Positions 1 through 64,000 are shown, numbered from the stretch's first letter. The stretch is 64,000 nucleotides of DNA from Candidatus Eremiobacterota bacterium (GCA_019235885.1 JAFAKB010000091.1:1-64000); one strand, 5' to 3'. A program made the numbers and translations. The notes: a model not told the origin generated them from the letters alone.

Positions 1-20
1 ACGTGGTAGAATAGCTCGGT

Positions 21-1034
21 ATGCCCTCCCCAGTCAATCCGTTACGGATCGGGCCCCACCAGATCTGGCCGCCCCTCGTGCTCGCTCCCATGTCGGGAGT
101 GACCAACCGCACCATGCGCGCCCTCTACAAGCCGTTCGGGCTTGGCCTTACGGTGACGGAATTCGTATCCTCAAACGCGCTGCAGTACGGCAACAAGCGG
201 ACGATGGAGATGATCGATCAGCATGGTTTGGAAAAGCCCGTCTCCACGCAACTCTGGGGCGACGATCCCTCGATTATGGCCAAGGCGGCGCAGGTCGTGC
301 GCGAGTGCGGAGCCGACATCGTCGACATCAACTTCGGCTGCCCCGCGCCGAAGGTCACCAAGACCGAAGGCGGCAGCGCGTGCCTGCGCGACGTCGAGCG
401 CTGCGAAGCGATCATGAAGGCGGTCGTCGACGCGGTCGACTGTCCGGTGACGATGAAGATGCGGCTGGGCTGGACCGAGAACGAGCTGGTCTTCGTCGAG
501 GTCGCGAAGCGCGCGCAGGCGGTCGGCGTCCAGGCGATCACGCTGCACGCGCGCACCGCGAAACAGTTCTACAAGGGCAACGCCGACTGGTCGAAGATCG
601 CTGAGCTGAAGCGCGCGGTCGACGTCCCGGTGATCGGCAACGGCGATCTCGGCGACCCGCACGAGGCGCTGCGCCGCATGCGCGAGTCGGGCGTCGACGG
701 GGTGATGCTCGGCCGTGCGACGCTCGGCAACCCGTGGCTGGTCTCGCGCTTGCGCGCGCTGATGGAAGGCCGGGAGCCGGCGCCGGCGCCCGAAGCGCCG
801 GAACGGCTGCGCTATGCGGTGCACCACTATACCACGATGGTCGAGGAGTGGGGCGAGCAGCGCGCGGTTCCGCAGATGCGCAAGCACCTCGGCTTCTACC
901 TGAAAGGCTTCCCCGGCGCGAGCGCGCTGCGCGAGAAGCTGATGCGCACCGAGACGGCCGCCGAGACGCTCGCGGTGCTCGACACGACGATTGCGCAGCT
1001 GGATTCGGACGCGCGCGAGCTGGCCGTCGCGTGA
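21..1034 (+). CDS. dusB: tRNA-dihydrouridine synthase (DusB-type)
   Basis: FMN-dependent enzyme that reduces uridine to dihydrouridine in the tRNA D-loop, in the cytoplasm. The 337-residue TIM barrel has the family motifs in order: LAPMSGVTN at about residue 21, INFGCPAPKV near 103 with the catalytic cysteine (about C107), GGSACLRD just after it, KMRLGW near 146, the LHARTAKQFYKG stretch near 175, and GNGD in the phosphate-binding half. Length is normal for DusB. Only 20 bases precede the start, so any promoter is largely outside the window, although TAGAAT there resembles a -10 box. The stop overlaps a possible GTG start of the aminotransferase (GTGA). Assignment to the Dus family is secure; DusB rather than another Dus subtype is likely. 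Confidence 0.93.
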   Translation: MPSPVNPLRIGPHQIWPPLVLAPMSGVTNRTMRALYKPFGLGLTVTEFVSSNALQYGNKRTMEMIDQHGLEKPVSTQLWGDDPSIMAKAAQVVRECGADIVDINFGCPAPKVTKTEGGSACLRDVERCEAIMKAVVDAVDCPVTMKMRLGWTENELVFVEVAKRAQAVGVQAITLHARTAKQFYKGNADWSKIAELKRAVDVPVIGNGDLGDPHEALRRMRESGVDGVMLGRATLGNPWLVSRLRALMEGREPAPAPEAPERLRYAVHHYTTMVEEWGEQRAVPQMRKHLGFYLKGFPGASALREKLMRTETAAETLAVLDTTIAQLDSDARELAVA

Positions 1035-2395
1035 AGGCAACCGGCCCTGCAACGGATGTGATCGCAAGCTCGTCGGATGGCATCGCGAGCTCGTCGGGTG
1101 TCATCCTGAGCTTGTCGAAGGATCATCTCTACGGGGCTGCCTCGCCGGCCGCGCTGTTCGACGAAGTCGCGGAGAACTACCGCGCCTATCTGAACCCGCC
1201 GCTCGCGCGCGTCATGAAAGTTTCCGGCTCGCCGGTCGAGGTTTCCGCCGCAGGCTGCACGATCACCGATCACACCGGCAAGACGTACCTCGACTTCGCG
1301 GGCGGTTACGGGGTCTTCACGCTGGGCCACCGCCACCCGCGCGTCATCGCAGCCGTGAAAGAGCAGCTCGACCGCATCGCGCTCTCGGGCCGCACGATGT
1401 TCAACCCGCTGATGGGCCGGCTCGCGAAACGGCTCGCGCAGATCACGCCCGGCGATCTGTCGATCTCCTTCTTCGCCAACAGCGGAACCGAAGCGGTCGA
1501 AGGCGCGCTCAAGCTGGCGCGCGCCGCGACGAAGCGCCCGACGATCGTGGCGACCGACGCGGCGTTCCACGGCAAGACGCTCGGCGCGCTCTCGGCGAGC
1601 GGGCGGGACGCCTTCCGCGATCCGTTCTTGCCGCTGCTCGAGCACGTGCGCCGGGTCCCGTTCGGCGACGCGGACGCGCTGCGCGGCGCGCTCGGTGCCG
1701 ACACCGCTGCGGTCATCGTCGAGCCGGTTCAAGGCGAAGGCGGCGTGAACGTTCCGCCGGACGGCTATCTGCGCGACGTGCGCGCGCTGTGTGACGCGAG
1801 CGGCGCGGTGATGATCGCCGACGAAGTGCAGACCGGGCTCGGCCGCTGCGGCGCGCTGTTCGCCTGCGACCGCGAGGGCGTCGTACCGGACGTGATGACG
1901 CTCGCGAAGGGGCTCTCCGGCGGCGTCGTACCGATCGGCGCGTACGTCGCGCGGCCGTCCGTTTGGAACGCCGCGTACGCGAAGCAGCCGCTGCTGCACA
2001 CGTCGACCTTCGGCGGCAACGAGCTGGCGTGCGCCGCCGCGCTCGCCGCGCTCGACGTGCTGGAAGAGGAAGATCTGGTCGCGAACGCGCGCGAGCGCGG
2101 CGCGCAGCTGCTCGCCGGCGCGCGCGCGACGATGCGGCGCTACCCCGCGGTGATCGAGGACGTGCGCGGAGCGGGGTTGCTGGTCGGCGTCGAGCTGCGC
2201 AGCGAAGGCTACGGCGGCACGATCATTCCGGAGCTTCTGAAGCGCGGCGTCACCGCCGCGTGGACGCTGAACCAGCAACGCGTCATCCGCCTCGAGCCGC
2301 CGCTGATCGTGAGCGCCGGCGAAGTCGAGACGGCGCTGCGCGCGTTGGACGCCGCGGTCGCGGCCGCGTTCCAGCAGCTCGGCACCCTCCCGTAA
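1031..2395 (+). CDS. class III PLP-dependent aminotransferase (ornithine/putrescine/4-aminobutyrate type)
   Basis: Transfers an amino group from a terminal amine or omega-amino acid to a keto acid. Visible motifs are YLDFAGGYGVFTLGHRHP near the N-terminus, the ANSGTEAVEGALKLAR glycine-rich PLP site, EPVQGEGG, IADEVQTG with the PLP aspartate, and the Schiff-base lysine in TLAKGLSGG. The exact substrate cannot be read. The start is uncertain: the GTG at 1031 overlaps the dusB stop, and GTG 1058 and TTG 1112 are also in frame. A family-like helix (FDEVAENYRAYLNPPLARV) precedes the first ATG at 1213, so ATG 1213 is too late. The first 30 residues from GTG 1031 are encoded by a short tandem repeat that looks inserted, so the true start may be TTG 1112 inside it. 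The downstream gene begins immediately after the stop. Confidence 0.9.
   Translation: MKATGPATDVIASSSDGIASSSGVILSLSKDHLYGAASPAALFDEVAENYRAYLNPPLARVMKVSGSPVEVSAAGCTITDHTGKTYLDFAGGYGVFTLGHRHPRVIAAVKEQLDRIALSGRTMFNPLMGRLAKRLAQITPGDLSISFFANSGTEAVEGALKLARAATKRPTIVATDAAFHGKTLGALSASGRDAFRDPFLPLLEHVRRVPFGDADALRGALGADTAAVIVEPVQGEGGVNVPPDGYLRDVRALCDASGAVMIADEVQTGLGRCGALFACDREGVVPDVMTLAKGLSGGVVPIGAYVARPSVWNAAYAKQPLLHTSTFGGNELACAAALAALDVLEEEDLVANARERGAQLLAGARATMRRYPAVIEDVRGAGLLVGVELRSEGYGGTIIPELLKRGVTAAWTLNQQRVIRLEPPLIVSAGEVETALRALDAAVAAAFQQLGTLP
1059..1123 (+). repeat. three degenerate tandem units of about 21 bp, last one of the ATCCTGAGCTTGTCGAAGGAT type
   Basis: Three consecutive units at about 1059-1080, 1081-1101 and 1102-1123 share the core AGCTCGTCG or AGCTTGTCGA. 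In the aminotransferase frame they encode heptads IASSSDG, IASSSGV and ILSLSKD. The last unit matches a short dispersed sequence often seen between genes in environmental bacterial genomes (recalled pattern, not searched). Its ends ATCCT and AGGAT form an inverted repeat. Confidence 0.65.
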
Positions 2396-2836
2396 ATGCC
2401 GTACGTCGAGTGCTCGATCGACGTCGCGGCTCCCGCGGCGACGATCTACGAGCTTGCGAAAGAACAGGAGCGCTTCCCCGAGTTCATGCCGGACGTCGAG
2501 ACCGTCGTCGTCCTGGAGCGCCATCCCGACCGCGTCGTCACGCGCTGGAAGACGCTGGTCGAAGAAGCGCCGATCGAATGGACCGAAGAAGACCGCTTCG
2601 ACGACGACGCGCTGCGGATCGACTACGCGCTGATCGAAGGGGACCTCGACACCTTCGAAGGCTCGTGGACGTTCGTGGAGGACGGCACGACGACGCGCGT
2701 CGTGCTGGGCGTCGAGTACGACTTCGGCGTCCCGACCCTCGCCGAGCTGATCGGCCCGACGCTCGAGAAGAAAGTCCGCGAGAACTCCGAGATGATGCTC
2801 GCCGCGCTCAAGGCCGAGGCGGAGTCGCGCGTCTGA
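2396..2836 (+). CDS. SRPBCC / START-like (COQ10-polyketide cyclase family) protein
   Basis: Small 146-residue protein with the helix-grip fold signature: an N-terminal strand MPYVECSIDVAAPAATIYELA, then EQERFPEFMPDVETVVVLE, a central mixed sheet, and a C-terminal helix (ELIGPTLEKKVRENSEMMLAALKAEAE). Members bind hydrophobic ligands or act as small aromatase/cyclase-like or coenzyme-Q-binding chaperones; no ligand can be assigned here. The ATG follows the aminotransferase stop directly (TAAATG), so the two genes are almost certainly co-transcribed. No signal peptide is present, so it should be cytoplasmic. Confidence 0.8.
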   Translation: MPYVECSIDVAAPAATIYELAKEQERFPEFMPDVETVVVLERHPDRVVTRWKTLVEEAPIEWTEEDRFDDDALRIDYALIEGDLDTFEGSWTFVEDGTTTRVVLGVEYDFGVPTLAELIGPTLEKKVRENSEMMLAALKAEAESRV

Positions 2837-2858
2837 CGCGCAAGCGGTTTGGGCGCGG

Positions 2859-3977
2859 TTATGGCCCGATCGCGAGCGCCGAGACGAAACCGTAGGATGC
2901 CGGGTACGTCATGAGGTGCTCCGGCATGCAATTGCCGTTCGCGCCGGCGTCGAAAACGTAGATCGAGCCGTTCGTCGCGACGTAGAGATCGTTGTCCGGA
3001 CCGACGGCGATCACGGGCGGCCGTCCCAACGGATCGTTCGTCACCGGCAGCGGACCGATGCGGCGCGCGGCGGTCCCGGAGCCCGGCCCGTACACGTTGA
3101 CGAACATCGTCGATGTTCCGCTCCCTGATTTGAGATAGTTCACCAATTCCGCCGAGTAGAGGCTGCCGTCCGCGCCGATCACGAAGAGTCCGGGATACGG
3201 GGTCGGCGGGTGGTCGGTGACGATCGTCGTGCGCAACGTCCCGCTCGCGGCATAGACGTCGAAGCCGTTCGTGCGCGGGATGTAGATCGAACCGTCGGGC
3301 GCGACGGCGAAGCCGAAATACGGCACGTCGCTGGTCGGCATGAACGTTCGCGTCGCGGGCGGATCGACCGCACCGTACGGATAGGTTCGAATGCTGAGCG
3401 TCCCGGACTGCGACGCGCTTTCAACCAAAACGCCGTTCGGGCCGAGCCCGACCTCCAGCGGTCTGCCGTCGCCGTCGTACGCAGGTGCGTTGCTCGGAGC
3501 GGCTCCGGGCGGCGGAACGGTGACCAAGCGCCAGTTCCGCCCGCCGCCGATCGCGTCGTCGGTCTCGAGTTCCCACATCGTGCCGTCCGGCCCGGCTGCG
3601 AGTCCGGCGATCCCGATGTACGCCCCGGGCTCCGAGGGGAAGGAGGCGCTCGCGGACGGAGGGGGCGCGGACGACCCCGTTTGATTGCCGTCTCCGGTCG
3701 TCGGGAAACGGTCGACAGCCGGTCCGTTCTGGAACGCCGCCCAAACCGCGTTCATCGCGACGCGCGGCGCGGGGGAGGGCGTCGGACTCGGCGCCGGCGT
3801 CGGCGTGGGTCTTGGCGTAGGCGAAGGCGACGGGGCGGGCACCGAGCCGCGGCCCGGCGTCGCAGACGTTGGTGCGCTCGTGGACGGAACCGTGCCACCC
3901 CCGCCGCTGCACGCGCCGAGCGCAATGAGGATGACGGCGCATAGGACAACTCGGCACGAACGCATCGTGCTCACCAT
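2859..3977 (-). CDS. lipoprotein with Pro-rich linker and NHL/beta-propeller-like domain
   Basis: The 372-residue product has a type II signal peptide: a hydrophobic run VVLCAVILIALGAC followed by CSGGGG, with the lipid-attached cysteine near residue 23. A low-complexity Pro/Ser/Thr linker spans about residues 33-72. The remainder repeats segments such as AAGPDGTMWELE, APDGSIYIPR, GADGSLYSAE and VGPDNDLYVAT, typical of NHL/SMP-30-type propeller blades. It is probably a surface-anchored propeller with no visible catalytic site. Two ATGs are close together; MRSC at 3965 gives a more compact signal peptide than 3977. It is convergent with the SRPBCC gene, and only 22 bases separate their ends. 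Confidence 0.8.
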   Translation of the reverse strand: MVSTMRSCRVVLCAVILIALGACSGGGGTVPSTSAPTSATPGRGSVPAPSPSPTPRPTPTPAPSPTPSPAPRVAMNAVWAAFQNGPAVDRFPTTGDGNQTGSSAPPPSASASFPSEPGAYIGIAGLAAGPDGTMWELETDDAIGGGRNWRLVTVPPPGAAPSNAPAYDGDGRPLEVGLGPNGVLVESASQSGTLSIRTYPYGAVDPPATRTFMPTSDVPYFGFAVAPDGSIYIPRTNGFDVYAASGTLRTTIVTDHPPTPYPGLFVIGADGSLYSAELVNYLKSGSGTSTMFVNVYGPGSGTAARRIGPLPVTNDPLGRPPVIAVGPDNDLYVATNGSIYVFDAGANGNCMPEHLMTYPASYGFVSALAIGP

Positions 3978-4085
3978 CTGCCCGCGCCGGCCGTCACGCC
4001 GGTGGGCCGTTGTGCCTAGTCCCGCGAGGTTTTCGCCTCAAGAAAAGAACGCATCCGCACGAACCGTCGCGGCTCGCAGGCCGCT

Positions 4086-5153
4086 TCAGTACCGCGGCGG
4101 GATGACGGACGGGCCTGCGGTGGGCCGGCGGTAGGCGCTGAAGCTGCCGGCGTTGCTGTGTGCGCGCAGCGGGATCGCGGCGTGCAGCAGCTCCACGGTG
4201 CGCAGCAGCTCTTCGGCGTACTCCGCTTCCTCCAGCCGGGCCGGTTCGAACGCGATGGTGTCGATGCGGAACGCCGCACGTTCGATGCGGTCCAGCGCGG
4301 TCGCGACGTTGTTCGCGCGGGTGGAGAGCGTGCGAATCCGCTGCAGCGCGTCTTCGAGCCGCACGACCTCGGTGCGGTAGTCGACGTACTTCCGGACCTC
4401 CGCGGCGGCCGCGTCGCGGATCGCGGGCCAGCGCTCCTCCTTGAACCGCGCGATCTCTTCGTTGCCGCGCTCGGCGAAGCGGCGCTTGCGCGCGGCGATG
4501 ATCTTGCGCTCCTCTTCGTCGGCGCTGCGCGCGCCTTTCGCGCGGGCGCGCGAGAGCGAGGCGTGCTCTTGCGGCGTGTACTCCGTTTCCAGCGCGACGC
4601 GGTCGCTGATCGCCGAGATCTCTTCGCGCCAGATCTCCTCGACCGAGGGCGGCTCGTTCAGCGCGCCGAGCTGCGCGCGGCGCGCCGTCAGCCGCTCGCG
4701 GCGCTGGTCCAGCAGCCGGCGAAGCGCGTGCACGCCCTCGCGCAGCGGGGCGACCCACGCGTTCTCGGTGACCGGCGTGTGGTCGTCGAAGCGCAGGCCG
4801 ATTCCCAGCCCGAGCGGGATCGTCTCGGCGATTCGCCAGCGCTCGCGCGAGGCGGGCAGAATGCGAACCCGGCTGCCGATCGGCGGCGGCTCGCCGCTCG
4901 CGCGGAAGACCAGGAACGTCTCGCCGGCGTCAAGGGCCAACAGCGTCGTCTCGGCATCGATGACGCGGGCGAACGCCAATATCCCGGAGTAGGCGGCGTC
5001 GGGGAGCCAGAGCGGCTCGTCGACGTCGTCGTAGCGGCGGTTCCACAGCACGGCCCACAGCGCGTCGTGCGTCTCCGCCGCGACGGCGTGGTCTTGGGTC
5101 ATCGTCTCGAGGACCGCCCGGACGCTGGAGCGGCGGTACCGCGGCGTCGTCAC
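4086..5153 (-). CDS. hypothetical protein with long charged helical region
   Basis: Not recognised. The 355-residue product starts with a mixed N-terminal domain (about residues 1-135) containing hydrophobic strands such as TTLLALDAGETFLVFRA. From about 140 to 310 follows a strongly charged, Arg/Glu-rich helical region, for example EEERKIIAARKRRFAERGNEEIARFKEER, that is likely a coiled coil. The tail is Pro/Gly-rich. There is no signal peptide or membrane segment. Third-position GC is high in this frame across the length, which supports it over the overlapping open frames. The neighbour upstream on the same strand is a small propeller protein; whether they form an operon is not clear. Confidence 0.65.
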   Translation of the reverse strand: MTTPRYRRSSVRAVLETMTQDHAVAAETHDALWAVLWNRRYDDVDEPLWLPDAAYSGILAFARVIDAETTLLALDAGETFLVFRASGEPPPIGSRVRILPASRERWRIAETIPLGLGIGLRFDDHTPVTENAWVAPLREGVHALRRLLDQRRERLTARRAQLGALNEPPSVEEIWREEISAISDRVALETEYTPQEHASLSRARAKGARSADEEERKIIAARKRRFAERGNEEIARFKEERWPAIRDAAAAEVRKYVDYRTEVVRLEDALQRIRTLSTRANNVATALDRIERAAFRIDTIAFEPARLEEAEYAEELLRTVELLHAAIPLRAHSNAGSFSAYRRPTAGPSVIPPRY

Positions 5154-5210
5154 GCTTGCCCGGTTCTTACCGGACCCGAGCGGTCCCCGTCCGCTCGCGT
5201 CCGATTTCGG

Positions 5211-5867
5211 TTAATCCGGCTTGGCGAAGGCGACGATCGTGTTCTCGGCGCGGCAGTTCGTCCAGAACTTCGTCCCGTCGAAGCCCAGGCTGCGCGCCGC
5301 GAAGCCGATCGAGGCCAGCTCGTGGACTTCCGGCTGCTCCTTGCGCGCGTCCAGGCACAGCAGCCGGTAGTCTTCGCTCTCCCGGCTCTCGGTCGTCACC
5401 AGGTAGAAGCGGCCGGCGACGATCACCATCCCCGTGATCTGGCGCGGCACGGGGATCGTGCGCAGCACCGTGCCGAGCGCGTCGAGCTCGAGGATGACCT
5501 GATTGTCGCGCTGGCTCAAGTACAGCCGGTCGCCGTCGTAGGCGATGAACGAGCCGGTCTGGTCGGGGCAAGGGATCGCGTCCGACTTGAAGTGCTTGCC
5601 CATGATGTACCGTCGTATGAAACGGTCGTCGTTCTCGTCACCGACGACGACGCGCAGCGCGTCGCCCGTCACGGTGATCCCGTATGGCCTGCCCGGTGCG
5701 GTCGCCTCTTCGAAGACCCGGCCTTGCTGCCGATTCAGGCCGTAGATGCGGTTGGTCTCGAAGGAGGCGATCCAGAGGTCCGTCCCGTCGCACGCAAGCC
5801 CCATCGGGGCGGGGCAGGGGGCGGGAATCCGGACGAGCTCCTCGATCGTCGAGAGCGTCTGATTCAT
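5211..5867 (-). CDS. small beta-propeller-like protein
   Basis: About 218 residues starting at MNQTL. Repeated strand patterns (MGLACDGTDLWIASFETNRIYGLN, GRPYGITVTGDALRVVV, GSFIAYDGDRLYLSQRDN, GMVIVAGRFYLVTT, SLGFDGTKFWTNCRAENTIVAFA) look like four or five propeller blades similar to NHL or SMP-30 repeats. No catalytic residues can be assigned and there is no export signal, so it may be a cytoplasmic sensor or ligand binder. The open frame extends 7 codons upstream of this ATG, but those residues are Arg-rich and atypical. It is divergent from the acyl reductase gene, with about 67 bases between the starts. Confidence 0.7.
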   Translation of the reverse strand: MNQTLSTIEELVRIPAPCPAPMGLACDGTDLWIASFETNRIYGLNRQQGRVFEEATAPGRPYGITVTGDALRVVVGDENDDRFIRRYIMGKHFKSDAIPCPDQTGSFIAYDGDRLYLSQRDNQVILELDALGTVLRTIPVPRQITGMVIVAGRFYLVTTESRESEDYRLLCLDARKEQPEVHELASIGFAARSLGFDGTKFWTNCRAENTIVAFAKPD

Positions 5868-5934
5868 GTGCCGCGTCCTTTCCCGCAACGCCCCGCGGGC
5901 TCCCGGCGCCCGGCGGCGAAAACGGGGCGCCGGG

Positions 5935-7044
5935 ATGGCGAAGTTCTGTTTTGTGATCCACCCGCTCTCGTTCGAGGACGTGGTGCGCTACGAGCCCGGC
6001 GCGAAGGGCAAGGGCAAGCCGATCATCGCGAAGATCCTGGAGTGGATGCCGGCCTGGGCGGCGGCCCACGTGACCGGGATCCGCACCCCCGACGGCCGCG
6101 AGACCGAGGGCTGGTTCGTCGCCGCGCCGCTGCTGCCGCAGCAGATGCTGGACTTTCCGCGCGAGCAGGTCTACGAGCGGATTCTCAAGGCGATTCGGAT
6201 CGGCGCCGACTTGGGCGCCGACGTCGCGGGGCTCGGCGCGTTCACCGGCGTCGTCGGCGACGGGGGCGTGACGGTCGCCGAGCGCGCGCCGATCCCGGTC
6301 ACCACCGGGAACTCCCTCACGATCGCCGCCGGCGTGCGCAGCTTGTTCCGCGGCGCGAGCGAGATGGGAATCGACGCGCGCAGCGCGACCGCGGTGGTGG
6401 TCGGCGCGACCGGCTCGATCGGCGGTGCGTGCGTCGAGCTGATCGCGCCGCACGTCGGCCGCGTCATCTTGGTGGCGCGCAACGAGACGCGGCTGCGGAA
6501 GTTCTACGACGGCGTGCGCGAGCGGCTGCCGTGCGAGTCGTCGTTCACCACCGAGATCGGCGAAGCGGTGCGCAGCGCGGACCTGGTGCTGACGGCGACG
6601 TCGTCGACGCAGGACGTGATCGAGCCGGAAGATCTGCGCGCCGGCGCGGTCGTGTGCGAGCTGTCGCTTCCGCACGACGTGAGCCGGCGGGTCGCGGTGG
6701 AGCGGCCCGACGTGCTGGTCGTCGAAGGCGGAAACATGCGCGTCCCGGGGGAGATGCGCTGGTGGCGGATGCGCGAGGCGGGCGAAGAGTTCGACATGGG
6801 GCTGCCGCGCGGGACCGCGCTGGCCTGCATGTCGGAGACGATGGTGCTCGCGCTCGAGAACCGCTGCGAGCCGTACACGCTGGGCCGCGGGATCGACATC
6901 GCCAAAGTGCGCGAGATCGACGCGTTGGCGGAGAAGGACGGCTTTTCGCTCGCCGACATGCGCGCGTTCGACCTGCCGATCAGCCGCGAGCAGCTCGCGC
7001 GCACGCGCGCCGCGGCCGAAGAACGCCGCGCGGCGTCGGCGTGA
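5935..7044 (+). CDS. long-chain acyl-ACP reductase-like (AAR) Rossmann protein
   Basis: Resembles cyanobacterial fatty acyl-ACP reductase, which makes fatty aldehydes with NADPH. Shared features along its 369 residues are an N-terminal domain ending GLGAFTGVVGDGG, the IPVTTGNSLTIAAG stretch (AAR has the equivalent TTGNTHTA), the nucleotide-binding loop VVVGATGSIGGA near residue 160, the LVARNETRL helix, and the C-terminal block ALACMSETMVLALENRCEPYTLGRGID followed by a VREIDALAEKDGF segment. The catalytic cysteine of AAR cannot be assigned with confidence without an alignment, so true acyl reductase activity is an inference. The ATG follows a GGGGCGCCGGG sequence at short spacing. A strong hairpin lies just after the stop. 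It is followed, after a gap, by the quinate-dehydrogenase-like gene. Confidence 0.72.
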   Translation: MAKFCFVIHPLSFEDVVRYEPGAKGKGKPIIAKILEWMPAWAAAHVTGIRTPDGRETEGWFVAAPLLPQQMLDFPREQVYERILKAIRIGADLGADVAGLGAFTGVVGDGGVTVAERAPIPVTTGNSLTIAAGVRSLFRGASEMGIDARSATAVVVGATGSIGGACVELIAPHVGRVILVARNETRLRKFYDGVRERLPCESSFTTEIGEAVRSADLVLTATSSTQDVIEPEDLRAGAVVCELSLPHDVSRRVAVERPDVLVVEGGNMRVPGEMRWWRMREAGEEFDMGLPRGTALACMSETMVLALENRCEPYTLGRGIDIAKVREIDALAEKDGFSLADMRAFDLPISREQLARTRAAAEERRAASA

Positions 7045-7057
7045 CGAGAAACGCGAA

Positions 7058-7086
7058 GGGCATCGTGCCTGCTCGACACGATGCCC
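7058..7086 (+). terminator. 10-bp hairpin after the acyl reductase gene
   Basis: GGGCATCGTG at 7058-7067 and CACGATGCCC at 7077-7086 are a perfect inverted repeat with a 9-base loop. It begins 14 bases after the stop. There is no T-run, so it may terminate weakly or stabilise the 3' end. Confidence 0.55.
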
Positions 7087-7226
7087 CGGCGGGGTCCGGC
7101 GCAGAGTCGACCGTGCTGCGCTATCGTTCCGCCGCGCATTGCGAAGGTCGGGTAGCCCTTCGCACGACGAACGATATCACACCGGTTCCCGCCGGAGAAG
7201 ACCTCAAATGAGTTGCGACAGCGCAT

Positions 7227-7240
7227 ATGCGTAAACGCAT
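7227..7240. promoter_or_regulatory. 14-bp inverted repeat, possible operator
   Basis: ATGCGT-AA-ACGCAT, a perfect 6-bp inverted repeat with a 2-base spacer, sits in the AT-richer part of the intergenic region upstream of the quinate-dehydrogenase-like gene. Size and symmetry suit a dimeric regulator site. No regulator is identifiable. Confidence 0.35.
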
Positions 7241-7287
7241 AAACTCGGAAAATGGGACGGGCACCGCGCTCGATGAACGCGATGCCC

Positions 7288-7344
7288 GCGATGGTGTGCG
7301 AGCCGTTGAGACCAGATCCGAGGACCATCGTAGCACACCCTCGC
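7288..7344. repeat. imperfect 12-bp inverted repeat
   Basis: GCGATGGTGTGC at 7288-7299 pairs with GCACACCCTCGC at 7333-7344, one mismatch in 12, with a 33-base interior. It could fold in the leader of the downstream transcript. Function unknown. Confidence 0.3.
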
Positions 7345-7426
7345 ATGCCGGACAACCGCCATGCGGCTGGAGGGAGCGGGAATCGATGCCGATCACGCGC
7401 TCGACAGCGTTCCGAAAGGTCCGGCG

Positions 7427-8374
7427 GTGAAAAAAGTCGTCTCGGTTTCGCTGGGGTCGGCGTCGCGGGATCATCGCGCGGAGGTCGAGCTGCTCGGGGA
7501 GCGGTTCGACATCTCGCGCGTCGGGACGGACGGCTCGATCGACAAGGCGATCGCGAAGCTCAAAGAGCTGGACGGCACGGTCGACGCGATCGGGCTCGGC
7601 GGGATCGACGTCTACCTGTACGCCGGCAACGACCGCTACGCGCTGCGCGACGGGCTCCGCCTGCTCGACGCGGTGAAAAAGACGCCGGTCGTCGACGGGA
7701 GCGGCTTGAAGAACACGCTCGAGCGCAACGCGGTCGCGTTCATGCAGCGCGCGCTCGGGATCGAGCTGCGCGGGAAGCGCGTGCTGATGGTCAGCGCGCT
7801 CGACCGCTTCGGGATGGCGCAGGCGCTGGTGCAGGCCGGCGCGGACGTCGTCTTCGGCGACTTCATCTTCGCGCTCGATCTCGACCGGCCGGTGCGCGGG
7901 CTCGACGAGTTCGAGGAGATGGCGCGCAAGTATCTGCCCGACGCGTGCAAGCTTCCCTTTCAGTTCTTCTATCCGACCGGGAAGAAACAAGACCGGCCGC
8001 CGCAGCCGAAATACCCCGAGTACTACGAGGACGCCGAGATCGTCGCCGGCGACTACCACTTCATGCGGCAGTTCATGCCCGACCGGCTCGACGGCAAGAC
8101 GATCCTCACCAACACCGTCACCGCGAGCGACGTCGACTTTCTGCGCGAGCGCGGGATCGCGCGGCTGGTGACGACGACGCCGGACTTCGGCGGCCGCTCC
8201 TTCGGCACGAACGTCGTCGAGGCGGCGATGCTGGCGCTGCTCGGAAAGCGCTGGTCCGAGGTGACCGAGGACGACTACCGCACACTGCTCGCGCAGCTCG
8301 ATTTGAAGCCGCGCGTCATCGAGTTCCAGGTGGATTCGCGGTCCTCGCTTCGCTCCGGTCCGCAGGCCATTTGA
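7427..8374 (+). CDS. quinate 5-dehydrogenase-like protein
   Basis: Resembles proteins annotated as quinate 5-dehydrogenase in Firmicutes and related bacteria. Recognisable blocks are KKVVSVSLGSASRDH at the N-terminus, the IGTDG-type segment (here VGTDGSIDKAI), DAIGLGGIDVYLYAG, TPVVDGSGLKNTLER, and a Rossmann-like strand RVLMVSALDRFGMAQAL near residue 120. The start is GTG 7427 because AAAGG lies about 8 bases upstream and the homologous N-terminus starts at KKVVSVS; earlier ATGs add unrelated residues. The product is then about 315 residues. The stop overlaps the permease start as TTGA, so the two genes are translationally coupled. The real substrate is unproven; the annotation is by family resemblance. 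Confidence 0.68.
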   Translation: MKKVVSVSLGSASRDHRAEVELLGERFDISRVGTDGSIDKAIAKLKELDGTVDAIGLGGIDVYLYAGNDRYALRDGLRLLDAVKKTPVVDGSGLKNTLERNAVAFMQRALGIELRGKRVLMVSALDRFGMAQALVQAGADVVFGDFIFALDLDRPVRGLDEFEEMARKYLPDACKLPFQFFYPTGKKQDRPPQPKYPEYYEDAEIVAGDYHFMRQFMPDRLDGKTILTNTVTASDVDFLRERGIARLVTTTPDFGGRSFGTNVVEAAMLALLGKRWSEVTEDDYRTLLAQLDLKPRVIEFQVDSRSSLRSGPQAI

Positions 8375-9792
8375 TCGTCCGGGAACTTTTCCGGCGGCAG
8401 CCGCACGACCGCGAGCGGCTGCCCTCCGAAGGCGTGCCGCTGCGCCGCGTCCTCGGCGTGCGCGCGCTGATCGCCGTCGGGCTCGGCACGATGCTGGGCG
8501 GAATCTTCTCGACCGTCGGCTCGGGCGCGAACGCCGCCGGGCCGGCGGTCATCGTCGCGTTCGCGCTCTCCGGCGTGACGTGCGTCTTCGTCGCGCTTTG
8601 CTACGCCGAGCTCGCCTCGATGGTGCCGGTCGCGGGGAGCGCGTACACGTACGCCTACGCCGCGCTCGGCGAGCTCGTCGCCTGGGTGATCGGCTGGGAC
8701 CTCATCCTCGAGTACGGCTTCTCCGTCGCGCCGCTCGCCGCGACGCTGTCGGCCTCGCTGCAGCAGCTGCTTGCGAACGCGGGCCTGGCGCTCCCGAAGT
8801 GGGCGCAGACCGCGAACGTCGCGGTCTCGCACTGGCGGATCGACGTCGCACACTCGCAGGTCGACGTGGTCGCAGCGCTCGCGATCCTCGGGCTCGCGAT
8901 CCTGCTCGCGATCGGCATTCGCGAGTCGGCAGGGACGAACGTCGGACTGGTCGTCATCCAGCTCGTCGCGCTGGTCGGGTTCGTGCTCGGGCTCGCCGGC
9001 GCGATCCACCCCTCGCACTACCATCCGTTCGCGCCGCTCGGGACGCACGGCATCGTCGCCAGCGCCGCGCTGGTATTCTTCGCCTACATCGGGTTCGACA
9101 CCGTGACCGTCGCCAGCGAAGAGGCGCGCGATCCGGTGCGCGACGTGCCGCGCGCGATCATCGGCTCGCTGATCGTCGGCGCCCTGCTGTTCACGGCGGT
9201 CACCGCGGTCGCGGTCGGCGTCGTCGCGTGGGACAAGATCGATCCGGACGCCGGGATGCTCGACGCGGTGAAGCACGCGGGCTCGAACCCGCTGCTGTTC
9301 GGGCTCGTCCTCGCCGGCACGGTCACCGGGACGTTCGCGTCGATGTTGACCTCGCTGCTCGGGCAGATCCGCATCTTCTACGTGATGTCGCGCGACCGAT
9401 TGCTTCCGCCCGCGTTCGGGGCGGTGAACGCGCGCACGCGCACGCCGGTCGCTACGACCCTCATCACCGGCGCGATCGTCGCCGCCGTCGCCGCCGTCGT
9501 TCCGCTCACGAGCTTGCTCAAGCTCGTCAACATCGGAACGTTCTCCGCGTTCGTGATCGTCTGCGCCGGGGTGATGGTGCTGCGCTTCACGCACCCGCAC
9601 GCGGCGCGGCCGTTCCGCGTTCCGCTCGGACCCGTGGTCGTTCCGTCGGCCGGGATCGCGCTGTGCGCGTGGCTGACCCTGGAAGGGCTCGACGGGCTGA
9701 CGTGGCTGCGCTTCCTGATCTGGTTCGCGGTCGGGATCGTCGTGTACGCGCTGTACGGCTATCGGCGCTCGCTGCTGCGCACGGAGCGATGA
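8371..9792 (+). CDS. APC-family amino acid permease (cationic amino acid transporter type)
   Basis: 473-residue polytopic membrane protein with about 12 predicted helices, starting at a TTG that overlaps the previous stop. Signatures are LIAVGLGTMLGGIFSTVGSGANAAGPAVIVAFALSG in helices 1-2, CYAELASMVPVAGSAYTYAYAALGELVAWVIGWDLILEY, FFAYIGFDTVTVASEEARDPVRDVPRAI in the helix 6-7 region, and MLTSLLGQIRIFYVMSRDRLLPPAF. These match the YfnA/CAT group of amino acid-polyamine-organocation transporters. The N-terminal GLGTMLGGIF replaces the usual GIGAIIGAGIF. It is likely an inner-membrane importer or exchanger; substrate not readable. Confidence 0.9.
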   Translation: MIVRELFRRQPHDRERLPSEGVPLRRVLGVRALIAVGLGTMLGGIFSTVGSGANAAGPAVIVAFALSGVTCVFVALCYAELASMVPVAGSAYTYAYAALGELVAWVIGWDLILEYGFSVAPLAATLSASLQQLLANAGLALPKWAQTANVAVSHWRIDVAHSQVDVVAALAILGLAILLAIGIRESAGTNVGLVVIQLVALVGFVLGLAGAIHPSHYHPFAPLGTHGIVASAALVFFAYIGFDTVTVASEEARDPVRDVPRAIIGSLIVGALLFTAVTAVAVGVVAWDKIDPDAGMLDAVKHAGSNPLLFGLVLAGTVTGTFASMLTSLLGQIRIFYVMSRDRLLPPAFGAVNARTRTPVATTLITGAIVAAVAAVVPLTSLLKLVNIGTFSAFVIVCAGVMVLRFTHPHAARPFRVPLGPVVVPSAGIALCAWLTLEGLDGLTWLRFLIWFAVGIVVYALYGYRRSLLRTER

Positions 9793-10523
9793 CCGCCGGC
9801 GACACTCTCCCCGCGAGCCCGTCCGGCGCGGCAGCGCACCTGCGGCGCGTTCTCGGGCTGCGCGACTTGGTCGTCGTCGCGGGCGCCTCGATGGGGCCGG
9901 CGTTCTCGGTCGCCACGACGCTGGCCGCAATGCTCACCGCGACGGGCCGCTGGACGTGGCTCGCCGTGCTGATCGTCACCGCGCTGATGGCGATGATCGC
10001 GTCCGGCTACAAGCGCTTGGGTGAGCGCGTCCGCGACGCCGGATCGTCGTACGCGTGGATTCGGACGGCGTTCGGCCCGGTGGCGGGTGCCTATGGCGCG
10101 TGGATCTTGCTGGTCGCGAACGTGTTTGCGATCCTGGCGACCGCACTGCCGGCCGGCGCCTACACGCTCGACTTGCTTGCGCCGGCGCTCGTCCCGAACG
10201 GTGGCGCCGTCGCGCTGGCGGCCTGCGGCTGGATCGCCGCGACCGCGCTGTTGTTGTGGTACGGCCTGCGGCCGACGACGATGCTCGCGCTGGCCTTGCT
10301 GGTGGCCGAAGTGCTCGTCCTCCTCGCCGCGGCGAGGGCCTCCGCCGGCGCGCCGCGTCCGGAAGCCCTCGCCTTCTCCGGGACGCCGCTCGCCTGGGGC
10401 GCCCTCGGGCCTGCCATCGTCCTGGGCGTCTGGCTGCTCGACGGCTGGGAGGCGTGCGCGTCCACCTCTGAGGAGGCGCACGGCGCGGCGTCCGTCCCCG
10501 GGCCGGCGCCCTCGTCGGATTGA
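9789..10523 (+). CDS. APC permease, N-terminal half (frameshifted gene)
   Basis: 244 residues beginning at an ATG that overlaps the upstream stop (ATGA). It contains the first five or six helices of an APC transporter: LRDLVVVAGASMGPAFSVATTLAAML, a helix 3-4 region with AGSSYAWIRTAFGPVAGAYGAWILLV, and the LGVWLLDGWEACASTSEE motif (the family has GWD-TxSEE here). Right after STSEEAHGA the frame goes astray into SVPGPAPSSD and stops. The expected PGRAGALVGLILTS continues in another frame, which is the next entry. A small deletion near 10493-10500 would explain it. It is either a pseudogene, a sequencing error, or two coupled polypeptides. Confidence 0.75.
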   Translation: MTAGDTLPASPSGAAAHLRRVLGLRDLVVVAGASMGPAFSVATTLAAMLTATGRWTWLAVLIVTALMAMIASGYKRLGERVRDAGSSYAWIRTAFGPVAGAYGAWILLVANVFAILATALPAGAYTLDLLAPALVPNGGAVALAACGWIAATALLLWYGLRPTTMLALALLVAEVLVLLAAARASAGAPRPEALAFSGTPLAWGALGPAIVLGVWLLDGWEACASTSEEAHGAASVPGPAPSSD

Positions 10524-11182
10524 TCCTCACCAGCCTGCTCGTCCTCGGCGCGACCTGGGCGTTCGCGCGCATCGGAAGCGCGCAGGGCTTCGCCGAGCAC
10601 AAGGACGACGCGCTGGCGTACGTCGGCGGGCTGCTGGGCGGCTGGTGGCCGAGAGTTTTGATCGCGACGGTCCTCGTCTCGCTCGCCGCTTCGCTGCAGG
10701 CGACGCTGGTCTACCTCTCGCGCAGCGTCTACGCGATGGGCCGCGACGGCGTGCTGCCCCGGGTGTTCGGGGCGCTGGACCGCCGCGCTCAGCCAGGCTG
10801 GTCGATCCTCTCGATCACGGCCCTGGCGCTCGCCTTCACGCTGCTCACCGGGCTCGTGCCGAAAGCCAAAGACGCCTTCGACGTGGTGCTGAAGGGGACG
10901 GCCTGGTACACCGGCGCGCTCTTCGTCGTCACCGCCGCGGCCGCGGTCCGGATCTTCGGCCCGGAGGGAACCGCCCGCTGGTCCGGAGCCGTTCTGCCGG
11001 GGAGCGCCGCAGCGGTGCTGGCCGCGGTCCTGGTGCAAGCGCTCAAAACGGACGATCCCCTCACCAGGGGTTTCATCGCCGCCTCCGCAATCATCGGGCT
11101 TCCCCTGGCGCTGTGGCGCGGACGTTCGGTCCGCCGGGCCGCGCCGTCCGGGGGCGGACCTACGACCGGGAGTCGCTTTTGA
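10520..11182 (+). CDS. APC permease, C-terminal half (frameshifted gene)
   Basis: 220 residues with the last six helices of an APC transporter, including SLAASLQATLVYLSRSVYAMGRDGVLPRVFGALDRRAQPGWSIL, which is the family block after helix 7. The frame is open upstream as GVRPRAGALVG, which is the true continuation of the N-terminal half. The TTG at 10520 overlaps the stop of the first half (TTGA), so re-initiation could in principle yield a separate polypeptide, but no APC transporter is known to me to work as two halves cut at this point. The stop in turn overlaps the greA start. Confidence 0.72.
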   Translation: MILTSLLVLGATWAFARIGSAQGFAEHKDDALAYVGGLLGGWWPRVLIATVLVSLAASLQATLVYLSRSVYAMGRDGVLPRVFGALDRRAQPGWSILSITALALAFTLLTGLVPKAKDAFDVVLKGTAWYTGALFVVTAAAAVRIFGPEGTARWSGAVLPGSAAAVLAAVLVQALKTDDPLTRGFIAASAIIGLPLALWRGRSVRRAAPSGGGPTTGSRF

Positions 11183-11682
11183 ACGACAAAGAAATCGTTT
11201 TGACCCGCGACGGGCTCAAGAAGCTCGAGGACGAGCTCGACGAGCTCAAGTCCGTCCATCGGCGCGAGGTCAACGAACGCATCCGTCAAGCTAAAGAGTT
11301 CGGCGACATCTCCGAGAACGCGGAGTACGAGGACGCAAAGCAGGAGCAGGCTTTCGTCGAAGGCCGCATCCTCAAGCTCGAGACGATGATTCGCAACGCG
11401 CGCGTGATCGACGCGTCGGACTACGTCGCCGACGAAGTCCATCTCGGCGCGACGATCAAGGTCAAAGAGACGAGCTCCGGAACCTCGCACGAGTTCACCA
11501 TCGTGGGCTCCGCCGAAGCCGATCCGAAGAACGCGCGGCTCTCGAACGAGTCGCCGCTCGGGCGCGCGCTGATGGGCCGCAAGAAAGGCGAGACGGTCGA
11601 CGTCACCACGCCGCGCGGCCAGATGAAGTACAAGATCGAGTCGATCAACAAGGACCCGAAGAAAACCAAGAAAGCGTCCTAG
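11179..11682 (+). CDS. greA: transcription elongation factor GreA
   Basis: Rescues backtracked RNA polymerase by stimulating transcript cleavage. The 167-residue product has the N-terminal coiled coil (LTRDGLKKLEDELDELKSVHRREVNERIRQAKEFGDISENAEYEDAKQ) with the acidic tip residues in GDISENAEYEDAK, and the C-terminal FKBP-like domain ending ESPLGRALMGRKKGETVDV. The start is a TTG overlapping the permease stop (TTGA) with GGGAG upstream. Length is normal, with a short Lys-rich tail. It lies 9 bases upstream of lysS. Confidence 0.95.
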   Translation: MNDKEIVLTRDGLKKLEDELDELKSVHRREVNERIRQAKEFGDISENAEYEDAKQEQAFVEGRILKLETMIRNARVIDASDYVADEVHLGATIKVKETSSGTSHEFTIVGSAEADPKNARLSNESPLGRALMGRKKGETVDVTTPRGQMKYKIESINKDPKKTKKAS

Positions 11683-11691
11683 CGCGTCGCC

Positions 11692-13212
11692 ATGGCTGAT
11701 CTCGTAGCAGCACGGCGTGCGCGTCTCGCCGCGTTGCGCGAGCGCGGCGTCGATCCGTTCGCCGCCACCCGCTATGAGGTCACCGCGCACGCGGCCGAGC
11801 TCGCGGCGAAGTACGCGGACCTGCCGGAGCAAGGCCGCGCCGAGGAAGAGTCGTGGTCGCTGGCGGGGCGCATCATGGCGGCGCGCGGGCAGGGCAAGGT
11901 GATCTTCTTCGACCTGCACGACCGCACCGGGCGCTTTCAGCTCTTCGTGCGGCAGAACGACGTGGGCGAGGAACGGTTCGCGCTCGCCAAGGAGATCGAG
12001 CGCGGCGACGTCGCCGGCGCAACCGGCTTCGTCTTCCGCACCAAGGCCGGCGACCTCGCGCTGCACGTGCGGTCCTTCGAGGTGCTGGCGAAAGCGCTGC
12101 AGCCGCTCCCCGACAAGTGGCACGGCTTGCAAGACGTCGAGAAGCGCTACCGCCGCCGGTACGTCGACCTCATCGTCAACCCGCACGTGCGCGACGTGAT
12201 GCTCGCGCGCTCGCGGATCGTCGCCGAGATGCGGCGCTTCATCGACGCCGCAGGCTTCTTCGAGGTCGAGACGCCGACGCTGCTGCACGTCGCCGGCGGC
12301 GCGACGGCGCGCCCGTTCGTGACGCATTCGAACGCGCTCGACATCGAGCTGAACCTGCGGATCGCGACGGAGCTGAACCTCAAGCGGCTGATCGTCGGCG
12401 GGATGGAGCGCGTCTACGAGATCGGGCGCATCTTCCGCAACGAGGGGATCGACACCACCCACAATCCCGAGTTCACCATGCTCGAGCTGTACGCGGCGTA
12501 CTGGAACGTCGAGGACATGATGCGCTTCAACGAAGAGCTCATGGCGCACCTCGCGCGGACCGTCTCCGGGACCGAGACGGTGCTGCACGGCGAGGACGCG
12601 ATCTCGTTCAAGACGCCGTTCCGGCGGATCGGCTACCTCGGCGCGTTCAAGGACATCGCAGGGATCGAGCGCGAGCAGCTGCTGAACCCGCAGGGGGCCG
12701 CCCAGCTGCTGCGCGAGTACGGGATCCCCGAGTCGCCGACGCACGCGCACGCGCTCGACAAGCTCTTCGAGCGGATCGTCGAGCCGACGCTGCTGCAGCC
12801 GACGTTCGTGTACGGATATCCGGTCCTGCTCTCGCCGCTGGCGAAGCGGATGCCGGACGATCCCGAGCTGACGCAGCGCTACGAGCTGTTCGCCGGCCAC
12901 ATGGAGCTCGCCAACGCGTTCACCGAGCTGAACGATCCCGACGACCAGCGCCGCCGCTTCGAGTTGCAGGTCGCCGAGAAAGCGGCCGGCGACGAAGAGG
13001 TTCCGCCGCCCGACTGGGACTTCGTGACCGCGCTCGAGTACGGGATGCCGCCGACCGCCGGGATCGGGATCGGCGTCGACCGGCTGGTGATGATGCTGAC
13101 GAACAACGCCTCGATCCGGGACGTGCTGCTGTTCCCGCTCCAACGGCCGCTCCCGCTCGCCGCGCGCGCCGCCGAAGACGAAGCAGCCGAGGACGAACCC
13201 GCCGAGCCCTGA
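11692..13212 (+). CDS. lysS: lysyl-tRNA synthetase, class II
   Basis: Charges tRNA-Lys with lysine. The 506-residue protein has an N-terminal OB-fold anticodon-binding domain (WSLAGRIMAARGQGKVIFFDLHDRTGRFQLF, about residues 50-150), motif 1 around MRRFIDAAGFFEVETPTL, motif 2 in VYEIGRIFRNEGIDTTHNPEFTMLE, and motif 3 GIGIGVDRLVMMLTN. The C-terminus carries an Ala/Glu-rich extension of about 20 residues. Full length and intact. The greA-lysS arrangement is common in bacteria. Confidence 0.97.
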   Translation: MADLVAARRARLAALRERGVDPFAATRYEVTAHAAELAAKYADLPEQGRAEEESWSLAGRIMAARGQGKVIFFDLHDRTGRFQLFVRQNDVGEERFALAKEIERGDVAGATGFVFRTKAGDLALHVRSFEVLAKALQPLPDKWHGLQDVEKRYRRRYVDLIVNPHVRDVMLARSRIVAEMRRFIDAAGFFEVETPTLLHVAGGATARPFVTHSNALDIELNLRIATELNLKRLIVGGMERVYEIGRIFRNEGIDTTHNPEFTMLELYAAYWNVEDMMRFNEELMAHLARTVSGTETVLHGEDAISFKTPFRRIGYLGAFKDIAGIEREQLLNPQGAAQLLREYGIPESPTHAHALDKLFERIVEPTLLQPTFVYGYPVLLSPLAKRMPDDPELTQRYELFAGHMELANAFTELNDPDDQRRRFELQVAEKAAGDEEVPPPDWDFVTALEYGMPPTAGIGIGVDRLVMMLTNNASIRDVLLFPLQRPLPLAARAAEDEAAEDEPAEP

Positions 13213-13270
13213 ATCGCGTTCGGTGGCGGCTCGCAACCTTCGCGCTCCGGGGCGTAGTTTCACGGGTGCC

Positions 13271-13720
13271 ATGCTGAAACGTGATTTGACCGGCTCGTAT
13301 CCGCGCTCCGTGCGCGAGGAGTACCTCGGTGTCGTTCAGCTCGGGCGCGCCGTCGACAAAGGGATAGCGACCGCGAACGGGCTCAACGGCGAGTACAACT
13401 ACGACTGCCCGATGGACAAGGGCGTCTTCGAATTTCTCGGCATCGACGGCGGCGCGCTGCTCGAGGTGATCAAGAACGCGCAGAGCGAGTCGGAGATCGA
13501 AGCGTATCTCAAACCGTTCGTCGAGAAGAAGTCGCCGGCGGAGATCAGGGCCTTCAACGAGGAGTTCCTCGAGGACGGTCCCGAGCCCGGCAGCAGCGGC
13601 GAAGCGTATTTCTTGAACCTGCGCAATCAAGTCGCGCCGCATCGCACCGACGTCACGACGTGGCCCGATCTGCTCGACCTCGACGAGAAGCGCGACGTGC
13701 CGCAACGCGCCGGCGTGTGA
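13271..13720 (+). CDS. DUF5069 domain protein
   Basis: 149 residues starting at MLKRDLTGSYPRSVREEYLGVVQLGRAVDKGIA, the hallmark of DUF5069, followed by LNGEYNYDCPMDKGVFEFLGIDG. Function of the family is unknown. An upstream in-frame start would add 16 Arg-rich residues; the ATG at 13271 is preferred because family members begin here. Cytoplasmic, no membrane segment. A strong terminator follows. Confidence 0.85.
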   Translation: MLKRDLTGSYPRSVREEYLGVVQLGRAVDKGIATANGLNGEYNYDCPMDKGVFEFLGIDGGALLEVIKNAQSESEIEAYLKPFVEKKSPAEIRAFNEEFLEDGPEPGSSGEAYFLNLRNQVAPHRTDVTTWPDLLDLDEKRDVPQRAGV

Positions 13721-13742
13721 AACCGCCGCAAGAATTCGTACG

Positions 13743-13777
13743 AAAGAGACCGTCGCGAGGCGGTCTCTTTTCTTTCT
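13743..13777 (+). terminator. Rho-independent terminator
   Basis: Perfect 10-bp stem AAAGAGACCG (13743-13752) with CGGTCTCTTT (13761-13770) and an 8-base loop, followed by TCTTTCT. It starts 23 bases after the DUF5069 stop and ends the greA-lysS-DUF5069 transcript. Confidence 0.9.
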
Positions 13778-13906
13778 GGCAATAGCCTTGGAACGAGCGA
13801 GCGGACGGAACGAGACGCATCGCCGGAGACCCGCGTTCACACTACCGCGACGTATTCAACCGGGTGGGCTCGGGCGGGCGTCGACAACCCACACGCGGAG
13901 CATCCC

Positions 13907-14527
13907 ATGCTCGAACACCACGGGTCGGTGCTGAGAAATCTCTTTGCACTACCCTTCACGGCCGCATTCCTCGGCGCCGTCCTGGAACACGATTACGAGA
14001 CGCATCGCCACCTGCTCAACGTGGGCGCCCTGTGCGCGCGGGTCGCAACCACGGCCGGCCTCTCGAGCGAGGAGGCGATCGTCCTCGGCCAGGCGGGCCT
14101 CTTTCACGACGTCGGAAAGCTGCACATCCGCGCGGCGCTGCTGAACGCGACCCACCCGCTGAGCGAGGCCGAGTGGCGCATCATGCGGGCGCACGCTCCC
14201 CGCGGGCAACAGATGCTCGACGCGCAGGGCGCCCATGCGCTCGCGGCGATCGTGCGCGGCCACCACGAGCGGCTCGACGGCTCCGGGTATCCCGACGGGT
14301 TGCGCGGGCTCGCGATCCCGTGGGAGACGCGGCTCCTCGCCGTCGTCGACGCGTACGACGCGATGCGCTCGGGGCGCCCGTACGCGGCGCCGATCTCGCA
14401 CGAGGACGCGCTCGACCGGCTCAGCTCGGCGAGCGCGCTGTTCGATCCGGAGGCCGTGCACGCGCTCGCGCTGACGCTCGGCACGCACCGCGCTCCGCGC
14501 TTAAAGGCGGTCGCACCGGTTTCGTGA
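13907..14527 (+). CDS. HD-GYP domain phosphodiesterase
   Basis: 206 residues that are nearly all HD-GYP domain, predicted to hydrolyse cyclic di-GMP. Metal ligands are visible in HRHLLNVGALC, LFHDVGKLHI (HD pair near residue 66), ALAAIVRGHHERLDGSGYPDGLRG (the HH and GYP motif near 122-135) and VVDAYDAMRSGRPYA. No receiver or sensor domain is attached, so its input would come from expression or a partner. The ATG was chosen because earlier in-frame starts add unrelated sequence. Confidence 0.88.
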   Translation: MLEHHGSVLRNLFALPFTAAFLGAVLEHDYETHRHLLNVGALCARVATTAGLSSEEAIVLGQAGLFHDVGKLHIRAALLNATHPLSEAEWRIMRAHAPRGQQMLDAQGAHALAAIVRGHHERLDGSGYPDGLRGLAIPWETRLLAVVDAYDAMRSGRPYAAPISHEDALDRLSSASALFDPEAVHALALTLGTHRAPRLKAVAPVS

Positions 14528-14539
14528 ACCTGAACGCGC

Positions 14540-15316
14540 GTGCCGACGTACCGGCTCGTCGTTGAATACGACGGAAGCGCGTTCCACGGTTTGCAATACC
14601 AGCCGGTGCTGCGCACCGTCGCGGGCGCGCTCGAGGACGCGCTCTCGCGGATCTTTCACGAGCCGGTGAAGATCACCGCCGCCGGCCGTACGGATGCCGG
14701 CGTGCATGCGACCGGCCAAGTCGTCTCCTTCGCGGCCGCGCGTGATTTTCCGATCGAGCGGCTCGCGCTCGCGCTCAACGACACGACGCCGCGCGATCTC
14801 GTCGTCCGCGACGCGGCGCTGGTCGGCGAACGTTTCTCGGCGCGCTTCGACGCGCTCGAGCGCGTCTACGACTACCTGATCCTCAACCGCGGTTTTCCGT
14901 CGGCCGTGTGGCGCGCGCGCGCGTGGCACGTCCCGCGCCCGATCGACGATGCGCGCTTCCTCGCCGCCGCGCAGCCGCTGCTCGGCGAGCACGACTTCGC
15001 GACGTTCTGCGGTGAGGCGCCGGAGCACGGCGGAACGGTTCGCGAGGTGCGCGCGATCGAGCTGGCGCGGCGCGACGACGACCTGCTGCGCGTCACCGTG
15101 CGCGGCAACGCGTTCCTGCACCGGATGGTCCGCGTGATCGTCGGGACGCTGGTGTGGTCCGCGACCGGCTACCGCGACGTCGCCTTCGCCGAGCGCGCGC
15201 TCGCGGCGCGCGACCGCACCGCAGCCGGCGCGACGGCGCCCGCGCACGGGCTCTACCTCGCCGGCGTACGCTACGCCGGCTTCGACACGTACCGCCCCGT
15301 GGAGCTCGGTCCTTGA
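14540..15316 (+). CDS. truA: tRNA pseudouridine(38-40) synthase TruA
   Basis: Isomerises uridines 38-40 of the tRNA anticodon arm. The 258-residue product has [19 protein letters not shown] at the N-terminus, the catalytic aspartate in [15 protein letters not shown] near residue 53, RVYDYLI, and the C-terminal [17 protein letters not shown] motif. The start is GTG, 12 bases after the HD-GYP stop. The last 46 bases overlap the convergent chemoreceptor gene. Confidence 0.95.
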
Positions 15317-16659
15317 AGAGTTCCGCCGGCGATCGCGCGGACGCGGTCGCGGACCGTCTCGGCGATCCCGTCCACGCCGGCGGTCGCGTCCTTCGTCGTG
15401 CGGCTCGCCGCGGCGAGCGTCTTCGAAGCGGCGACAAGGTCGTCACACGCGGCGCGCTGGCGCGCGATCGCGTCCTCGACGCCGCTCGCGTTGCGCTGGA
15501 TCGCCGCGACGATGTCGACGATCTGATGGTTCGCCGTGTTCTGCTCGTCGAGCGAGCGGACCGCGTCGTGCATCAGCCCGTTCATCTGCTCGACCGAGTT
15601 CACGATCGCGGACGCGCCGCTCGCCTGTTCGCGCGCGGCCATCGAGATCTGCTCGATCAAGCGGTTCGCCTCGCCGATCGCCGAGGAGATGTCGCCGATC
15701 GCGCGGCCCGCGACGTCGGCCATCTGCAGCCCGCCCTCCGCCTTCGCGCCGGAGCTGCTGGTCGACTTGACGACCTCGGCAGTCTTCGCCTGGATGTCCT
15801 TGACCAGGCTCGCGATCTCGCGGGTCGACTGGGCCGAGCTCTCCGCGAGCTTGCGCACTTCGTCGGCGACGACCGCAAAGCCGCGGCCGTGCTCGCCGGC
15901 ACGCGCCGCTTCGATCGCGGCGTTGAGCGCGAGCAGGTTCGTCTGGTCGGCGATCGCGTCGATCACTTCGACGATCGCGCCGATCCGTTCCGAGGCGCGG
16001 CCGAGCTCCTGCATCTTCGCGACGACCGAGGTGATGTCGTTCGCGACCTCGCGCGTCGAGCGCACGAGCCGCTCGACCGCGACGCCGCCGTCCTTCGCCT
16101 TCTTGTCCGCTTCGAGCGAGAGCGTCGAGGCTTCGCGCGCGCTGCTCGCCACCTGGTTCACCGAGACGGCCAGCTCGCCGATCGCGGAGCTGACGTTGCC
16201 GACGTTGTCGGCGAGCCCGGTCATGTTGCCGGAGACCATGCTGATCGCCGTCACCGTCTCCTCGACGCTGGCCCCCGCCTGCACGACCGCGGCGGTGAGG
16301 TCGCCGACCGCGGCGTGCGCGGCCGTCTGCTCGGCGAGCGCGGCCTTGAGCGCTTCCTGGGCCGAGGTTCCGACCGCGTCGCGGGCGTTGACCGCGTCCG
16401 CGATCCGGCGCTGCCGCTCGGCCAGCTCGTCGACCGCCGGCCCGAGCGCCGCGACCGCCTCGCTGCGCCGGCGCGCGCCGATCAGCGCCTCGACCAGCCC
16501 TTCCAGGCTCTCCGATCCGGCGACGTCGAGCGCCCCGCGGAGGGTCGCGCGCTGCGCCCGCAGGCCGGCGTCGGCGCGCCGGTAGGCCAGGAAGGCGAAC
16601 GCCGCAGCGACGAGCGCCGCCGCGGCGAGGAGCACGAGAAGCGAATCGAGCCAGCTCAC
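15271..16659 (-). CDS. methyl-accepting chemotaxis protein
   Basis: 462 residues. One N-terminal membrane helix ([23 protein letters not shown]) is followed by a long helical signalling region. The kinase-contact hairpin is clear: [43 protein letters not shown], around residues 255-300. There is no periplasmic ligand domain, so it would sense membrane or cytoplasmic cues. The C-terminus lacks a CheR/B pentapeptide. No cheA/cheW lies in the window. Its 3' end overlaps truA by 46 bases in antisense. Confidence 0.93.
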
Positions 16660-16769
16660 GGACGCACCATGTCCGTCGTATCGGTTGCCGAGCGGCGCGA
16701 TTTGACGGATCGCGCGAGTACCGAACGAAGATCGTACGATCGGCTGCCTGGTTGGGGCGACCGGCGCGG

Positions 16770-16799
16770 TTGACTTCCGGGAGCCGCGAACCGTATACT
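16770..16799 (+). promoter_or_regulatory. sigma70-type promoter of rplM-rpsI
   Basis: TTGACT at 16770-16775 and TATACT at 16794-16799 with an 18-base spacer, about 70 bases upstream of rplM. Both boxes are close to consensus and stand out in this GC-rich sequence. Confidence 0.8.
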
Positions 16800-16816
16800 G
16801 CGTAGGTTGCCGTGGC

Positions 16817-16832
16817 CTCAGCTCGGGCTGAG
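16817..16832 (+). promoter_or_regulatory. hairpin in the rplM leader
   Basis: CTCAGC-TCGG-GCTGAG, a 6-bp stem with tetraloop, begins about 10 bases after the predicted transcription start and 38 bases before the rplM ATG. It could be a ribosomal-protein leader element for L13 or S9 feedback. That is a positional inference only. Confidence 0.35.
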
Positions 16833-16869
16833 CCTGCCGAGCAGCGTCCTTTTCGTTTCAACGGACCCC

Positions 16870-17295
16870 ATGCGCACATATCAGCAGAAGACGGCCGAGA
16901 CCAAGCACGACTGGTACATCGTCGACGCGACCGGGCAGCGGCTCGGCACGCTCGCGGTGCGGATCGCGCGCGCGCTCTCGGGCCGCGCCAAGCCGACCTG
17001 GACCCCGCACATCGACGACGGCGACCACGTCGTGGTGATCAACGCCGAGAAGGTCGAGCTGGCCCCGCGCAAGTGGACCCAGAAGGTCTACCACCGCCAC
17101 TCGGGCTACCCGGGCGGGCTGCGGACCGAGACGGCGCAGCAGGTCCACGACAAACACCCCGAGCGCCTGATCGAGCGCGCCGTTCGCGGGATGCTCGCGA
17201 CGAACCGCATGCGCGACGTGCAGCTCGGCCGCCTGAACGTGTACGCCGGCGCGGAGCACCCGCACGCGGCGCAAAGCCCGGAGCCGCTCGCCTGA
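16870..17295 (+). CDS. rplM: 50S ribosomal protein L13
   Basis: 141 residues beginning [33 protein letters not shown], with the family motif [18 protein letters not shown] and the C-terminal [16 protein letters not shown] structural component of the large subunit. The in-frame open sequence upstream lies in the leader after the promoter, so the ATG at 16870 is the start. The stop overlaps the rpsI start (TGATG). Confidence 0.97.
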
Positions 17296-17699
17296 TGCAA
17301 TCGACCCAACCCCAGGACTACTTCAACGGAACGGGCCGCCGCAAGCGCGGGATCGCGCGCGTGCGCCTGACCCTCGGTCAGGGCGTCATCACCGTGAACC
17401 AGAAGCCGGTCGACGAGTACTTTCCGCGGCCGTCGCTGCAGCAGATCGTGCGCCAGCCGCTCGACGTGACGCAGTCGCTCTCGCGTTTCGACGTCGACGT
17501 GAAGTGCGAAGGCGGCGGGGTCTCCGGCCAAGCCGGCGCGGTGCGCCACGGGATCGCGCGCGCGCTGGTCGAGATGGACGAGTCGCTGCGCGAACCGCTG
17601 CGCCGCAACGGGCTGCTGACCCGCGACCCGCGCGAGAAAGAGTCGAAGAAGTACGGGCGCAAAAAGGCCCGCAAGCGCTTCCAGTTCTCGAAGCGCTGA
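17295..17699 (+). CDS. rpsI: 30S ribosomal protein S9
   Basis: 134 residues. Contains [42 protein letters not shown] and the C-terminal basic tail [17 protein letters not shown] that reaches the P site. Translationally coupled to rplM, the usual bacterial arrangement. A strong hairpin follows the stop. Confidence 0.97.
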
Positions 17700-17709
17700 C
17701 GAAGGTCGG

Positions 17710-17743
17710 AAGGCCCGGGTCGACGACCCGGGCCTTCTCGTTT
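17710..17743 (+). terminator. terminator after rpsI
   Basis: 12-bp perfect stem AAGGCCCGGGTC (17710-17721) with GACCCGGGCCTT (17725-17736), 3-base loop, followed by CTCGTTT. It ends right at the stop of the convergent small membrane protein gene and may serve both strands. Confidence 0.8.
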
Positions 17744-18053
17744 ACGAGACGGCCGAGGCGGTCGCGCTGGGGACGGGTGCCGACGTGAGCGTCATCTCGA
17801 TCCCGCCCGTCCACCCGGCGACGAGGTTGTAGAGAAAGCCGCCGATGATCCCGCCGATGAAGCCGATCACGGCGTACATGATCGGGAAGATGATGATCGA
17901 GAGCCAGCCGAAATTCGCTCCGGGCGTGAGCGAGCCCATCGTGCTGCTGAAGATTCCGAAGAAGATGCCGACCAGCACGCCGATCAACGCGTACAGGACG
18001 GCGTAGACGAGCCCGAGCTGAATCGGGTTGATGTTCCGGATCCGTGTCACCAT
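17742..18053 (-). CDS. small membrane protein, two helices
   Basis: 103 residues. After a short basic N-terminus (MVTRIRNINP) come two hydrophobic stretches: LGLVYAVLYALIGVLVGIFFGIFSS and a Gly-rich one, FPIMYAVIGFIGGIIGGFLYNLVAG, followed by a Ser/Ala-rich tail. The pattern VxRIRxxxP-xxxGxVYAxxYxxxGxxxGIFF resembles DUF3566-like or related small inner-membrane proteins, but the family cannot be settled here. Convergent with rpsI. Confidence 0.7.
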   Translation of the reverse strand: MVTRIRNINPIQLGLVYAVLYALIGVLVGIFFGIFSSTMGSLTPGANFGWLSIIIFPIMYAVIGFIGGIIGGFLYNLVAGWTGGIEMTLTSAPVPSATASAVS

Positions 18054-18125
18054 GTGAGTCGACCCTCCGGGGCGAAGCGAGCGAGGTGCTGATTGCTTTG
18101 AAGGGTCCGGCTCCCGCTCCTCCAG

Positions 18126-18347
18126 CTACGGGCAGCCGCCGTGCGCGGCGCACCACATCGGGATCACCGCCGGGCTGCTGATCATCGCGGCGATCGCGAT
18201 CAGCGAGAAGATCACGCCGCTCGCGAGGGCGACGACGGCGGCGGTTCCGGCGCGTTCGCCGCTGCGGTCGGCGCGGCGGCGGGCTTGCAGGGCGATCGCC
18301 GTCGCGGCGGCGATCGGGTCGGGGGCGGCAGCGGCGTTCGTCATCAT
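18126..18347 (-). CDS. small protein with one membrane helix
   Basis: 73 residues beginning MMTNAAAAPDP, with AGGGG about 6 bases before the start codon. An Ala-rich, Arg-containing N-terminal part precedes one hydrophobic helix (AAVVALASGVIFSLIAIAAMISSPAVI) and a short tail with two cysteines (MWCAAHGGCP). Unknown function. It is upstream of, and on the same strand as, the two-helix membrane protein. Confidence 0.55.
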   Translation of the reverse strand: MMTNAAAAPDPIAAATAIALQARRRADRSGERAGTAAVVALASGVIFSLIAIAAMISSPAVIPMWCAAHGGCP

Positions 18348-18433
18348 GCCCCTACCGTAGCCGCCGCGAGCCGCTCGCGCCGTCCGTAGTTCTACGGAAT
18401 TCGAGAGGAGCGGCGTACGCATTCTGATCGACG

Positions 18434-19279
18434 TCATTGTCGAAGCAGCGTCCGAACATGACGGCGGACGTACCATGCGACCCGCTCGTCGCGCACGACC
18501 GTCCCGGTTGTGAGGCGTTGCGGGAGTTGGGCGTCGTCTGCGTGCGGCAGCGCGTCGTACCACGCGCGCAGCCGTCCCGCGCGGTAGAGCTTGTAAAGCT
18601 CCCGCCACACGTCGTACACGGACTCGGGGACGCGCGTATTGCGCGCGACTGCAGGTCCGCCCGTCGCAATCTTTCGCTCGAGCTGCTCGTACGAGCGATA
18701 GGGGTAGTGAAAGATGACGATCTCGTCGGTCGCAAGCGGTGGACCGAGGGACGGTGACGAGACGGAATGGTTGCCGGGGGACACCTCCGCGTCTGGGACC
18801 GCGCGGTGGACGACCTTGGGAGGCAGAGAGCGGCCCAAACCGTTCACGCTGGCGATTTCTCGGTACACCATGTCCACGAACGCGTGGCCCTGCAGCTCGT
18901 GGAGCGGCAGCATGTTCGTTCGCGGCACCACGAGGGAGCCGTATTCCGGCGGAACGCTCGCGAGCACGGATTTCAGATCGCCCTGTTCGGGCCACCACAA
19001 CTCATCGGCGTCGTCGTGGAGCACCCAGTCGGCACCCATCGCCCATGCGCTGCGCGCCATCGACGTGACCCAGGCGGCCTGGTCGTAGTCATCGTCCGAT
19101 TGGTCGACCAGCGTGACGTGCCCCCCGTCGACGTACGATGCGACGATCCCGCGCGTCTCGTCGATGGAGCCGTTGTCCGTCACGATGATGTGGTCGATGC
19201 CTCGCGACAGGTGGTAGTCAATGTTCGCGGCGACGATGTCCGCCAAGTCGCGGACGAGAAGCGTCATGACGAGTTTCAT
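18434..19279 (-). CDS. family 2-type glycosyltransferase
   Basis: 281 residues with a GT-A fold: MKLVMTLLVRDLADIVAANIDYHL at the start, IIVTDNGSIDETRGI, and the metal-binding DDADELWWPE (DxD near residue 90). The GT2-like group with the conserved DADELW matches proteins that decorate surface polysaccharides. The C-terminal half carries VIFHYPYRSYEQLERKI, also typical of this group. It is cytoplasmic or membrane-associated, with no helix. It is divergent from the pyruvyl transferase gene, suggesting a small surface-glycan locus. Acceptor and donor unknown. Confidence 0.85.
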   Translation of the reverse strand: MKLVMTLLVRDLADIVAANIDYHLSRGIDHIIVTDNGSIDETRGIVASYVDGGHVTLVDQSDDDYDQAAWVTSMARSAWAMGADWVLHDDADELWWPEQGDLKSVLASVPPEYGSLVVPRTNMLPLHELQGHAFVDMVYREIASVNGLGRSLPPKVVHRAVPDAEVSPGNHSVSSPSLGPPLATDEIVIFHYPYRSYEQLERKIATGGPAVARNTRVPESVYDVWRELYKLYRAGRLRAWYDALPHADDAQLPQRLTTGTVVRDERVAWYVRRHVRTLLRQ

Positions 19280-19405
19280 ACCGGCCGGACCGGTTCGGCA
19301 GGCGAACGCTCAACTCCAGCATCCGGCAAGGTGCATCATCGGCGGCCGCCGTACCGCCCAAGCTTGACACCACCGGCTAGCTCGTTGCGCGCCTTCGTGG
19401 CGCGC

Positions 19406-20398
19406 ATGATGAGCCGCATCGATGCCTCGCTCGTGCCGCTCCTTGAACCCGGCCGTCCGGTCGCGCTCGTGAACTATCCGAATCACTCCAACCCGGGTGA
19501 CAATGCAATCTGGCTCGGCACGCTCGCAACGTTGCGGCGTCTTGACGTGCCGGTCGGCTACACGAGCACATGGCGGGCCTTCGACGAGGTTGCGATGCGG
19601 CGCGCGATCGGAGACGGGACGATCTTGCTGAACGGTGGCGGAAACTTCGGAGATCTCCACCAAGGTCAGCAGCAGTTGCGCGAGCACGTGCTCGCGCGCT
19701 GCACCGACCGGCCCGTGGTGCAGCTTCCGCAGAGCATCTGGTTCCGTTCCGACGACAACCGTGATGTGATGCGCCGGCTTTGCGGAGCACATCCGGCATT
19801 TTCGCTCCTGGTTCGCGAGGATCAGAGTGCGGAGCTGGCGCGCCGCTGGTTCGACGTACCAGTGATCCTTTGTCCCGACATGGCCTTCGGACTCGGCGCG
19901 ATGGACCGGACCGCGCCGCCGTCCCGTTCGCTCATTGCAATCATGCGGGCGGATTCCGAATCGGTTCCCCGGGTGCTGCCGCCGGAGCTCCGGGCATCCG
20001 ATTGGATCGCGGGCGACCCTGCGGCGGGGATGACGCAGTACGAGCGGCGCGTGCTGCGCGTAAACCGGGCCCTGGTCGAGCTCGCCGGCGGCGACGAACG
20101 CCGTGCGCAGCGACGCGGGCGCACGCTGTCCGCGACGTTCGAGATCCTCGCTCGCGCGTGGGTTCGCCGCGGCGTCGAGGTGGTGTCGGAGGCCGCCGCC
20201 ATCATCACCGACCGCCTCCACGCGCATCTCTTCGCCATCCTGCTGGGCATCCCGCACGTCGTTCTCGACAACAGCTACGGAAAGGTTCGCTCTACCTACG
20301 AAACATGGACCGCCGAGAGCGGCCTTGCCGCCTGGGCCGACGACGCGGCTCATGCGCTGACCGCGGTCGCGGCGTTGTCTGAGGCCGCACGCACCTGA
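19406..20398 (+). CDS. polysaccharide pyruvyl transferase family protein
   Basis: About 330 residues of the EpsO/CsaB-like family that adds pyruvate ketals to exopolysaccharides. Visible motifs: VALVNYPNHSNPGDNAIWLGT near the start, DGTILLNGGGNFGDLH, RPVVQLPQSIWF, LLVREDQS, VILCPDMAFGLG, and the C-terminal IITDRLHAHLFAILLGIPHVVLDNSYGKV. Starts at ATG 19406 or 19409, GTG 19397 and TTG 19385 are all possible; no Shine-Dalgarno sequence decides. Base composition is a little lower in GC than in neighbouring genes. With the divergent glycosyltransferase it suggests surface polysaccharide modification. Confidence 0.85.
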   Translation: MMSRIDASLVPLLEPGRPVALVNYPNHSNPGDNAIWLGTLATLRRLDVPVGYTSTWRAFDEVAMRRAIGDGTILLNGGGNFGDLHQGQQQLREHVLARCTDRPVVQLPQSIWFRSDDNRDVMRRLCGAHPAFSLLVREDQSAELARRWFDVPVILCPDMAFGLGAMDRTAPPSRSLIAIMRADSESVPRVLPPELRASDWIAGDPAAGMTQYERRVLRVNRALVELAGGDERRAQRRGRTLSATFEILARAWVRRGVEVVSEAAAIITDRLHAHLFAILLGIPHVVLDNSYGKVRSTYETWTAESGLAAWADDAAHALTAVAALSEAART

Positions 20399-20411
20399 AG
20401 TTCGGGTGCGC

Positions 20412-22124
20412 CTATGCGACGGCGAAGATCGCGACCGGTTCGGCTTTGCCGCGAATCTTCGCGATCAGCTTCTCGCCGGCGGGTTTGCTCGGCAGGCGCT
20501 GATAGGTGCGGTCGTCGACGTACGTTCTGCCGGGCGGCGCCGCGCCTTGCAGCCGGCTGGCGAGGTTCGCGGCGTCGCCGATCACGGTGTAGTCCATCCG
20601 CCGCGGGGAGCCGATGTGGCCGGCGACCACGTCGCCGGTCGCGATCCCGATCGCGAGCTGCAGCGGCTTGCCGTCCGCTTCGATCGTCGTAGCCGCACGG
20701 TGCAGCGCCTCGGCGACGGCGAGCGCGCGCGCGGCGTCGTCCTCGCGCACTCGCGGCGGCCCGAACACGACCATCAAACCGTCGCCGTAGAACTTGTCGA
20801 GCAGCCCGTCGTGCTCGAAGACGATCTGCACGGCGGCGCTGAAGAAGCGGTTCAAGATCTCGACCACGCGCTCGGCGTCGAGCCGCTCGGCGAGCTCGGT
20901 GAAGCCGTCGATGTCGGCGAACAGCACCGTCGCGGTCGCGCGCTCCCCGCCCAGCGTCAGCCCGCCGGGCGCGCGCATCAGCTGCTCGACGACGTGCGGG
21001 GCGAGATAGCGCGCGAACGCGTCGCGAATCGCGCGCCGCTGCTCGACGTCGGCCGCATGCAGCCGCTCGAGCTTGCGGCGTTCGGTCAGGTCGGTCACCG
21101 CGATCGCCCAGCCTTGCGCGCCTTCCGTTTCGGGGAGCTCGATCGGCGCGACGCGGACTTCGAGCGCGAGCGTTCCGCGGGTCGGATGGTTCGCTTCCAT
21201 CTCCGCCGGGTTCGAAGGCAGCAAGTCGTCGTTCAGCAGCGTCGTGATCCCGGGGATCAGCGCTTCGAGCGCGCGCGCCGGTTTGCCGGTCATGATCGCG
21301 CGGTCGATCCCGAACGTTTGCGCGGCCGCGTCGTTGAACGTGCTGATCGTGCCGCGCGCGTCGAGCGTGATGACGCCGTTGGTGATCGAGCCCAGCACGC
21401 GCGCCTGCAGCTGCTCGAGCCGGGTGATCTCGACCACCCGCGCGCGCAGCTCTTCGAACAAGCGCGCGTTCTCGATCGCGAGCGCAGCCTGGTTCGCGAA
21501 CGCGGTCAGCAGGTCGGGATCGTGCGGTGAGAACAGCCCGGGCGCGACGCGCGAGTCGAGGTAGACGACCCCGATCGTGCGCGCCTTGATCGCGAGCGGA
21601 ACGCAGATGATCGAGCGCAGCCGCAGCGCGCGCACCGAGAGGTTGACGTTGAAGCGCGGATCTTGCTGCGCGTCGGTGGTGACGATCGGCTCGCCCGTCT
21701 CGAAGACGCGCCGCACCGTCGTTTGCGAGGGGCGCATGTCGGCACCCTCGACGGTCGCGCGGTCGATCCCGTAGGTGGTGGTGAGCTGCAGCTTCCCGGC
21801 GGCGTCGGCGATCATCAGGAAGCCGCGCTCGGCGGCCATCACCTCGACCGCGGTGTCGAGGACGCTGCGCAGGACGACGTCGAGCTCCAGCGAGGAGTTG
21901 ACGGTCTCGGCGACGCGGCCCAGCGTGCGCAGCTTGGCGAGCTCGCGCTCCGCGTTGGTCGCGGACGCCGCGAGGCGGCTTTGAAGCGCGGCTCGCTCCA
22001 GGGCGAGCCGTTCGTGGGCTCGCTCGGCCTCGGCCACCGCCGCGATCAGCGCCGTGTCGCCGGTCGCCGTAGCGCGCCCGCGCAACCGTGCGAGCGGGTC
22101 GGCTCCCTCGTTCTGGGCGCTCAT
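20412..22124 (-). CDS. GAF-PAS class III adenylate/guanylate cyclase
   Basis: 570 residues. An N-terminal helix (about 1-70) leads into a GAF domain (about 75-225: RTLGRVAETVNSSLELDVVLRSVLDTAVEVMAAERGFLM), a PAS domain (about 240-360: ITNGVITLDARGTISTFNDAAAQTFG) and a class III cyclase domain from about 380. Metal aspartates are in VLFADIDGF and LLDKFYGDGLMVVFG; the base-selecting residues appear as K in LDKFYGD and D in RRMDYTVIGDAANLASRL, the latter also with the transition-state N and R. All catalytic residues seem present. The D points to ATP, so cAMP, as product. Probably a soluble sensor. Divergent from the flagellar-type operon by only 64 bases. Confidence 0.93.
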   Translation of the reverse strand: MSAQNEGADPLARLRGRATATGDTALIAAVAEAERAHERLALERAALQSRLAASATNAERELAKLRTLGRVAETVNSSLELDVVLRSVLDTAVEVMAAERGFLMIADAAGKLQLTTTYGIDRATVEGADMRPSQTTVRRVFETGEPIVTTDAQQDPRFNVNLSVRALRLRSIICVPLAIKARTIGVVYLDSRVAPGLFSPHDPDLLTAFANQAALAIENARLFEELRARVVEITRLEQLQARVLGSITNGVITLDARGTISTFNDAAAQTFGIDRAIMTGKPARALEALIPGITTLLNDDLLPSNPAEMEANHPTRGTLALEVRVAPIELPETEGAQGWAIAVTDLTERRKLERLHAADVEQRRAIRDAFARYLAPHVVEQLMRAPGGLTLGGERATATVLFADIDGFTELAERLDAERVVEILNRFFSAAVQIVFEHDGLLDKFYGDGLMVVFGPPRVREDDAARALAVAEALHRAATTIEADGKPLQLAIGIATGDVVAGHIGSPRRMDYTVIGDAANLASRLQGAAPPGRTYVDDRTYQRLPSKPAGEKLIAKIRGKAEPVAIFAVA

Positions 22125-22188
22125 CGCCGGTGGAGTTCCTCACTTCGCGGTAACGTTCCGCTCACACCGGATCCGGCACGATACGGCC

Positions 22189-22380
22189 ATGACGAACGAT
22201 CCGATGGCACCGACCGCGGGCGCGGCCCTCGCCGCGCGCGACCGCATCGAACAGCTCGCGCCGGCGGCGGCGCACGACGAGCGCACGACGGCGCGCCTCG
22301 CCAAAGCCGCGCTCTTCGAAGAAGCGCTCCTCGGCGCGCTGCGCGCACACTTCGCCGAGTTGCGGGGGGTGGCGAAATGA
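22189..22380 (+). CDS. minimal FlgB-like rod protein (first gene of export operon)
   Basis: 63 residues occupying the position where flgB normally sits (before flgC-fliE-fliF). The C-terminal 30 residues (TARLAKAALFEEALLGALRAHFAELRGVAK) resemble the last helix of FlgB, whose usual ending is ELAKNALRYQALTRLLSGKFKMLRTAI. The N-terminal helix with the SNIANANTP motif of normal FlgB (110-140 residues) is absent. I infer a reduced proximal-rod protein; it could also be an unrelated conserved small protein. The stop overlaps the flgC start (ATGA). Confidence 0.55.
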   Translation: MTNDPMAPTAGAALAARDRIEQLAPAAAHDERTTARLAKAALFEEALLGALRAHFAELRGVAK

Positions 22381-22751
22381 GCGAGTTCGACCTGCTCTCG
22401 ACCGCCGCCGACGGGATGAGCGTGCAGCGCACGCTGCTCGACGTCGCGGCGCGCAACGTCGCGGCGGCGCAAGCCTCGACGCCGCAGCATCCCTATCCGC
22501 GGCTGGTCGCGCGCTTCGCGAGCGCCGACCCCGCCGACGCGTTTCTCGACGTTCCCGGCGAGACCGAAGACGCGGACGACGGCGGCGCGCGCACGGCGTT
22601 CGCGGGAACGGTGCGTTCCGGCGAGACCGCCGACGCGCTGACCGAGATGATCGCGGTGCTCGACGCGCAGCGCGCGTACGAAGCGAACGCCTCCGTGTTC
22701 GACGTCGGCAAGAAGCTGGCCGAACGCACGCTCGACGTGGGGCGGCTCTGA
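22377..22751 (+). CDS. flgC: flagellar basal-body rod protein FlgC
   Basis: 124 residues, slightly shorter than usual. The N-terminal helix DLLSTAADGMSVQRTLLDVAARNVAAAQAST corresponds to the FlgC/FlgB signature (AxxGMxxQRxxxDVxxxNIANA), and the C-terminal helix ALTEMIAVLDAQRAYEANASVFDVGKKLAERTLDVGRL matches the rod-protein D0 helix. It polymerises in the rod of the basal body. ATG overlaps the upstream stop, and its stop overlaps the fliE start. Confidence 0.85.
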   Translation: MSEFDLLSTAADGMSVQRTLLDVAARNVAAAQASTPQHPYPRLVARFASADPADAFLDVPGETEDADDGGARTAFAGTVRSGETADALTEMIAVLDAQRAYEANASVFDVGKKLAERTLDVGRL

Positions 22752-23041
22752 TGCGCGTCGACGTGCTCGTTCCCGACACCTCGGCGCCGAGCGCGGCGCT
22801 GCGCGACGCGGCGTCCTCGAACGGCGCGCCCGGCGCGAGCGCGTTCGCGCGCCTGGTCGACGCCGCTGGGTCGATTCTCGAAACTGCGGACCGTGCCGAG
22901 GCCGCCTTCGCGGCGCATCGCGGCGGGCTGCAGGAGATGGTCGTCGAGCGCGCGCGCGCCGACGTCGCGCTGCAGATCGCGGCGACCGCGGCGCAGCGCA
23001 CCGCGCAGTCGCTCTCGGCGCTGCTGGGGATGCAGCTGTAG
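22751..23041 (+). CDS. fliE: flagellar hook-basal body complex protein FliE
   Basis: 96 residues. The region from about 30 on (FARLVDAAGSILETADRAEAAFAAHRGGLQEMVVERARADVALQIAATAAQRTAQSLSALLGMQL) follows the FliE pattern of F-x2-L-x2-A through VRNKxVxAYQEIMxMxV. FliE joins the MS ring to the rod and is an early export substrate. Coupled to flgC; fliF starts 2 bases after the stop. Confidence 0.82.
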   Translation: MRVDVLVPDTSAPSAALRDAASSNGAPGASAFARLVDAAGSILETADRAEAAFAAHRGGLQEMVVERARADVALQIAATAAQRTAQSLSALLGMQL

Positions 23042-23043
23042 CG

Positions 23044-24510
23044 ATGGCGCTCGCGACGCTCCTCGCGCGGTTGCGCGGCGCGCCGCCGCGCGCGCGAGCG
23101 TTCGGCGCGCTGGCGGCCGGGCTGCTCGCGCTGTGCGGCGCGCTCGGGTTCACGCTCGCGCGCGACACCCGCGTCGCGCTGTTCGCGACGCCGCTGCGGG
23201 CCGATCAATTGGCGGAGGTCGAGCAGCGGCTCGCGGCGTGGAACGTCCCGTACGCGGCCGCGAGCGACAACGTGCGCGTGGAGAACGGCAAGCGCGGCGA
23301 GCTGCTGCTGAAGCTCGCCCTCGCCGGCGTGCCGCACCGGCACTTGGCGGGGAGCGACGAAGCACTGGCGCACGTCGGCGCGCTCACGCCGCAGGCGGTG
23401 CTCGAAGCGCAGACGCGCGACGCGCTCGCAGCCGATCTGGCGCTGGGCTTGCGCGGGCTCGACGGCGTCGCCGACGCGCGCGTCGTGATCGCGCCCTCGA
23501 GCGCGGGCGTCTACGCCGACGAGCAGCAGCGCGACGCGAGCGCCAGCGTCCGCGTCACGCTCGCCGCGGGCGCGCGGCTTCCGCCGCGCACCGTCGCGGG
23601 GATCAAGGCGTTCGTCGCCGGCGGCGTGCCGGGATTGGACGCGCAGCGCGTCACCGTGCTCGACGACCGCGGTCTCGCGCTCGACGCCGGCGCGAGCGAC
23701 GACGACGCCTCGGACGTGCAGACGGCGCTGCAGAGCGCGCTCGACGCGGCGTTCGGCGCGGGCGCGACGATCGTGCGCGTCCACCGCGAGCTGCTCGGCG
23801 AACGGCGCGACGTGCGCGAGGTGCGCCGCGCGGCGCTCGGCGGCAGCATCGCGCGCGCGACCAGCGACGAGCGCTATGCCTCGAACGCGAAGAAGTACTC
23901 GAAGAACAGCGCGAGCGAAGACCGCGGCAGCGAGACGCGCGAAGAGCACCGCGTCCTCGCCGCCGACGCGACGGCGCGGCTGAGCGTCGCGGTGTTCGTC
24001 GACGCGTCACGGGGGCTCGATCTGGCGAAGATTCGCGCGCTGGCGAGCGCGGCGGCCGGCGTGCGCGCCGATCGCGGCGACGCGCTCAGCGTCGAAGCGG
24101 TCGCGTTCGCCGGGGGCGGTTCGCGGGCTGCGCGCCCGGGTCGCGCGCCCGCGTGGGCGCTTGCGTTCGCGAGCGTCGTGCCGCAGCTGCTGGCGGCGCT
24201 CGGCGTCGTGTTGGCGGCGGCGTTCGGCGCGCGGCCGCTGGCCGCGGTCGCGGCGCGCATCGCCGAGTCGGCGGCGGCGCGCAGCACCGCGCGCGAGGTC
24301 GCCGGCATTCCGCCGGCGCGCATTCGCGCCGCGTTGGACGGCGAGCCGGCGCACGTCGCCGCCGCGATCATCTCCGGGTTGCCGACGACGACCGCGGCCG
24401 CGGTGCTGGAGCTGTACGCGGCCGACGAGCGCAGCGCGATCGTGCGGCGGCTCGGCCGCGCCAACGCCGCGCTCGTTCCACCGCCGGAGGACTTGATCCG
24501 TGGCCGCTGA
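23044..24510 (+). CDS. fliF: MS-ring protein FliF with short FliG-like C-terminus
   Basis: 488 residues, shorter than usual (520-560). Helix 1 (AFGALAAGLLALCGALGFTLA) is followed by ring-building motif 1 (ALFATPLRADQLAEVEQRLAAWNVPYAAA) and the YscJ/FliF domain with LARGLRGLDGVADARVVIAPS-type sequence (here DLALGLRGLDGVADARVVIAP). Helix 2 is near residue 380 (WALAFASVVPQLLAALGVVLAAAFGARPL). The last 70 residues contain GEPAHVAAAIISGLPTTTAAAVLELYAADERSAIVRRLG, which looks like the FliG middle-domain segment EHPQTIALILSYL-EQAAEVL. No separate fliG is present. Assembly of the export gate platform in the inner membrane is the expected role. Confidence 0.88.
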   Translation: MALATLLARLRGAPPRARAFGALAAGLLALCGALGFTLARDTRVALFATPLRADQLAEVEQRLAAWNVPYAAASDNVRVENGKRGELLLKLALAGVPHRHLAGSDEALAHVGALTPQAVLEAQTRDALAADLALGLRGLDGVADARVVIAPSSAGVYADEQQRDASASVRVTLAAGARLPPRTVAGIKAFVAGGVPGLDAQRVTVLDDRGLALDAGASDDDASDVQTALQSALDAAFGAGATIVRVHRELLGERRDVREVRRAALGGSIARATSDERYASNAKKYSKNSASEDRGSETREEHRVLAADATARLSVAVFVDASRGLDLAKIRALASAAAGVRADRGDALSVEAVAFAGGGSRAARPGRAPAWALAFASVVPQLLAALGVVLAAAFGARPLAAVAARIAESAAARSTAREVAGIPPARIRAALDGEPAHVAAAIISGLPTTTAAAVLELYAADERSAIVRRLGRANAALVPPPEDLIRGR

Positions 24511-25009
24511 GTTCATCTCGCTCGCCGAGCGTCTTGCTGCCGTCGCCTCGCTTTCTTCCGGCCGCGACGCGCGCGCCGCCGATCCGGTCGCGGAGCGCGT
24601 CGAAGACGCGCCGGCACAGTCTTTCGAGCAGCCCTCGTCCGTCGCAGCGCCGGACCGCGATCACGACGTGACGGAAGCAGTGCGCGAGGCCCGGCTGTTT
24701 CGCGCGCGCGTCGCCGACGCGTTCGCGGACGCGGCGCAGCGTTTGCTGCGCGAGCTGGCGTGCGAGGTGCTCGCGCGCGAGCTGCGCCTCGCGCCGTGCG
24801 ATCTCGCCGCGCTGGTGCAGCGCGTGCGCGAGCGCGTTCCGGTCGTGCGCCTGCGCGTCGCCGCGAATGATCTCGGTGCCGTCACCGGCCTTCCGGTCGT
24901 CGCGGATCCCGCGCTGCAAGCCGGCGACGCGGTCCTCGAGCTCGCCGGCGGTGCGCTCGACGCGCGGCTGGGCGTGCGGCTGGCGGCGGTGCTGGAGGCG
25001 TTCGCGTGA
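24500..25009 (+). CDS. fliH: FliH/SctL-like ATPase stator protein
   Basis: 169 residues starting at GTG with GGAGG 8 bases upstream, overlapping the fliF end by 11 bases. A variable N-terminus of about 55 residues is followed by an alpha-helical region (VREARLFRARVADAFADAAQRLLRELACEVLARELRLAPCDLAALVQRVRERV) and a C-terminal globular part with LRVAANDLGAV and DPALQAGDAVLELAGGALDARLGVRLAAVLEAF, which follows the FliH/YscL C-terminal pattern. It would regulate the FliI ATPase. Position before fliI supports it. Confidence 0.75.
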   Translation: MAAEFISLAERLAAVASLSSGRDARAADPVAERVEDAPAQSFEQPSSVAAPDRDHDVTEAVREARLFRARVADAFADAAQRLLRELACEVLARELRLAPCDLAALVQRVRERVPVVRLRVAANDLGAVTGLPVVADPALQAGDAVLELAGGALDARLGVRLAAVLEAFA

Positions 25010-26247
25010 TCGGGCGGCCCGTCGGCGCGGTCGTTGCGGCGCGCGGTCAGCTGATCGAGGCGGAGCTGCCGTTCGCGCGGGTCGGCGACGGCGTCCGCGT
25101 CTGCGCGCGCGACCGCGCGGTGAGCGCGCGCGTCGCGGCTTTGCAAGGGACGCGCGCGCTGCTCGCGCCGCTCGGCGCGCTCGACGGCGTCGCCGGCGGC
25201 GATCGCGTCGAAGCCGATCCGGCGGTCCTCGCGTTCCCTTTCGGCACGCCGCTCCTCGGCCGCGCGATCGACGCCGCCGGGAACCCGCTCGACGGCCGCC
25301 CCGTGCCGCGCGGCCGCCGCCTCGCCGTCGCCGCGCAGGCGCCGCCACTCGCCGAGCGGCGTCCGTGCACGGAGCCGTTCGTCACCGGCGTGCGCGCGAT
25401 CGACGGACCGCTCGCGTTCGGGCGCGGCGCGCGGATCGGCGTGTTCGGCGCGCCGGGCGCGGGCAAGTCGTCGCTCCTCGACGCGATCGTGTGCGGCGCC
25501 GAAGCCGACGCGGTGGTCGTCGGGCTGATCGGCGAGCGCGGGCGCGAGGCCGAACGCCGGGTCGCCGCGCTCGGCGCGCGGACGACGATCGTCTGCGCGA
25601 CCGGCGACCGTCCGCCGGCCGAACGCGTCCGCGCCGCGGAGGTCGCCTTCGCCCAAGCCGGCGCGCTCCGCGCTCGCGGCCTCCACGTGCTGCTGGTCGT
25701 CGACTCGCTGGCCCGGATCTGCGCCGCGGCGCGGGAGACGGCGCTCGCCGCCGGCGAGCCGGCCGGCCGGGGCGGCTACCCCCCGAGCGTCTTCGCGCTC
25801 CTCGCGCGGCTCCTCGAGCGGGCCGGCGCCGCCGCTCGCGGCACCGTCACGCTGGTCGCCACCGTCCTCTCCGACGGCCCCGACGAGCACGACCCCGTCT
25901 CCGAAGCCGCCCGCGCCGCGCTCGACGGCCACCTGGTCCTGAGCACCCGGCTGGCGCGCGCGGGCCGCTTCCCGGCGATCGACCTCGTCTGGAGCGCCAG
26001 CCGCACCCTCGCCGAGGCGGTCTCGCCGGAGCACCTCGCCGCCGCCCGCGCGCTGCGCGCCGCCGCGGCGGCGCTCGAGGAGTCGCGCGACGCGCGCGCG
26101 CTCGGGCTCGGGGCGGCCGATCCGTTCCTGGCCCGCTGCGTCGCGCTCGAAGACGCGCTGGAGGGCTTTTTGCGCCAAGGCCCCGAGCCGTCCGCGGCCC
26201 CCGAGACGCTCACGCGGATGCTCGCCCTCGCCGATAGTCTCGAATGA
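25006..26247 (+). CDS. fliI: flagellum-specific ATPase FliI
   Basis: 413 residues, beginning at a GTG overlapping the fliH stop. F1-beta-like hexameric ATPase of the export apparatus. Walker A is GAPGAGKSSLL near residue 150, GERGREAERR follows, Walker B is HVLLVVDSLARIC, and GGYPPSVFALLARLLERAG with TVLSDGPDEHDPVSEAARAALDGHLVLS matches the FliI catalytic block (normally TVLVEGDDMNEPI). The N-terminal beta-barrel domain is present but short. The stop overlaps the transglycosylase start. Confidence 0.92.
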   Translation: MIGRPVGAVVAARGQLIEAELPFARVGDGVRVCARDRAVSARVAALQGTRALLAPLGALDGVAGGDRVEADPAVLAFPFGTPLLGRAIDAAGNPLDGRPVPRGRRLAVAAQAPPLAERRPCTEPFVTGVRAIDGPLAFGRGARIGVFGAPGAGKSSLLDAIVCGAEADAVVVGLIGERGREAERRVAALGARTTIVCATGDRPPAERVRAAEVAFAQAGALRARGLHVLLVVDSLARICAAARETALAAGEPAGRGGYPPSVFALLARLLERAGAAARGTVTLVATVLSDGPDEHDPVSEAARAALDGHLVLSTRLARAGRFPAIDLVWSASRTLAEAVSPEHLAAARALRAAAAALEESRDARALGLGAADPFLARCVALEDALEGFLRQGPEPSAAPETLTRMLALADSLE

Positions 26248-26873
26248 TGGACGTCTTCGCCGACATCGCCGCGGTCCAGACCCGGATCGCGGAGATCACC
26301 GGCGCTCCCGCGCCGGGGAGCGCGCAGCCGGCTGCGGCCCCCGCGCTCGGCGCGCCGCGCTTCGCCGCGGCCCTGGCCGGCGCGCTGCGGCCGGCGAACC
26401 CGGCGCTCGGACTGCAGCCCGGCGGCGACGACGCGCCCGGGAGCGGTCAACCGCCGGCGATGGTCGCCGCACCCGTCCCGCCGGCGCAGATCGACGCGCT
26501 GGTCGAGCAGAACGCCGCCGCCTGGCAGGTCGACCCGGCACTGATCAAAGCGGTCATCGCGAACGAGTCCGGGTTCAACGCGAACGCGACCTCGAAGGTC
26601 GGCGCGCAGGGGCTCATGCAGCTCATGCCCGGGACGGCCGCCTCGCTGGGCGTCCGGGACGCGTACGATCCCGCTCAGAACGTCGCCGGCGGCGCGCGCT
26701 ACCTGCGCGGCTTGCTCGACCGCTTCCACGGCGACAAACGGCTCGCGATCGCGGCGTACAACGCAGGACCCGGCGCCGTTGAGAAGTACGGTGACGTTCC
26801 GCCGTATGCCGAGACGCGCAATTACGTCCAAAACGTCCTGGCTTCGTTCGACAAGTACAGCGGCGCTCAGTAG
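26244..26873 (+). CDS. lytic transglycosylase (SLT domain) of the export operon
   Basis: 209 residues. The first 100 residues are low-complexity Ala/Pro and resemble a substrate-type N-terminus. The C-terminal part is an SLT domain: IDALVEQNAAAWQVDPALIKAVIANESGFNANATSKVGAQGLMQLMPGTAASLGV with the catalytic glutamate in ANESGF, then AGGARYLRGLLDRF and AIAAYNAGPGAVEKYG. No classical signal peptide, so it may travel through the type III apparatus as FlgJ-like enzymes do. It would open peptidoglycan for rod assembly. Coupled to fliI (ATGATG). Confidence 0.88.
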   Translation: MMDVFADIAAVQTRIAEITGAPAPGSAQPAAAPALGAPRFAAALAGALRPANPALGLQPGGDDAPGSGQPPAMVAAPVPPAQIDALVEQNAAAWQVDPALIKAVIANESGFNANATSKVGAQGLMQLMPGTAASLGVRDAYDPAQNVAGGARYLRGLLDRFHGDKRLAIAAYNAGPGAVEKYGDVPPYAETRNYVQNVLASFDKYSGAQ

Positions 26874-28410
26874 CGCGGCGCTGTTCTCGCTCGGCCTGGT
26901 TCCGGCTGCCGCGAAGCAGGCGGCCGAGCCGAGCGTGCCGGTCGCGACGATCATCGCCGCCTACGACAAAGCGACGCACGCCGACGACGTGAAGACGTTC
27001 GCCGCCGAAGGGACGCTCAGCGGCGAAGGGCTGAGCGGAACGTACCGGATCGTCCGCGACGGAAAGAACGAGCGCGAGGACGACGTCCTCGGGCCGCGGC
27101 ACGAAACCTCGCTGCGGCTCGGCGAGCGACTCTTCTTGCGCAACGCGAACGGCAACGTGCGCGAGCTTCGCGGCTACCTGCACCGCCGCGCGCTCACCGA
27201 GGAAGTAATCGACTCGGGCGAGTTCGTGCACCATCCGGAGCTGGCGCGTTTCGCCGGCTGGGGCAGCGTCGGCGGAGTGAACGCGTGGCGGCTCGAGATC
27301 AATGCGGTCGGCGGGGAGCCGGAGACGCTGTGGATCGACCCGGCGAGCGGGTTGCCGCTGCGGCTCGAGTACCTCGACGGCGACGGCCCCTCGTACGTCG
27401 ACTACGCTGACTGGCGCGACGTGCAAGGCCGCAAGATCGCGTTTCGCAACACGCTCACCGACGGGGACCACCGCTTCGACACCGTGCAGCAGACGACGTC
27501 GGTGACGATCGACGCGCCGGTCGACCCGGCGGCGTTCGCGCCGCTCGCGCCGCGCCGGCTGGAAACGGACCGCGTCCACGTCGTGCCGCTGATCGAGCGC
27601 GAGGGACACGTCGGCGTCACGGTGCGGATCGCGAACAAGGACTGGTTCTTCTTGCTCGACACCGGCGCGCAGTCGATCCTGGTCGACACCGCGGTCCTCA
27701 AAGCCGCCGGCGTCGAAGGAGAGGGCGCGATGGAGGTGCGCGGCGCCGCGCGCAGCGGCGGGCTCACCGCCGCGACGCTGCCGAAGCTCGAGCTCGACGG
27801 CGCGGCGATGAACGACGTCGTCGTCTCGTCGATCGACATCGCGCACAACCTCGGCGGCGGCTTGAAGATCGACGGCATCCTCGGGTACCCGTTCTTCGCC
27901 TCGGCGGTCGTCGAGATGGACTTCGCCAAGCACGTGATGCGCTTCGGGCCGCCCGGCTCGTTCGCGCCGCAGGGAACGCCGGTCGCGCTCGACGTCGACC
28001 GCGAGCTCGCCGAGGCGACGCTGCGCGTCAACAACCGCCTCGACGCGCCGTTCATCGTCGACACCGGGAACAGCGGCGAGATGCTGCTCTACCGGCCGTT
28101 CCTCGACGCGCACCCGGGGATCGTCCCGTTCTCCGCGACGACCTCGTGGAACTACGGCTTGGGCGGCGCGAACGCGACCTACCGCACCTCGCTCGACGAC
28201 CTCCACCTCGGCGGCTTCGACTTGTACCACCGCAACGTCGAGGTGGTGCTCGCGACGAGCGGCGCGTTCGCCGACCGCGTCGACGCGGGGAACGTCGGGC
28301 TCGGCGTGCTGCGCAACTTCGTGGCGACCTTCGACCTGAGCAACGCGGCGATGTATCTCGCGCCGGGCACCGCGTTCGACGACGGGCGCCGGCGCACCGC
28401 GTTACGGTGA
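26809..28410 (+). CDS. secreted retropepsin-like aspartic protease (two DTG sites)
   Basis: 533 residues from the ATG at 26809. A basic N-terminus and hydrophobic stretch STAALSSAALFSLGLVPAAA form a likely signal peptide. Residues about 45-240 resemble an outer-membrane-lipoprotein-sorting-like beta domain (AEGTLSGEGLSGTYRIVRDGKNEREDDVLGPRHE). Two aspartic protease half-sites follow: FLLDTGAQSILVD near 280 and FIVDTGNSGEMLLY near 415, so the chain could form an intramolecular dimer. It overlaps the transglycosylase end by 65 bases in another frame; a later start would remove the basic N-terminus. Substrate unknown; it need not belong to the export machine. Confidence 0.8.
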   Translation, partial: PRRAITSKTSWLRSTSTAALSSAALFSLGLVPAAAKQAAEPSVPVATIIAAYDKATHADDVKTFAAEGTLSGEGLSGTYRIVRDGKNEREDDVLGPRHETSLRLGERLFLRNANGNVRELRGYLHRRALTEEVIDSGEFVHHPELARFAGWGSVGGVNAWRLEINAVGGEPETLWIDPASGLPLRLEYLDGDGPSYVDYADWRDVQGRKIAFRNTLTDGDHRFDTVQQTTSVTIDAPVDPAAFAPLAPRRLETDRVHVVPLIEREGHVGVTVRIANKDWFFLLDTGAQSILVDTAVLKAAGVEGEGAMEVRGAARSGGLTAATLPKLELDGAAMNDVVVSSIDIAHNLGGGLKIDGILGYPFFASAVVEMDFAKHVMRFGPPGSFAPQGTPVALDVDRELAEATLRVNNRLDAPFIVDTGNSGEMLLYRPFLDAHPGIVPFSATTSWNYGLGGANATYRTSLDDLHLGGFDLYHRNVEVVLATSGAFADRVDAGNVGLGVLRNFVATFDLSNAAMYLAPGTAFDDGRRRTALR

Positions 28411-28844
28411 ACCCGGCGAGCCGAATCGACTCCGCGAGCGCGACGGACGCCGAGCCGCGCCCGGAGGTCGTGCCGCTGAGCGCCGGGTTTCGCCTCGGGC
28501 GCGGGGGCTGGTACGTTCTCGAAGAGGCCGCGGGCGCGGTGTTCCGGTGGGTGCGCAACGACGCCGAGATCGTCGTCACCGACGCGGGTGCGCGCAGCCT
28601 CGAGCTCGAGTTGGAGCCGGGGCCGGGGATGCGCTTCGCGCCGTTCGTCCTCAGCGTGCGCGATGAGCGCGGCGAGGAACTGCTCAGTACGCGGATCGCC
28701 TCGCGCCGGCGGCTCGAGATCGCGCTGCCGACAGGTGCTCGCGTTCCGTACGCGCTGACGCTGCACGTGGAAGGCGGCGGCGTGACCGTCGCCGGATTTA
28801 CGCGCGTCTTGAACTTTCGCGTCTTTCACATCGCGCCGGCGTGA
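28407..28844 (+). CDS. hypothetical beta-rich protein
   Basis: 145 residues starting at a GTG that overlaps the protease stop (GTGA). Predicted beta-rich: GGWYVLEEAAGAVFRWVRNDAEIVVTDA, then RSLELELEPGPG and FAPFVLSVRDERGEELLS. No signal peptide. This arrangement of strands recurs in carbohydrate-associated accessory proteins placed next to methyltransferases or glycosyltransferases, but no family is assigned. The stop overlaps the SGNH-like gene start, so it probably works with it. Confidence 0.65.
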   Translation: MNPASRIDSASATDAEPRPEVVPLSAGFRLGRGGWYVLEEAAGAVFRWVRNDAEIVVTDAGARSLELELEPGPGMRFAPFVLSVRDERGEELLSTRIASRRRLEIALPTGARVPYALTLHVEGGGVTVAGFTRVLNFRVFHIAPA

Positions 28845-29752
28845 TGCAAGAGCGAACGGCGGCGCTCGTCGACGCAGCGATCTGTGACGAGGACGAGATC
28901 CTCAAAACGGTCGCCGGCGAGCCGACCTCCGCGAACGGCTGGGCCGAGGCCGGCGCGTTCTACCGGGTTCCCGCGCTCTACTTCATCGGCGACAGCCGGG
29001 TCATGCCCTTCCGCAACGCGGTCTACGTCTCGCCGTACACCGCGCGCGGCTATGTGCTGCGCTCGATCCACCTGCGCTGCCTGCACGCAGGCGACTTCTA
29101 CTCGGCCGAGCACGGCCTCAACGCGGCACTGATCGGAACGTTCGCCACCGATCAGGCGATGATCTCCAACGACGAAGGCGCGCACTGGACCGCGACCGCG
29201 TCGGAGGATCGCGCCGGCGCGGGCACGTCTCCGCTCGTGCTCTTCTGCGGTCCGTACGACGTGCACCGGGTTCTCCAAGAGCTCGGGCCGGGCGCTGATG
29301 TGCGTCCGTGGGACGAGCGCTCGCAACGCCACACGGTAACCGTGCCGCCTCCCTCGCGCCTCGTCGGCGCGGATGAAGTCTCGCAGCGCATCCTCGAGAT
29401 GATGCAGCCGTTTGCGGAAGGGATTCGGGCGCTGCAGGCGATCGGGTTCACGCGCATCTTCGTGCACGGCGCCTACCGCTCGCGCGGCGCCGAGCGGTTT
29501 CAGGAGCGCTACGGGCAGGCGAAGTGGTTGCGCCAGTATCATCCGAACGCGCTCCTCAAGGTGACGCTGCTGCTCGACGAGGCGATGCGCCGGATCGCGC
29601 TGGAGACGTCGAGCCGCTACCTCGCAGCTCCGGTCGATGCGGACGGTCTGCTGGCGGAGGAGCTGACCTGGGACGACGTTCACTACAGCGCGCAAGGCGC
29701 GAGCGAAGTCGCGCGCTGCGTCGTCTCGGTCCTGGAGGGCGTCGTCGAATGA
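28844..29752 (+). CDS. SGNH/GDSL hydrolase-like protein
   Basis: 302 residues. The N-terminal ALYFIGDSRVMPFRN carries the GDS nucleophile block and the C-terminal WDDVHYSAQGASEVARCVV carries the DxxH dyad of SGNH esterases and acyltransferases. The intermediate Gly and Asn blocks are less clear (LVLFCGPYDVHRVL may be one). It is likely an O-acyl transferase or esterase of a surface glycan. GTG 28841 and ATG 28844 are adjacent; ATG is preferred. The next gene (GSCFA) overlaps its stop. Confidence 0.72.
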   Translation: MQERTAALVDAAICDEDEILKTVAGEPTSANGWAEAGAFYRVPALYFIGDSRVMPFRNAVYVSPYTARGYVLRSIHLRCLHAGDFYSAEHGLNAALIGTFATDQAMISNDEGAHWTATASEDRAGAGTSPLVLFCGPYDVHRVLQELGPGADVRPWDERSQRHTVTVPPPSRLVGADEVSQRILEMMQPFAEGIRALQAIGFTRIFVHGAYRSRGAERFQERYGQAKWLRQYHPNALLKVTLLLDEAMRRIALETSSRYLAAPVDADGLLAEELTWDDVHYSAQGASEVARCVVSVLEGVVE

Positions 29753-30684
29753 TCGCGCGGACGAGCTTCCCCTACGACGGCGTGCCGTCGCACCGGAACT
29801 GGAATCTCGCTGTTTCGGGCGCCGCGGAGCGCGCGGCGATCGACGTGCAGGGTCCGGTCAAGTTTCGCTTCCCGCGCACGGCGTCGGTCGCATCGATGGG
29901 CAGTTGTTTCGGAAGCCGTCTCTCCGAGAGCTTGGCAGACTGCGGACTTCACTTCCCCGTCTACGAGCCCGGCGCCGAGCCGCTCGCCGCGCGGTACGGC
30001 AACGTCTACACGACACTGCAGCTCCGCCAGCTTCTCGATCGCGCGCTCGCCGTCTTCGAACCGCTCGAGCGTGCGTGGCCGACGCCCGAAGGGCGCTGGC
30101 TGGATCCGTTCCGGCCGCTGGTGGACCGGGCCGGTTTTGCGACCGTCCCCGAGCTGGAGCGCGCGCGGCGCCTGCACTTGCACGCCGTGCGGCGGATGTT
30201 CGAGGAGATCGACGTCTTCGTGTTCACGATCGGGCTGACGGAAGTATGGCGCGACGTTCGTGACGGTGCCGCGTTTCCGATTCCGCCGGGGCGCGGTCGC
30301 GGGATCTTCGACGCCGGGCGGTATGCGGCGACGAACCTCGACGTGCAGGCGAACGCCGCCGAGCTGGACGCGTTTCTCGCGCGACTGCGCGAGATCAACG
30401 CCGGCGTGCGGGTCGTGCTGACCGTCTCGCCGGTTCCGATCGCGCTGACGACCGAGCCGGTTCACGTCGCGCGCGCGTCGCTCTACAGCAAATCGGTGCT
30501 GAAGGTCGTCGCGGAAGAGGCGGCTCGGCGGCATCCCCACGTCGACTATTTCGCGTCGTACGACCTGGTGATGATGAACTTCGGCGGGGAGGCGCTTTTC
30601 GAGGACGACGCTCGGCACATTCGGCCGTTCGTCCGAGACCGCGTCGCCGCGCGGTTCGTCGAGCGCTTCTTCGAAGCGGGCTGA
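29749..30684 (+). CDS. GSCFA domain protein
   Basis: 311 residues with the family signature RTASVASMGSCFGSRLSESL near residue 50, then a long middle with VFTIGLTEVWRDVRDG and VLTVSPVPIALT, and the C-terminal FASYDLVMMNFGGEALFEDDARHIRP. GSCFA proteins are SGNH-like and co-occur with polysaccharide biosynthesis; their reaction is uncertain. Coupled to the SGNH gene by ATGA. The pair is inserted between two blocks of export genes. Confidence 0.88.
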   Translation: MIARTSFPYDGVPSHRNWNLAVSGAAERAAIDVQGPVKFRFPRTASVASMGSCFGSRLSESLADCGLHFPVYEPGAEPLAARYGNVYTTLQLRQLLDRALAVFEPLERAWPTPEGRWLDPFRPLVDRAGFATVPELERARRLHLHAVRRMFEEIDVFVFTIGLTEVWRDVRDGAAFPIPPGRGRGIFDAGRYAATNLDVQANAAELDAFLARLREINAGVRVVLTVSPVPIALTTEPVHVARASLYSKSVLKVVAEEAARRHPHVDYFASYDLVMMNFGGEALFEDDARHIRPFVRDRVAARFVERFFEAG

Positions 30685-30691
30685 ACCGCGC

Positions 30692-31591
30692 TTAGCTCAA
30701 GGGTAACAGATCGTAGATCTCCGCCCCGTAGTCCGCGAGCGGGATCGTCGCGCGAACGGAGCCGTCGAGCCCGACGTCGTGAAGCGCGCAGATTCCGGCG
30801 GGCCGCCCATCATCGCCCGGACTGAGCATCCGCCCGCTGCTGCGTGACGTGACGCGTCCGACGCTGGTGCCGACGAGCATGCGCGCGCCGCCGAGGTGCG
30901 CGGCGCCGCGCGTGTACCCGTCCAGCGCCGCGATCGGGCCGCTCACGGAACGGAAGACCTGCCGGGACGATTCGCAGAAGTAGAGCGCATTGCCGAGCGA
31001 GACGAGGCTGTGCGGATGGCCGAGGTCCTCGACCACGACGTGGCGGTTCGCCAGAACGAAGACGAAGCCGCCGCTCGCATCGCTCCAGAGATCGCTCTGC
31101 GAACGTCTCGGGCCGAACGCGCAGCCGAGCAGCGTGTCGCCGTGAACGGCGAGTGCGTTGACGTGCAGCGTGTCCCCGCCCCCCGTACCGCCCCGCCACA
31201 GCACGGTCCGAGCGCTGAAGCCGTTTCCGTCGTAGCCGTACCACACGACCTCGTCCGTTCCGCTGGATGCGACCGCCAGACCGCCGTGCCAGGCCACGAT
31301 CGAGTGCGCATCGCGCGCGTTCGGGAGCGGCGCTTCGATCCGCACCGCGAGCGTGCGCGCGTCGAGAACCATGACGGACGCCTCCGGCGCCTGGCGTGCC
31401 ACCATGATCTCGTCTCCCATCGCACACAGGCCGGTCGCGCCCGAACCGGACGTGATCGCGACCGGGGTGATCGCCCCGGACGTGGTGTCGACGACCAGCA
31501 GCGACGGCGCATCCTTCACGACGTTGCACAGCGAGACCAAGAAGCGTGCCGCACCGCGACTCTTCCACGAACCGGCCGAATCGAGCATCAA
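30692..31591 (-). CDS. DUF4915-like propeller protein
   Basis: 299 residues beginning MMLDSAGSWKSRGAARFLVSLCNVVKDAPSLLVVD, with propeller-like repeats: GLCAMGDEIMVARQ, HSIVAWHGGLAVASSGTDEVVWYGYDG, HVNALAVHGDTLLGCAFG, HPHSLVSLGNALYFCESSRQVFRS. The LVSLCN opening and the HPHSL and LYFCESSR blocks resemble the DUF4915/TIGR03032-type family, found with glycan-modifying GSCFA or sulfotransferase genes. No catalytic role is known. Convergent with the GSCFA gene, 7 bases between their ends. Confidence 0.75.
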   Translation of the reverse strand: MMLDSAGSWKSRGAARFLVSLCNVVKDAPSLLVVDTTSGAITPVAITSGSGATGLCAMGDEIMVARQAPEASVMVLDARTLAVRIEAPLPNARDAHSIVAWHGGLAVASSGTDEVVWYGYDGNGFSARTVLWRGGTGGGDTLHVNALAVHGDTLLGCAFGPRRSQSDLWSDASGGFVFVLANRHVVVEDLGHPHSLVSLGNALYFCESSRQVFRSVSGPIAALDGYTRGAAHLGGARMLVGTSVGRVTSRSSGRMLSPGDDGRPAGICALHDVGLDGSVRATIPLADYGAEIYDLLPLS

Positions 31592-31722
31592 AAAGGCTTC
31601 GCAACGCTCGCGCTCCCGTCCCCGGCGGGAAGCGGCCGGTCGTTCCGCGCGACGTTCGGCAACAATGCCGCAACGCGGTGGTCCGCATGCGCGCGCTATG
31701 GTGGTCGCGGAGGACGGCCCAC
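31592..31722. other. gap without identified gene
   Basis: 131 bases between the DUF4915-like gene and the first start of the unresolved frame. It should hold the promoters of both divergent units, but no box is clear. Confidence 0.3.
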
Positions 31723-32259
31723 ATGCATCAGACTACCGGCGTCGCGGTATTCGCGACGCACCTTTCCTGCACCGACCGGCGCGCGCTCTCGCAAGCGTGG
31801 TACAGCGCGCTGCATCTTGCCGAGCGCTCGCCGCGAACCTGCGGAGCGCGAGCTGCAGCGCGCGCGGAAAAAACGGCAGGCCGGCGAGCCGCGCACACGG
31901 CGCGTAGCTCAGCGCCGCAGCGTCCCGGCGACGGCGTCGCGCGGCGCGCATGCAAACCATTGCACGCGCCGGCGCCACGGCGAGATTCGTGCGCGCCGCA
32001 GATGGAACGGCGCGAACCGAGATACGGCCTCACGCGGTGCTCCGGGTCCGCGCCGGGATGGCGCACGCGACGCGCAGTTCCCTCGGCGTTCGCGGTGCGC
32101 GCGGCGAACGGAAGCGTTCACCTGCTCGTGCGCGAAGACGGTGCGCGAACGCGCGTCGTCGCGGCGTGCACGCCGCGGCTCCGCGAGCGCGTCGAACGCG
32201 CCCTGGCGCACGCGCGCGTCGCGCTCGCGCAGCGCGGCATCGCTGCGGAGGCGGCGTAA
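31723..32259 (+). CDS. unresolved reading frame(s) upstream of the rod gene
   Basis: One frame is open for 178 codons (start MHQTTGVAVFATHLSCTDRR), but codon-position GC jumps between frames. The first 38 codons and the last 60 (FAVRAANGSVHLLVREDGARTRVVAACTPRLRERVERAL) look coding in this frame. The middle looks better in the +1 frame (EPAERELQRARKKRQAGEPRTRR). From ATG 31950 a third frame reads MQTIARAGATARFVRAADGTARTE. It may be one or two genes damaged by small indels, or a short gene starting at 32001. The stop is 1 base before the rod gene GTG. Confidence 0.35.
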   Translation: MHQTTGVAVFATHLSCTDRRALSQAWYSALHLAERSPRTCGARAAARAEKTAGRRAAHTARSSAPQRPGDGVARRACKPLHAPAPRRDSCAPQMERREPRYGLTRCSGSAPGWRTRRAVPSAFAVRAANGSVHLLVREDGARTRVVAACTPRLRERVERALAHARVALAQRGIAAEAA

Positions 32260-32260
32260 C

Positions 32261-32986
32261 GTGCTCGGCGCATCACCGCTCGACGCGTACGAGCGCGTCG
32301 TCTCCCGCGCGCAGGATCTGCGCGACGCGTTCCGCGCCGGCGCGGTTCCGCTGAACGACGACGTGCGCACCCAGCCGCGCGTGACGCCTTCGAGCGATCC
32401 GCTGGGCGTCGTGCCGCCGCCCGGCGCCTGGCTCGTCACCCGCGGCGGCGACGGCGTGCGCGCCTACGAGCGCGACGGCGCGCTCTCGCTCGCCGACGGC
32501 ACGCTGCGCGCGCGCAGCGGCGCCGAGGTGCTGGGCTACCCGGGCGGCGAGCCGCGCGGCGCGCTTCCCGTCCCGCTCCGCGTTCCGGCCGCCGATCTGG
32601 CCCTCGGGCGCGCGGCGGACGCGCGGGTCGAGCCGGACGGCACGGTCGCCTACGCGCGCACCGCGATCGACCCGCGCACCGGAGCGCGCTCCGCCGAGCG
32701 GGTCGTCCTCGGGCGGATCGCGCTGGCGCGCTTTCCGGCGGGGACGCAGCCGGCCCGGCTCGACGCGGTCCGGGTCGCCGCGCCCCGCGGGGTCGTCCCG
32801 CACCTGGGCGCGCCGGCCGACGGCAGCTTTGCGCCGCTCGCGACCTTCAGCCGCGACTCCGGCGCGGTCGACGTCGCGGCCGGCGTCGCGCGGCTCGACG
32901 AAGCGTACCGTGCCTTCGAGGCGCTCGGCGCGGCGGTGAAGTCGCACGCGAGCACCCAGAAGACGGCCGTGGAGCTGGTGAAATGA
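32261..32986 (+). CDS. FlgG/FlgF-like rod or hook-type protein
   Basis: 241 residues from a GTG. The centre has the FlgF/FlgG pattern: [40 protein letters not shown] (usual: GDGFFxVxxxGxxxYTRDGxFxxxxxGxLVTxxGxxVLG), and later [16 protein letters not shown] as in GxIxLAxFxNPxGL. The C-terminal helix [29 protein letters not shown] could be the D0 helix. The canonical N-terminal helix (MNAQQxxxDVxANNLANVNT) is missing, so this is a shortened distal-rod homologue. Coupled to the FliM-like gene (ATGA). Confidence 0.68.
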
Positions 32987-33783
32987 TCGCCTCGGCGACG
33001 TTCGGCGCGGCCCACGGGCGGGTGCGGCGGCTGCGCTTCGTCCCGCGCGCCTCCGTCCCGCTCGAGGCCGCCTGCACGGTGGCGAACGGCGTGCGGGAGA
33101 CGCTGCGCGAGCTGCTCGGCGCCGACTGCGAGCTCGTTCTCGGGGAGCCGGCGGCGCTCGGCGCGGGCGCGTGGTCGCTGCTCGCGCGCGAGGCGCTGCT
33201 CTTCCTGACCCGCGGCCGGCGGACCGACATCGTGCTGGTGCTGCCGCAGAGCGACGCGCGGCGGCTGGTGCTGCGGGCGTTCGGGGAGGGCGAGGCGCTT
33301 CCCGACGGCGCCTGCTCGGCGTTGGAGCTCCACGCGCTGGAGCGCATCGCGGCGCGCTGCGCGGCGGCGTTCGACCCGCTGTGCGCCGAGCGGCGCGGCG
33401 GCTCGCGGCCCGTCGGAATACACGAGGTTCCGGCGTGCGCCGCCTACTTCGATCTGCGCGTCCACGCGCCGCTCGCGCTGACGCTCGGCATCGGGATCGT
33501 CCGGGAGCTGCCGGAGCCCGGCCCGGTCGCGCTCATCTCCCCGCGCGCGCTCGACCCGGTCGAGGTCGAGGCGCGCGCGGTCTTCGCGGAAGGCATGATC
33601 GCTGCCGCCGAGTTCGTCAGGATGCGGCCCGGAACCGTCGTCAAGCTGGACACCAAGGTCGGTGCGCCCGCATCCTTGAATGTCGGGGAAAGACGTCTTG
33701 CAGCAGGCGTCGCCGGCGTCGTCGCGGCGCGGACCGCCTTCCTCGTCCACGACGCCGCATTCGGAGCCGCTCCCGCATCATGA
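32983..33783 (+). CDS. FliM/SctQ-like C-ring protein with one SpoA domain
   Basis: 266 residues, shorter than FliM (about 330). The C-terminal 70 residues form a SpoA/FliMN domain: [55 protein letters not shown]. The middle has [22 protein letters not shown], which may correspond to part of the FliM middle domain. The N-terminal CheY-binding EIDALL motif is not seen. It therefore resembles a SctQ- or FliM-type sorting/C-ring component without obvious switch input. It precedes fliN with an ATGA overlap. Confidence 0.72.
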
Positions 33784-34034
33784 TGACCGAGCAAGGCAAG
33801 AACCTCGACCTGTTGATGAACGTGCCGCTCAAGGTCACGGCGGAGCTCGGCACGTGCAAGATGCTGGTGCGCGACATCCTCAAGCTCGGCACCGGCTCGA
33901 TCGTCGAGCTCGACCGGCTCGCCGGCGGACCGGTCGACCTGCTGGTCAACGACCGGCTGGTCGCGCGGGGCGAGGTCGTCGCGATCGACGAGAACTTCGG
34001 CGTCCGCATCACCGAGCTGATCGAAAAACCGTAA
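33780..34034 (+). CDS. fliN: C-ring/sorting platform protein FliN
   Basis: 84 residues, essentially one SpoA domain: [74 protein letters not shown]. This matches FliN almost fully, including the [25 protein letters not shown] block. It would form the lower C-ring and bind FliH. Start ATG overlaps the FliM-like stop. Confidence 0.95.
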
Positions 34035-34079
34035 CACCGCGGCCGCCGTGCGGTCCGCGCGCGAGCGTAGGCTCATCGC

Positions 34080-34745
34080 ATGGACGACCTGCTTCGCATC
34101 GCCGGCCACGGCCATGCGCACTCCGCGCTTCCGCTCGACGTGCTGGCGGTGCTCACCCTGCTCTCGCTCGCGCCGTTCGTGCTGGTTCTCTCCACCTCGT
34201 TCGTGCGCATCGTCGTCGTGCTCTCGCTGGTCCGCTCGGCGCTCGGGGCCGCGACGCTGCCGCCGAACACGGTCCTCACCGGGCTCGCGCTGACCCTCAC
34301 CTGCGTGGTGATGGCGCCGACCTTCGAGGAGCTGCAGCGTGAGGCGATCCGTCCCTACGCGGCCGGAACGCTGACGCAGTCGGCGTTTCTCGACCGCGCG
34401 AGCCGGCCGCTGCGCACGTTCATGGAGCGCCAGACGAAGGCGCGGGATCTCGCCGTGTTCGCGCGCATCGCGCGCCGCCCGCTCGACGAGCCGGTGCAGG
34501 ACGCGCCGCTGAGCGTGCTGATCCCGGCCTTCGTCGTCGGCGAGCTGCGCGCGGCGTTCGCGATCGGCTTGGCGCTCTATCTCCCGTTCGTCGCGATCGA
34601 CCTCGCGGTCGCCGCGATCCTGATGGGCGTCGGGATGGTCATGCTGAGCCCGCCGGTGATCTCGCTGCCGTGCAAGCTGCTGTTGTTCGTCATGGTCGAC
34701 GGCTGGGCGCTGGTGTGCAACGGCGTCGTCCAAAGCTTTCGGTGA
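34080..34745 (+). CDS. fliP: export gate protein FliP
   Basis: 221 residues with the FliP signature: LLSLAPFVLVLSTSFVRIVVVLSLVRSALG, LALTLTCVVMAPTF, the RPL-RTFMERQT segment, LSVLIPAFVVGELRAAFAIGLALYLPFVAIDLAVAAILMGVGMVMLSPPVISLPCKLLLFVMVDGW. Five copies build the core of the export gate with FliQ and FliR. The usual N-terminal signal peptide is missing, which is common in non-enterobacterial FliP. No fliO precedes it. fliQ is 2.8 kb downstream. Confidence 0.96.
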   Translation: MDDLLRIAGHGHAHSALPLDVLAVLTLLSLAPFVLVLSTSFVRIVVVLSLVRSALGAATLPPNTVLTGLALTLTCVVMAPTFEELQREAIRPYAAGTLTQSAFLDRASRPLRTFMERQTKARDLAVFARIARRPLDEPVQDAPLSVLIPAFVVGELRAAFAIGLALYLPFVAIDLAVAAILMGVGMVMLSPPVISLPCKLLLFVMVDGWALVCNGVVQSFR

Positions 34746-34802
34746 GACGGCGCTCCGCCCTCGGCTCCGCGTAACGACATGCCGGCGTCAGTACCGTTGC
34801 GC

Positions 34803-35663
34803 TCAGCGCAGGGACTCGATCATCGCGTGGAACGGTTCTGCGTCGAACGCCGTGTAGTACAGATCGATTCCGCGCTTCGCCGTCACGCCCGATGAGGCGA
34901 AGACCGTGTGCCGGAAATCGCCCGGGGGCTGGGGCGCGCTGATGAGCGGCTCTTCGCAACGGTCGACGACGCGCGCGTAGTCTTCGTCGAACGCGGCCCA
35001 GCCGATGCACCAATAGCCGCGTTGATCGGCACCGTTGTAGAACATCGTCGGCGCTCCGCCGATCGTGACGACCGGGCCGGTGCTCAAGTGCCAGGAGTCA
35101 AAGCGATGTGCGCGCAGCGGCAGCGGCTCGCGCGCATACTGCCACGGCCCGCTCAAACGATCGCCGAGTGCCGTGCCGATCAGCGAGTGCCCGTCGCGCG
35201 AAAACTCGAAGAACAGGACCCAGCGGCCGTCGGGACGGCGAACCAGCGTCGCCTCTTTCGGGTTTTCGTGTGCGCCGTCGGCGGGTAAGACCGCGCCGCG
35301 CTTCTCGAGCTCCTCGACCGTTCGGCCGGCAGCCAGCAGCAGCGTGCTGCGCCCGGCCTCGTTGCTCCAACCCGAATAGAACACGTACAGCGCTTCGTCG
35401 TCTACGCACACGGTGGGATCTTCGCAGCCGCCGGCGTCCTGCGGGACCGAGGGCGCGATGACGGGGGTCGCGTTCATCCGGAAATGCCGCCCGTCGCCCG
35501 TCCCGTGGAAGATCGCGGAGACCTTCTTCACCGGATTGCGTTCCTTCGGAACGCCGCGCACGAGGATCTCGAAAGCGTTCGCGCCGGGCCAGACGTACGG
35601 GCTCAGGACGTACATCCGCGCGAGATCGTGATCGCGCTCGAGCCCCAGCGGCTCGCTATGCAC
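34803..35663 (-). CDS. GH130/GH43-like five-bladed propeller glycosidase-type protein
   Basis: 286 residues starting at a GTG that overlaps the SDR stop. Blade motifs: [112 protein letters not shown]. The CEDPT element is the catalytic/substrate block of GH130 phosphorylases and related glycosidases. No signal peptide, so intracellular sugar metabolism is likely. An alternative start is the ATG giving MYVLSP. Confidence 0.75.
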
Positions 35664-36443
35664 CCTGGCCTTGGTTGAGCATCAAGCCGCCGTCGATCAC
35701 GAACGTCGCTCCGGTGACGTAGCTCGCGTCGTCGGAGGCCAGATAAACCGCCATTCGACCGACCTCCCACGGTTCGGCGGCTCGTTTCATCGGGATGGAC
35801 TTCACCTGCTCCTGGTAGACCTTCGGATCGTCGATCGCGTCTGATTGAACGGCGTGAGGACCATCCCGGGCGCGATCGCGTTGACGGTCACGTGCCGTTC
35901 GGCGAGCTCGAGCGCGAGCGTCGTGGTCAGGTTGCGGATTCCGCCTTTCGACGCGTCGTAGTCCGCGGCGCCGGCGCGCGGGATCTCCTGGTGGACCGAG
36001 ATGATGTTGATGATGCGCGCACTGGGCGCACCGTCTTTTTTCAGCTCCCGAACGAACCGGCGGCAACACAGGAACGCGCCGGTCAGATTCGTCCGGATCG
36101 CTTTCTCCCACGTCTCGACCGGCATCTCGGCGACCGGCTGGCCCGACGCATCGATGCCGGCATTGTTGATCAAGATGGTGGGGCTGCCGAGCTGCGCGAT
36201 GCAGGCGTCGAACAGCTTGTCGACCTCCGCGGCCTGCGTGATGTCGGCCTGCACGACGATCGCTCTCCCACCGGCGGCCTCGACCTGCGAGCGCGTCGAC
36301 TCCGCGCCGGTGCGATCCTCGAGATAGTTGATCGCGACCGCCGCCCCTTCATGAGCGAACTCCACCGCCGTCGCCTGCCCGATCCCCGAGTCGGCGCCGG
36401 TAATGACCGCGACGTGGCGGCCGAGTCTCTTTTCACCGTTCAT
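35656..36443 (-). pseudogene. short-chain dehydrogenase (glucose 1-dehydrogenase type), frameshifted
   Basis: The first 200 residues are an intact SDR: VAVITGADSGIGQAT cofactor loop, [29 protein letters not shown] with the S-Y-K residues, and [15 protein letters not shown]. Then the frame goes off (TRSTIRR) and stops at 35802. The rest of the family sequence, [43 protein letters not shown] and [10 protein letters not shown], continues in another frame to 35656. A single missing base near 35843-35847 (CAGACGCG, expected CAG-NAC-GCG) would restore it. AGGTG lies just before the ATG at 36443. It is a recent pseudogene or a sequencing error. Confidence 0.82.
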
Positions 36444-36520
36444 GGCGCACCTCACGCTGCTTCGATCGCTGAACCACCATCGTTCCCGCGGATCGGGATG
36501 CGGAAGCAGGGGAGCGACTT

Positions 36521-37447
36521 GTGGACGCCGCGGCGGTGACGGGGACGGACGCGCAGAACCGGTGCCGGGTGCGCATATCCGAAAAGCTCCGGACCCGGCG
36601 GCCGTTCTTTTCGTTCGAGTTCTTCCCGCCGCGGGACGAGGCGGTGGAGCGCAGCCTCTTCGAGACGATCGAGGCGCTCAAGCCGCTCGACCCGGGCTTC
36701 GTCTCGATCACCTACGGCGCGGGCGGCTCGACGCGCACGCGCACGGTCGAGCTGGCGAAGCGGCTGCGCGGCGAGATCGGGTTCGACGTGATGGCGCACG
36801 TCACGTGCGCCGGCGCGACCGCCGGCGAGCTGCGCGAATTGCTGACCGACCTGCGCCGCGGCGGGATCGAGAACATCATGGCGCTGCGCGGCGACCCGCC
36901 GCGCGGCACGGGCACGTTCATCGTCACCGAAGGCGGGTTTCGCTACGCGAGCGACTTGATCGCGTTGCTCAAGGCGGAGTTCTCGTTCTGCGTCGGCGGT
37001 GCGGCGTATCCCGAGAAGCATCCGGAGGCGCCGAGCTTCGACGCCGACCTCGCCGCGCTCTCGGCGAAGGTCCGCGCCGGCGCGGAGTTCTTGGTGACGC
37101 AGCTGTTCTTCGACAACGCGCGGTACGTGGAGTTCGTCGAGCGCGCGCGTCAATGGGGGATCACGGTGCCGATCTTGCCGGGAATCATGCCGATCACCAA
37201 CTACGCGCAGATCGACCGCTTCACCCGGGGCTGCGGCGCGACGATTCCGCCCAGCCTGCGCGCCGAGCTCGAAGCGCGGCGCGACGACGCCGACGCGGTC
37301 GTCGACCTCGGCGTCGCCTACATGACGCTGCAAGTCGCCGACCTGCTCGCGCGCGGAGCGCCCGGCGTCCACTTCTACACCCTGAACCGCTCCCCGGCCA
37401 CCCGCGCCGTCGTCTCCGCGCTGCTGGCTGCCCGCCGCGCCTGGTAA
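36521..37447 (+). CDS. metF: methylenetetrahydrofolate reductase
   Basis: 308 residues, starting at a GTG with AGGGGAG 8 bases upstream. Reduces methylene-THF to methyl-THF with FAD for methionine synthesis. Active-site blocks: FFSFEFFPPRDE (catalytic Glu), VSITYGAGGSTR, MAHVTCAG, ENIMALRGDPP (catalytic Asp) and EFLVTQLFFDN. Length is that of a single-domain bacterial MetF. An ordinary metabolic gene inserted between fliP and fliQ. Confidence 0.96.
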   Translation: MDAAAVTGTDAQNRCRVRISEKLRTRRPFFSFEFFPPRDEAVERSLFETIEALKPLDPGFVSITYGAGGSTRTRTVELAKRLRGEIGFDVMAHVTCAGATAGELRELLTDLRRGGIENIMALRGDPPRGTGTFIVTEGGFRYASDLIALLKAEFSFCVGGAAYPEKHPEAPSFDADLAALSAKVRAGAEFLVTQLFFDNARYVEFVERARQWGITVPILPGIMPITNYAQIDRFTRGCGATIPPSLRAELEARRDDADAVVDLGVAYMTLQVADLLARGAPGVHFYTLNRSPATRAVVSALLAARRAW

Positions 37448-37549
37448 GGTTCACGGCGAAAGCCACTGTGGCCGGTGGAGCGCAAGAAGAAAGCAAAATA
37501 GACTCACTGCCGTGACGCGGCGGTAACATCCGCCCGGCATCATGGGCGC

Positions 37550-37816
37550 ATGGATGCGTTTGACGGGCTTTTGCGGGAGGCGCTGGTCGTCACGGCGGTG
37601 CTGACGCTGCCGGTGCTGATCGCCGCGACGCTGGTCGGCACGGCGGTCGCGGTGCTGCAAGCGGCGACCCAGGTTCAGGAACAGACCCTGACGATGCTCC
37701 CGAAGATCCTGGCGGTCGGCGTCGTGCTGCTGGTCGGCGGGCGGTTCGGGCTCGCGTTGTGCGCGCAGCTGCTGTACGAGATCGTGGCGCGGATTCCGCT
37801 GCTGGTGCGCGGGTGA
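37550..37816 (+). CDS. fliQ: export gate protein FliQ
   Basis: 88 residues, two membrane helices: LLREALVVTAVLTLPVLIAATLVGTAVAVLQAATQVQEQTLTMLPKILAVGVVLLVGG. The central QAATQVQEQTLTxxPK motif is the FliQ signature. Four copies are in the gate. The stop overlaps the fliR GTG (GTGA). Confidence 0.95.
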   Translation: MDAFDGLLREALVVTAVLTLPVLIAATLVGTAVAVLQAATQVQEQTLTMLPKILAVGVVLLVGGRFGLALCAQLLYEIVARIPLLVRG

Positions 37817-38532
37817 CGCAGACGGCGCTGCTGGTGTTCGCGCGCGCGGCCGGGTTGATGTCGCGCGCGCCGGCGTTTTCGCATCCCTCGGTGCCGCCTA
37901 TCGTGCGCGCCGGGCTTGCGATGGCGCTCGCGTTTGCCGTCGCACCGCTGGTGCCGGCGAGCCGGCAGCTCGATCTCGCGGCGTTTGCGTTCGCGCTGGC
38001 CGGCGACTTCGTGGTCGGCGCGGCGATCGGGTTCGGCGCGGCGCTGCTCTACGACGGCGCGTACTACGCCGGGCGCACGATCGACGACTACCTGGGCGTG
38101 CGCGGAAGCGTTCCGGGCGCGAACGTCACCAGCGCGCAAGCGTTCGGGCGGCTATGGTCCGCGTCGTTTCTGGCGGCGTTCGTGCTGCTCGACGGCTGGG
38201 CTCCGGTGGTGGGAGCGTTCGCCGAATCGTTCGCGCACGTCGCGTCGGGAGCGTTCGTTGCGCCGGCCGCCTGGGAGCGTTTCGCGCTCGCGCTTCCGGA
38301 AACGATCCTGCGGGCAGCGTTTGCGGTCGCGGCGCCGGCGGTCGCGGTGGCTGCGGCATTGCAGCTCGCGTTCGGAGCGGTCGCGCGGGTCGTGCCGCGG
38401 TTCTCCAGCTTCACGCTCGCGTTTCCGGCGGTGTTCGCGGCGGCGCTCGTCGTTACCGTGATCGCCGTTCCGCTGCTTGCGCCTGCGGGAGCCCGGCCGT
38501 GGCTCGTCGTGCCGTGGAGCGGCGCGCGATGA
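37813..38532 (+). CDS. fliR: export gate protein FliR
   Basis: 239 residues, six predicted helices, GTG start overlapping the fliQ stop. LLVFARAAGLMSRAPAFSHPSVPPIVRAGLAMALAFAVAP matches the FliR N-terminus (FxRxxGxxxxAPxFxxxxVPxxxR), and GFGAALLYDGAYYAGRTIDDYLGVR corresponds to the conserved AGxxIDxxMGF block (here the usual Q-GF is changed). Coupled to flhB by ATGA. Confidence 0.9.
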   Translation: MTQTALLVFARAAGLMSRAPAFSHPSVPPIVRAGLAMALAFAVAPLVPASRQLDLAAFAFALAGDFVVGAAIGFGAALLYDGAYYAGRTIDDYLGVRGSVPGANVTSAQAFGRLWSASFLAAFVLLDGWAPVVGAFAESFAHVASGAFVAPAAWERFALALPETILRAAFAVAAPAVAVAAALQLAFGAVARVVPRFSSFTLAFPAVFAAALVVTVIAVPLLAPAGARPWLVVPWSGAR

Positions 38533-39605
38533 ACGCGGAAGAGAAGCGCTTCGATGCGACGCCGGCTCGCCGCGAGCGCGCGAAACGCGAAGGAAACGCT
38601 GCCCGCTCGAGCGAGGTGAACGCAATGGCCGCGTTCGGCGCTGCGGTGCCGGCTGCCGCGGCGGCGATCCCGTTCATCGCGGCGGGCGCCGTCGTCGCGC
38701 TCGCCGCCGCTACGTCGCACGCCGGGTCCGATCCACGCGGCCTCGCCGCGCCTGCGATGCGCGTGTCGTTTTCCGCGCTCGCGGTCGTTGCGCTGGGTGC
38801 GCTGGTTCCGGCCGCTACGGCTGCCGGCGCCGGCACGCTCGCCGCACTCGCGCAAAGAGGCGGGCTGCACTTCTCAGGATTGCACCTCGAGGCCAAACGG
38901 CTCGATCCGTTCGCCGGGCTGAAGCGGATGTGCGGCGCGGAGACCGCCGTCGGGATCGCGCGCGCCGGCCTTGCACTCGTCGCCACGGCGCTCGCGCTGC
39001 TGCCGCTCGCGCGCGACATCGTCGGCGCCGGACCGGCGCTCGGCGCGCCGCGCGCTGCCGCGACGGCGCTGAGCGCGCCGGGTGCGGCGGCCTCGCTGGT
39101 CGCGTTCGCCGCGCTGCGCGCCTGTCTGGCGGCATGGTGCGTCGGCGCGGTGTTCGCGCTGGCGGACTACGTGCTGGTGAGGCGGCGCTGGCTGCGCGGG
39201 CTGAAGATGTCGTTCGAGGAGCTCAAGCGCGACGCCAAGGAGAACGAAGGCGACCCGCAGGCGCGCGCGCGGCGCAAGAGCGCGCACCGCACGATCGTCC
39301 GCGGCGCGGTCGGCCGCACGCGCGAAGCCTCGTTCGTCGTCGTCAACCCGCAGCACGTCGCGGTCGCGTTGCGCTACGCGCCGCCGGACGTGCCCGTTCC
39401 GGAGATTCTGGTGCGCGCGCTCGACGAGGCAGCGCTGCGCGTCAAAGCGCTCGCGCGCGAGTGCGGCATCCCGCTCGTCGAGGACGTCGCGCTGGCGCGG
39501 CTCCTCTACGCGCACGGCGAGAGCGGTCGCGCGATCCCGCCCGACGCGTACGTCGCGGTGGCGCAGATCGTCGCCGCGCTGGCGCGCGAAGGCGTGCTCG
39601 CGTGA
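38529..39605 (+). CDS. flhB: export switch protein FlhB with NPQH site
   Basis: 358 residues: charged N-terminus (EEKRFDATPARRERAKREGNAARSSEV, the FlhB KTE-x-PTPKR-like start), four helices, then the cytoplasmic domain beginning KMSFEELKRDAKENEGDPQARARRKSAHR. The autocleavage motif reads VVVNPQHVAVALRY at N273-H276, so the conserved NPTH threonine is Gln. Family members cleave between N and P to switch substrate class. The rest of the domain (PEILVRALDEAALRVKALARECGIPLVEDVALARLLYAHGESGRAIPPDAYVAVAQIVA) is intact. Confidence 0.93.
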   Translation: MNAEEKRFDATPARRERAKREGNAARSSEVNAMAAFGAAVPAAAAAIPFIAAGAVVALAAATSHAGSDPRGLAAPAMRVSFSALAVVALGALVPAATAAGAGTLAALAQRGGLHFSGLHLEAKRLDPFAGLKRMCGAETAVGIARAGLALVATALALLPLARDIVGAGPALGAPRAAATALSAPGAAASLVAFAALRACLAAWCVGAVFALADYVLVRRRWLRGLKMSFEELKRDAKENEGDPQARARRKSAHRTIVRGAVGRTREASFVVVNPQHVAVALRYAPPDVPVPEILVRALDEAALRVKALARECGIPLVEDVALARLLYAHGESGRAIPPDAYVAVAQIVAALAREGVLA

Positions 39606-41650
39606 CGTCCAAGCTCACCACGGCGTTTGCGGTTGCCGTGCTGTGCGTCGTCGCAATCCTCATCGTCCCGCTGCCGCCGCCGCTGCTCGACGCGCTGCTC
39701 GCGCTGAACGTCTTCGGCTCGGCGCTGGTGCTGCTGATCAGCTTGCGGGTCGAAGAGCCCCTTGAGTTCTCGGCCTTCGCGCCCTCTCTGTTGCTCGCGA
39801 CGCTGTTCCGGCTGGCGCTCGACGTCAGCGCGACGCGGCTCATTCTCACCCAAGGGCACGATCCCGGCGGCGCCGGCGCGCTGATCCCGGCTTTCGGCCA
39901 GTTCGTGGTGCGCGGCAACGTCGTCGTCGGCCTTATCGTGTTCGCGATACTTATTTTGATCCAATTCGTGGTCATAGCCAGCGGAGCGCAACGCGTCGCC
40001 GAAGTGTGCGCGCGCTTCACGCTCGACGCGATGCCGGGCAAGCAGATGGCGATCGACGCCGACCTGCACGCCGGGATGCTCGACGCCGAGCTGGCGCGGC
40101 GCAAGCGCGCCCGCGTTCAGCGCGAGGCGGACTTCTACGCGGCGATGGACGGAGCGGGAAAGTTCGTCAAAGGCGACGCCGTCGCGGCGCTCGTCATCGT
40201 CGTGCTGAACCTGCTCGGCGGCGTGCTGGTCGGAACGCTCTACCACGGGATGGCGCCGCTCGAAGCGGTCGAGACGTTCGCGATCCTCTCGATCGGCAAC
40301 GCGCTGCTCACGACGCTCCCGGCGTTCCTCATCTCGACCGCGATGGGGCTGATGGTGACGCGCGTCGCGGGCGACGGTGCGCTCGGCGTGGATCTCGCCG
40401 CGCAGCTCCTGGCGCGCCCCGACGTGCTGCGCGTCGCGGCGATGCTCGTCTTCGCGCTGGCCTTCGTGCCCTCGTTTCCCGGCCCGCTCTTCGCCTCGCT
40501 GGGGATCGTCGCGTTCGGCGGCGCGCTGCTCGCCGAGCGCCGCAAGCGCTTCGCCGACGCGCAGCTGCGCGCCGTGCACGAGCAGCGCCGGCGCGAAGCG
40601 GTGCGGCGGCCGGAGACCGCCTTCGCGCTGGTCGGCGTCGACGCGCTCTCGATCGACGTCGGCGCGGAGCTCTATGCGCTGCTCGCGCCGCCGAACTCCG
40701 AAGCGCTGCTCGACCGCGTCGCCGACGTGCGCCGCGCGCTCGCCGCCGAAACGGGAATCGTCATCCCCGGCGTGCGGCTGCGCGACGATCCGCTGCGCGA
40801 CCCGCGCACGTACGCGATCCGCGTGCGCGACCGCGTCGCCGGCGAAGGGATGGTGCGCCTCGACGTGCTGCTCGCGGTCGGTGCGAGCGAGGTGCTCGAA
40901 CGCGTCGGCGGCGAGCCGACCACGGAACCGGTCTACGGTCTCGCGGCACGCTGGATCCCGTACGCCGAGCGGGAGCGCGCGCAACGCGCCGGCGCGCTGA
41001 CGTTCGACGCGATCTCGATCCTCGGCTCGCACCTCGCCGAGCTCGCGCGCGCGCACGCCGCCGAGCTGTTCGGCCGGCAAGAGTTTCAGACGCTCGTCGA
41101 GCACCTGCGCGCGTCGGTGCCCTCGGTGGTGAAGGACGTCGGCGGCGATTCGCTTCCCGTCGCGCTCGCGCATCGCGCCTTCGTGCACCTACTGCGCGAG
41201 CGCGCCTGGCCGCGCGATCCGGTCGCGGTGTTCGAAGCGTTCGCCGACGCCGCGCCGGCGGCACGCGACCCGCGCGAGCTGGCCGAAGCGGCGCGCCGCG
41301 CGATCGTCCCGCAGCAGCTCCGCCGCGACGGCGTCACGCGCTTGCGCCCGCTGATCCTCGCGCCGGCGTTCGAGGCCGAGCTCGCGCGCATGTGGTCGCA
41401 CGACGGCGGGCTCGCGCCCGACCCGAGCACGGCGCTCGCCCTGCGCGAGTCGGTTGCGCGCTACGCCGCCGACCCGGCCTGCGCGCCGCACGCCATCGTC
41501 GTCACCGCGCCGCTGCGCCCGCTGCTCGCGGAGCTCATCGAGCGGACGGCGCCCGGCGTCGCGGTCTACGCGTTCGCCGAGCTGCCGCCCGAGATCAGCC
41601 TCGAACCGGCCGGGGTCGTCGACGGCCCGCCGGCGGTCGCGCTCCGTTGA
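39602..41650 (+). CDS. flhA: export apparatus protein FlhA
   Basis: 682 residues, GTG start overlapping flhB (GTGA). The N-terminal eight-helix domain contains the FHIPEP-type stretch RFTLDAMPGKQMAIDADLHAGMLDAELARRKRARVQREADFYAAMDGAGKFVKGDA, nearly identical in pattern to FlhA and SctV. The C-terminal domain (after about residue 330) includes IPGVRLRDDP, ISILGSHLAELARAHAAELFGRQEFQTLVEHLRASVPSVVKDV and the final RPLLAELIERTAPGVAVYAFAELPPEI. It is the nonameric docking ring for chaperone-substrate complexes. Confidence 0.97.
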   Translation: MTSKLTTAFAVAVLCVVAILIVPLPPPLLDALLALNVFGSALVLLISLRVEEPLEFSAFAPSLLLATLFRLALDVSATRLILTQGHDPGGAGALIPAFGQFVVRGNVVVGLIVFAILILIQFVVIASGAQRVAEVCARFTLDAMPGKQMAIDADLHAGMLDAELARRKRARVQREADFYAAMDGAGKFVKGDAVAALVIVVLNLLGGVLVGTLYHGMAPLEAVETFAILSIGNALLTTLPAFLISTAMGLMVTRVAGDGALGVDLAAQLLARPDVLRVAAMLVFALAFVPSFPGPLFASLGIVAFGGALLAERRKRFADAQLRAVHEQRRREAVRRPETAFALVGVDALSIDVGAELYALLAPPNSEALLDRVADVRRALAAETGIVIPGVRLRDDPLRDPRTYAIRVRDRVAGEGMVRLDVLLAVGASEVLERVGGEPTTEPVYGLAARWIPYAERERAQRAGALTFDAISILGSHLAELARAHAAELFGRQEFQTLVEHLRASVPSVVKDVGGDSLPVALAHRAFVHLLRERAWPRDPVAVFEAFADAAPAARDPRELAEAARRAIVPQQLRRDGVTRLRPLILAPAFEAELARMWSHDGGLAPDPSTALALRESVARYAADPACAPHAIVVTAPLRPLLAELIERTAPGVAVYAFAELPPEISLEPAGVVDGPPAVALR

Positions 41651-41659
41651 ACCGCGAGG

Positions 41660-41791
41660 TCAGCCGCAGCCGCAGACCCAGTGGCCGTTTACGAAACGGC
41701 AGATGAGCGGACACGCCGCCGCCGGCTGAGGCGGTGAGGCGTACGTGAACAGAAGCGCCGCGGCAAGCGCGCCGAGAAGCAGCCGTTTCAT
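41660..41791 (-). CDS. small secreted Cys-rich peptide (43 residues)
   Basis: Starts at MKRLLLGALAAALLFTYASPPQPAAA, a signal peptide that would leave a mature piece of 17 residues, CPLICRFVNGHWVCGCG, with four cysteines. Cleavage before the first Cys (AAA-C) also resembles a weak lipobox. An upstream in-frame extension lacks a start signal. It follows the 62-residue Cys-rich gene by 5 bases on the same strand, so the two form a small operon. Could be a disulfide-rich or modified peptide; no family recognised. Confidence 0.65.
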   Translation of the reverse strand: MKRLLLGALAAALLFTYASPPQPAAACPLICRFVNGHWVCGCG

Positions 41792-41796
41792 GACGG

Positions 41797-41985
41797 TCAC
41801 GCCTTCACGCAGAAGCAGCCGTATTTGTTGCAGCGATACACGTAGCCGGGCTGACACGTGATGAACGACGTTGCCGGCGTGAACGCTGCGGAGCGCGGCT
41901 GCGCGCCGGTACCGGGTGTCGCGGCGAGCACTGCCGCCGCCAGAAAGAGAGCGCCTGCGATACGTTTCCCGAGCATAGTCGACAT
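41797..41985 (-). CDS. small secreted Cys-rich peptide (62 residues)
   Basis: The ATG at 41985 is fixed by GGAGG 5 bases upstream (41991-41995); the TTG that opens the frame further lies inside that ribosome binding site. MLGKRIAGALFLAAAVLAATPGTGA is a signal peptide. The mature part ends ITCQPGYVYRCNKYGCFCVKA with four cysteines, the last two as C-x-C, as in the downstream 43-residue peptide. The pair lies just downstream of a radical SAM/SPASM gene, but separated from it by a hairpin. Confidence 0.68.
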   Translation of the reverse strand: MSTMLGKRIAGALFLAAAVLAATPGTGAQPRSAAFTPATSFITCQPGYVYRCNKYGCFCVKA

Positions 41986-42062
41986 TCGAACCTCCAATCG
42001 GTGAATACGGCGGTTAGCCCGCGTCTGGAAAGTGTAGTCCTCGAGTCCGCGCGAGGCAACAG

Positions 42063-42093
42063 GCGGCGCGCCGCCGGCTCGCTGGCGCGCCGC
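42063..42093 (-). terminator. strong hairpin after the radical SAM gene
   Basis: GCGGCGCGCC (42063-42072) and GGCGCGCCGC (42084-42093) form a perfect 10-bp stem with an 11-base loop, beginning 13 bases after the radical SAM stop on the minus strand. No T-run follows, so termination may be incomplete and the Cys-rich peptides may be read through. Confidence 0.5.
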
Positions 42094-42105
42094 TCGGCTC
42101 GGCGT

Positions 42106-43518
42106 TCAGGTTGCGCTGAGCGCCGCGAGCAGCACGTCGGCGGCGCTTCGCGCGGCGCGCATCGCGTCGTCGTGGTGCGCTTGTGCCTGCGCGATGTCGG
42201 CGGCGCAGAACGGGCAGGCCGGCGTTCCGGCGAAGACGTGGCGGAAGCAGCTGTAGCAGACGATCAGCTCGCCGCTCGCACCCGCGTCGCGCGGCGTAAG
42301 GTCGAGCGGGACGACGTCCGCGGGACGGCCGTCGCTCGTCTCGACGACGATTTCGAACAGCCCGAAGTCGAACGAAGTCCCCGGCGCAGCCGCGACCTGG
42401 CGCACCGATTCGCGCAAGCCTTGCCGCGCGAGCTCTTCCGCACGGTGGTGGCAGTACGGGTTCTCGCCGGGCTTGCCGAACATGCTGTGCGACATCCAGG
42501 TGCAGCCCGCGCGGCAGACGCTGGCATAGTAGCACGACTTGCAGAAGCCCCAGTTCGCGCTCTCGCCGCGCGCGAACGCGATCTGCGGCGCGGTGTTCCA
42601 GATCGTCGTCAGATCGATCTCGTGCGTGTTGCCGCCCACGTAGCCGTCGGTCGGCAGCGACGGACAGCCTTTCACGTTGCCGTCCGCTTCGATGCCCATC
42701 ACGTTTTGGCCGCCCGGACAGCCGGCGTAGTGAACGCTCTCCAAACCGGTGCCGCGCAGCCGTCCTTCGTACGGGCCGAAGTAGCCGATGTTGTTCGCCG
42801 GCTGCATCAGCACGCCGTGGTCGTGCGCGCGGCGCTGCAGGGCGGCCAGCTTCGGCATCAGCTCCAGCATCTGGTGCGGCTGCAGCATCATCGCCCAGTT
42901 CTCGCTGGCGCGTCCCATCGGAACGGTGAGCGCGATCTGCCACGCTTGGGCGCCGGCGTCGATGAGCACGTCCAGGATCGCGTCGAGCTGCTCGAACGAC
43001 CGCTTCGTGATCGCGGTGTTGGCGCCGGCCGGGATGCCGTGCGCGCGCAAGCGCTTCAGCGAGGCGACGGCGGCGTCGAACGAGCCGGGGACGCCGCGCA
43101 GCGCGTCGTGCACCTCGCGCAGCCCGTCGATCGAGATCCCGGCCGCCTTCAAGCCCGCCGCTTTCGCGGCGCGAACGCGCTCTTCGGTGAGATTGCGCCC
43201 GCCGCTCTGCAGCGTGCACTCGATCCCGGCCGCGGTGATCGCGGCGATGATCTGCGCGAAGTCCCTGCGCAGGTACGCCTCGCCGCCGATCAGCGTGATC
43301 TCGCGCGTGCCGAGCGCGGCGAGCTGCGCGACGACGTCGAGACACTCCGCCGTCGTCAGCTCGTGCGGGCGTTTGCGGCCGGCGCGCGAGCCGCAGTGCC
43401 CGCACTTCAGGTCGCACGCCAGCGTGATCTCCCACACCACGTGCACCGGGCGGTGCGCCGCGCGGTCGAGATCGGTGACGTACCGATTCGGCTTCGGCGC
43501 ACCACCCGTGTCGCGCAT
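42106..43518 (-). CDS. radical SAM/SPASM peptide maturase-like enzyme 1, with C-terminal zinc ribbon
   Basis: 470 residues. The SAM cluster motif is TLACDLKCGHCGSRAG (CxxxCxxC near residue 35), followed by GGEAYLRRDF and ISIDG. The SPASM region spans about 280-350: GCPGGQNVMGIEADGNVKGCPSLPTDGYVGG and GFCKSCYYASVCRAGCTWMSHS, giving cysteines for auxiliary clusters. The end has CYSCFRHVFAGTPACPFC, a CX2C-X9-CX2C zinc ribbon, then a helical tail. It starts 5 bases after the upstream DUF1843-like peptide gene. The neighbour relation suggests it modifies that peptide. Nearly the same protein is encoded again just upstream. Confidence 0.92.
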   Translation of the reverse strand: MRDTGGAPKPNRYVTDLDRAAHRPVHVVWEITLACDLKCGHCGSRAGRKRPHELTTAECLDVVAQLAALGTREITLIGGEAYLRRDFAQIIAAITAAGIECTLQSGGRNLTEERVRAAKAAGLKAAGISIDGLREVHDALRGVPGSFDAAVASLKRLRAHGIPAGANTAITKRSFEQLDAILDVLIDAGAQAWQIALTVPMGRASENWAMMLQPHQMLELMPKLAALQRRAHDHGVLMQPANNIGYFGPYEGRLRGTGLESVHYAGCPGGQNVMGIEADGNVKGCPSLPTDGYVGGNTHEIDLTTIWNTAPQIAFARGESANWGFCKSCYYASVCRAGCTWMSHSMFGKPGENPYCHHRAEELARQGLRESVRQVAAAPGTSFDFGLFEIVVETSDGRPADVVPLDLTPRDAGASGELIVCYSCFRHVFAGTPACPFCAADIAQAQAHHDDAMRAARSAADVLLAALSAT

Positions 43519-43523
43519 CGCCG

Positions 43524-43754
43524 CTATCCGGCTTTGTTGAGCGCAGCCTCGAGCTCTTTGAGCGCGTCTTCGACTTCCTTGACTTTCTCCTGGGACGCGC
43601 CTTCCTTTTTCTGCAGCGCCGCGCGGGCCTCGGCGGCGATCTTGCGCATCTCTTCCTTGTCGCCGCGCTTGATGCAATCGTGGATGATCACGCCGTAGAA
43701 CGCATGGATCGGCCGCCCGTCGCCGCCGTAGCCGCCACCTGACTGATATGACAT
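43524..43754 (-). CDS. DUF1843-like small protein 1 (putative maturase substrate)
   Basis: 76 residues. A Gly-rich N-terminus (MSYQSGGGYGG) is followed by the DUF1843-type helix pair: PIHAFYGVIIHDCIKRGDKEEMRKIAAEARAALQKK, then a charged coiled tail EKVKEVEDALKELEAALNKAG. The YGVxIHDxIKRGDxxEM pattern is the family core. GAAGGA stands about 9 bases upstream of the ATG. Direct pairing with the radical SAM gene suggests it is the precursor or partner peptide. Confidence 0.7.
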   Translation of the reverse strand: MSYQSGGGYGGDGRPIHAFYGVIIHDCIKRGDKEEMRKIAAEARAALQKKEGASQEKVKEVEDALKELEAALNKAG

Positions 43755-43873
43755 GAGCTCGTCCTTCCCGGAGGTCGAGAGGTAGTAGGGGAGGCTCGCT
43801 TTACCAGGCATTCCGGTCGGCTTCCTGCAACCGCAGCAAGGCCGAGCCGGCGGCCATGCGGATCGTGCGGCCG

Positions 43874-45295
43874 TTACCGGGCGGGCAGCCGCTCGAGCGC
43901 CGACAGGCGCACCAACAGGAGCTGCGCCGCCGCGCGGGCTTCGGCCAGCACCGCGGCATGGCGCTCGCGCGCCGCCTCGACGCCGGCGCCGCAGAACGGG
44001 CACTCCGTGGTGCCCGCAAAGACGTGCCGCCGGCAGCCGTAGCAGACGACGAGCCGCTCGCGATTCGCGTTCGCGTCACGCGGCGTCGAGTCGGTTGCCT
44101 CGACCGCGCTCGCGGCGCCGTCGCGCGTCTCGACGATCAGCTCGAAGCGGCCGTGGTCGAACGGCGTGCCGGGCGCCGCTGCGACCTGGCGGATCCGCTC
44201 GCGCAGCCCTTGCCGCTCCAGCTCGAGCGCGCGGTGGTGGCAGAACGGGTTGTTGCCGGGTTTTCCGAGCAGGCTGTGCGCCATCCAGGTGCAGCCGCCG
44301 CGGCAGACGTCCTGGTAATAGCAGCTCTTGCAGAATCCCCACTGCGGCTCGCGGCGCTCGCGCGAGAACGAGAGCTCAGGCGTCTCGAGCCAGATCGTCG
44401 TGAGATCGAACTCGCGCACGTTGCCGCCGGCGTACGCGTCGGTCGGCAGCGAGGGACAGCCTTTCACCGTCCCGTCGGCCTCGATCCCGATCGTGTTCTG
44501 CCCTCCGAGACAGCCTTCGTAGTGAACCGCTTCGAAGCCGTTTCCGCGCAGCTCGCCTTCGTGCGGGCCGAAGTAGCCGACGTTGTTGCCAATCTGCAGC
44601 AGCACGCCGCTGCGCGCAGCGCGCTCGAAGAGCGCGGCGAGCTTCGGCAGCACCTCGAGCATCTGGTACGGCTGAAGGATCATCTCGGGGTGATCGCCGG
44701 CGCGCCCCATCGGAACCGTGAGCTGCAGCTGCCAGTTCTTCGCGCCCGCCGCGATGACGACGTCGAGCACGTCGTCGAGCTCCTCCAAGACGTGCGCGGT
44801 GATCTGCGTGTTCACGCTGGTCGGAAGACCGTGCTCGCGCAGGCGGTGCAGCGCAGCGACCGCAGCGTCGAACGAGCCGCGCACGCCGCGCAGCTCGTCG
44901 TGCAGCGCGCGCGTTCCGTCGAGCGAGATGCCGGCCGCGGTCAAGCCCGCTTCGACGGCGGCGGCGATCCGCGCGTCGTTCAGGTTGCGCCCGCCGCTCT
45001 GCAGCGTGCACTGCATCCCGGCGGCGCGGACGGCGGCGATGATCTGCGCGAAGTCGCGGCGCAGGTACGCTTCGCCGCCGATCAGCGTGACCTCGCGCGT
45101 CCCCAGCGCCGCCAGCTCGGCGACGACCTGCAGGCACTCCTCGGTCGAAAGCTCTTTCGCGCGCGCTTTGCCGGCGCGCGAGCCGCAGTGCCCGCATTTC
45201 AGATCGCACGCGAGCGTGATCTCCCAGACGGCGTGCACCGGCCGGGACGCGGACCGGTCGAGCCGCGTGAGGAAGCGGTTCGGCCGGTCCCTCAC
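43874..45295 (-). CDS. radical SAM/SPASM peptide maturase-like enzyme 2, with C-terminal zinc ribbon
   Basis: 473 residues, a close paralogue of enzyme 1. It starts at a GTG 2 bases after the stop of DUF1843-like protein 2, so the two are coupled. Motifs: TLACDLKCGHCGSRAG, GGEAYLRRDF, ISLDGTRALHDELRG, GCLGGQNTIGIEADGTVKGCPSLPTDAYAGG, GFCKSCYYQDVCRGGCTWMAHS, and the zinc ribbon CYGCRRHVFAGTTECPFC near the end. The cluster cysteines are all present. Longer upstream starts run into the peptide gene and are unlikely. Confidence 0.92.
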   Translation of the reverse strand: MRDRPNRFLTRLDRSASRPVHAVWEITLACDLKCGHCGSRAGKARAKELSTEECLQVVAELAALGTREVTLIGGEAYLRRDFAQIIAAVRAAGMQCTLQSGGRNLNDARIAAAVEAGLTAAGISLDGTRALHDELRGVRGSFDAAVAALHRLREHGLPTSVNTQITAHVLEELDDVLDVVIAAGAKNWQLQLTVPMGRAGDHPEMILQPYQMLEVLPKLAALFERAARSGVLLQIGNNVGYFGPHEGELRGNGFEAVHYEGCLGGQNTIGIEADGTVKGCPSLPTDAYAGGNVREFDLTTIWLETPELSFSRERREPQWGFCKSCYYQDVCRGGCTWMAHSLLGKPGNNPFCHHRALELERQGLRERIRQVAAAPGTPFDHGRFELIVETRDGAASAVEATDSTPRDANANRERLVVCYGCRRHVFAGTTECPFCGAGVEAARERHAAVLAEARAAAQLLLVRLSALERLPAR

Positions 45296-45297
45296 CG

Positions 45298-45597
45298 TCA
45301 GCTTTGTTCCGGCGGTTGCTGCGCCTTCGAGGCCCGCAGCTCGTTGATCTTTCCTTCGAGGTGGGTGAGCGCTTCGCGAACCTCGACGACTTCGTGCGAC
45401 GCGCACTCGCGGAAATGCGTCGCCGCCGACGAGGTCGACTCCGAAATCTGCACGCCTTCTTGCGCGGCGCTGCGCGCGATCGCGTGCCGCGCGGCGTCGG
45501 CAATGTGCTCCATCTCTTGCAGGTCGCCGCGTTTGGCGGCATCCCAGATCGCCGGCCCGTAGGGCGGCAGCGGTCCGCGGTCGGTGTTCTCAGCCAT
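45298..45597 (-). CDS. DUF1843-like small protein 2 (GDL-type, putative maturase substrate)
   Basis: 99 residues with GAGGAA about 6 bases before the ATG. PPYGPAIWDAAKRGDLQEMEHIADAARHAIA is the DUF1843-like core with the GDL motif. The middle is Ser/Thr-rich and includes ATHFRECASHEV with one Cys, and the C-terminal part is a charged helix ending in KAQQPPEQS. I recall GDL-motif peptides being paired with radical SAM/SPASM maturases, but could not search. It is the first gene of the duplicated cassette. Confidence 0.7.
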   Translation of the reverse strand: MAENTDRGPLPPYGPAIWDAAKRGDLQEMEHIADAARHAIARSAAQEGVQISESTSSAATHFRECASHEVVEVREALTHLEGKINELRASKAQQPPEQS

Positions 45598-45620
45598 TCA
45601 CAGTTCCTCGCTGGCGCGAA

Positions 45621-45647
45621 GAAGCGCCTCGGTTCGAAGCGCCTCGG
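45621..45647. repeat. 12-bp direct repeat upstream of the radical SAM cassette
   Basis: GAAGCGCCTCGG at 45621-45632 and 45636-45647, separated by TTC (15-bp period). It lies 24 to 50 bases upstream of the DUF1843-like protein 2 start, a plausible activator site. Confidence 0.4.
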
Positions 45648-45676
45648 AGAAGTGTGTCACCTATGGTAGCAAGAGA

Positions 45677-46130
45677 GCCGTGCAGGGGCAAGCACGCCTG
45701 GATTTCCCGCGGGGGGTCTGGTTCCGTGCTTCAGAGGATGCGTCCCGAAAGCCGACGTGAAGGCAAGCGGGACATGGAACGCATGGGTGCCGTACGAGCC
45801 CTATTCGGTCCAACGCTAGGCCATAACAGCATGCTGCACACCGCCTAGCAGGGCAGGAGGACCTCGGGTGGCTCGCCCGTAATGCCCTGCGTCCCAGGCC
45901 GTGAACTCGGCCGGAGGGGGTGAGATCATGCGCATGGTCGATGCGTCGGCGCGCGGTCGCCGAGTGCGGTTCGCACTTCAACGGCGGCTGTCGACCGTCG
46001 AAGCGTACGATGGGAAGACCGACGCATCGGACGGTGAAGCGGCCGATGCCTGCCGCGTACCTGTCCCGTAGGATACCGAATAAAGGCTTGCGCGCCGCGC
46101 AGCTTCTCGGGCGCGTGCGCTAGTAAGGGA
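45677..46130 (+). ncRNA. structured RNA candidate, about 450 bases, unclassified
   Basis: No open frame looks coding here, but the stretch contains a chain of inverted repeats: CGTGC/GCACG (45679-45696); CTAGGC/GCCTAG (45816-45848) enclosing the palindrome CAGCATGCTG (45827-45836); GCAGGGCA/TGCCCTGC (45848-45890); GGCCG/CGGCC with a 6-base loop (45897-45912); AGTGCG/CGCACT (45963-45977); GCATCGG/CCGATGC (46024-46049). Several are perfect and nested or adjacent, as in large structured RNAs such as group II introns, HEARO or omega RNA. I could not match any of these families from memory. It ends just before the ribosome binding site of the tandem-repeat gene. Strand is assumed from that gene. 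Boundaries approximate. Confidence 0.5.
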
Positions 46131-46137
46131 GGCCCAA

Positions 46138-46875
46138 ATGTTGCCCATGACGCCACCTGCGATCGTTGCACAGGCAGCGAAGGCAGGTGTACCACACCGC
46201 CTCATAGTTCTTCAACCGGAGCAACCCTATACCGTGACAACCGGAGACGTCATTGAAATCCCTCTCTTTGATGGCAACATCGATCCGAGCACAGTCTCGC
46301 GTCGTGAGCTGCGGCCACTCGGCATGGTGAAATTGCCGTTGGAGACGTATGCAATTGGAAACGCCAAGACGAGCTCACATCGTGGAGCGGCATTTCTCGT
46401 CGTCGGGAGACCGACAGCGAGCTTTGAAACTCTAGGCGTCGTGTTAAAGATGCCCCAACTCAAGATCGCGAGCGCAAGTCAGCGTTACCTGCATTTCATG
46501 TACCGAGTGGTGAAAACCGAGCCTCCGCGACTCGGCGCGAGCAAAGGTGGGAATTTGGCAACGCCGTCCGCGTCCGACAGCTGGTGTCTCGCAGAGAAGC
46601 AGCAATGGATGTTTCGAAAACAGAACTTCAGCTTGGACGATGCTTCCATTCGAGCGGCATATCACGAAGAGGGATGCGACCGCCTCGGGCGGATCGATTT
46701 GATTCCGAGCAAAGGTGGGAATTCGGCAACGCCGTCCCGCGCGTCCGACAGCTGGTGTCTCGCAGAGAAGCAGCAATGGGCGTTTCGAAAACAGAACTTC
46801 AACGTCGACGACAAATCCATTCGAGCGGCGTATCACGAACAGAGATGCGACCGTCTCGGACCGATCGATCGCTAG
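46138..46875 (+). CDS. hypothetical protein with two tandem 56-residue repeats, AT-richer
   Basis: 245 residues, GGGAGG 5 bases before the ATG. The N-terminal 130 residues (LIVLQPEQPYTVTTGDVIEIPLFDG, RELRPLGMVKLPLETYAIGNAKTSSHRGAAFLVVGRP) look like a beta-rich domain. Then a unit beginning SKGGN and containing ASDSWCLAEKQQW, FRKQNF, IRAAYHE and CDRLG occurs twice. Codon use is clearly less GC-rich than the rest of the window, suggesting transfer. It is alone on this strand and no homologue is recognised. The preceding stretch is the structured RNA candidate. Confidence 0.7.
   Translation: MLPMTPPAIVAQAAKAGVPHRLIVLQPEQPYTVTTGDVIEIPLFDGNIDPSTVSRRELRPLGMVKLPLETYAIGNAKTSSHRGAAFLVVGRPTASFETLGVVLKMPQLKIASASQRYLHFMYRVVKTEPPRLGASKGGNLATPSASDSWCLAEKQQWMFRKQNFSLDDASIRAAYHEEGCDRLGRIDLIPSKGGNSATPSRASDSWCLAEKQQWAFRKQNFNVDDKSIRAAYHEQRCDRLGPIDR
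46539..46872 (+). repeat. 168-bp tandem duplication inside the hypothetical gene
   Basis: Copies start at 46539 and 46707, each beginning GAGCAAAGGTGGGAATT and keeping long identical blocks (GCAGAGAAGCAGCAATGG, TTTCGAAAACAGAACTTCA). The second copy has one extra codon and about a dozen substitutions. The frame is preserved. Confidence 0.9.
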
Positions 46876-47094
46876 ATTAGGCGATTTTCCGCTAAGCCTC
46901 CTGAGCGATCGGCTTCCGTCCAAGCGAGACCGCCACGACACGAGCTTGCTCGTTCTGCCCATGAAGCGATCTTAGCTCGGAGACAGCCCCGATTCCAACG
47001 TGACCACCACCGGACTTCCTGGTGACCGAGGCGCACTTTCGCCTGGGGTGACGCTGCGCGCAACTCGGCTCGGCTGCGGTGGTATGAGGCCAGC
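46876..47094. other. gap of 219 bp
   Basis: No gene seen. A small hairpin AGGCG-CACTTT-CGCCT (47030-47045) lies upstream of the TelA-type operon. GC rises back to the level of the window across this gap, marking the right edge of the foreign-looking segment. Confidence 0.35.
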
Positions 47095-47871
47095 GTGAAC
47101 GCGCTGCCGGAAGAAGCGGAATCGTTGGTCGCGCGGATCGAGGCGATGCTCGCCCAAGCCGAGCCGCTCTTGGCCGCAGGCGGGAGCGACGAGGCCGCGT
47201 ACGCGCTGCGCGAGACCGAGCGGCGCTATCTTCCCGACACGCTGAAGGCGTACGAAGACATCCCGCCCGCGCGGCGCGACGCGACCGCGCAAACGATGCT
47301 CGTCGAGCAGCTGCGGCTGCTGGAGCGCGCGACCGCGCAGCGCCTCGCCGCGCTCAGCGAGAGCGCCGAGACGGCACTGGCGGCGAACGCCGCCTTTTTG
47401 ACGGAGCGGTTCGGCGCGCTCGAGACGCTCCCCGAGGCGCCGCCGGTCGAGGTCGTCGACCCCGCGAGCGCGCCGCCGGCGGCGCTCGTCCGGCGGCTGC
47501 TGGAGCGGCTCGAAGCCGAAGCCGGGCCCGAGCCGGCCGCGATCCTGGAGCACGCCGCGCTGCGGCTCGCGGAGGCGTTTCCCGCCATCGTGACGGTCCA
47601 GCGCGCGGGTTTTTTGGGCCGCGGTCCGGTCGAGCAGGTCGCGCTGGACGTCCCGCGCCGCGACGACTTGCTGCGCTACGCGCTGGTGCGCACGCGCCAG
47701 GGTCACGTCGAGGCGACGGTGACGCGGTACCTGCGCGGGATCAAGAACAAGACCGTGGTCGTCGACGTCGGCGAGTGGACCCACGGTCTCATCACCGACC
47801 TCGCCGCGTACGTCGAGCGCGAGCGCGCGGCGCGCGAGGTTCTCACCCGCCTCTTCAGGAGTGCACGATGA
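47095..47871 (+). CDS. hypothetical helical protein of the TelA-type operon
   Basis: 258 residues from a GTG. Mainly helical and Ala/Glu/Arg-rich: LVARIEAMLAQAEPLLAAGGSDEAAYALRETERRYLPDTLKAYEDIPP in the first part, which recalls proteins that partner TelA (XpaC-like: RYLPDTLKAYxxIP is typical), then a second domain (about 155-258) with FPAIVTVQRAGFLGRGPVEQVALDVPRRDDLLRYALVRTRQG. No membrane helix. Coupled to the next gene by a 4-base overlap (ATGA). Confidence 0.65.
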   Translation: MNALPEEAESLVARIEAMLAQAEPLLAAGGSDEAAYALRETERRYLPDTLKAYEDIPPARRDATAQTMLVEQLRLLERATAQRLAALSESAETALAANAAFLTERFGALETLPEAPPVEVVDPASAPPAALVRRLLERLEAEAGPEPAAILEHAALRLAEAFPAIVTVQRAGFLGRGPVEQVALDVPRRDDLLRYALVRTRQGHVEATVTRYLRGIKNKTVVVDVGEWTHGLITDLAAYVERERAAREVLTRLFRSAR

Positions 47872-48728
47872 GCTTTTTCGGAATCGGACAAGGTCGCAAC
47901 CAGCAGCAGTCGGACGTGCGAACGACCCAGGGCGGCGTCCCGCTCGACGCGGTCTCGCGCCTGCGGCGGATGCGCGGCGAAGGCGGTCCGCCGCTCTTCA
48001 CCAGCGACCTCTCCGTCTCGGAGTTCGTGCTCCTGGAGCAGCTCGGCTGGCGGCCGCTGGGGCTCGTCCTCGGCAGCTCGATCTACCACGTCGGAATTCA
48101 GTACGGCAACTTTTATCAGAACCAGGAGCTGCAGTACCTGAGCGCGGCGATGTACGAGGCGCGCGAGCTGGCGATGTCGCGGATGGAAGAAGAGGCCGAC
48201 GTGCTCGGCGCCGACGGCGTCGTCGGCGTGCGGCTCGAGGTCGGCGGCTACGACTGGGCCGAGAACGCGCTGGAGTTCACCGCGCTCGGGACGGCGGTCA
48301 AAGCACCGGTCAGCGATACCGCGTGGCGCACGCGCGACAACAAGCCGTTCACCAGCGACTTCTCCGTGCAGGATTTCTACAAGCTGGTCAGCTCGACCGG
48401 CTACGTGCCGCGCGAGCTCGTGCTCGGCAACTGCGTGTACCACATCGCGCACCAAGGCTTCGTGCAGCAGATGCGCAACATCGGCGCCAACGTCGAGCTG
48501 AACAACTACACCGAAGCGATCTACGAGGCGCGCGAGCTCGCGATGGGCCGGATGCAGGCCGAAGCCGAAGCGCACGGCGCCGACGGGATCGTCGGGATGC
48601 AGATCGTCGAGAAGACGCACATCTGGTCGCCGCACGTGATCGAGTTCATGGCGATCGGCACGTCCGTAGAGAAGCGCGGCGAGCCGAAGCAAGTCCCGCT
48701 CACGTTCCAAGTCGGGCTCAACGACTAG
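47868..48728 (+). CDS. tandem YbjQ/DUF74-like heavy-metal-binding family protein
   Basis: 286 residues containing two similar halves: LFTSDLSVSEFVLLEQLGWRPLGLVLGSSIYHVGIQYG ... YEARELAMSRMEEEADVLGADGVVGVRLEV, and PFTSDFSVQDFYKLVSSTGYVPRELVLGNCVYHIAHQG ... YEARELAMGRMQAEAEAHGADGIVGMQIVE. The YxARxxAxxRMxxxAxxxGADxVVGxRxE signature is that of YbjQ/UPF0145. The duplication within one chain may replace homodimerisation. Sits between the helical protein and TelA. Confidence 0.85.
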   Translation: MSFFGIGQGRNQQQSDVRTTQGGVPLDAVSRLRRMRGEGGPPLFTSDLSVSEFVLLEQLGWRPLGLVLGSSIYHVGIQYGNFYQNQELQYLSAAMYEARELAMSRMEEEADVLGADGVVGVRLEVGGYDWAENALEFTALGTAVKAPVSDTAWRTRDNKPFTSDFSVQDFYKLVSSTGYVPRELVLGNCVYHIAHQGFVQQMRNIGANVELNNYTEAIYEARELAMGRMQAEAEAHGADGIVGMQIVEKTHIWSPHVIEFMAIGTSVEKRGEPKQVPLTFQVGLND

Positions 48729-48729
48729 C

Positions 48730-49935
48730 GTGGCCGACGACGTCCTGCAGCCGCCGATGCTCACCCCGCCCGAACCGGTCGCGCCGGTCGCGGCCTCCGA
48801 CGCGCTCGGCAAGGTTCCGGTGCCGGCCGGCGAGCGCGCGCAGCTCGACGCGAACGCCGCCGCGCTCGCCAAGGAGCTGGCGTCGCTCTCTCCTGACAGC
48901 GAGGCGTACAAAGAAAAGCTGCGCGCGCTCGAAGCGCTCGCGACCGGCGAGATCACCCGCTCCGCGAACGTGGCGAACCGGATGCTCGAGCGCCCGACGC
49001 GCGCGATGGCCGCGCTCGACGAAGGCTCGCCGGTCGCCAAGACGCTGCTCGACCTGCGCGGGACGGTCGAGCGGCTCGACCCGGCGCGCCAAGGCGATCT
49101 GTTCTCGCCGCGCAAGCTGCTCGGCGTCTTGCCGTTCGGCAACAAGCTGCGCGACTATTTCCGCGGCTACGAGTCCTCGCAGACGCACCTCAACGCGATC
49201 ATCGAGGCGCTGCGCCGCGGCAAGGACGAGCTGCTGCGCGACAACGGCGCGATCGAGGCCGAGAAGGCCACGATGTGGACGCTGATGGGCGAGCTCGAGA
49301 AGCACGGCTACCTCGCGCGCGCGCTCGGCGACGCGGTCGAGCGCGAGGTCGCGCAGATCGAAGTCTCGGATCCCGAGCGCGCCAAAACGCTGCGCGAAGA
49401 CGTGCTCTTCACCGCGCGCCAGAAGGAGCAGGACATCGCGACCCAGCTCGCGGTGAACGTGCAGGGCTACATGGCGCTCGACTTGATCAAGCGCAACAAC
49501 GCGGAACTGGTCAAAGGCGTCGACCGCGCGACGACGACGACGGTCGCGGCGCTGCGCACCGCGGTGATCACCGCGCAAGCGGTCGCGAACCAGAAGCTTG
49601 TCCTCGACCAGATCACCGCGCTGCAGTCGACCACTTCGGACCTGATCGTCTCGACCTCGAAGCTGCTGCGCTCGAACGCGACGCGCATCCAAGAAGGCGC
49701 CGCGAGCGCGACGGTCGACGTCGAGAAGCTCAAGGAAGCGTTCGCGAACGTCCGCGCGACGATCGACGGGATGGCCGACTACCGCAGCAAGGCGCTCGTC
49801 TCGATGGAGCGCACCGTCGACGCGCTCAACGCCGAGGTCGGCAAAGCCAAGCAATACCTCGCGACGCGCCGCGATCTCGGCGTGCTCGAGAGCGGAGAGC
49901 CGCAGCGCGTCCTGACGGACAACGGGGGACTTTAG
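48730..49935 (+). CDS. telA: TelA-family toxic anion resistance protein
   Basis: 401 residues starting at GTG, 1 base after the upstream stop. Recognisable: RLDPARQGDLFSPRKLLGVLPFGNKLRDYFRGYESSQTHLNAIIEALRRGKDELLRDNGAIEAEKATMW, then a long coiled-coil including QEKDIATQLAVNVQGYMALDLIKRNNAELVKGVDRATTTTVAALRTAV-type sequence. The family is linked to tellurite and bacteriocin tolerance, but its function is not known in detail. With the two upstream genes it forms a compact three-gene stress-type operon. Confidence 0.92.
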   Translation: MADDVLQPPMLTPPEPVAPVAASDALGKVPVPAGERAQLDANAAALAKELASLSPDSEAYKEKLRALEALATGEITRSANVANRMLERPTRAMAALDEGSPVAKTLLDLRGTVERLDPARQGDLFSPRKLLGVLPFGNKLRDYFRGYESSQTHLNAIIEALRRGKDELLRDNGAIEAEKATMWTLMGELEKHGYLARALGDAVEREVAQIEVSDPERAKTLREDVLFTARQKEQDIATQLAVNVQGYMALDLIKRNNAELVKGVDRATTTTVAALRTAVITAQAVANQKLVLDQITALQSTTSDLIVSTSKLLRSNATRIQEGAASATVDVEKLKEAFANVRATIDGMADYRSKALVSMERTVDALNAEVGKAKQYLATRRDLGVLESGEPQRVLTDNGGL

Positions 49936-50456
49936 TGGGACGCCGCCTCCGCGCGCGGTCCGAGCCAGAACGTGAAGACGTACTTCTCGCCCTCCTTCAC
50001 CGGCTCGGCGCGGTGCGGAACGAACGGTGGGAAGCTCAGCGCGTACCCGGTTCTCGGCGCGACCGTCACGCCGGCTGTCGTGAAGGTCGTCTCCCCGCCG
50101 TCGAAATCGTCGTTCAAGTAGAGGACGAAGCTGCGCTTGCGCCATTCCGACGGCGCGTCGATCGCATCGACGTGCGTGTAGAAGAACCCGCCCGGCACGT
50201 AGCGCACGAGCTGGATCTCGCCCGCGGCCAGGCTGCGAGCACGCGCGTCGCCGTGCGCCGCCGCGCGGTCGCGGATGACGGTGCACGCGCGCGCCGCCTC
50301 GTCCGGCAAATCGCGCTCGTGGAGCAGCGACGCGTTGCGGACCGCCGGGTTGACCACCGCTTCGGCGCCCGGCGCGGCGTAGAGCGGCGCATCGCGCCAC
50401 CGCGTGCTGCGGCAAACGGCGTCGACGATCCGCGCGCACGCGCTCGGCGAAAGCAT
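49932..50456 (-). CDS. 2OG-Fe(II) oxygenase (prolyl 4-hydroxylase-like)
   Basis: 174 residues. Iron ligands appear in the HxD of VPGGFFYTHVDAIDAPSEW and the distal His of PFVPHRAEPVKEGEKYVFTFW; the 2OG-binding basic residue is likely in KYVFTFWLG. DFDGGETTFTTAGVTVAPRTGYALSFPPF is typical of the family. Substrate unknown. Its end overlaps telA by 4 bases convergently. The frame stays open upstream toward the Fur stop without a start codon, so ATG 50456 is used although no good ribosome site is seen. Confidence 0.82.
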   Translation of the reverse strand: MLSPSACARIVDAVCRSTRWRDAPLYAAPGAEAVVNPAVRNASLLHERDLPDEAARACTVIRDRAAAHGDARARSLAAGEIQLVRYVPGGFFYTHVDAIDAPSEWRKRSFVLYLNDDFDGGETTFTTAGVTVAPRTGYALSFPPFVPHRAEPVKEGEKYVFTFWLGPRAEAASH

Positions 50457-50485
50457 CTCGACGAGCTCGACCCGTTCGGTCAGTT

Positions 50486-50926
50486 TCAGCTGAGCCCGAT
50501 CCCGTTGCGCGCGAGGCCCGCGCAGCGCGCGCAGCGCCCGGTGATCACGAGCGCCGCGTCGACGCCGCTGTACCGGTGGTCTTGCGCGACCGCCAGCGCG
50601 ATCGCCGGAACCTGCGGCGCGGGGACGTTCACGATCTCGCCGCAGGCCAGGCAGACGAGGTGATGGTGCTTGTCGAGCGCGGCTTCGTAGCGCGCCGCGC
50701 CGCCGTGCGCGAAGACTTGAACCAGCCCGATCGCGCGCAGGATGTCAAGCGTGCGGTAGATCGTGCCGAGGCTGACCGCCGGCAGCTCGGCGCGGACGCG
50801 CTCGTGGATCGCCTCCGCGGTCAGGTGCGCGCCGTCTTCGAGCGCGCGCAGGATCGCGGCCCGCTGCTTGGTGAGGCGATAACGCGTCTGAAGGAGTCCT
50901 GCATCGACACCCTTGCCGTCGTTCAC
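50486..50926 (-). CDS. Fur-family metalloregulator
   Basis: 146 residues from the GTG at 50926, which has GGAGGG 8 bases upstream. The winged helix (LTKQRAAILRALEDGAHLTAEAIHERVRAELPAVSLGTIYRTLDIL) carries the Fur recognition helix motif SLGTIYRTL. The dimerisation half has HHHLVCLACGEIVNV and CARCAGL, two CxxC pairs for structural zinc, plus the YEAALDKHHH metal ligands. Fur, PerR or Zur cannot be separated by eye. Divergent from secD. Confidence 0.92.
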   Translation of the reverse strand: MNDGKGVDAGLLQTRYRLTKQRAAILRALEDGAHLTAEAIHERVRAELPAVSLGTIYRTLDILRAIGLVQVFAHGGAARYEAALDKHHHLVCLACGEIVNVPAPQVPAIALAVAQDHRYSGVDAALVITGRCARCAGLARNGIGLS

Positions 50927-50987
50927 GAAACGCCCTCCGTGCGCCCGGCCGCAAGTCCCCTTGCAAGCCGGACGACCGCAACGCCGT

Positions 50988-51016
50988 TTGACGCTGTCCG
51001 GCCCCCATGCTACGAT
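50988..51016 (+). promoter_or_regulatory. sigma70-type promoter of secD
   Basis: TTGACG (50988-50993) and TACGAT (51011-51016) with a 17-base spacer, 31 bases upstream of the secD ATG and just after the divergent fur-type gene start. Confidence 0.7.
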
Positions 51017-51047
51017 CCGGGGGTTCTCCCCTTCCCCGGAATCCGGT

Positions 51048-52376
51048 ATGTGGAATAAGCTCAAGAGGCCGCTTCAAGCGGTCCTCCTGTTGGCTCTGGT
51101 CGGCCTCTGCGTCTGGGCGATCGTGCCCATCCAGAAGAAGATCCACCTGGGCCTCGACCTTCAGGGCGGCGCGCGCGTGCTGCTGCAGCTGGAGACGACC
51201 CCGGACGTCCCGCGGATCACCGCCGACGTCCAGAACCAGGTCGAGCTCGTCATCCAGCGGCGCGTCAACGGCCTCGGCGTCTCCGAGCCGGTGATCTCCA
51301 AAGTCGGGACCGACCGGCTGCTCGTCGAGGTCCCCGCGATCAAGAACGCCGACGAGCTGGAGCGCCTGCTCAAAGAGGCGGCCGTGCTCGAGTTCAAAAT
51401 CTGTCCGCCGCAGGTGCGCAATCGCGCCGAGACCGACAAGAAGTACGCCGAGTCGATCACCGGCGCGTACAAGGACTGCGGTCCGGTCGTCTACACCGGC
51501 GCGGAGCTGAAGAGCGCCTCGCCCGGCTTCGGCCAAGGCGGCGAGCCGCAGGTGAACTTCACCACCAAGAACCCGACCAAGTTCGCGCAGCTCACGCGCG
51601 ACCACATGAACGAGCTGCTCACGATCTTCCTCGACCGCAAGTACGTCAGCGCGGCGACGATCGAAGGGATCATCTCGACCGACGGGATGATCCACGGGCA
51701 GTTCACGGAAGACCAGGTCGCGACGCTCGCCAACGAGCTGAACGCCGGCGCGCTGCCGGTTCCGCTGAAGATCATCGAGAAGGACGACGTCGGCCCGATC
51801 CTCGGCAAAGAGGATCTGCAGAAGTCGTTGGTCGCCTCGATCGTCGGGCTCTCGCTGGTGCTGCTGTTCATGATCGTCATGTACCGGCTGCCGGGCGTCC
51901 TCGCCGACCTCGCGCTCTTCGTCTACGTGCTGATGCTGCTGGCGCTGCTCTCGGTGGCGCACGCGGTGCTCACGCTGCCGGGGATCGCGGGCTTCGTGCT
52001 CTCGATCGGCATGGCGGTCGACGCGAACGTCCTGATCTTCGAGCGTTTGAAAGAAGAGCTGTGGGCCGGGAAGTCGCTGCGCGCGGCGGTCCGCATCGGC
52101 TTCCAGCGCGCGTTCAGCTCGGTCTTCGACTCGCACTTCACCACCATCGTCGGCGCCGGCGTGCTCTACATGCTCGGCACCGGAACGGTGAAAGGCTTCG
52201 CCTACACGCTGTTCTGGGGGACCGCGTTCTCGCTGTTCACCGCCGTCGTCATCACCCGCTTCTTCATGGACCTGGTCGTCGAGAACAACCTCGTCACCTC
52301 GAAGGCCGCGTACGGCGCCGGCGGCGAGCTCACGCCGTCCGCGACGGCGACGACAACTCCGGCGGGGGCGCGCTAG
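51048..52376 (+). CDS. secD: protein translocase subunit SecD
   Basis: 442 residues, start ATG giving MWNKLKRPLQAVLLLALVGLC. SecDF uses proton flow to pull exported proteins out of the Sec channel. D1 signature GLDLQGGARVLLQLE, the periplasmic head, and the membrane part IVGLSLVLLFMIVMYRLPGVLADLALFVYVLMLLALLSV, IAGFVLSIGMAVDANVLIFERLKEEL, and the last two helices with HFTTIVGAGVLYMLGTGTVKGFAYTLFWG. The Asp of VDANV is the proton-relay residue. Confidence 0.97.
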   Translation: MWNKLKRPLQAVLLLALVGLCVWAIVPIQKKIHLGLDLQGGARVLLQLETTPDVPRITADVQNQVELVIQRRVNGLGVSEPVISKVGTDRLLVEVPAIKNADELERLLKEAAVLEFKICPPQVRNRAETDKKYAESITGAYKDCGPVVYTGAELKSASPGFGQGGEPQVNFTTKNPTKFAQLTRDHMNELLTIFLDRKYVSAATIEGIISTDGMIHGQFTEDQVATLANELNAGALPVPLKIIEKDDVGPILGKEDLQKSLVASIVGLSLVLLFMIVMYRLPGVLADLALFVYVLMLLALLSVAHAVLTLPGIAGFVLSIGMAVDANVLIFERLKEELWAGKSLRAAVRIGFQRAFSSVFDSHFTTIVGAGVLYMLGTGTVKGFAYTLFWGTAFSLFTAVVITRFFMDLVVENNLVTSKAAYGAGGELTPSATATTTPAGAR

Positions 52377-53693
52377 ATGTTCTTCCGCCGCCTCAACTGG
52401 AACGTCGTCGGCTGGTTCCGCACGGTCTCGCTGATCTCGTACGCGATCATCGCCGCGGGCCTGATCTTCATGGGCTACCACTGGTACAAGGACGGCACCC
52501 CGCTGCGGCTGGGGCTCTCGTTCACCGGCGGTACCGACGTCACGGTGAAGTTCACGCACCCCGCGACGAAGGATCAGATCGCCTCGGCGCTCGCCAAGGT
52601 CGAGGTCACCGATGCGCGGATCAACACGCTCTCGAAGCCCGGTGAACCGCCGGACGAGCGCTGGACGATCGAGACGCAGCACGACTTCGGCAACAACTCG
52701 GCGCCGTTCTGGAGCGCGCTGAACTCGGTCGCGCCGGTCGACCGCGCCGCCTCGTCGATCTCGACGGTCGGGCCGTCGCTCTCGCGCGAGTACCTCATCA
52801 ACGCGATCAAGGCGCTGGTGATCGCGATCGCGATCCAGTTCCTCTACATCGCGTTCCGCTTCGGCTGGAACCTGATCTTCGGCTGGGTCTGCGTCCTCGC
52901 GCTGACGCGCGACTCGCTGATGATGATCGGGATCTACGCGATCCCCGGCCGCCGCGTCGACGACGCCTTCCTGGCCGCGGTCCTGACCGTCATCGGTTAC
53001 TCGGTCATGGACACGATCGTCATCCTCGACCGGATCCGCGAGAACGTCAAGCTGATGGACGGCAAGCCGTTCGACGAGATCGTCAACACCTCGATCCTGC
53101 AGACGATGACGCGCTCGGTGAACACGCTGGCGACGGTCGTCATCACGCTGGTCGCGCTGCTCGCGTTCGGCGGCGCTTCGCTGCAGAACTTCGCCTTCGC
53201 GCTGCTGGTCGGCATCTGCTCGGGCGGCTACCACTCGATCTTCTACTCGGCGCCGCTGGTCGCGGTGCTGCAGAAGCGCGTCAACGCGCGCGGCGGCCGC
53301 ATCTTCGCCCGCTCCTCGCTCACCCCGCAGCCGAAGACGGTCGCGGCGGCGCGCGGCGCGGCGAGCCCGAACGCGCCGGCGCGCGACCGGGAAGCGATCG
53401 CCGCCGCCCGCCGGGCGCGGCGCGAGCTCGAGCGCCAAGGCGCCTCGCGGCGCACGACGCCACCGCCCCCGCGCTACAAGCGCACGCAGAAAGAGATCGA
53501 CTACGAGAAGCTCGAGAACCGCAACTTCGGCGCCGAGCTCCCGCACAAGCCGGAGCCCGAGCCGGAAACGATCGATCCGCTGGACGCGCAGACGATGGGG
53601 CTGCACGACGAAGCCGAAGCGCTCGGCCACGAAGAGATCCGGCTGAACCTCGGCGACGAAGAGCCGGCGCCCGAACCACAGCCCAAGAATTAA
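52377..53693 (+). CDS. secF: protein translocase subunit SecF with long charged tail
   Basis: 438 residues; ATG directly follows the secD stop (TAGATG). LGLSFTGGTDVTVKF, the membrane domain with RFGWNLIFGWVCVLALTRDSLMMIG, and AAVLTVIGYSVMDTIVILDRIRENVKL with TSILQTMTRSVNTLATVVITLVALLAFGG are SecF landmarks. The core ends near residue 305. About 130 further residues are Arg/Ala-rich and then acidic (EELPHKPEPEPETIDP-like), a cytoplasmic tail not found in E. coli SecF. Confidence 0.97.
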   Translation: MFFRRLNWNVVGWFRTVSLISYAIIAAGLIFMGYHWYKDGTPLRLGLSFTGGTDVTVKFTHPATKDQIASALAKVEVTDARINTLSKPGEPPDERWTIETQHDFGNNSAPFWSALNSVAPVDRAASSISTVGPSLSREYLINAIKALVIAIAIQFLYIAFRFGWNLIFGWVCVLALTRDSLMMIGIYAIPGRRVDDAFLAAVLTVIGYSVMDTIVILDRIRENVKLMDGKPFDEIVNTSILQTMTRSVNTLATVVITLVALLAFGGASLQNFAFALLVGICSGGYHSIFYSAPLVAVLQKRVNARGGRIFARSSLTPQPKTVAAARGAASPNAPARDREAIAAARRARRELERQGASRRTTPPPPRYKRTQKEIDYEKLENRNFGAELPHKPEPEPETIDPLDAQTMGLHDEAEALGHEEIRLNLGDEEPAPEPQPKN

Positions 53694-53700
53694 GGCCGGC

Positions 53701-55656
53701 GTGCGGGAGAAGAAGCTTCCGCCGCCGACCGCTTCGGAGGCCGCGTTCGAGCGGCTCTTGGCGGAGTTCGGAACCCCGCGCGCCTCCAGCGGCACCGTCC
53801 CGGCGGAGGCGCGCGTCTTTCTCGACGACCTGTACGCGAACGCGCGCGAGTACCTCACCCGCGACCCGTACGCGACGATCGGCGAGGCGAGCGGCTTCAA
53901 CACCAAGGTCGTCGGCGTCAGCTTTGAAGGGCGCCAGGACGTCGTCGCGGCGCTGCGGCCGGGCGACGCGCTGGAGCTCCGGCGCGACCCGGAGAACCCG
54001 TACGACGCCAACGCGCTCGGGGTGTGGTTCGGAACGCTGCAGCTCGGCTTCGTCAAGCGCGAGATCGCCGCGAAGATCGCGCCCAACGCCGACGCGGGCG
54101 AACGCTACACGGCCGCGGTCACCGCGGTCACCGGCGGCGGCGCGCGCAGCTTCGGGATCAACATCTACGTCACGCGCGTGCGCAGCGCGGCGCCACGCAC
54201 GGCCGCGGACCGTGCCGCGGTCTCGCGCGAGGAGGTTCTGCGCGCGCTGATCGGCGAGCAGCCGCTGCGCGGCGCGCAGCACGAGGTGCTCGCGCGCGTC
54301 GACGCCGGGCGCAACACGCTGGCGGTGCTCGGCACGGGGCGCGGCAAGTCGCTGTGCTTTCAGTACCCGGCGGCGGTGCGCGCGCTCGAGCGCGGCGAGA
54401 AGACCGTCGTGCTCTACCCGCTGCGCGCGCTGGCGAACGACCAGTACGAAGCGCTGGTACGAAGGCTCGAGCCGCTGAACCTGCGCGTCCACCGCGCGAA
54501 CGGCGCGATCGACGCCGCCGAGCGCGCCGCGCTCGAAGCGGCGCTGGAGAGCGGCGAGTGGGACGTGATCTGCGCGACCCCGGAGTTCGTGCAGTTTCAT
54601 CTCGAGCGCTTTCGCGGCGAGCGCTCGCGGCCGGCGCTGATCGTCGTCGACGAGGCGCACCATCTGTTCGAGTCGACGCACCGCCCGGCGTACCAGCGCG
54701 TCGGCGAGTCGATCGCGGCGCTGGGCAGCCCGCAAGTCCTCGCGCTCACCGCCACCGCCGGCGACGAGGCGTTCGCGAAGATCCGCGCCGCGCTGAGCAT
54801 CGACGCCTGGGTGATCGACCCGACGGTGCGCGACAACCTGCACGTCGTCGACGCGCGCGGGACGACGAACAAGCTGGCGTACTTGGAGCGCTTCGTGCGC
54901 GAGGGCGAGAAGGCGATCGTGTACTGCAACTCGCGCACCGAGTCGACGAAGGTGGCGGAGAAGCTGCGCGCCCTGCGCGGGGGCGACAACGAGGTCGCGT
55001 TCTACCACGCCGGCGTCGGGAGCGCGGAGCGCGCGCAGGTCGAGCGCTGGTTCCGCGAGGGCGCGATCCGCACCGTCGTCGCGACCTCCGCGTTCGGCGA
55101 AGGGATCGACCTCCCCGACGTGCGCCACGTCTTTCTGTACCACCTCAACTTCGACTTCACCGAGTTCAACCAGCAGGCCGGCCGCGCCGGACGCGACGGC
55201 GACGACGCCTCGATCCACCTGCTCTTCGGCGTGAAGGACCGCCACCTCAACGACTTCATCCTCGAGCGCGCCGCGCCGACACTGGAGACGCTGCGCCGCG
55301 TCTACGCCGCGATGAAGCACGTCGCGGTCGACGGCGTGCTGCGCATGACGTACGCCGACGTCGCGGCCGCGCTCGACTTCGACCGCGTCGACGGGACGAC
55401 GATCTCCGCCGCGGTGCGCATTTTTACCGACGCCCATCTGGCCGAGCACGGCGAAGACGATGACGGTCGTTTCGTGCGCTTTCTGCCGGTGAGCGGGAAG
55501 GTCGACTTGACGACGAGCGAGCGGTTCGCCGAAGGCGAGGCGGAGCGCGACGCCTTCGCGCGCTTCTGCGACGTCGCGCTGACCGCGTCGCCGGAAGTGC
55601 TCGAAGCGCTGATCGACCGCCCGATCTACCCTAGCAACGTCCCGCTGCTGCGGTGA
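53701..55656 (+). CDS. HIRAN domain plus RecQ-like superfamily 2 helicase
   Basis: 651 residues from a GTG. A HIRAN domain lies at about 60-150 (VGVSFEGRQDVVAALRPGDALELRRDPENPYDANALGVWFGTLQLGFVKREIA). The helicase core follows: Walker A VLGTGRGKSLCFQYPA, VLYPLRALANDQ, DEAH in VVDEAHHLFESTH, LALTATAG, the second RecA-like domain with AIVYCNSRTESTKVAEKL, VATSAFGEGIDLPDVRHV, and QQAGRAGRDG. No RQC or HRDC domain is seen; the last 120 residues are unassigned. HIRAN domains bind DNA ends, so this is likely a DNA repair enzyme. Its stop overlaps the MFS gene. Confidence 0.88.
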   Translation: MREKKLPPPTASEAAFERLLAEFGTPRASSGTVPAEARVFLDDLYANAREYLTRDPYATIGEASGFNTKVVGVSFEGRQDVVAALRPGDALELRRDPENPYDANALGVWFGTLQLGFVKREIAAKIAPNADAGERYTAAVTAVTGGGARSFGINIYVTRVRSAAPRTAADRAAVSREEVLRALIGEQPLRGAQHEVLARVDAGRNTLAVLGTGRGKSLCFQYPAAVRALERGEKTVVLYPLRALANDQYEALVRRLEPLNLRVHRANGAIDAAERAALEAALESGEWDVICATPEFVQFHLERFRGERSRPALIVVDEAHHLFESTHRPAYQRVGESIAALGSPQVLALTATAGDEAFAKIRAALSIDAWVIDPTVRDNLHVVDARGTTNKLAYLERFVREGEKAIVYCNSRTESTKVAEKLRALRGGDNEVAFYHAGVGSAERAQVERWFREGAIRTVVATSAFGEGIDLPDVRHVFLYHLNFDFTEFNQQAGRAGRDGDDASIHLLFGVKDRHLNDFILERAAPTLETLRRVYAAMKHVAVDGVLRMTYADVAAALDFDRVDGTTISAAVRIFTDAHLAEHGEDDDGRFVRFLPVSGKVDLTTSERFAEGEAERDAFARFCDVALTASPEVLEALIDRPIYPSNVPLLR

Positions 55657-56870
55657 GCGCAGGGCGAGGAACAGCTCCGGGAGCGGCGCGGCCGCTCGCG
55701 AGCGACGCCGCGTTCATCGTGCTGCTCGGCGCGCTGACGACGCTGCCGCCGCTCTCGGTCGACGTCAGCCTCCCGGGGCTGCCGGTGATCGGCCGCGCGC
55801 TCGGCGCTTCGGGCACGACCATGCAGCACTCGCTCGCGGTGTTCGTGTTCGCGTTCGGCGCGGGACAACTCATCGTCGGCGCGCTCTCCGACCGCTACGG
55901 ACGCCGGCCGGTGCTACTGGCGGGACTCGCGCTGTTCACGCTCGCCGGCGTTGCGTGCACGTTCGCACCGAGCGGTGCGGCGCTGGTCGTCGCACGGTTC
56001 GTGCAGGGGCTGGGCGCGTGCGCGGGGACGACGAGCGCGCGCGCGATCGTGCAGGACGTCGCGCCGAACCGCGAGCGCGCGACGACGCTGCAGGCGTACG
56101 TCAGCGCGGTGACCGCGGTCGCGCCGATCGTCGCGCCGCTCCTCGGCGCGGCGATCCTGGCCGTCGCGGGCTGGCGCTGGCTGTACGGCGTGCTCGTCGT
56201 CGCCGGGATCGCGCTGAGCGCGGCGGTCGCGCTGAGGCTGCCGGAAACCGCGCCGGGCTCGCGCGGGAGCCGTCGTGCCGCCTATGCGCGCGTGCTGCGA
56301 CTGCCGCGGACGATCCCGCTCGCGCTGTTCGTCGGGTGCGCGTTCGGCGGATACTTCACGCTGATCAGCGGCTCGCCGTTCGCGCTCGTCACGCAAATGC
56401 ATCTCGCCAGCACCCCGTACGCGGTCGCGTTCGCGATCAACGCGTGCGCGCTGCTCGCCGGCTCGTTCACCGCGGGACGCCTCGTGCGGCGCGTCGCGGC
56501 CGAACGGCTTTTCGCGAGCGGCGTCGTCCTGCTCGTCGCGGCGAGCGCCCTCGCCTGCGCGCTCGACGCGTTCCACCCGACGCCGGCCGGATTCGTCGCG
56601 ACGTTCGCGCTGTTCGCGTTCGCGTTCGGGATCGCGAACCCGAACGCATATGCCGCCGCGCTCCACGACGCCGGGCCGGATGCGGGGACGCTCGCGGGTA
56701 TCCTCGGCGCCGCGCAGATGCTCGGCGGCGCCGTCGTCTCGGCGATCGCCGCCGCGCTGCCGCTCGCGCCGGGCACGGGGATCGGCGCCGTCGTGCTGTG
56801 CGCCTCCCTCGCCGCCGCCGCGGCGTACGCGAGCTCGCGTCGCAGGAGCGAATCCCGGCAAGGCGCATAG
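55653..56870 (+). CDS. MFS drug exporter (Bcr/CflA family)
   Basis: 405 residues with 12 predicted helices, GTG overlapping the helicase stop (GTGA). Family motifs: SVDVSLPGLPVIGRALGASGTTMQHSLAVFVFAFGAGQLIVGALSDRYGRRPVLL (motif A GALSDRYGRRP), ARFVQGLGACAGTTSARAIVQDV and LGAAILAVAGWRWLYGVL. Proton-coupled efflux of small molecules in the inner membrane is expected. Arg-rich tail. Substrate unknown. Confidence 0.92.
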   Translation: MSAGRGTAPGAARPLASDAAFIVLLGALTTLPPLSVDVSLPGLPVIGRALGASGTTMQHSLAVFVFAFGAGQLIVGALSDRYGRRPVLLAGLALFTLAGVACTFAPSGAALVVARFVQGLGACAGTTSARAIVQDVAPNRERATTLQAYVSAVTAVAPIVAPLLGAAILAVAGWRWLYGVLVVAGIALSAAVALRLPETAPGSRGSRRAAYARVLRLPRTIPLALFVGCAFGGYFTLISGSPFALVTQMHLASTPYAVAFAINACALLAGSFTAGRLVRRVAAERLFASGVVLLVAASALACALDAFHPTPAGFVATFALFAFAFGIANPNAYAAALHDAGPDAGTLAGILGAAQMLGGAVVSAIAAALPLAPGTGIGAVVLCASLAAAAAYASSRRRSESRQGA

Positions 56871-56904
56871 AGCCTGGCAGGGACCCGCTGGGGAGGAAGA
56901 TCGC

Positions 56905-58704
56905 TTGCGCGCCTTCGTCGTCGTCCTCGCCTTTCTGTACTCGCTCGCGTTCGGGGTTCCGACGGTGCTGTACGTGCTGGGCTACTTCGGTACGGTGGGA
57001 TTCGTTCGGGGCGGCGCCGGCGCTTCGCCCTCCACCCGTGACGTCAGCGCGGTAGCGGCGGTTCGGGCCGGTTCGCCGGCGGCGCTGAAAGGAATCGTTC
57101 CGGGTGACATCGTGGTCCGCGCCGACGCGGAGCACGCGCCCCCGTTCGAACGAATCTTCACGCGCACGCCGGCAAACCGTCCGCTCCCCTATGCCGTGGT
57201 GCACGACGGACGGCGACGGGTCGTGGAGATGACCGCGGCCCCCGTTCGCCCTGCCCCCTCGCAAGCCGGCGTCATCGTCGCGCTGCTCGTGCGCGGCGCG
57301 ATCATCGCGCTGATCGGCGCGCTGCTGGTACTGTTGCGGCCGAGCATCATGACGGCGGCGTTCTTCATCCTCTGCCTGGAGTTCGCCGAGCTCGCCCACC
57401 CGCTGAGCAATCTCGAGCTGACCTCCGCGGCACCGCTCTTCTGGAAACCGCTCTTGCTGGTGCTGACGTGCATCGTGAGCGGCGGGGCGCCGGCGATCGT
57501 GGCGATCTTTTGCATGCGGTTTCCTTCGGGCGAGCCGCTGACCTCGTGGCGCCCGGTCGAGAAGGCGATGATCGGCATCGGCGCGGCAACGGTCGGGCTG
57601 TACTTCGCGGCGATCTACGTCGGCTCGACCTTCTCCGACCTCGGCGTGCGGCTGTACGGGATCTTCAGCGTCGTCGTCTGGCTCTGCTACGCCGTTGCGG
57701 CGGCGGCGTTCATGGTCCGGTATGCGCACGCTTCCGGGGAGGACCGCGCCCGGCTGCGCTGGGTCGCGATCGGCCTCCTGAGCTTCCTGGCCAGCTATGC
57801 TCTGTTCTTGTATTCGGAGAACGACGCGAACGCGCCGGCCTATCTCTCGTGGTGGGCGCAGTTCGTCAACGTGCTGCCGTTCACGGTGCTCTACGCGATC
57901 GTGCGCCACCGGGTCGTCGACGTGCGCATCGCGGGCGGCCGCGCGCTGGCGTTTGCGATCCTCTCGGCGGTACCCGTCATCGGCTTCAGCTTGATCGACT
58001 GGCTGCTCAGCAATCAGCTGCAGTCGAGTAGGATCGCGCTGGTCCTGGACGTGTGCATCGCGGTCGGCTTCGGATTTTGGGTCAACGCCTCTCAGCGCCG
58101 CATCGACAACCTCATCGAGTCGATCTTCTTCCGCGCGCGAAAGGTCGCCGAGGAACGGTTACGCCGCGTTGCGCGCCGGGTCGCGCACGCCACGGAGCAG
58201 AGCGCGGTCGACGAGGCGCTCGTCCGCGAGCCGTACGAGGCGCTGCGTCTTGTTTCCGCGGCGCTCTACTTCCGCAGCGGCGGACGTTACCTGAGGGTGG
58301 CTCAGCGAGGGTGGCGCGACGAGATCGTCCCGGAGGTCGATGCGAACGACTCGTTGGCGCTCGAGCTGATCTCGACCGGCGAGCCGGTCGACGTCAACGC
58401 GATCGACTGGGAAAGCGCGGCACCGCTCGCGTCGTCGCGCCCCGAGCTTGCGGTTCCGATCTGCGTGCGGCGCGAAACGATCGGCTTCGTGCTGCTCGGC
58501 CAGAAACTGGACGGAGAGCGTTTCGACGCGCTGGAACAGGCCGCCGTCAAAGACCTCGCCGACGCTGCAGCGAACGCGTACGACCACCTTGAAGCCGAGG
58601 AACAACGGCAGATCGCCGTCGATCTTCGGCGCGCGCTCGACGAAGCCAGGCGCGAGAACGCGACGCTTCGCGCGTTGCTGCCGCGCGAAGCGTCCGGGAC
58701 TTAG
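56905..58704 (+). CDS. PDZ-membrane-GAF sensor-like protein
   Basis: 599 residues starting at a TTG fixed by GGGAGGA 7 bases upstream (56891-56897). Order: one helix, a periplasmic PDZ-like domain (about 45-120: AVAAVRAGSPAALKGIVPGDIVVRADAEHAPPFERI), seven or so membrane helices (about 135-400), then a coiled segment (NASQRRIDNLIESIFFRARKVAEERLRRVARRVAHATEQ) and a GAF-like domain to the end. No kinase, cyclase or GGDEF output is visible. It resembles the N-terminal part of membrane histidine kinases. Function unknown. Confidence 0.75.
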   Translation: MRAFVVVLAFLYSLAFGVPTVLYVLGYFGTVGFVRGGAGASPSTRDVSAVAAVRAGSPAALKGIVPGDIVVRADAEHAPPFERIFTRTPANRPLPYAVVHDGRRRVVEMTAAPVRPAPSQAGVIVALLVRGAIIALIGALLVLLRPSIMTAAFFILCLEFAELAHPLSNLELTSAAPLFWKPLLLVLTCIVSGGAPAIVAIFCMRFPSGEPLTSWRPVEKAMIGIGAATVGLYFAAIYVGSTFSDLGVRLYGIFSVVVWLCYAVAAAAFMVRYAHASGEDRARLRWVAIGLLSFLASYALFLYSENDANAPAYLSWWAQFVNVLPFTVLYAIVRHRVVDVRIAGGRALAFAILSAVPVIGFSLIDWLLSNQLQSSRIALVLDVCIAVGFGFWVNASQRRIDNLIESIFFRARKVAEERLRRVARRVAHATEQSAVDEALVREPYEALRLVSAALYFRSGGRYLRVAQRGWRDEIVPEVDANDSLALELISTGEPVDVNAIDWESAAPLASSRPELAVPICVRRETIGFVLLGQKLDGERFDALEQAAVKDLADAAANAYDHLEAEEQRQIAVDLRRALDEARRENATLRALLPREASGT

Positions 58705-58838
58705 GCCGACTCGCCTTCCTCTTCCTTTTCCTCTTCCTGGTGCCCGCCGGTCTCCCGCGGCGCCGGAGCATCCTCGTACATCTCGCCCGGCGGCTTCCCG
58801 CCGGCGCGGACGATCGGTGGCTCGAGCAGCAAAGTCAT
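58701..58838 (-). CDS. short acidic ORF, 45 residues
   Basis: A gene too short for ordinary ORF calls: ATG at 58838 with AGAGGA about 7 bases upstream, stop TAA at 58701-58703. The peptide starts MTLLLEPPIVRAGGKPPGEMYED, contains APAPRETGG and ends in a Glu/Lys run HQEEEKEEEGESA. It overlaps the last bases of the PDZ gene convergently. It resembles small leader or precursor peptides in composition only; no family recognised. Confidence 0.5.
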   Translation of the reverse strand: MTLLLEPPIVRAGGKPPGEMYEDAPAPRETGGHQEEEKEEEGESA

Positions 58839-58941
58839 CTTCAATCCTCTCGAACGGCGCTGTGGGCCGGCCATCGTACCCGATCCGGCCAGCCGCCGCT
58901 CGTCCTACCCTGCTTTACCGCATCGCACCTTCAAGCCGTCG

Positions 58942-59430
58942 TCAGCGTCCGCAACCCTGCTGGGGAAACTTCGTCCCGTCGACGACGACCCAGCCGTTGT
59001 CCGCGCCGCGGTGCGTCGCGCAGTGCGTGTCGTGGATGCCGGCGACGAACGGCCGCTGGCGCTCCGTTGCGAGAAAGTACTGACCGTAGGCGGCGACGTG
59101 CGCGCCGCGGGGCGCGGTGACGCGGCCGTCGAGGTCGTCGTTCGTCACCACCTCGACCAGCGCCGAACGGCCGTCGGCGAGCGGAACTTGCAGCGGGATC
59201 AACTGGTGCCCGCCGCGCGGGCCGCGCCGCTGCGGCCGCGACGGCCCGATCGTCGTTCCGCACGCCATGACGTTGTCGACCGCGCCGTCGTGGCGCTCTT
59301 CGATCAGCTGCGTGAGCTGCGCGTTCACCGTCCCGTCGCAGCGGTTCGGCGCCGGAACGTCCTTCGCGCCGGCGCAGGCGCCGAGCGCGACCAGCGCGAG
59401 GCAGAAGACGGCGGCGAGCACGGTGCGCAT
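58942..59430 (-). CDS. DUF3465-like lipoprotein
   Basis: 162 residues, MRTVLAAVFCLALVALGACAG: type II signal peptide with lipobox LGAC. Then LTQLIEERHDGAVDNVMACGTTIGPSR, GGHQLIPLQVPLADGRSALVEVVTNDDLDGRVTAPRGAHVAAYGQYFL and HDTHCATHRGADNGWVVVDGTKFPQ. The layout (exposed QV-like segment, HQ-L-P, GD-V-YGQY, HxTH, GWVxxxGxxY) fits DUF3465, small periplasmic or outer-membrane proteins of unknown role. Downstream of the glycosyltransferases, start separated by 24 bases from the stop of the last one. Confidence 0.7.
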   Translation of the reverse strand: MRTVLAAVFCLALVALGACAGAKDVPAPNRCDGTVNAQLTQLIEERHDGAVDNVMACGTTIGPSRPQRRGPRGGHQLIPLQVPLADGRSALVEVVTNDDLDGRVTAPRGAHVAAYGQYFLATERQRPFVAGIHDTHCATHRGADNGWVVVDGTKFPQQGCGR

Positions 59431-59453
59431 GCGCGCGCAGTTCGGTGCGGCGC

Positions 59454-60638
59454 TCACGCGGCGCCTGCGCGGCGCGGCGGCGCGTACGCGCCGAGCAGCG
59501 CGTCGACGACCGGCGCCGCGCGATAGCGCTCCGCGCTCGCGCGCGCGTTCCGCTCGTAGCCTTCGCGCAGACGCTCGTCGCGCAGCAGCGCGTCGAGCGC
59601 GTTCGCGAGCGCGGCTTCGTCGGCGCGCCGGACCGTGCGGCCGTTCACGCCGTCCGCGAGCCACGCGCTCACGCCGCCGACGCCGTACGCGACGACCGTT
59701 CGGCCGCGCGCGAACGTCTCGATGCCGACGTAGCCGAACGGCTCGGCCCACACCGACGGAACCGCGACCAGCGTCCCCTCGTCGATCGCGGCGCGCACCG
59801 TCTCCGGCGAGACGGCGCCGGGCGCTTCCAGCACGACGCCGAGACGCCGCGCTTCCTCGCGCACGCGCGCCAGCGCCGGGCCGTCGCCGAACGCGCGCAC
59901 CGGCGGGCGATCGGACGGCGCGATTCGCGCGACCGCGCGCACCAGCGAGTCGAGCCCTTTTTGCGGCACGATGCGGCCCGCGAAGACGACCGCGCGCCGC
60001 GTCGCGGGGACGACGGTCTCCGCGTACGCATCGTCGGGGAGCGGGAGCGGTATCTCGATCAGCTTCTCCGGCGCGATTCCGTTCGCGCTCGCGCGCGCGC
60101 GCACGTAAGCAGACGCGGCGATCACGGCGTCGGCCGCTGCGATGGCGTCACGCAGCCGCGCGCGCCGCCGGATCAGCGCGAGCGTCGCCGGACGTATCCC
60201 GTACGCGCAGCCGTCCGTCACCGCGTGCAGCACGCACGCGCGGCCCAGCGGCAGCTCGCACACGCGCGCGCTGCGCGGGAAGAGCCGGTCGCCGTTCGGG
60301 CAGAACGGGCGGTGGTCGTGCAGGTGATATGCGAGCCGCGGTGCGGCGCGCAGCGCCTCGACGATCCCGGCGTCCATCACGTTGTGCGCGACCGCGGCGT
60401 CCGGCGCGAACGAAGCCAGCACGCGCCGCACCTCCGCGCGCGCCGGGCCGGACGGCTCGTCGTGCTCGCCCGACCACACGACGCGCTCCGCGCTCGCGCC
60501 GTTCGGAACGCCGTCGAGCTCGCGCGCGAGGACGTGAACCGTCGCGCCGCGCGCGGCGAGCAGCGGCAGCACGACGTCGAGGTAGCGTTCCATCCCGCCG
60601 GCGCGGCCCAGCCGTTCGGCGGCGATCAAAATCCGCAT
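59454..60638 (-). CDS. GT4-type glycosyltransferase (third of cluster)
   Basis: 394 residues beginning MRILIAAERLGRAGGMERYLDVVLPLLAARG, the GT-B opening. The GT4 C-terminal half is clear: VVFAGRIVPQKGLDSLVRAVARI, RAFGDGPALARVREEARRLGV, and the EX7E-like region VPSVWAEPFGYVGIETFARGRTVVAYGVGGVSAWLADGVNGRTV. The middle holds HLHDHRPFCPNGDRLF. It likely adds a sugar to a surface polysaccharide. Its ATG overlaps the stop of the preceding glycosyltransferase. Confidence 0.9.
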   Translation of the reverse strand: MRILIAAERLGRAGGMERYLDVVLPLLAARGATVHVLARELDGVPNGASAERVVWSGEHDEPSGPARAEVRRVLASFAPDAAVAHNVMDAGIVEALRAAPRLAYHLHDHRPFCPNGDRLFPRSARVCELPLGRACVLHAVTDGCAYGIRPATLALIRRRARLRDAIAAADAVIAASAYVRARASANGIAPEKLIEIPLPLPDDAYAETVVPATRRAVVFAGRIVPQKGLDSLVRAVARIAPSDRPPVRAFGDGPALARVREEARRLGVVLEAPGAVSPETVRAAIDEGTLVAVPSVWAEPFGYVGIETFARGRTVVAYGVGGVSAWLADGVNGRTVRRADEAALANALDALLRDERLREGYERNARASAERYRAAPVVDALLGAYAPPRRAGAA

Positions 60639-61723
60639 CAGCGGCGCACCGCGAGCGCGCGCGCGTACGCTTCGAGCGTGCACTCGGCGTTGTGCTGCCA
60701 GGTGCGCGCGCCGAGCCGCCGCTCGAGCGCGTCGCCGCGGTCGCGCGGACCGCGCTCGAGCGCGCGCAGCACCGCAGCGCGAATCGACGCCGGATCGGCC
60801 GGATCGGCGTAGTCGGCGTCGGGCCCGAAGTACTCGCGCTCGCAGCCGCGGTCGCCGACGACGACGCGCGCGCCGGTCGCGGCCGCCTCGAGCGACGCGA
60901 GGCCGGGCGATTCGAGCCACGAGGGGTGCGCGTGCACCGCCGCGCGCGCCATCATGCGCAGCACGTCGGCGTGGTCGGCGTGTCCGGCGAAGCGCGTCCG
61001 CGGCGTCGCCCAGCGCTTGCACAGCGCGAGATAGCGCTCGTCGTAGGCCCCGCCGACGAGCGTCAGGTCGACGTCGACGTCGCGCAGCGCGTAGACGAGC
61101 GCGGCTTGATTTTTCTTGGGCTCCAGGCGCGCCGCGCACAGCACGCCGGCGCGCGCGCGCGGGCGCTCGACCGCGAACGCCTCGTCGTCGACGCCGAGCG
61201 GCGCGACGACGAACGGAACCCGCGAGACGCGCAGCCGCTCGCCGTACAGATATGCTTCGACCTCGCTGGCGGGCAGCACGACGTCGGCCTCGAGCACCAG
61301 CGCGCGCTGCGCGTCGAGCCGGCGGTCGGCGTTGCGCGCGACGCTGCCACGCCACGGCAGTTGCGGCTCGACGCGGTGCAGCTGCGCCAGCCGCCGTTCG
61401 ACCTCCGCGACGCTGCGCGCGGCGAATGCGCGCTCGAGGTGCGGCGCGGTCGCGAAGAGCGCGCGCAAATCGAGCCAGATCGGCGAGATGACGAGCGGCG
61501 TGCGGTGCGCGCGAATCGCGCCGATCTGCGCGCGCGCCGTCTCCGGCTCGAAGATGCCGAAGACGTGCGCGACGTCGTAGCCGTGCGGCTGGGGCGCGTC
61601 GGTCGCGACGACGTCGGCCTCGGCGCCGAGCGCGCGCAGCGCGCTCGCAGTGCGTTCGGCGTGCACGACGTCGCCGCCGGGCTTCGTGCGCGCGTTCGGG
61701 CGCACGACGAGCAGCGCCCTCAC
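60638..61723 (-). CDS. GT4-type glycosyltransferase (second of cluster)
   Basis: 361 residues from a GTG: VRALLVVRPNARTKPGGDVVHAERTASALRALGAEADVV. Contains AGVLCAARLEPKKNQAALVYALRDVDVDLTLVGGAYD and AHPSWLESPGLASLEAAATGARVVVGDRGCEREYFG, standard for GT4. The start overlaps the stop of the first glycosyltransferase (GTGA) and the stop overlaps the next start (ATGA), so all three are translated together. Confidence 0.9.
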   Translation of the reverse strand: MRALLVVRPNARTKPGGDVVHAERTASALRALGAEADVVATDAPQPHGYDVAHVFGIFEPETARAQIGAIRAHRTPLVISPIWLDLRALFATAPHLERAFAARSVAEVERRLAQLHRVEPQLPWRGSVARNADRRLDAQRALVLEADVVLPASEVEAYLYGERLRVSRVPFVVAPLGVDDEAFAVERPRARAGVLCAARLEPKKNQAALVYALRDVDVDLTLVGGAYDERYLALCKRWATPRTRFAGHADHADVLRMMARAAVHAHPSWLESPGLASLEAAATGARVVVGDRGCEREYFGPDADYADPADPASIRAAVLRALERGPRDRGDALERRLGARTWQHNAECTLEAYARALAVRR

Positions 61724-62751
61724 GTCTCGCTCGCGACCTCGTGCAGCACTTCGAGCGTTTGGGCCGTGCAGCGCTCCCACGAGAACGCCGCCGCGCGCGC
61801 GGGCCCGCGCGCGGCCAGCTCGGCGCGGCGCGCGTCGTCCGCCAGCAGCGCGCGCAATGCGGCGGCCCATGCGTCGACGTCCGCGGCGTCGTCGACCCAC
61901 GCGGCGGCGTCGCCGCCGACTTCCGGCAACGCGCCGGCGCGCGCGGCGAGCGCCGGCGCGCCGCACGCCAGCGCCTCGAGCAACGGAAACCCGAACCCTT
62001 CGTACGTCGAGGGCACCGCGACCAGCGCGGCGCCGCGGTACAGCGCAACCAGTGCGGCGTCGTCGCGCGCCGCGACGACGACCGCTCCGGGCGGCAGCGC
62101 GCGCGGCCGGCGCGTGAACGCGAGCGCGACGTCACCGGCCGGAAACGCGCGCTCGAACGCCGCGATGAGCGTCGCGCTGTTCTTGCGCTCGTCGTGCGCG
62201 CCGACGTGCAGCACGTAGCGCCGCCCGCGCAACTCGTCCGGCAGCAACTCCGGCTCGCCGGGCGTGAACGCCGCGTCGGCGGCGAGCGGCGTGACGACGA
62301 CGCGCTCCGCGTTGACGCCGAGCCGCCGTTCAACCTCGCCGGCGGTGAACTCCGACTGCACCAGAATCTTGCGCGCCGTGGCGGCGGTCTGCAGAAACGG
62401 GTTCTGCTCGCGCGCGCGCGTGCGCGGGTCGGCGGCGGGGAAGGCGAACGGCGCGGCGTCGTGGACCGTCGCGACCGCCGGCACGTCGGTCCGCAGAAAC
62501 GCTCCGTTCCACGGAAACCACACCACGCCGGCGTCGCGCGGGACGCGGCGCGCGACGCGGACGCCGTTCGCGGCGGAGCCCAGCGCGCGCGCGACCGCGG
62601 CGCGGTTCGGAAACACGTTGCGCACGACGAAGGTCCAGCGAAAGCGCGGATCGCGCACGGCGCGGGCGAGCACGGCACGCGCGTAGCGGCCGATCCCGCG
62701 GTCGTCCCGCGCGAGGTTGTGCGCGTCGACCGCGACGTGAACCTCGCTCAC
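61720..62751 (-). CDS. GT4-type glycosyltransferase (first of cluster)
   Basis: 343 residues from a GTG overlapping the upstream stop. VAVDAHNLARDDRGIGRYARAVLARAV at the N-terminus, VPAVATVHDAAPFAFP, KILVQSEFTAGEVERRLGV, YVLHVGAHDERKNSATLIAAFERAF and VAVPSTYEGFGFPLLEALACGAPALAARAGALPEVGGDAA with the retaining EX7E motif. GRGIGRY and HD-PF resemble mannosyltransferases of O-antigen or capsule pathways; sugar not readable. Confidence 0.92.
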   Translation of the reverse strand: MSEVHVAVDAHNLARDDRGIGRYARAVLARAVRDPRFRWTFVVRNVFPNRAAVARALGSAANGVRVARRVPRDAGVVWFPWNGAFLRTDVPAVATVHDAAPFAFPAADPRTRAREQNPFLQTAATARKILVQSEFTAGEVERRLGVNAERVVVTPLAADAAFTPGEPELLPDELRGRRYVLHVGAHDERKNSATLIAAFERAFPAGDVALAFTRRPRALPPGAVVVAARDDAALVALYRGAALVAVPSTYEGFGFPLLEALACGAPALAARAGALPEVGGDAAAWVDDAADVDAWAAALRALLADDARRAELAARGPARAAAFSWERCTAQTLEVLHEVASET

Positions 62752-63581
62752 CCCCTGCTCTTCGGACAGTCGGGCAGGTCGGTGTAGCCCTCCGGGTTGG
62801 AGTGCTTGAGGATGTACTGGATCAAGTCCGGGAACGAGGACACGTTGCTGCCCGGCGGCGGTGTTTGCAGCGTGATCGGAAAGTCGCCCTTCTTCAAGTT
62901 GGTGTCCGACCACGGATCGGTCTGCTCGCCGTTGGGATAGACCCATTTGTACGGAAAAGCCGCCGACTCGCGATGGCCGTCGGGGAAGCTCACGGTCGCG
63001 GTGATCGGCTCGTACGCGGTGCCGTTCTCGTAGTGCGGCGCGGCGTTCGGGCGGAATTCGACGTAACCGCAGGGCGTGTTCGCGTTGACCGCGCCGTTCC
63101 CGTTCCCCGCGTTGCCGCTGCCGTTCCCGCCGAGCCCACCGCCCGCGCCGGGCGCGTTGCCGCTGCCCTGGCCGGTCGAGGTTCCGGTGCCGGCCCCGGC
63201 CGCATGCGGGTTCGCATAGTGGCCGCTCGGCGCTTTGGCGATCGCCTTGTGCGCGCCGCCGCCGCGGCGCCGGGCCGGCCGGCCCTTCGCGCGGCCGGCC
63301 ACCTGCGCCACCGGCGCGGGCGTGCTGCGCGGCGGTGGGGTGATCCGCGGCTCGGGGGTCGGCGGCTGGGTGGGGGGCGGCGTCGGCGTCGGCTTGGGGG
63401 TCGGCCGCGGCTTCGGCGTCGGGCGGGGCGTCTCCATGACGATGCGCGTCGTCTGCGGCTGGGCCTCGTTGTCGCTCGCCGTGGTGGGACCGTGCAGCAG
63501 CCCGAGCAGGATCTCGTGCAGCGCGATGGCGACCGCGAACGCGACGATCGCGCGGTCGCGGTAGCGCCGGAAGTCGATCAC
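62748..63581 (-). CDS. TonB-like protein with Pro-rich linker
   Basis: About 277 residues. One membrane helix near the N-terminus (RAIVAFAVAIALHEILLGLLHG), a Pro/Thr/Lys linker (about 45-90) and a Gly/Asn-rich linker, then a C-terminal domain with PCGYVEFRPNAAPHYENGTAYEPITATVSFPDGHRESAAFPYKW. That topology resembles TonB, though the C-terminal domain is not a clear TonB fold. GTG 63581 is used because the other start, GTG 63614, lies inside the terminator of the upstream gene. The three glycosyltransferases follow, coupled. Confidence 0.65.
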   Translation of the reverse strand: MIDFRRYRDRAIVAFAVAIALHEILLGLLHGPTTASDNEAQPQTTRIVMETPRPTPKPRPTPKPTPTPPPTQPPTPEPRITPPPRSTPAPVAQVAGRAKGRPARRRGGGAHKAIAKAPSGHYANPHAAGAGTGTSTGQGSGNAPGAGGGLGGNGSGNAGNGNGAVNANTPCGYVEFRPNAAPHYENGTAYEPITATVSFPDGHRESAAFPYKWVYPNGEQTDPWSDTNLKKGDFPITLQTPPPGSNVSSFPDLIQYILKHSNPEGYTDLPDCPKSRG

Positions 63582-63603
63582 GGCAAGCGCTCTTCGGCGG
63601 GAC

Positions 63604-63630
63604 GAAAAAGCCACCCCGGCCGGGGTGGCT
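63604..63630 (-). terminator. Rho-independent terminator
   Basis: Perfect palindrome AGCCACCCCGG-CCGGGGTGGCT (63609-63630) followed on the minus strand by TTTTTCGTC. It ends the small secreted protein gene and separates it from the glycosyltransferase operon. Confidence 0.9.
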
Positions 63631-63668
63631 CGTTCGCCATCGATTCGCTCAGCGTCCGGTGGCGCTGG

Positions 63669-63959
63669 TCAGCGGCTGTAATGCGCGTAGTACCAGTCGT
63701 GGACTTGCTGGTCGGTCGGGTAGCGGCCGTAGTGCCGGTAGTACCACTGGCGGTAGGAGGCCTGGCGGCGCGACGCTTCACGCTGCTCTTCGCGCTTCTG
63801 GCGGACCTTGTGGTTGTAGTTGGTGACCAGGACGGCCGCCGCGGCGCCGCCGAGAATGATGTTGCGGGTGCTGGCCGCGCCGTTGGCCAGCGCCGGCGCC
63901 ACCGCCCCGAAGGTCATCGTCGCGGCGAGCGCGCCCGCCGTCAGCAATTTCGCGTTCAT
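63669..63959 (-). CDS. small secreted basic Tyr-rich protein
   Basis: 96 residues. MNAKLLTAGALAATMTFGAVAPALA is a clear signal peptide with an ALA-N cleavage site. The mature part has a hydrophobic Ala/Gly segment (STRNIILGGAAAAVLVTNYNHK) and a basic, Tyr- and Gln-rich tail (SYRQWYYRHYGRYPTDQQVHDWYYAHYSR). GGGAGACG lies upstream of the ATG. No family recognised; envelope-associated role inferred. A terminator follows. Confidence 0.75.
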   Translation of the reverse strand: MNAKLLTAGALAATMTFGAVAPALANGAASTRNIILGGAAAAVLVTNYNHKVRQKREEQREASRRQASYRQWYYRHYGRYPTDQQVHDWYYAHYSR

Positions 63960-64000
63960 AGCGTCTCCCGTGTTCCCCGAACGGGGGAAAGATAGCAGTC

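What the first reader, a model, noticed from the sequence alone, without database searches (positions are those of the whole stretch)
42106..45597. Duplicated cassette: DUF1843-like peptide plus radical SAM/SPASM enzyme
Two copies of small helical peptide then radical SAM enzyme lie in tandem on one strand, each pair separated by only 2-5 bases. The enzymes are close paralogues with full CxxxCxxC and SPASM cysteine sets; the peptides are much more diverged. That is the pattern expected if each enzyme co-evolves with its own substrate. I recall GDL-motif peptides linked to such maturases, but the product is not known to me.
Basis: partly seen in the sequence, partly recalled or inferred. Interest (0 to 1): 0.75.

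Follow-up and report, generated by a model that had tools for sequence, protein, structure and literature searches.

The report
Paired tyramine-splicing peptide cassettes (predicted)
Two neighbouring gene pairs in a soil bacterium (Candidatus Eremiobacterota) each encode a small helical protein and a radical enzyme that probably cuts most of one tyrosine out of its backbone, leaving a reactive ketone; this is a member of a known kind of system whose biological role is still unknown.

Summary
On the minus strand lie pep1 (99 aa) with rSAM1, then pep2 (76 aa) with rSAM2. Both peptides pass Pfam DUF1843. Both enzymes are radical SAM/SPASM proteins, 67% identical, best matching TIGR03913 ("GDL motif peptide-associated maturase") but scoring below its equivalog cut-off. 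New here: (1) the most conserved feature of the peptides is not GDL but X-Tyr-Gly/Ala (Tyr in 207/207 relatives), at the cap of the first helix. (2) The next closest enzyme family, TIGR04103, is the PlpX-type splicease group, which acts on X-Tyr-Gly. Related enzymes beside unrelated substrates (Nif11, lipoprotein-like, repeats) also face an X-Y-G. [quoted passage not shown] (3) DUF1843-type enzymes carry a C-terminal CxxC...CPxC ribbon; in two Myxococcota loci it sits on the substrate instead, so it is probably a docking module. Chemistry and role are untested; spliceases were surveyed in a 2022 paper I could not read. Novelty is modest.

The parts
45298..45597 (-). pep1, 99 aa DUF1843 peptide of cassette 1 (PPYG...RGDL)
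   Evidence: orthologue 66% identical beside the enzyme in G008/L023
45556..45564 (-). Predicted splice site P12-Y13-G14 of pep1
   Evidence: Tyr invariant in 207 relatives
43874..45295 (-). rSAM1, radical SAM/SPASM maturase of cassette 1, 473 aa, GTG start
   Evidence: TIGR03913 556 bits, TIGR04103 445 bits; Pfam Radical_SAM and SPASM
43991..44044 (-). C-terminal zinc-ribbon-like motif of rSAM1 (CYGCRRHVFAGTTECPFC)
43524..43754 (-). pep2, 76 aa DUF1843 peptide of cassette 2 (AFYG...RGDK)
43692..43700 (-). Predicted splice site F19-Y20-G21 of pep2, at the start of helix 1 in the AlphaFold2 model
43725..43733 (-). Second, non-conserved G8-Y9-G10 in the disordered N-terminus of pep2; possible extra site
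   Evidence: sequence; inference only
42106..43518 (-). rSAM2, radical SAM/SPASM maturase of cassette 2, 470 aa
   Evidence: TIGR03913 526 bits, TIGR04103 434 bits; fold like PqqE, SkfB, SuiB
42205..42258 (-). C-terminal zinc-ribbon-like motif of rSAM2 (CYSCFRHVFAGTPACPFC)
   Evidence: modelled at about 90 pLDDT

Best explanation
Each cassette makes one small three-helix protein and a dedicated radical SAM/SPASM enzyme. The enzyme docks its substrate (probably through the helix after the motif and its own C-terminal zinc ribbon, in place of the separate PlpY partner of PlpX), generates a 5'-deoxyadenosyl radical at the CxxxCxxC cluster, and acts on the conserved tyrosine of X-Tyr-Gly. [quoted passage not shown] There is no leader, signal peptide, protease or exporter gene in the cassette, so the product is probably a modified intracellular protein whose electrophilic ketone binds or inhibits a target (for example a protease) or cross-links. 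Shown: gene pairing, motif conservation, enzyme relationship. Inferred: docking, chemistry, function.
For: Best and second family hits TIGR03913 and TIGR04103 at 434-556 bits, the next family at 164-166 bits. A TIGR04103 enzyme on a Nostoc plasmid (46% identical) sits beside a Nif11 precursor ending ALYGLPPELF. PlpX acts on Xaa-Tyr-Gly with tyramine excision (PMC11002830; PMC10533398), and its tag PIRPLYGLPI resembles DUF1843 sites such as PRPLYGAPI. Tyr 207/207 and Gly/Ala 206/207 in relatives from several phyla. Loci of related enzymes lacking DUF1843 still have X-Y-G ORFs: PVYGAPMP repeats in L107, IYGGVFPDP in L094/L102, TLYGPP in L092. AlphaFold2 puts Y20 of pep2 at the first turn of helix 1 after a disordered N-terminus. 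[quoted passage not shown]
Against: No biochemistry on this subfamily could be read here. Half of the relatives have Tyr-Ala, not Tyr-Gly, which the papers read do not describe for PlpX. X = Pro in pep1 is not among the natural PlpX sites named there (MYG, LYG). No PlpY-like partner was found. Both enzymes fall below the TIGR03913 cut-off. The Tyr could be conserved as a helix cap, or be the site of another tyrosine reaction.
Confidence: 0.7

Rival explanations
1. The enzyme modifies the conserved Tyr by a different radical reaction, such as oxidative decarboxylation, a C-C or C-O cross-link, or epimerisation near it, and DUF1843 is a RiPP-like substrate without splicing.
For: SPASM enzymes with the same architecture (PqqE, SkfB, SuiB) do other chemistry; they are the nearest solved folds. 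Tyr-Ala variants are common.
Against: PqqE, SkfB and mycofactocin families score about 100-141 bits against 434-556 for the splicease-related pair. X-Y-G is shared with the Nif11-type substrate of a TIGR04103 enzyme.
Confidence: 0.2
2. DUF1843 proteins are structural or assembly components, and the radical enzyme acts on something else or only activates a partner; Y-G is a helix cap.
For: DUF1843 occurs as repeated paralogues in operons and was proposed as a self-assembling part (PMC10994174). The first turn of helix 1 begins at Tyr in the model.
Against: That study saw no oligomers. Unrelated putative substrates next to related enzymes keep only X-Y-G. DUF1843 is tied to the enzyme in nearly every case.
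Confidence: 0.08
3. Cassette 2 is a decaying or non-functional copy, and only cassette 1 works (this can hold together with either chemistry).
For: pep2 lost the Leu of GDL, rSAM2 has the longer branch (0.38 vs 0.15), and G008 and G005 keep a single cassette, of type 1, in the same slot.
Against: All catalytic, SPASM and ribbon cysteines of rSAM2 are intact, its frame is open, and pep2 keeps YG and the helices.
Confidence: 0.15

Closest known systems
[quoted passage not shown]
   Same: Best family hit; same peptide-then-enzyme order; same C-terminal ribbon; DUF1843 substrate over the Pfam cut-off.
   Different: Scores 556 and 526 bits, below the 591.75 equivalog cut-off. Two enzymes with one peptide each, where Pseudomonas, Burkholderia and Chromobacterium have up to three DUF1843 ORFs (two of them about 200 aa, apparently fused to DUF1842) and one enzyme. 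pep2 has GDK.
Spliceotide systems: PlpX/PlpY and TIGR04103 nif11-class maturase 3
   Same: Closest other enzyme family; X-Tyr-Gly site in the substrate; similar local sequence around the site.
   Different: No Nif11 or NHLP leader, no PlpY-like ORF, a zinc ribbon on the enzyme, and a helical substrate with the site near its N-terminus rather than in a C-terminal core.
Q63NT7 of Burkholderia pseudomallei (DUF1842-DUF1843; structures 8t0b, 8t1m, 8t1n)
   Same: Carries a C-terminal DUF1843 domain.
   Different: Fused to DUF1842; the DUF1843 part was not resolved; expressed alone in E. coli as far as the passages read show.

Membership tests
Pfam DUF1843 (PF08898) | Score over the gathering cut-off of 23.3 bits | tested here: met
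   27.4 (pep1) and 31.6 (pep2) bits
TIGR03913 GDL-peptide maturase | Score over the equivalog cut-off of 591.75 bits | tested here: not met
   556.4 and 526.0 bits; hence called TIGR03913-like
TIGR03913 GDL-peptide maturase | Adjacent DUF1843 (GDL) peptide | tested here: met
   GDL itself only in pep1
Radical SAM/SPASM enzymes | CxxxCxxC and the seven-cysteine SPASM set | tested here: met
   fold match to PqqE, SkfB, SuiB
TIGR04103 nif11-class maturase 3 (PlpX-type) | Score over the cut-off of 725 bits | tested here: not met
   445.4 and 434.3 bits
Spliceotide system | X-Tyr-Gly motif in the substrate | tested here: met
   PYG and FYG
Spliceotide system | PlpY-type partner (truncated RRE) next to the enzyme | tested here: not met
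   No such ORF between or just after the genes in the window
[quoted passage not shown]
   needs co-expression and mass spectrometry

The most novel reading that the evidence does not exclude
The whole DUF1843/DUF1842 family is a set of intracellular helical proteins that are permanently spliced at X-Tyr-Gly/Ala by ribbon-bearing spliceases, which recognise them without a leader; the ribbon is a mobile docking module that can sit on enzyme or substrate, and this organism runs two orthogonal enzyme-substrate pairs side by side.
Probability: 0.35. Interest if true: 0.7.

Novelty: new member of a known kind. Interest (0 to 1): 0.45.

Why it matters
NCBI still annotates this enzyme only by its neighbour, and DUF1843/DUF1842 have no assigned function, although they are among strongly induced genes at the move to stationary phase in Burkholderia thailandensis and under quorum sensing in Chromobacterium. 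A concrete site and reaction (loss of about 135 Da at X-Y-G) turns that into a one-experiment question. The window pair would also be a natural test of whether ribbon-type spliceases are selective for their own substrate, useful for protein labelling through alpha-keto amides.

Tried and rejected
Recent tandem duplication: rejected, since rSAM2 lies outside the clade of rSAM1 and three single-cassette enzymes (95/84 support). Peptide divergence as evidence of co-evolution: rejected by comparison with the other cassettes. The two Cys-rich secreted ORFs downstream (41985-41800 and about 41790-41660) as part of the system: rejected for the first, which has a homologue on the contig of the flanking gene in G003, a genome without the enzyme, and is missing beside the cassettes of G008, G005 and G024; the second has no hit in those loci either. 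Third DUF1843 hit in the genome (C13): spurious, it lies in a flagellin-like frame and lacks the motif. Sequence search of pep2 against solved structures gave nothing useful beyond a weak DUF1842 entry. A first version of the motif pattern was mis-spaced and was corrected. Full texts of Scott 2022 and Richter 2024 are not held. Promoter and terminator scans gave no more than chance.

Full report
WHAT IS THERE. The window lies in a genome of Candidatus Eremiobacterota: its close relative G008, of the same genus, has a contig of the same length (1,929,581 bases) and position of the match as the record titled so (L023). On the minus strand, reading right to left: pep1 (45597-45298, 99 aa), rSAM1 (45295-43874, GTG start), pep2 (43754-43524, 76 aa), rSAM2 (43518-42106). 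The gaps are 2 and 5 bases within the pairs. Both peptides pass Pfam's cut-off for DUF1843. Both enzymes have Radical_SAM and SPASM domains, and all cluster cysteines.

ENZYME FAMILY. NCBIfam ranks TIGR03913 first (556 and 526 bits; cut-off 591.75, so not met) and TIGR04103, nif11-class maturase 3, second (445 and 434 bits); everything else is at or below 166 bits. That TIGR04103 is the PlpX group is my knowledge; the papers read say that PlpX is in InterPro IPR026482 and cuts tyramine out of Xaa-Tyr-Gly with PlpY. I checked it on one locus: a TIGR04103 enzyme on a Nostoc plasmid, 46% identical to rSAM2, sits between a Nif11 precursor that ends ALYGLPPELF and a 71-aa ORF in the place of PlpY.

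THE SITE. I fetched 80 named loci, mainly from Eremiobacterota, Acidobacteriota, Pseudomonadota and Myxococcota, and plasmid loci including a Bacteroidota one. Of 86 enzyme loci, 77 gave a DUF1843-like ORF close by, upstream of the enzyme. In the 207 domains of the later alignment the Tyr is invariant, the next residue is Gly or Ala in 206, and the one before is mostly Leu, Pro or Met. In a set made non-redundant at 60% identity (17 sequences) the Tyr is the only fully invariant column; the Met after GDL, the Pro two before Tyr, and G and D of GDL come next. GDL is thus the second motif, not the first. The set was gathered by a model seeded with the two window peptides, so a family with no Tyr there would have been found less easily; but the independent Pfam search also found no enzyme-free group (below). 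In the AlphaFold2 model of pep2 (mean pLDDT 74) residues 1-19 are disordered and helix 1 starts at Tyr20.

UNRELATED SUBSTRATES, SAME SITE. Loci without a DUF1843 hit still encode an ORF with X-Y-G near the enzyme: five PVYGAP(M/F) repeats in L107, VYGG and VYGA in L106, three lipoprotein-like ORFs with LYG or IYG in L092, two ILYGVGIYG ORFs in L081, and IYGGVFPDPxTRARV at the C-terminus of ORFs in L094 and L102. Those of L106, L107, L094 and L102 look unrelated to DUF1843. Shared X-Y-G with unshared scaffold is what a modification site predicts, and is hard to explain by helix capping. L095, L099 and L108 gave no convincing candidate.

THE RIBBON. All full-length enzymes with DUF1843 neighbours end in CxxC...CPxC; rows without it are truncated, frameshifted (L086), or have other or unknown substrates (L094, L095, L102, L106-L108, L110, L112). 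In L094 and L102 the same motif is at the N-terminus of the putative substrate, and in L112 at the N-terminus of the enzyme. I infer a docking module that replaces PlpY. This is inference; no binding was tested, and metal binding is assumed from the four cysteines.

CONVERSE TEST. In 149 genomes of the phylum, DUF1843 occurs in four, the same four that hold a close enzyme, and beside it; one further hit in the window's own genome is spurious. In 26 genomes and 2 plasmid records picked for having the enzyme, 53 of 54 DUF1843 copies over the cut-off are in an enzyme locus; one lies at a contig end. In evenly drawn samples of 120 and 199 genomes from two other groups, one further genome had DUF1843, again beside the enzyme.

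HISTORY. G008 and G005 carry one cassette in the same slot, between flhA and a gene next to telA, facing away from that gene; G006 and G002 have that slot without the cassette. rSAM1 groups with the single-cassette enzymes (G008 81% identical); rSAM2 branches before those of G005 and G024 (support 95/84). The pair is old, or cassette 2 came from an unsampled relative. Peptide identity between the two cassettes (43%) is what other cassette pairs show at a similar enzyme distance (37-44%), so it says nothing special about co-evolution. Only 3 of 11 genomes in the genus and 1 of 50 others in the family have the enzyme: an optional trait.

FUNCTION. No signal peptide, protease or exporter belongs to the cassette. 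In Burkholderia thailandensis and Chromobacterium, DUF1842/DUF1843 genes are strongly induced towards stationary phase or by quorum sensing. Alpha-keto amides from spliceotides have been described as protease inhibitors (PMC11117315). I propose a retained, electrophilic intracellular protein, with low confidence as to target.

NOVELTY. The family link is already in the NCBI name, and spliceases were reported as widespread, with 27 tested and 939 predicted systems (PMC10533398). A 2024 title on a conserved helix and leader-independent splicing may well cover this very type. I could read neither source paper. I therefore file this as a new member of a known kind.

Noticed in passing
L094 7158-7622, L102 about 7182-7640: Myxococcota lipoprotein-like ORFs with an N-terminal CxxCxRHV...CPFC ribbon and a C-terminal IYGGVFPDPxTRARV, just downstream of a PlpX/TIGR03913-like enzyme that itself lacks the ribbon: possible spliced surface proteins.
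   Followed up: partly
L107 5014-5559 (G092, same phylum): ORF with five PVYGAP(M/F) repeats before a TIGR04103-like enzyme: looks like a multi-core spliceotide precursor. G092 holds three such enzymes.
   Followed up: partly
L112 5749-7371 (Tropicibacter oceani plasmid): Related radical SAM enzyme with the ribbon at its N-terminus, in a cluster with two more radical SAM genes and peptidases, and no DUF1843.
   Followed up: no
L092 126-1383: Three tandem lipoprotein-like ORFs, each with LYG or IYG followed by a DUF1843-like helical tail, before a ribbon-bearing enzyme (Myxococcota).
   Followed up: no
window 41660-41985: Two small secreted Cys-rich ORFs (ending CNKYGCFCVKA and CRFVNGHWVCGCG). 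The first has homologues in G002 and G003, which lack the enzyme.
   Followed up: partly
window 46138-46875: ORF of 245 aa with an internal direct repeat (SDSWCLAEKQQW...FRKQNF) and no Pfam match, in the gap between the cassettes and the telA-side genes.
   Followed up: no
L025 / G024: Contig CAJCIN010000034.1 is labelled Rhodospirillales but has the length of, and matches, a contig of G024, a member of the window's own family: probably a mislabelled record.
   Followed up: no
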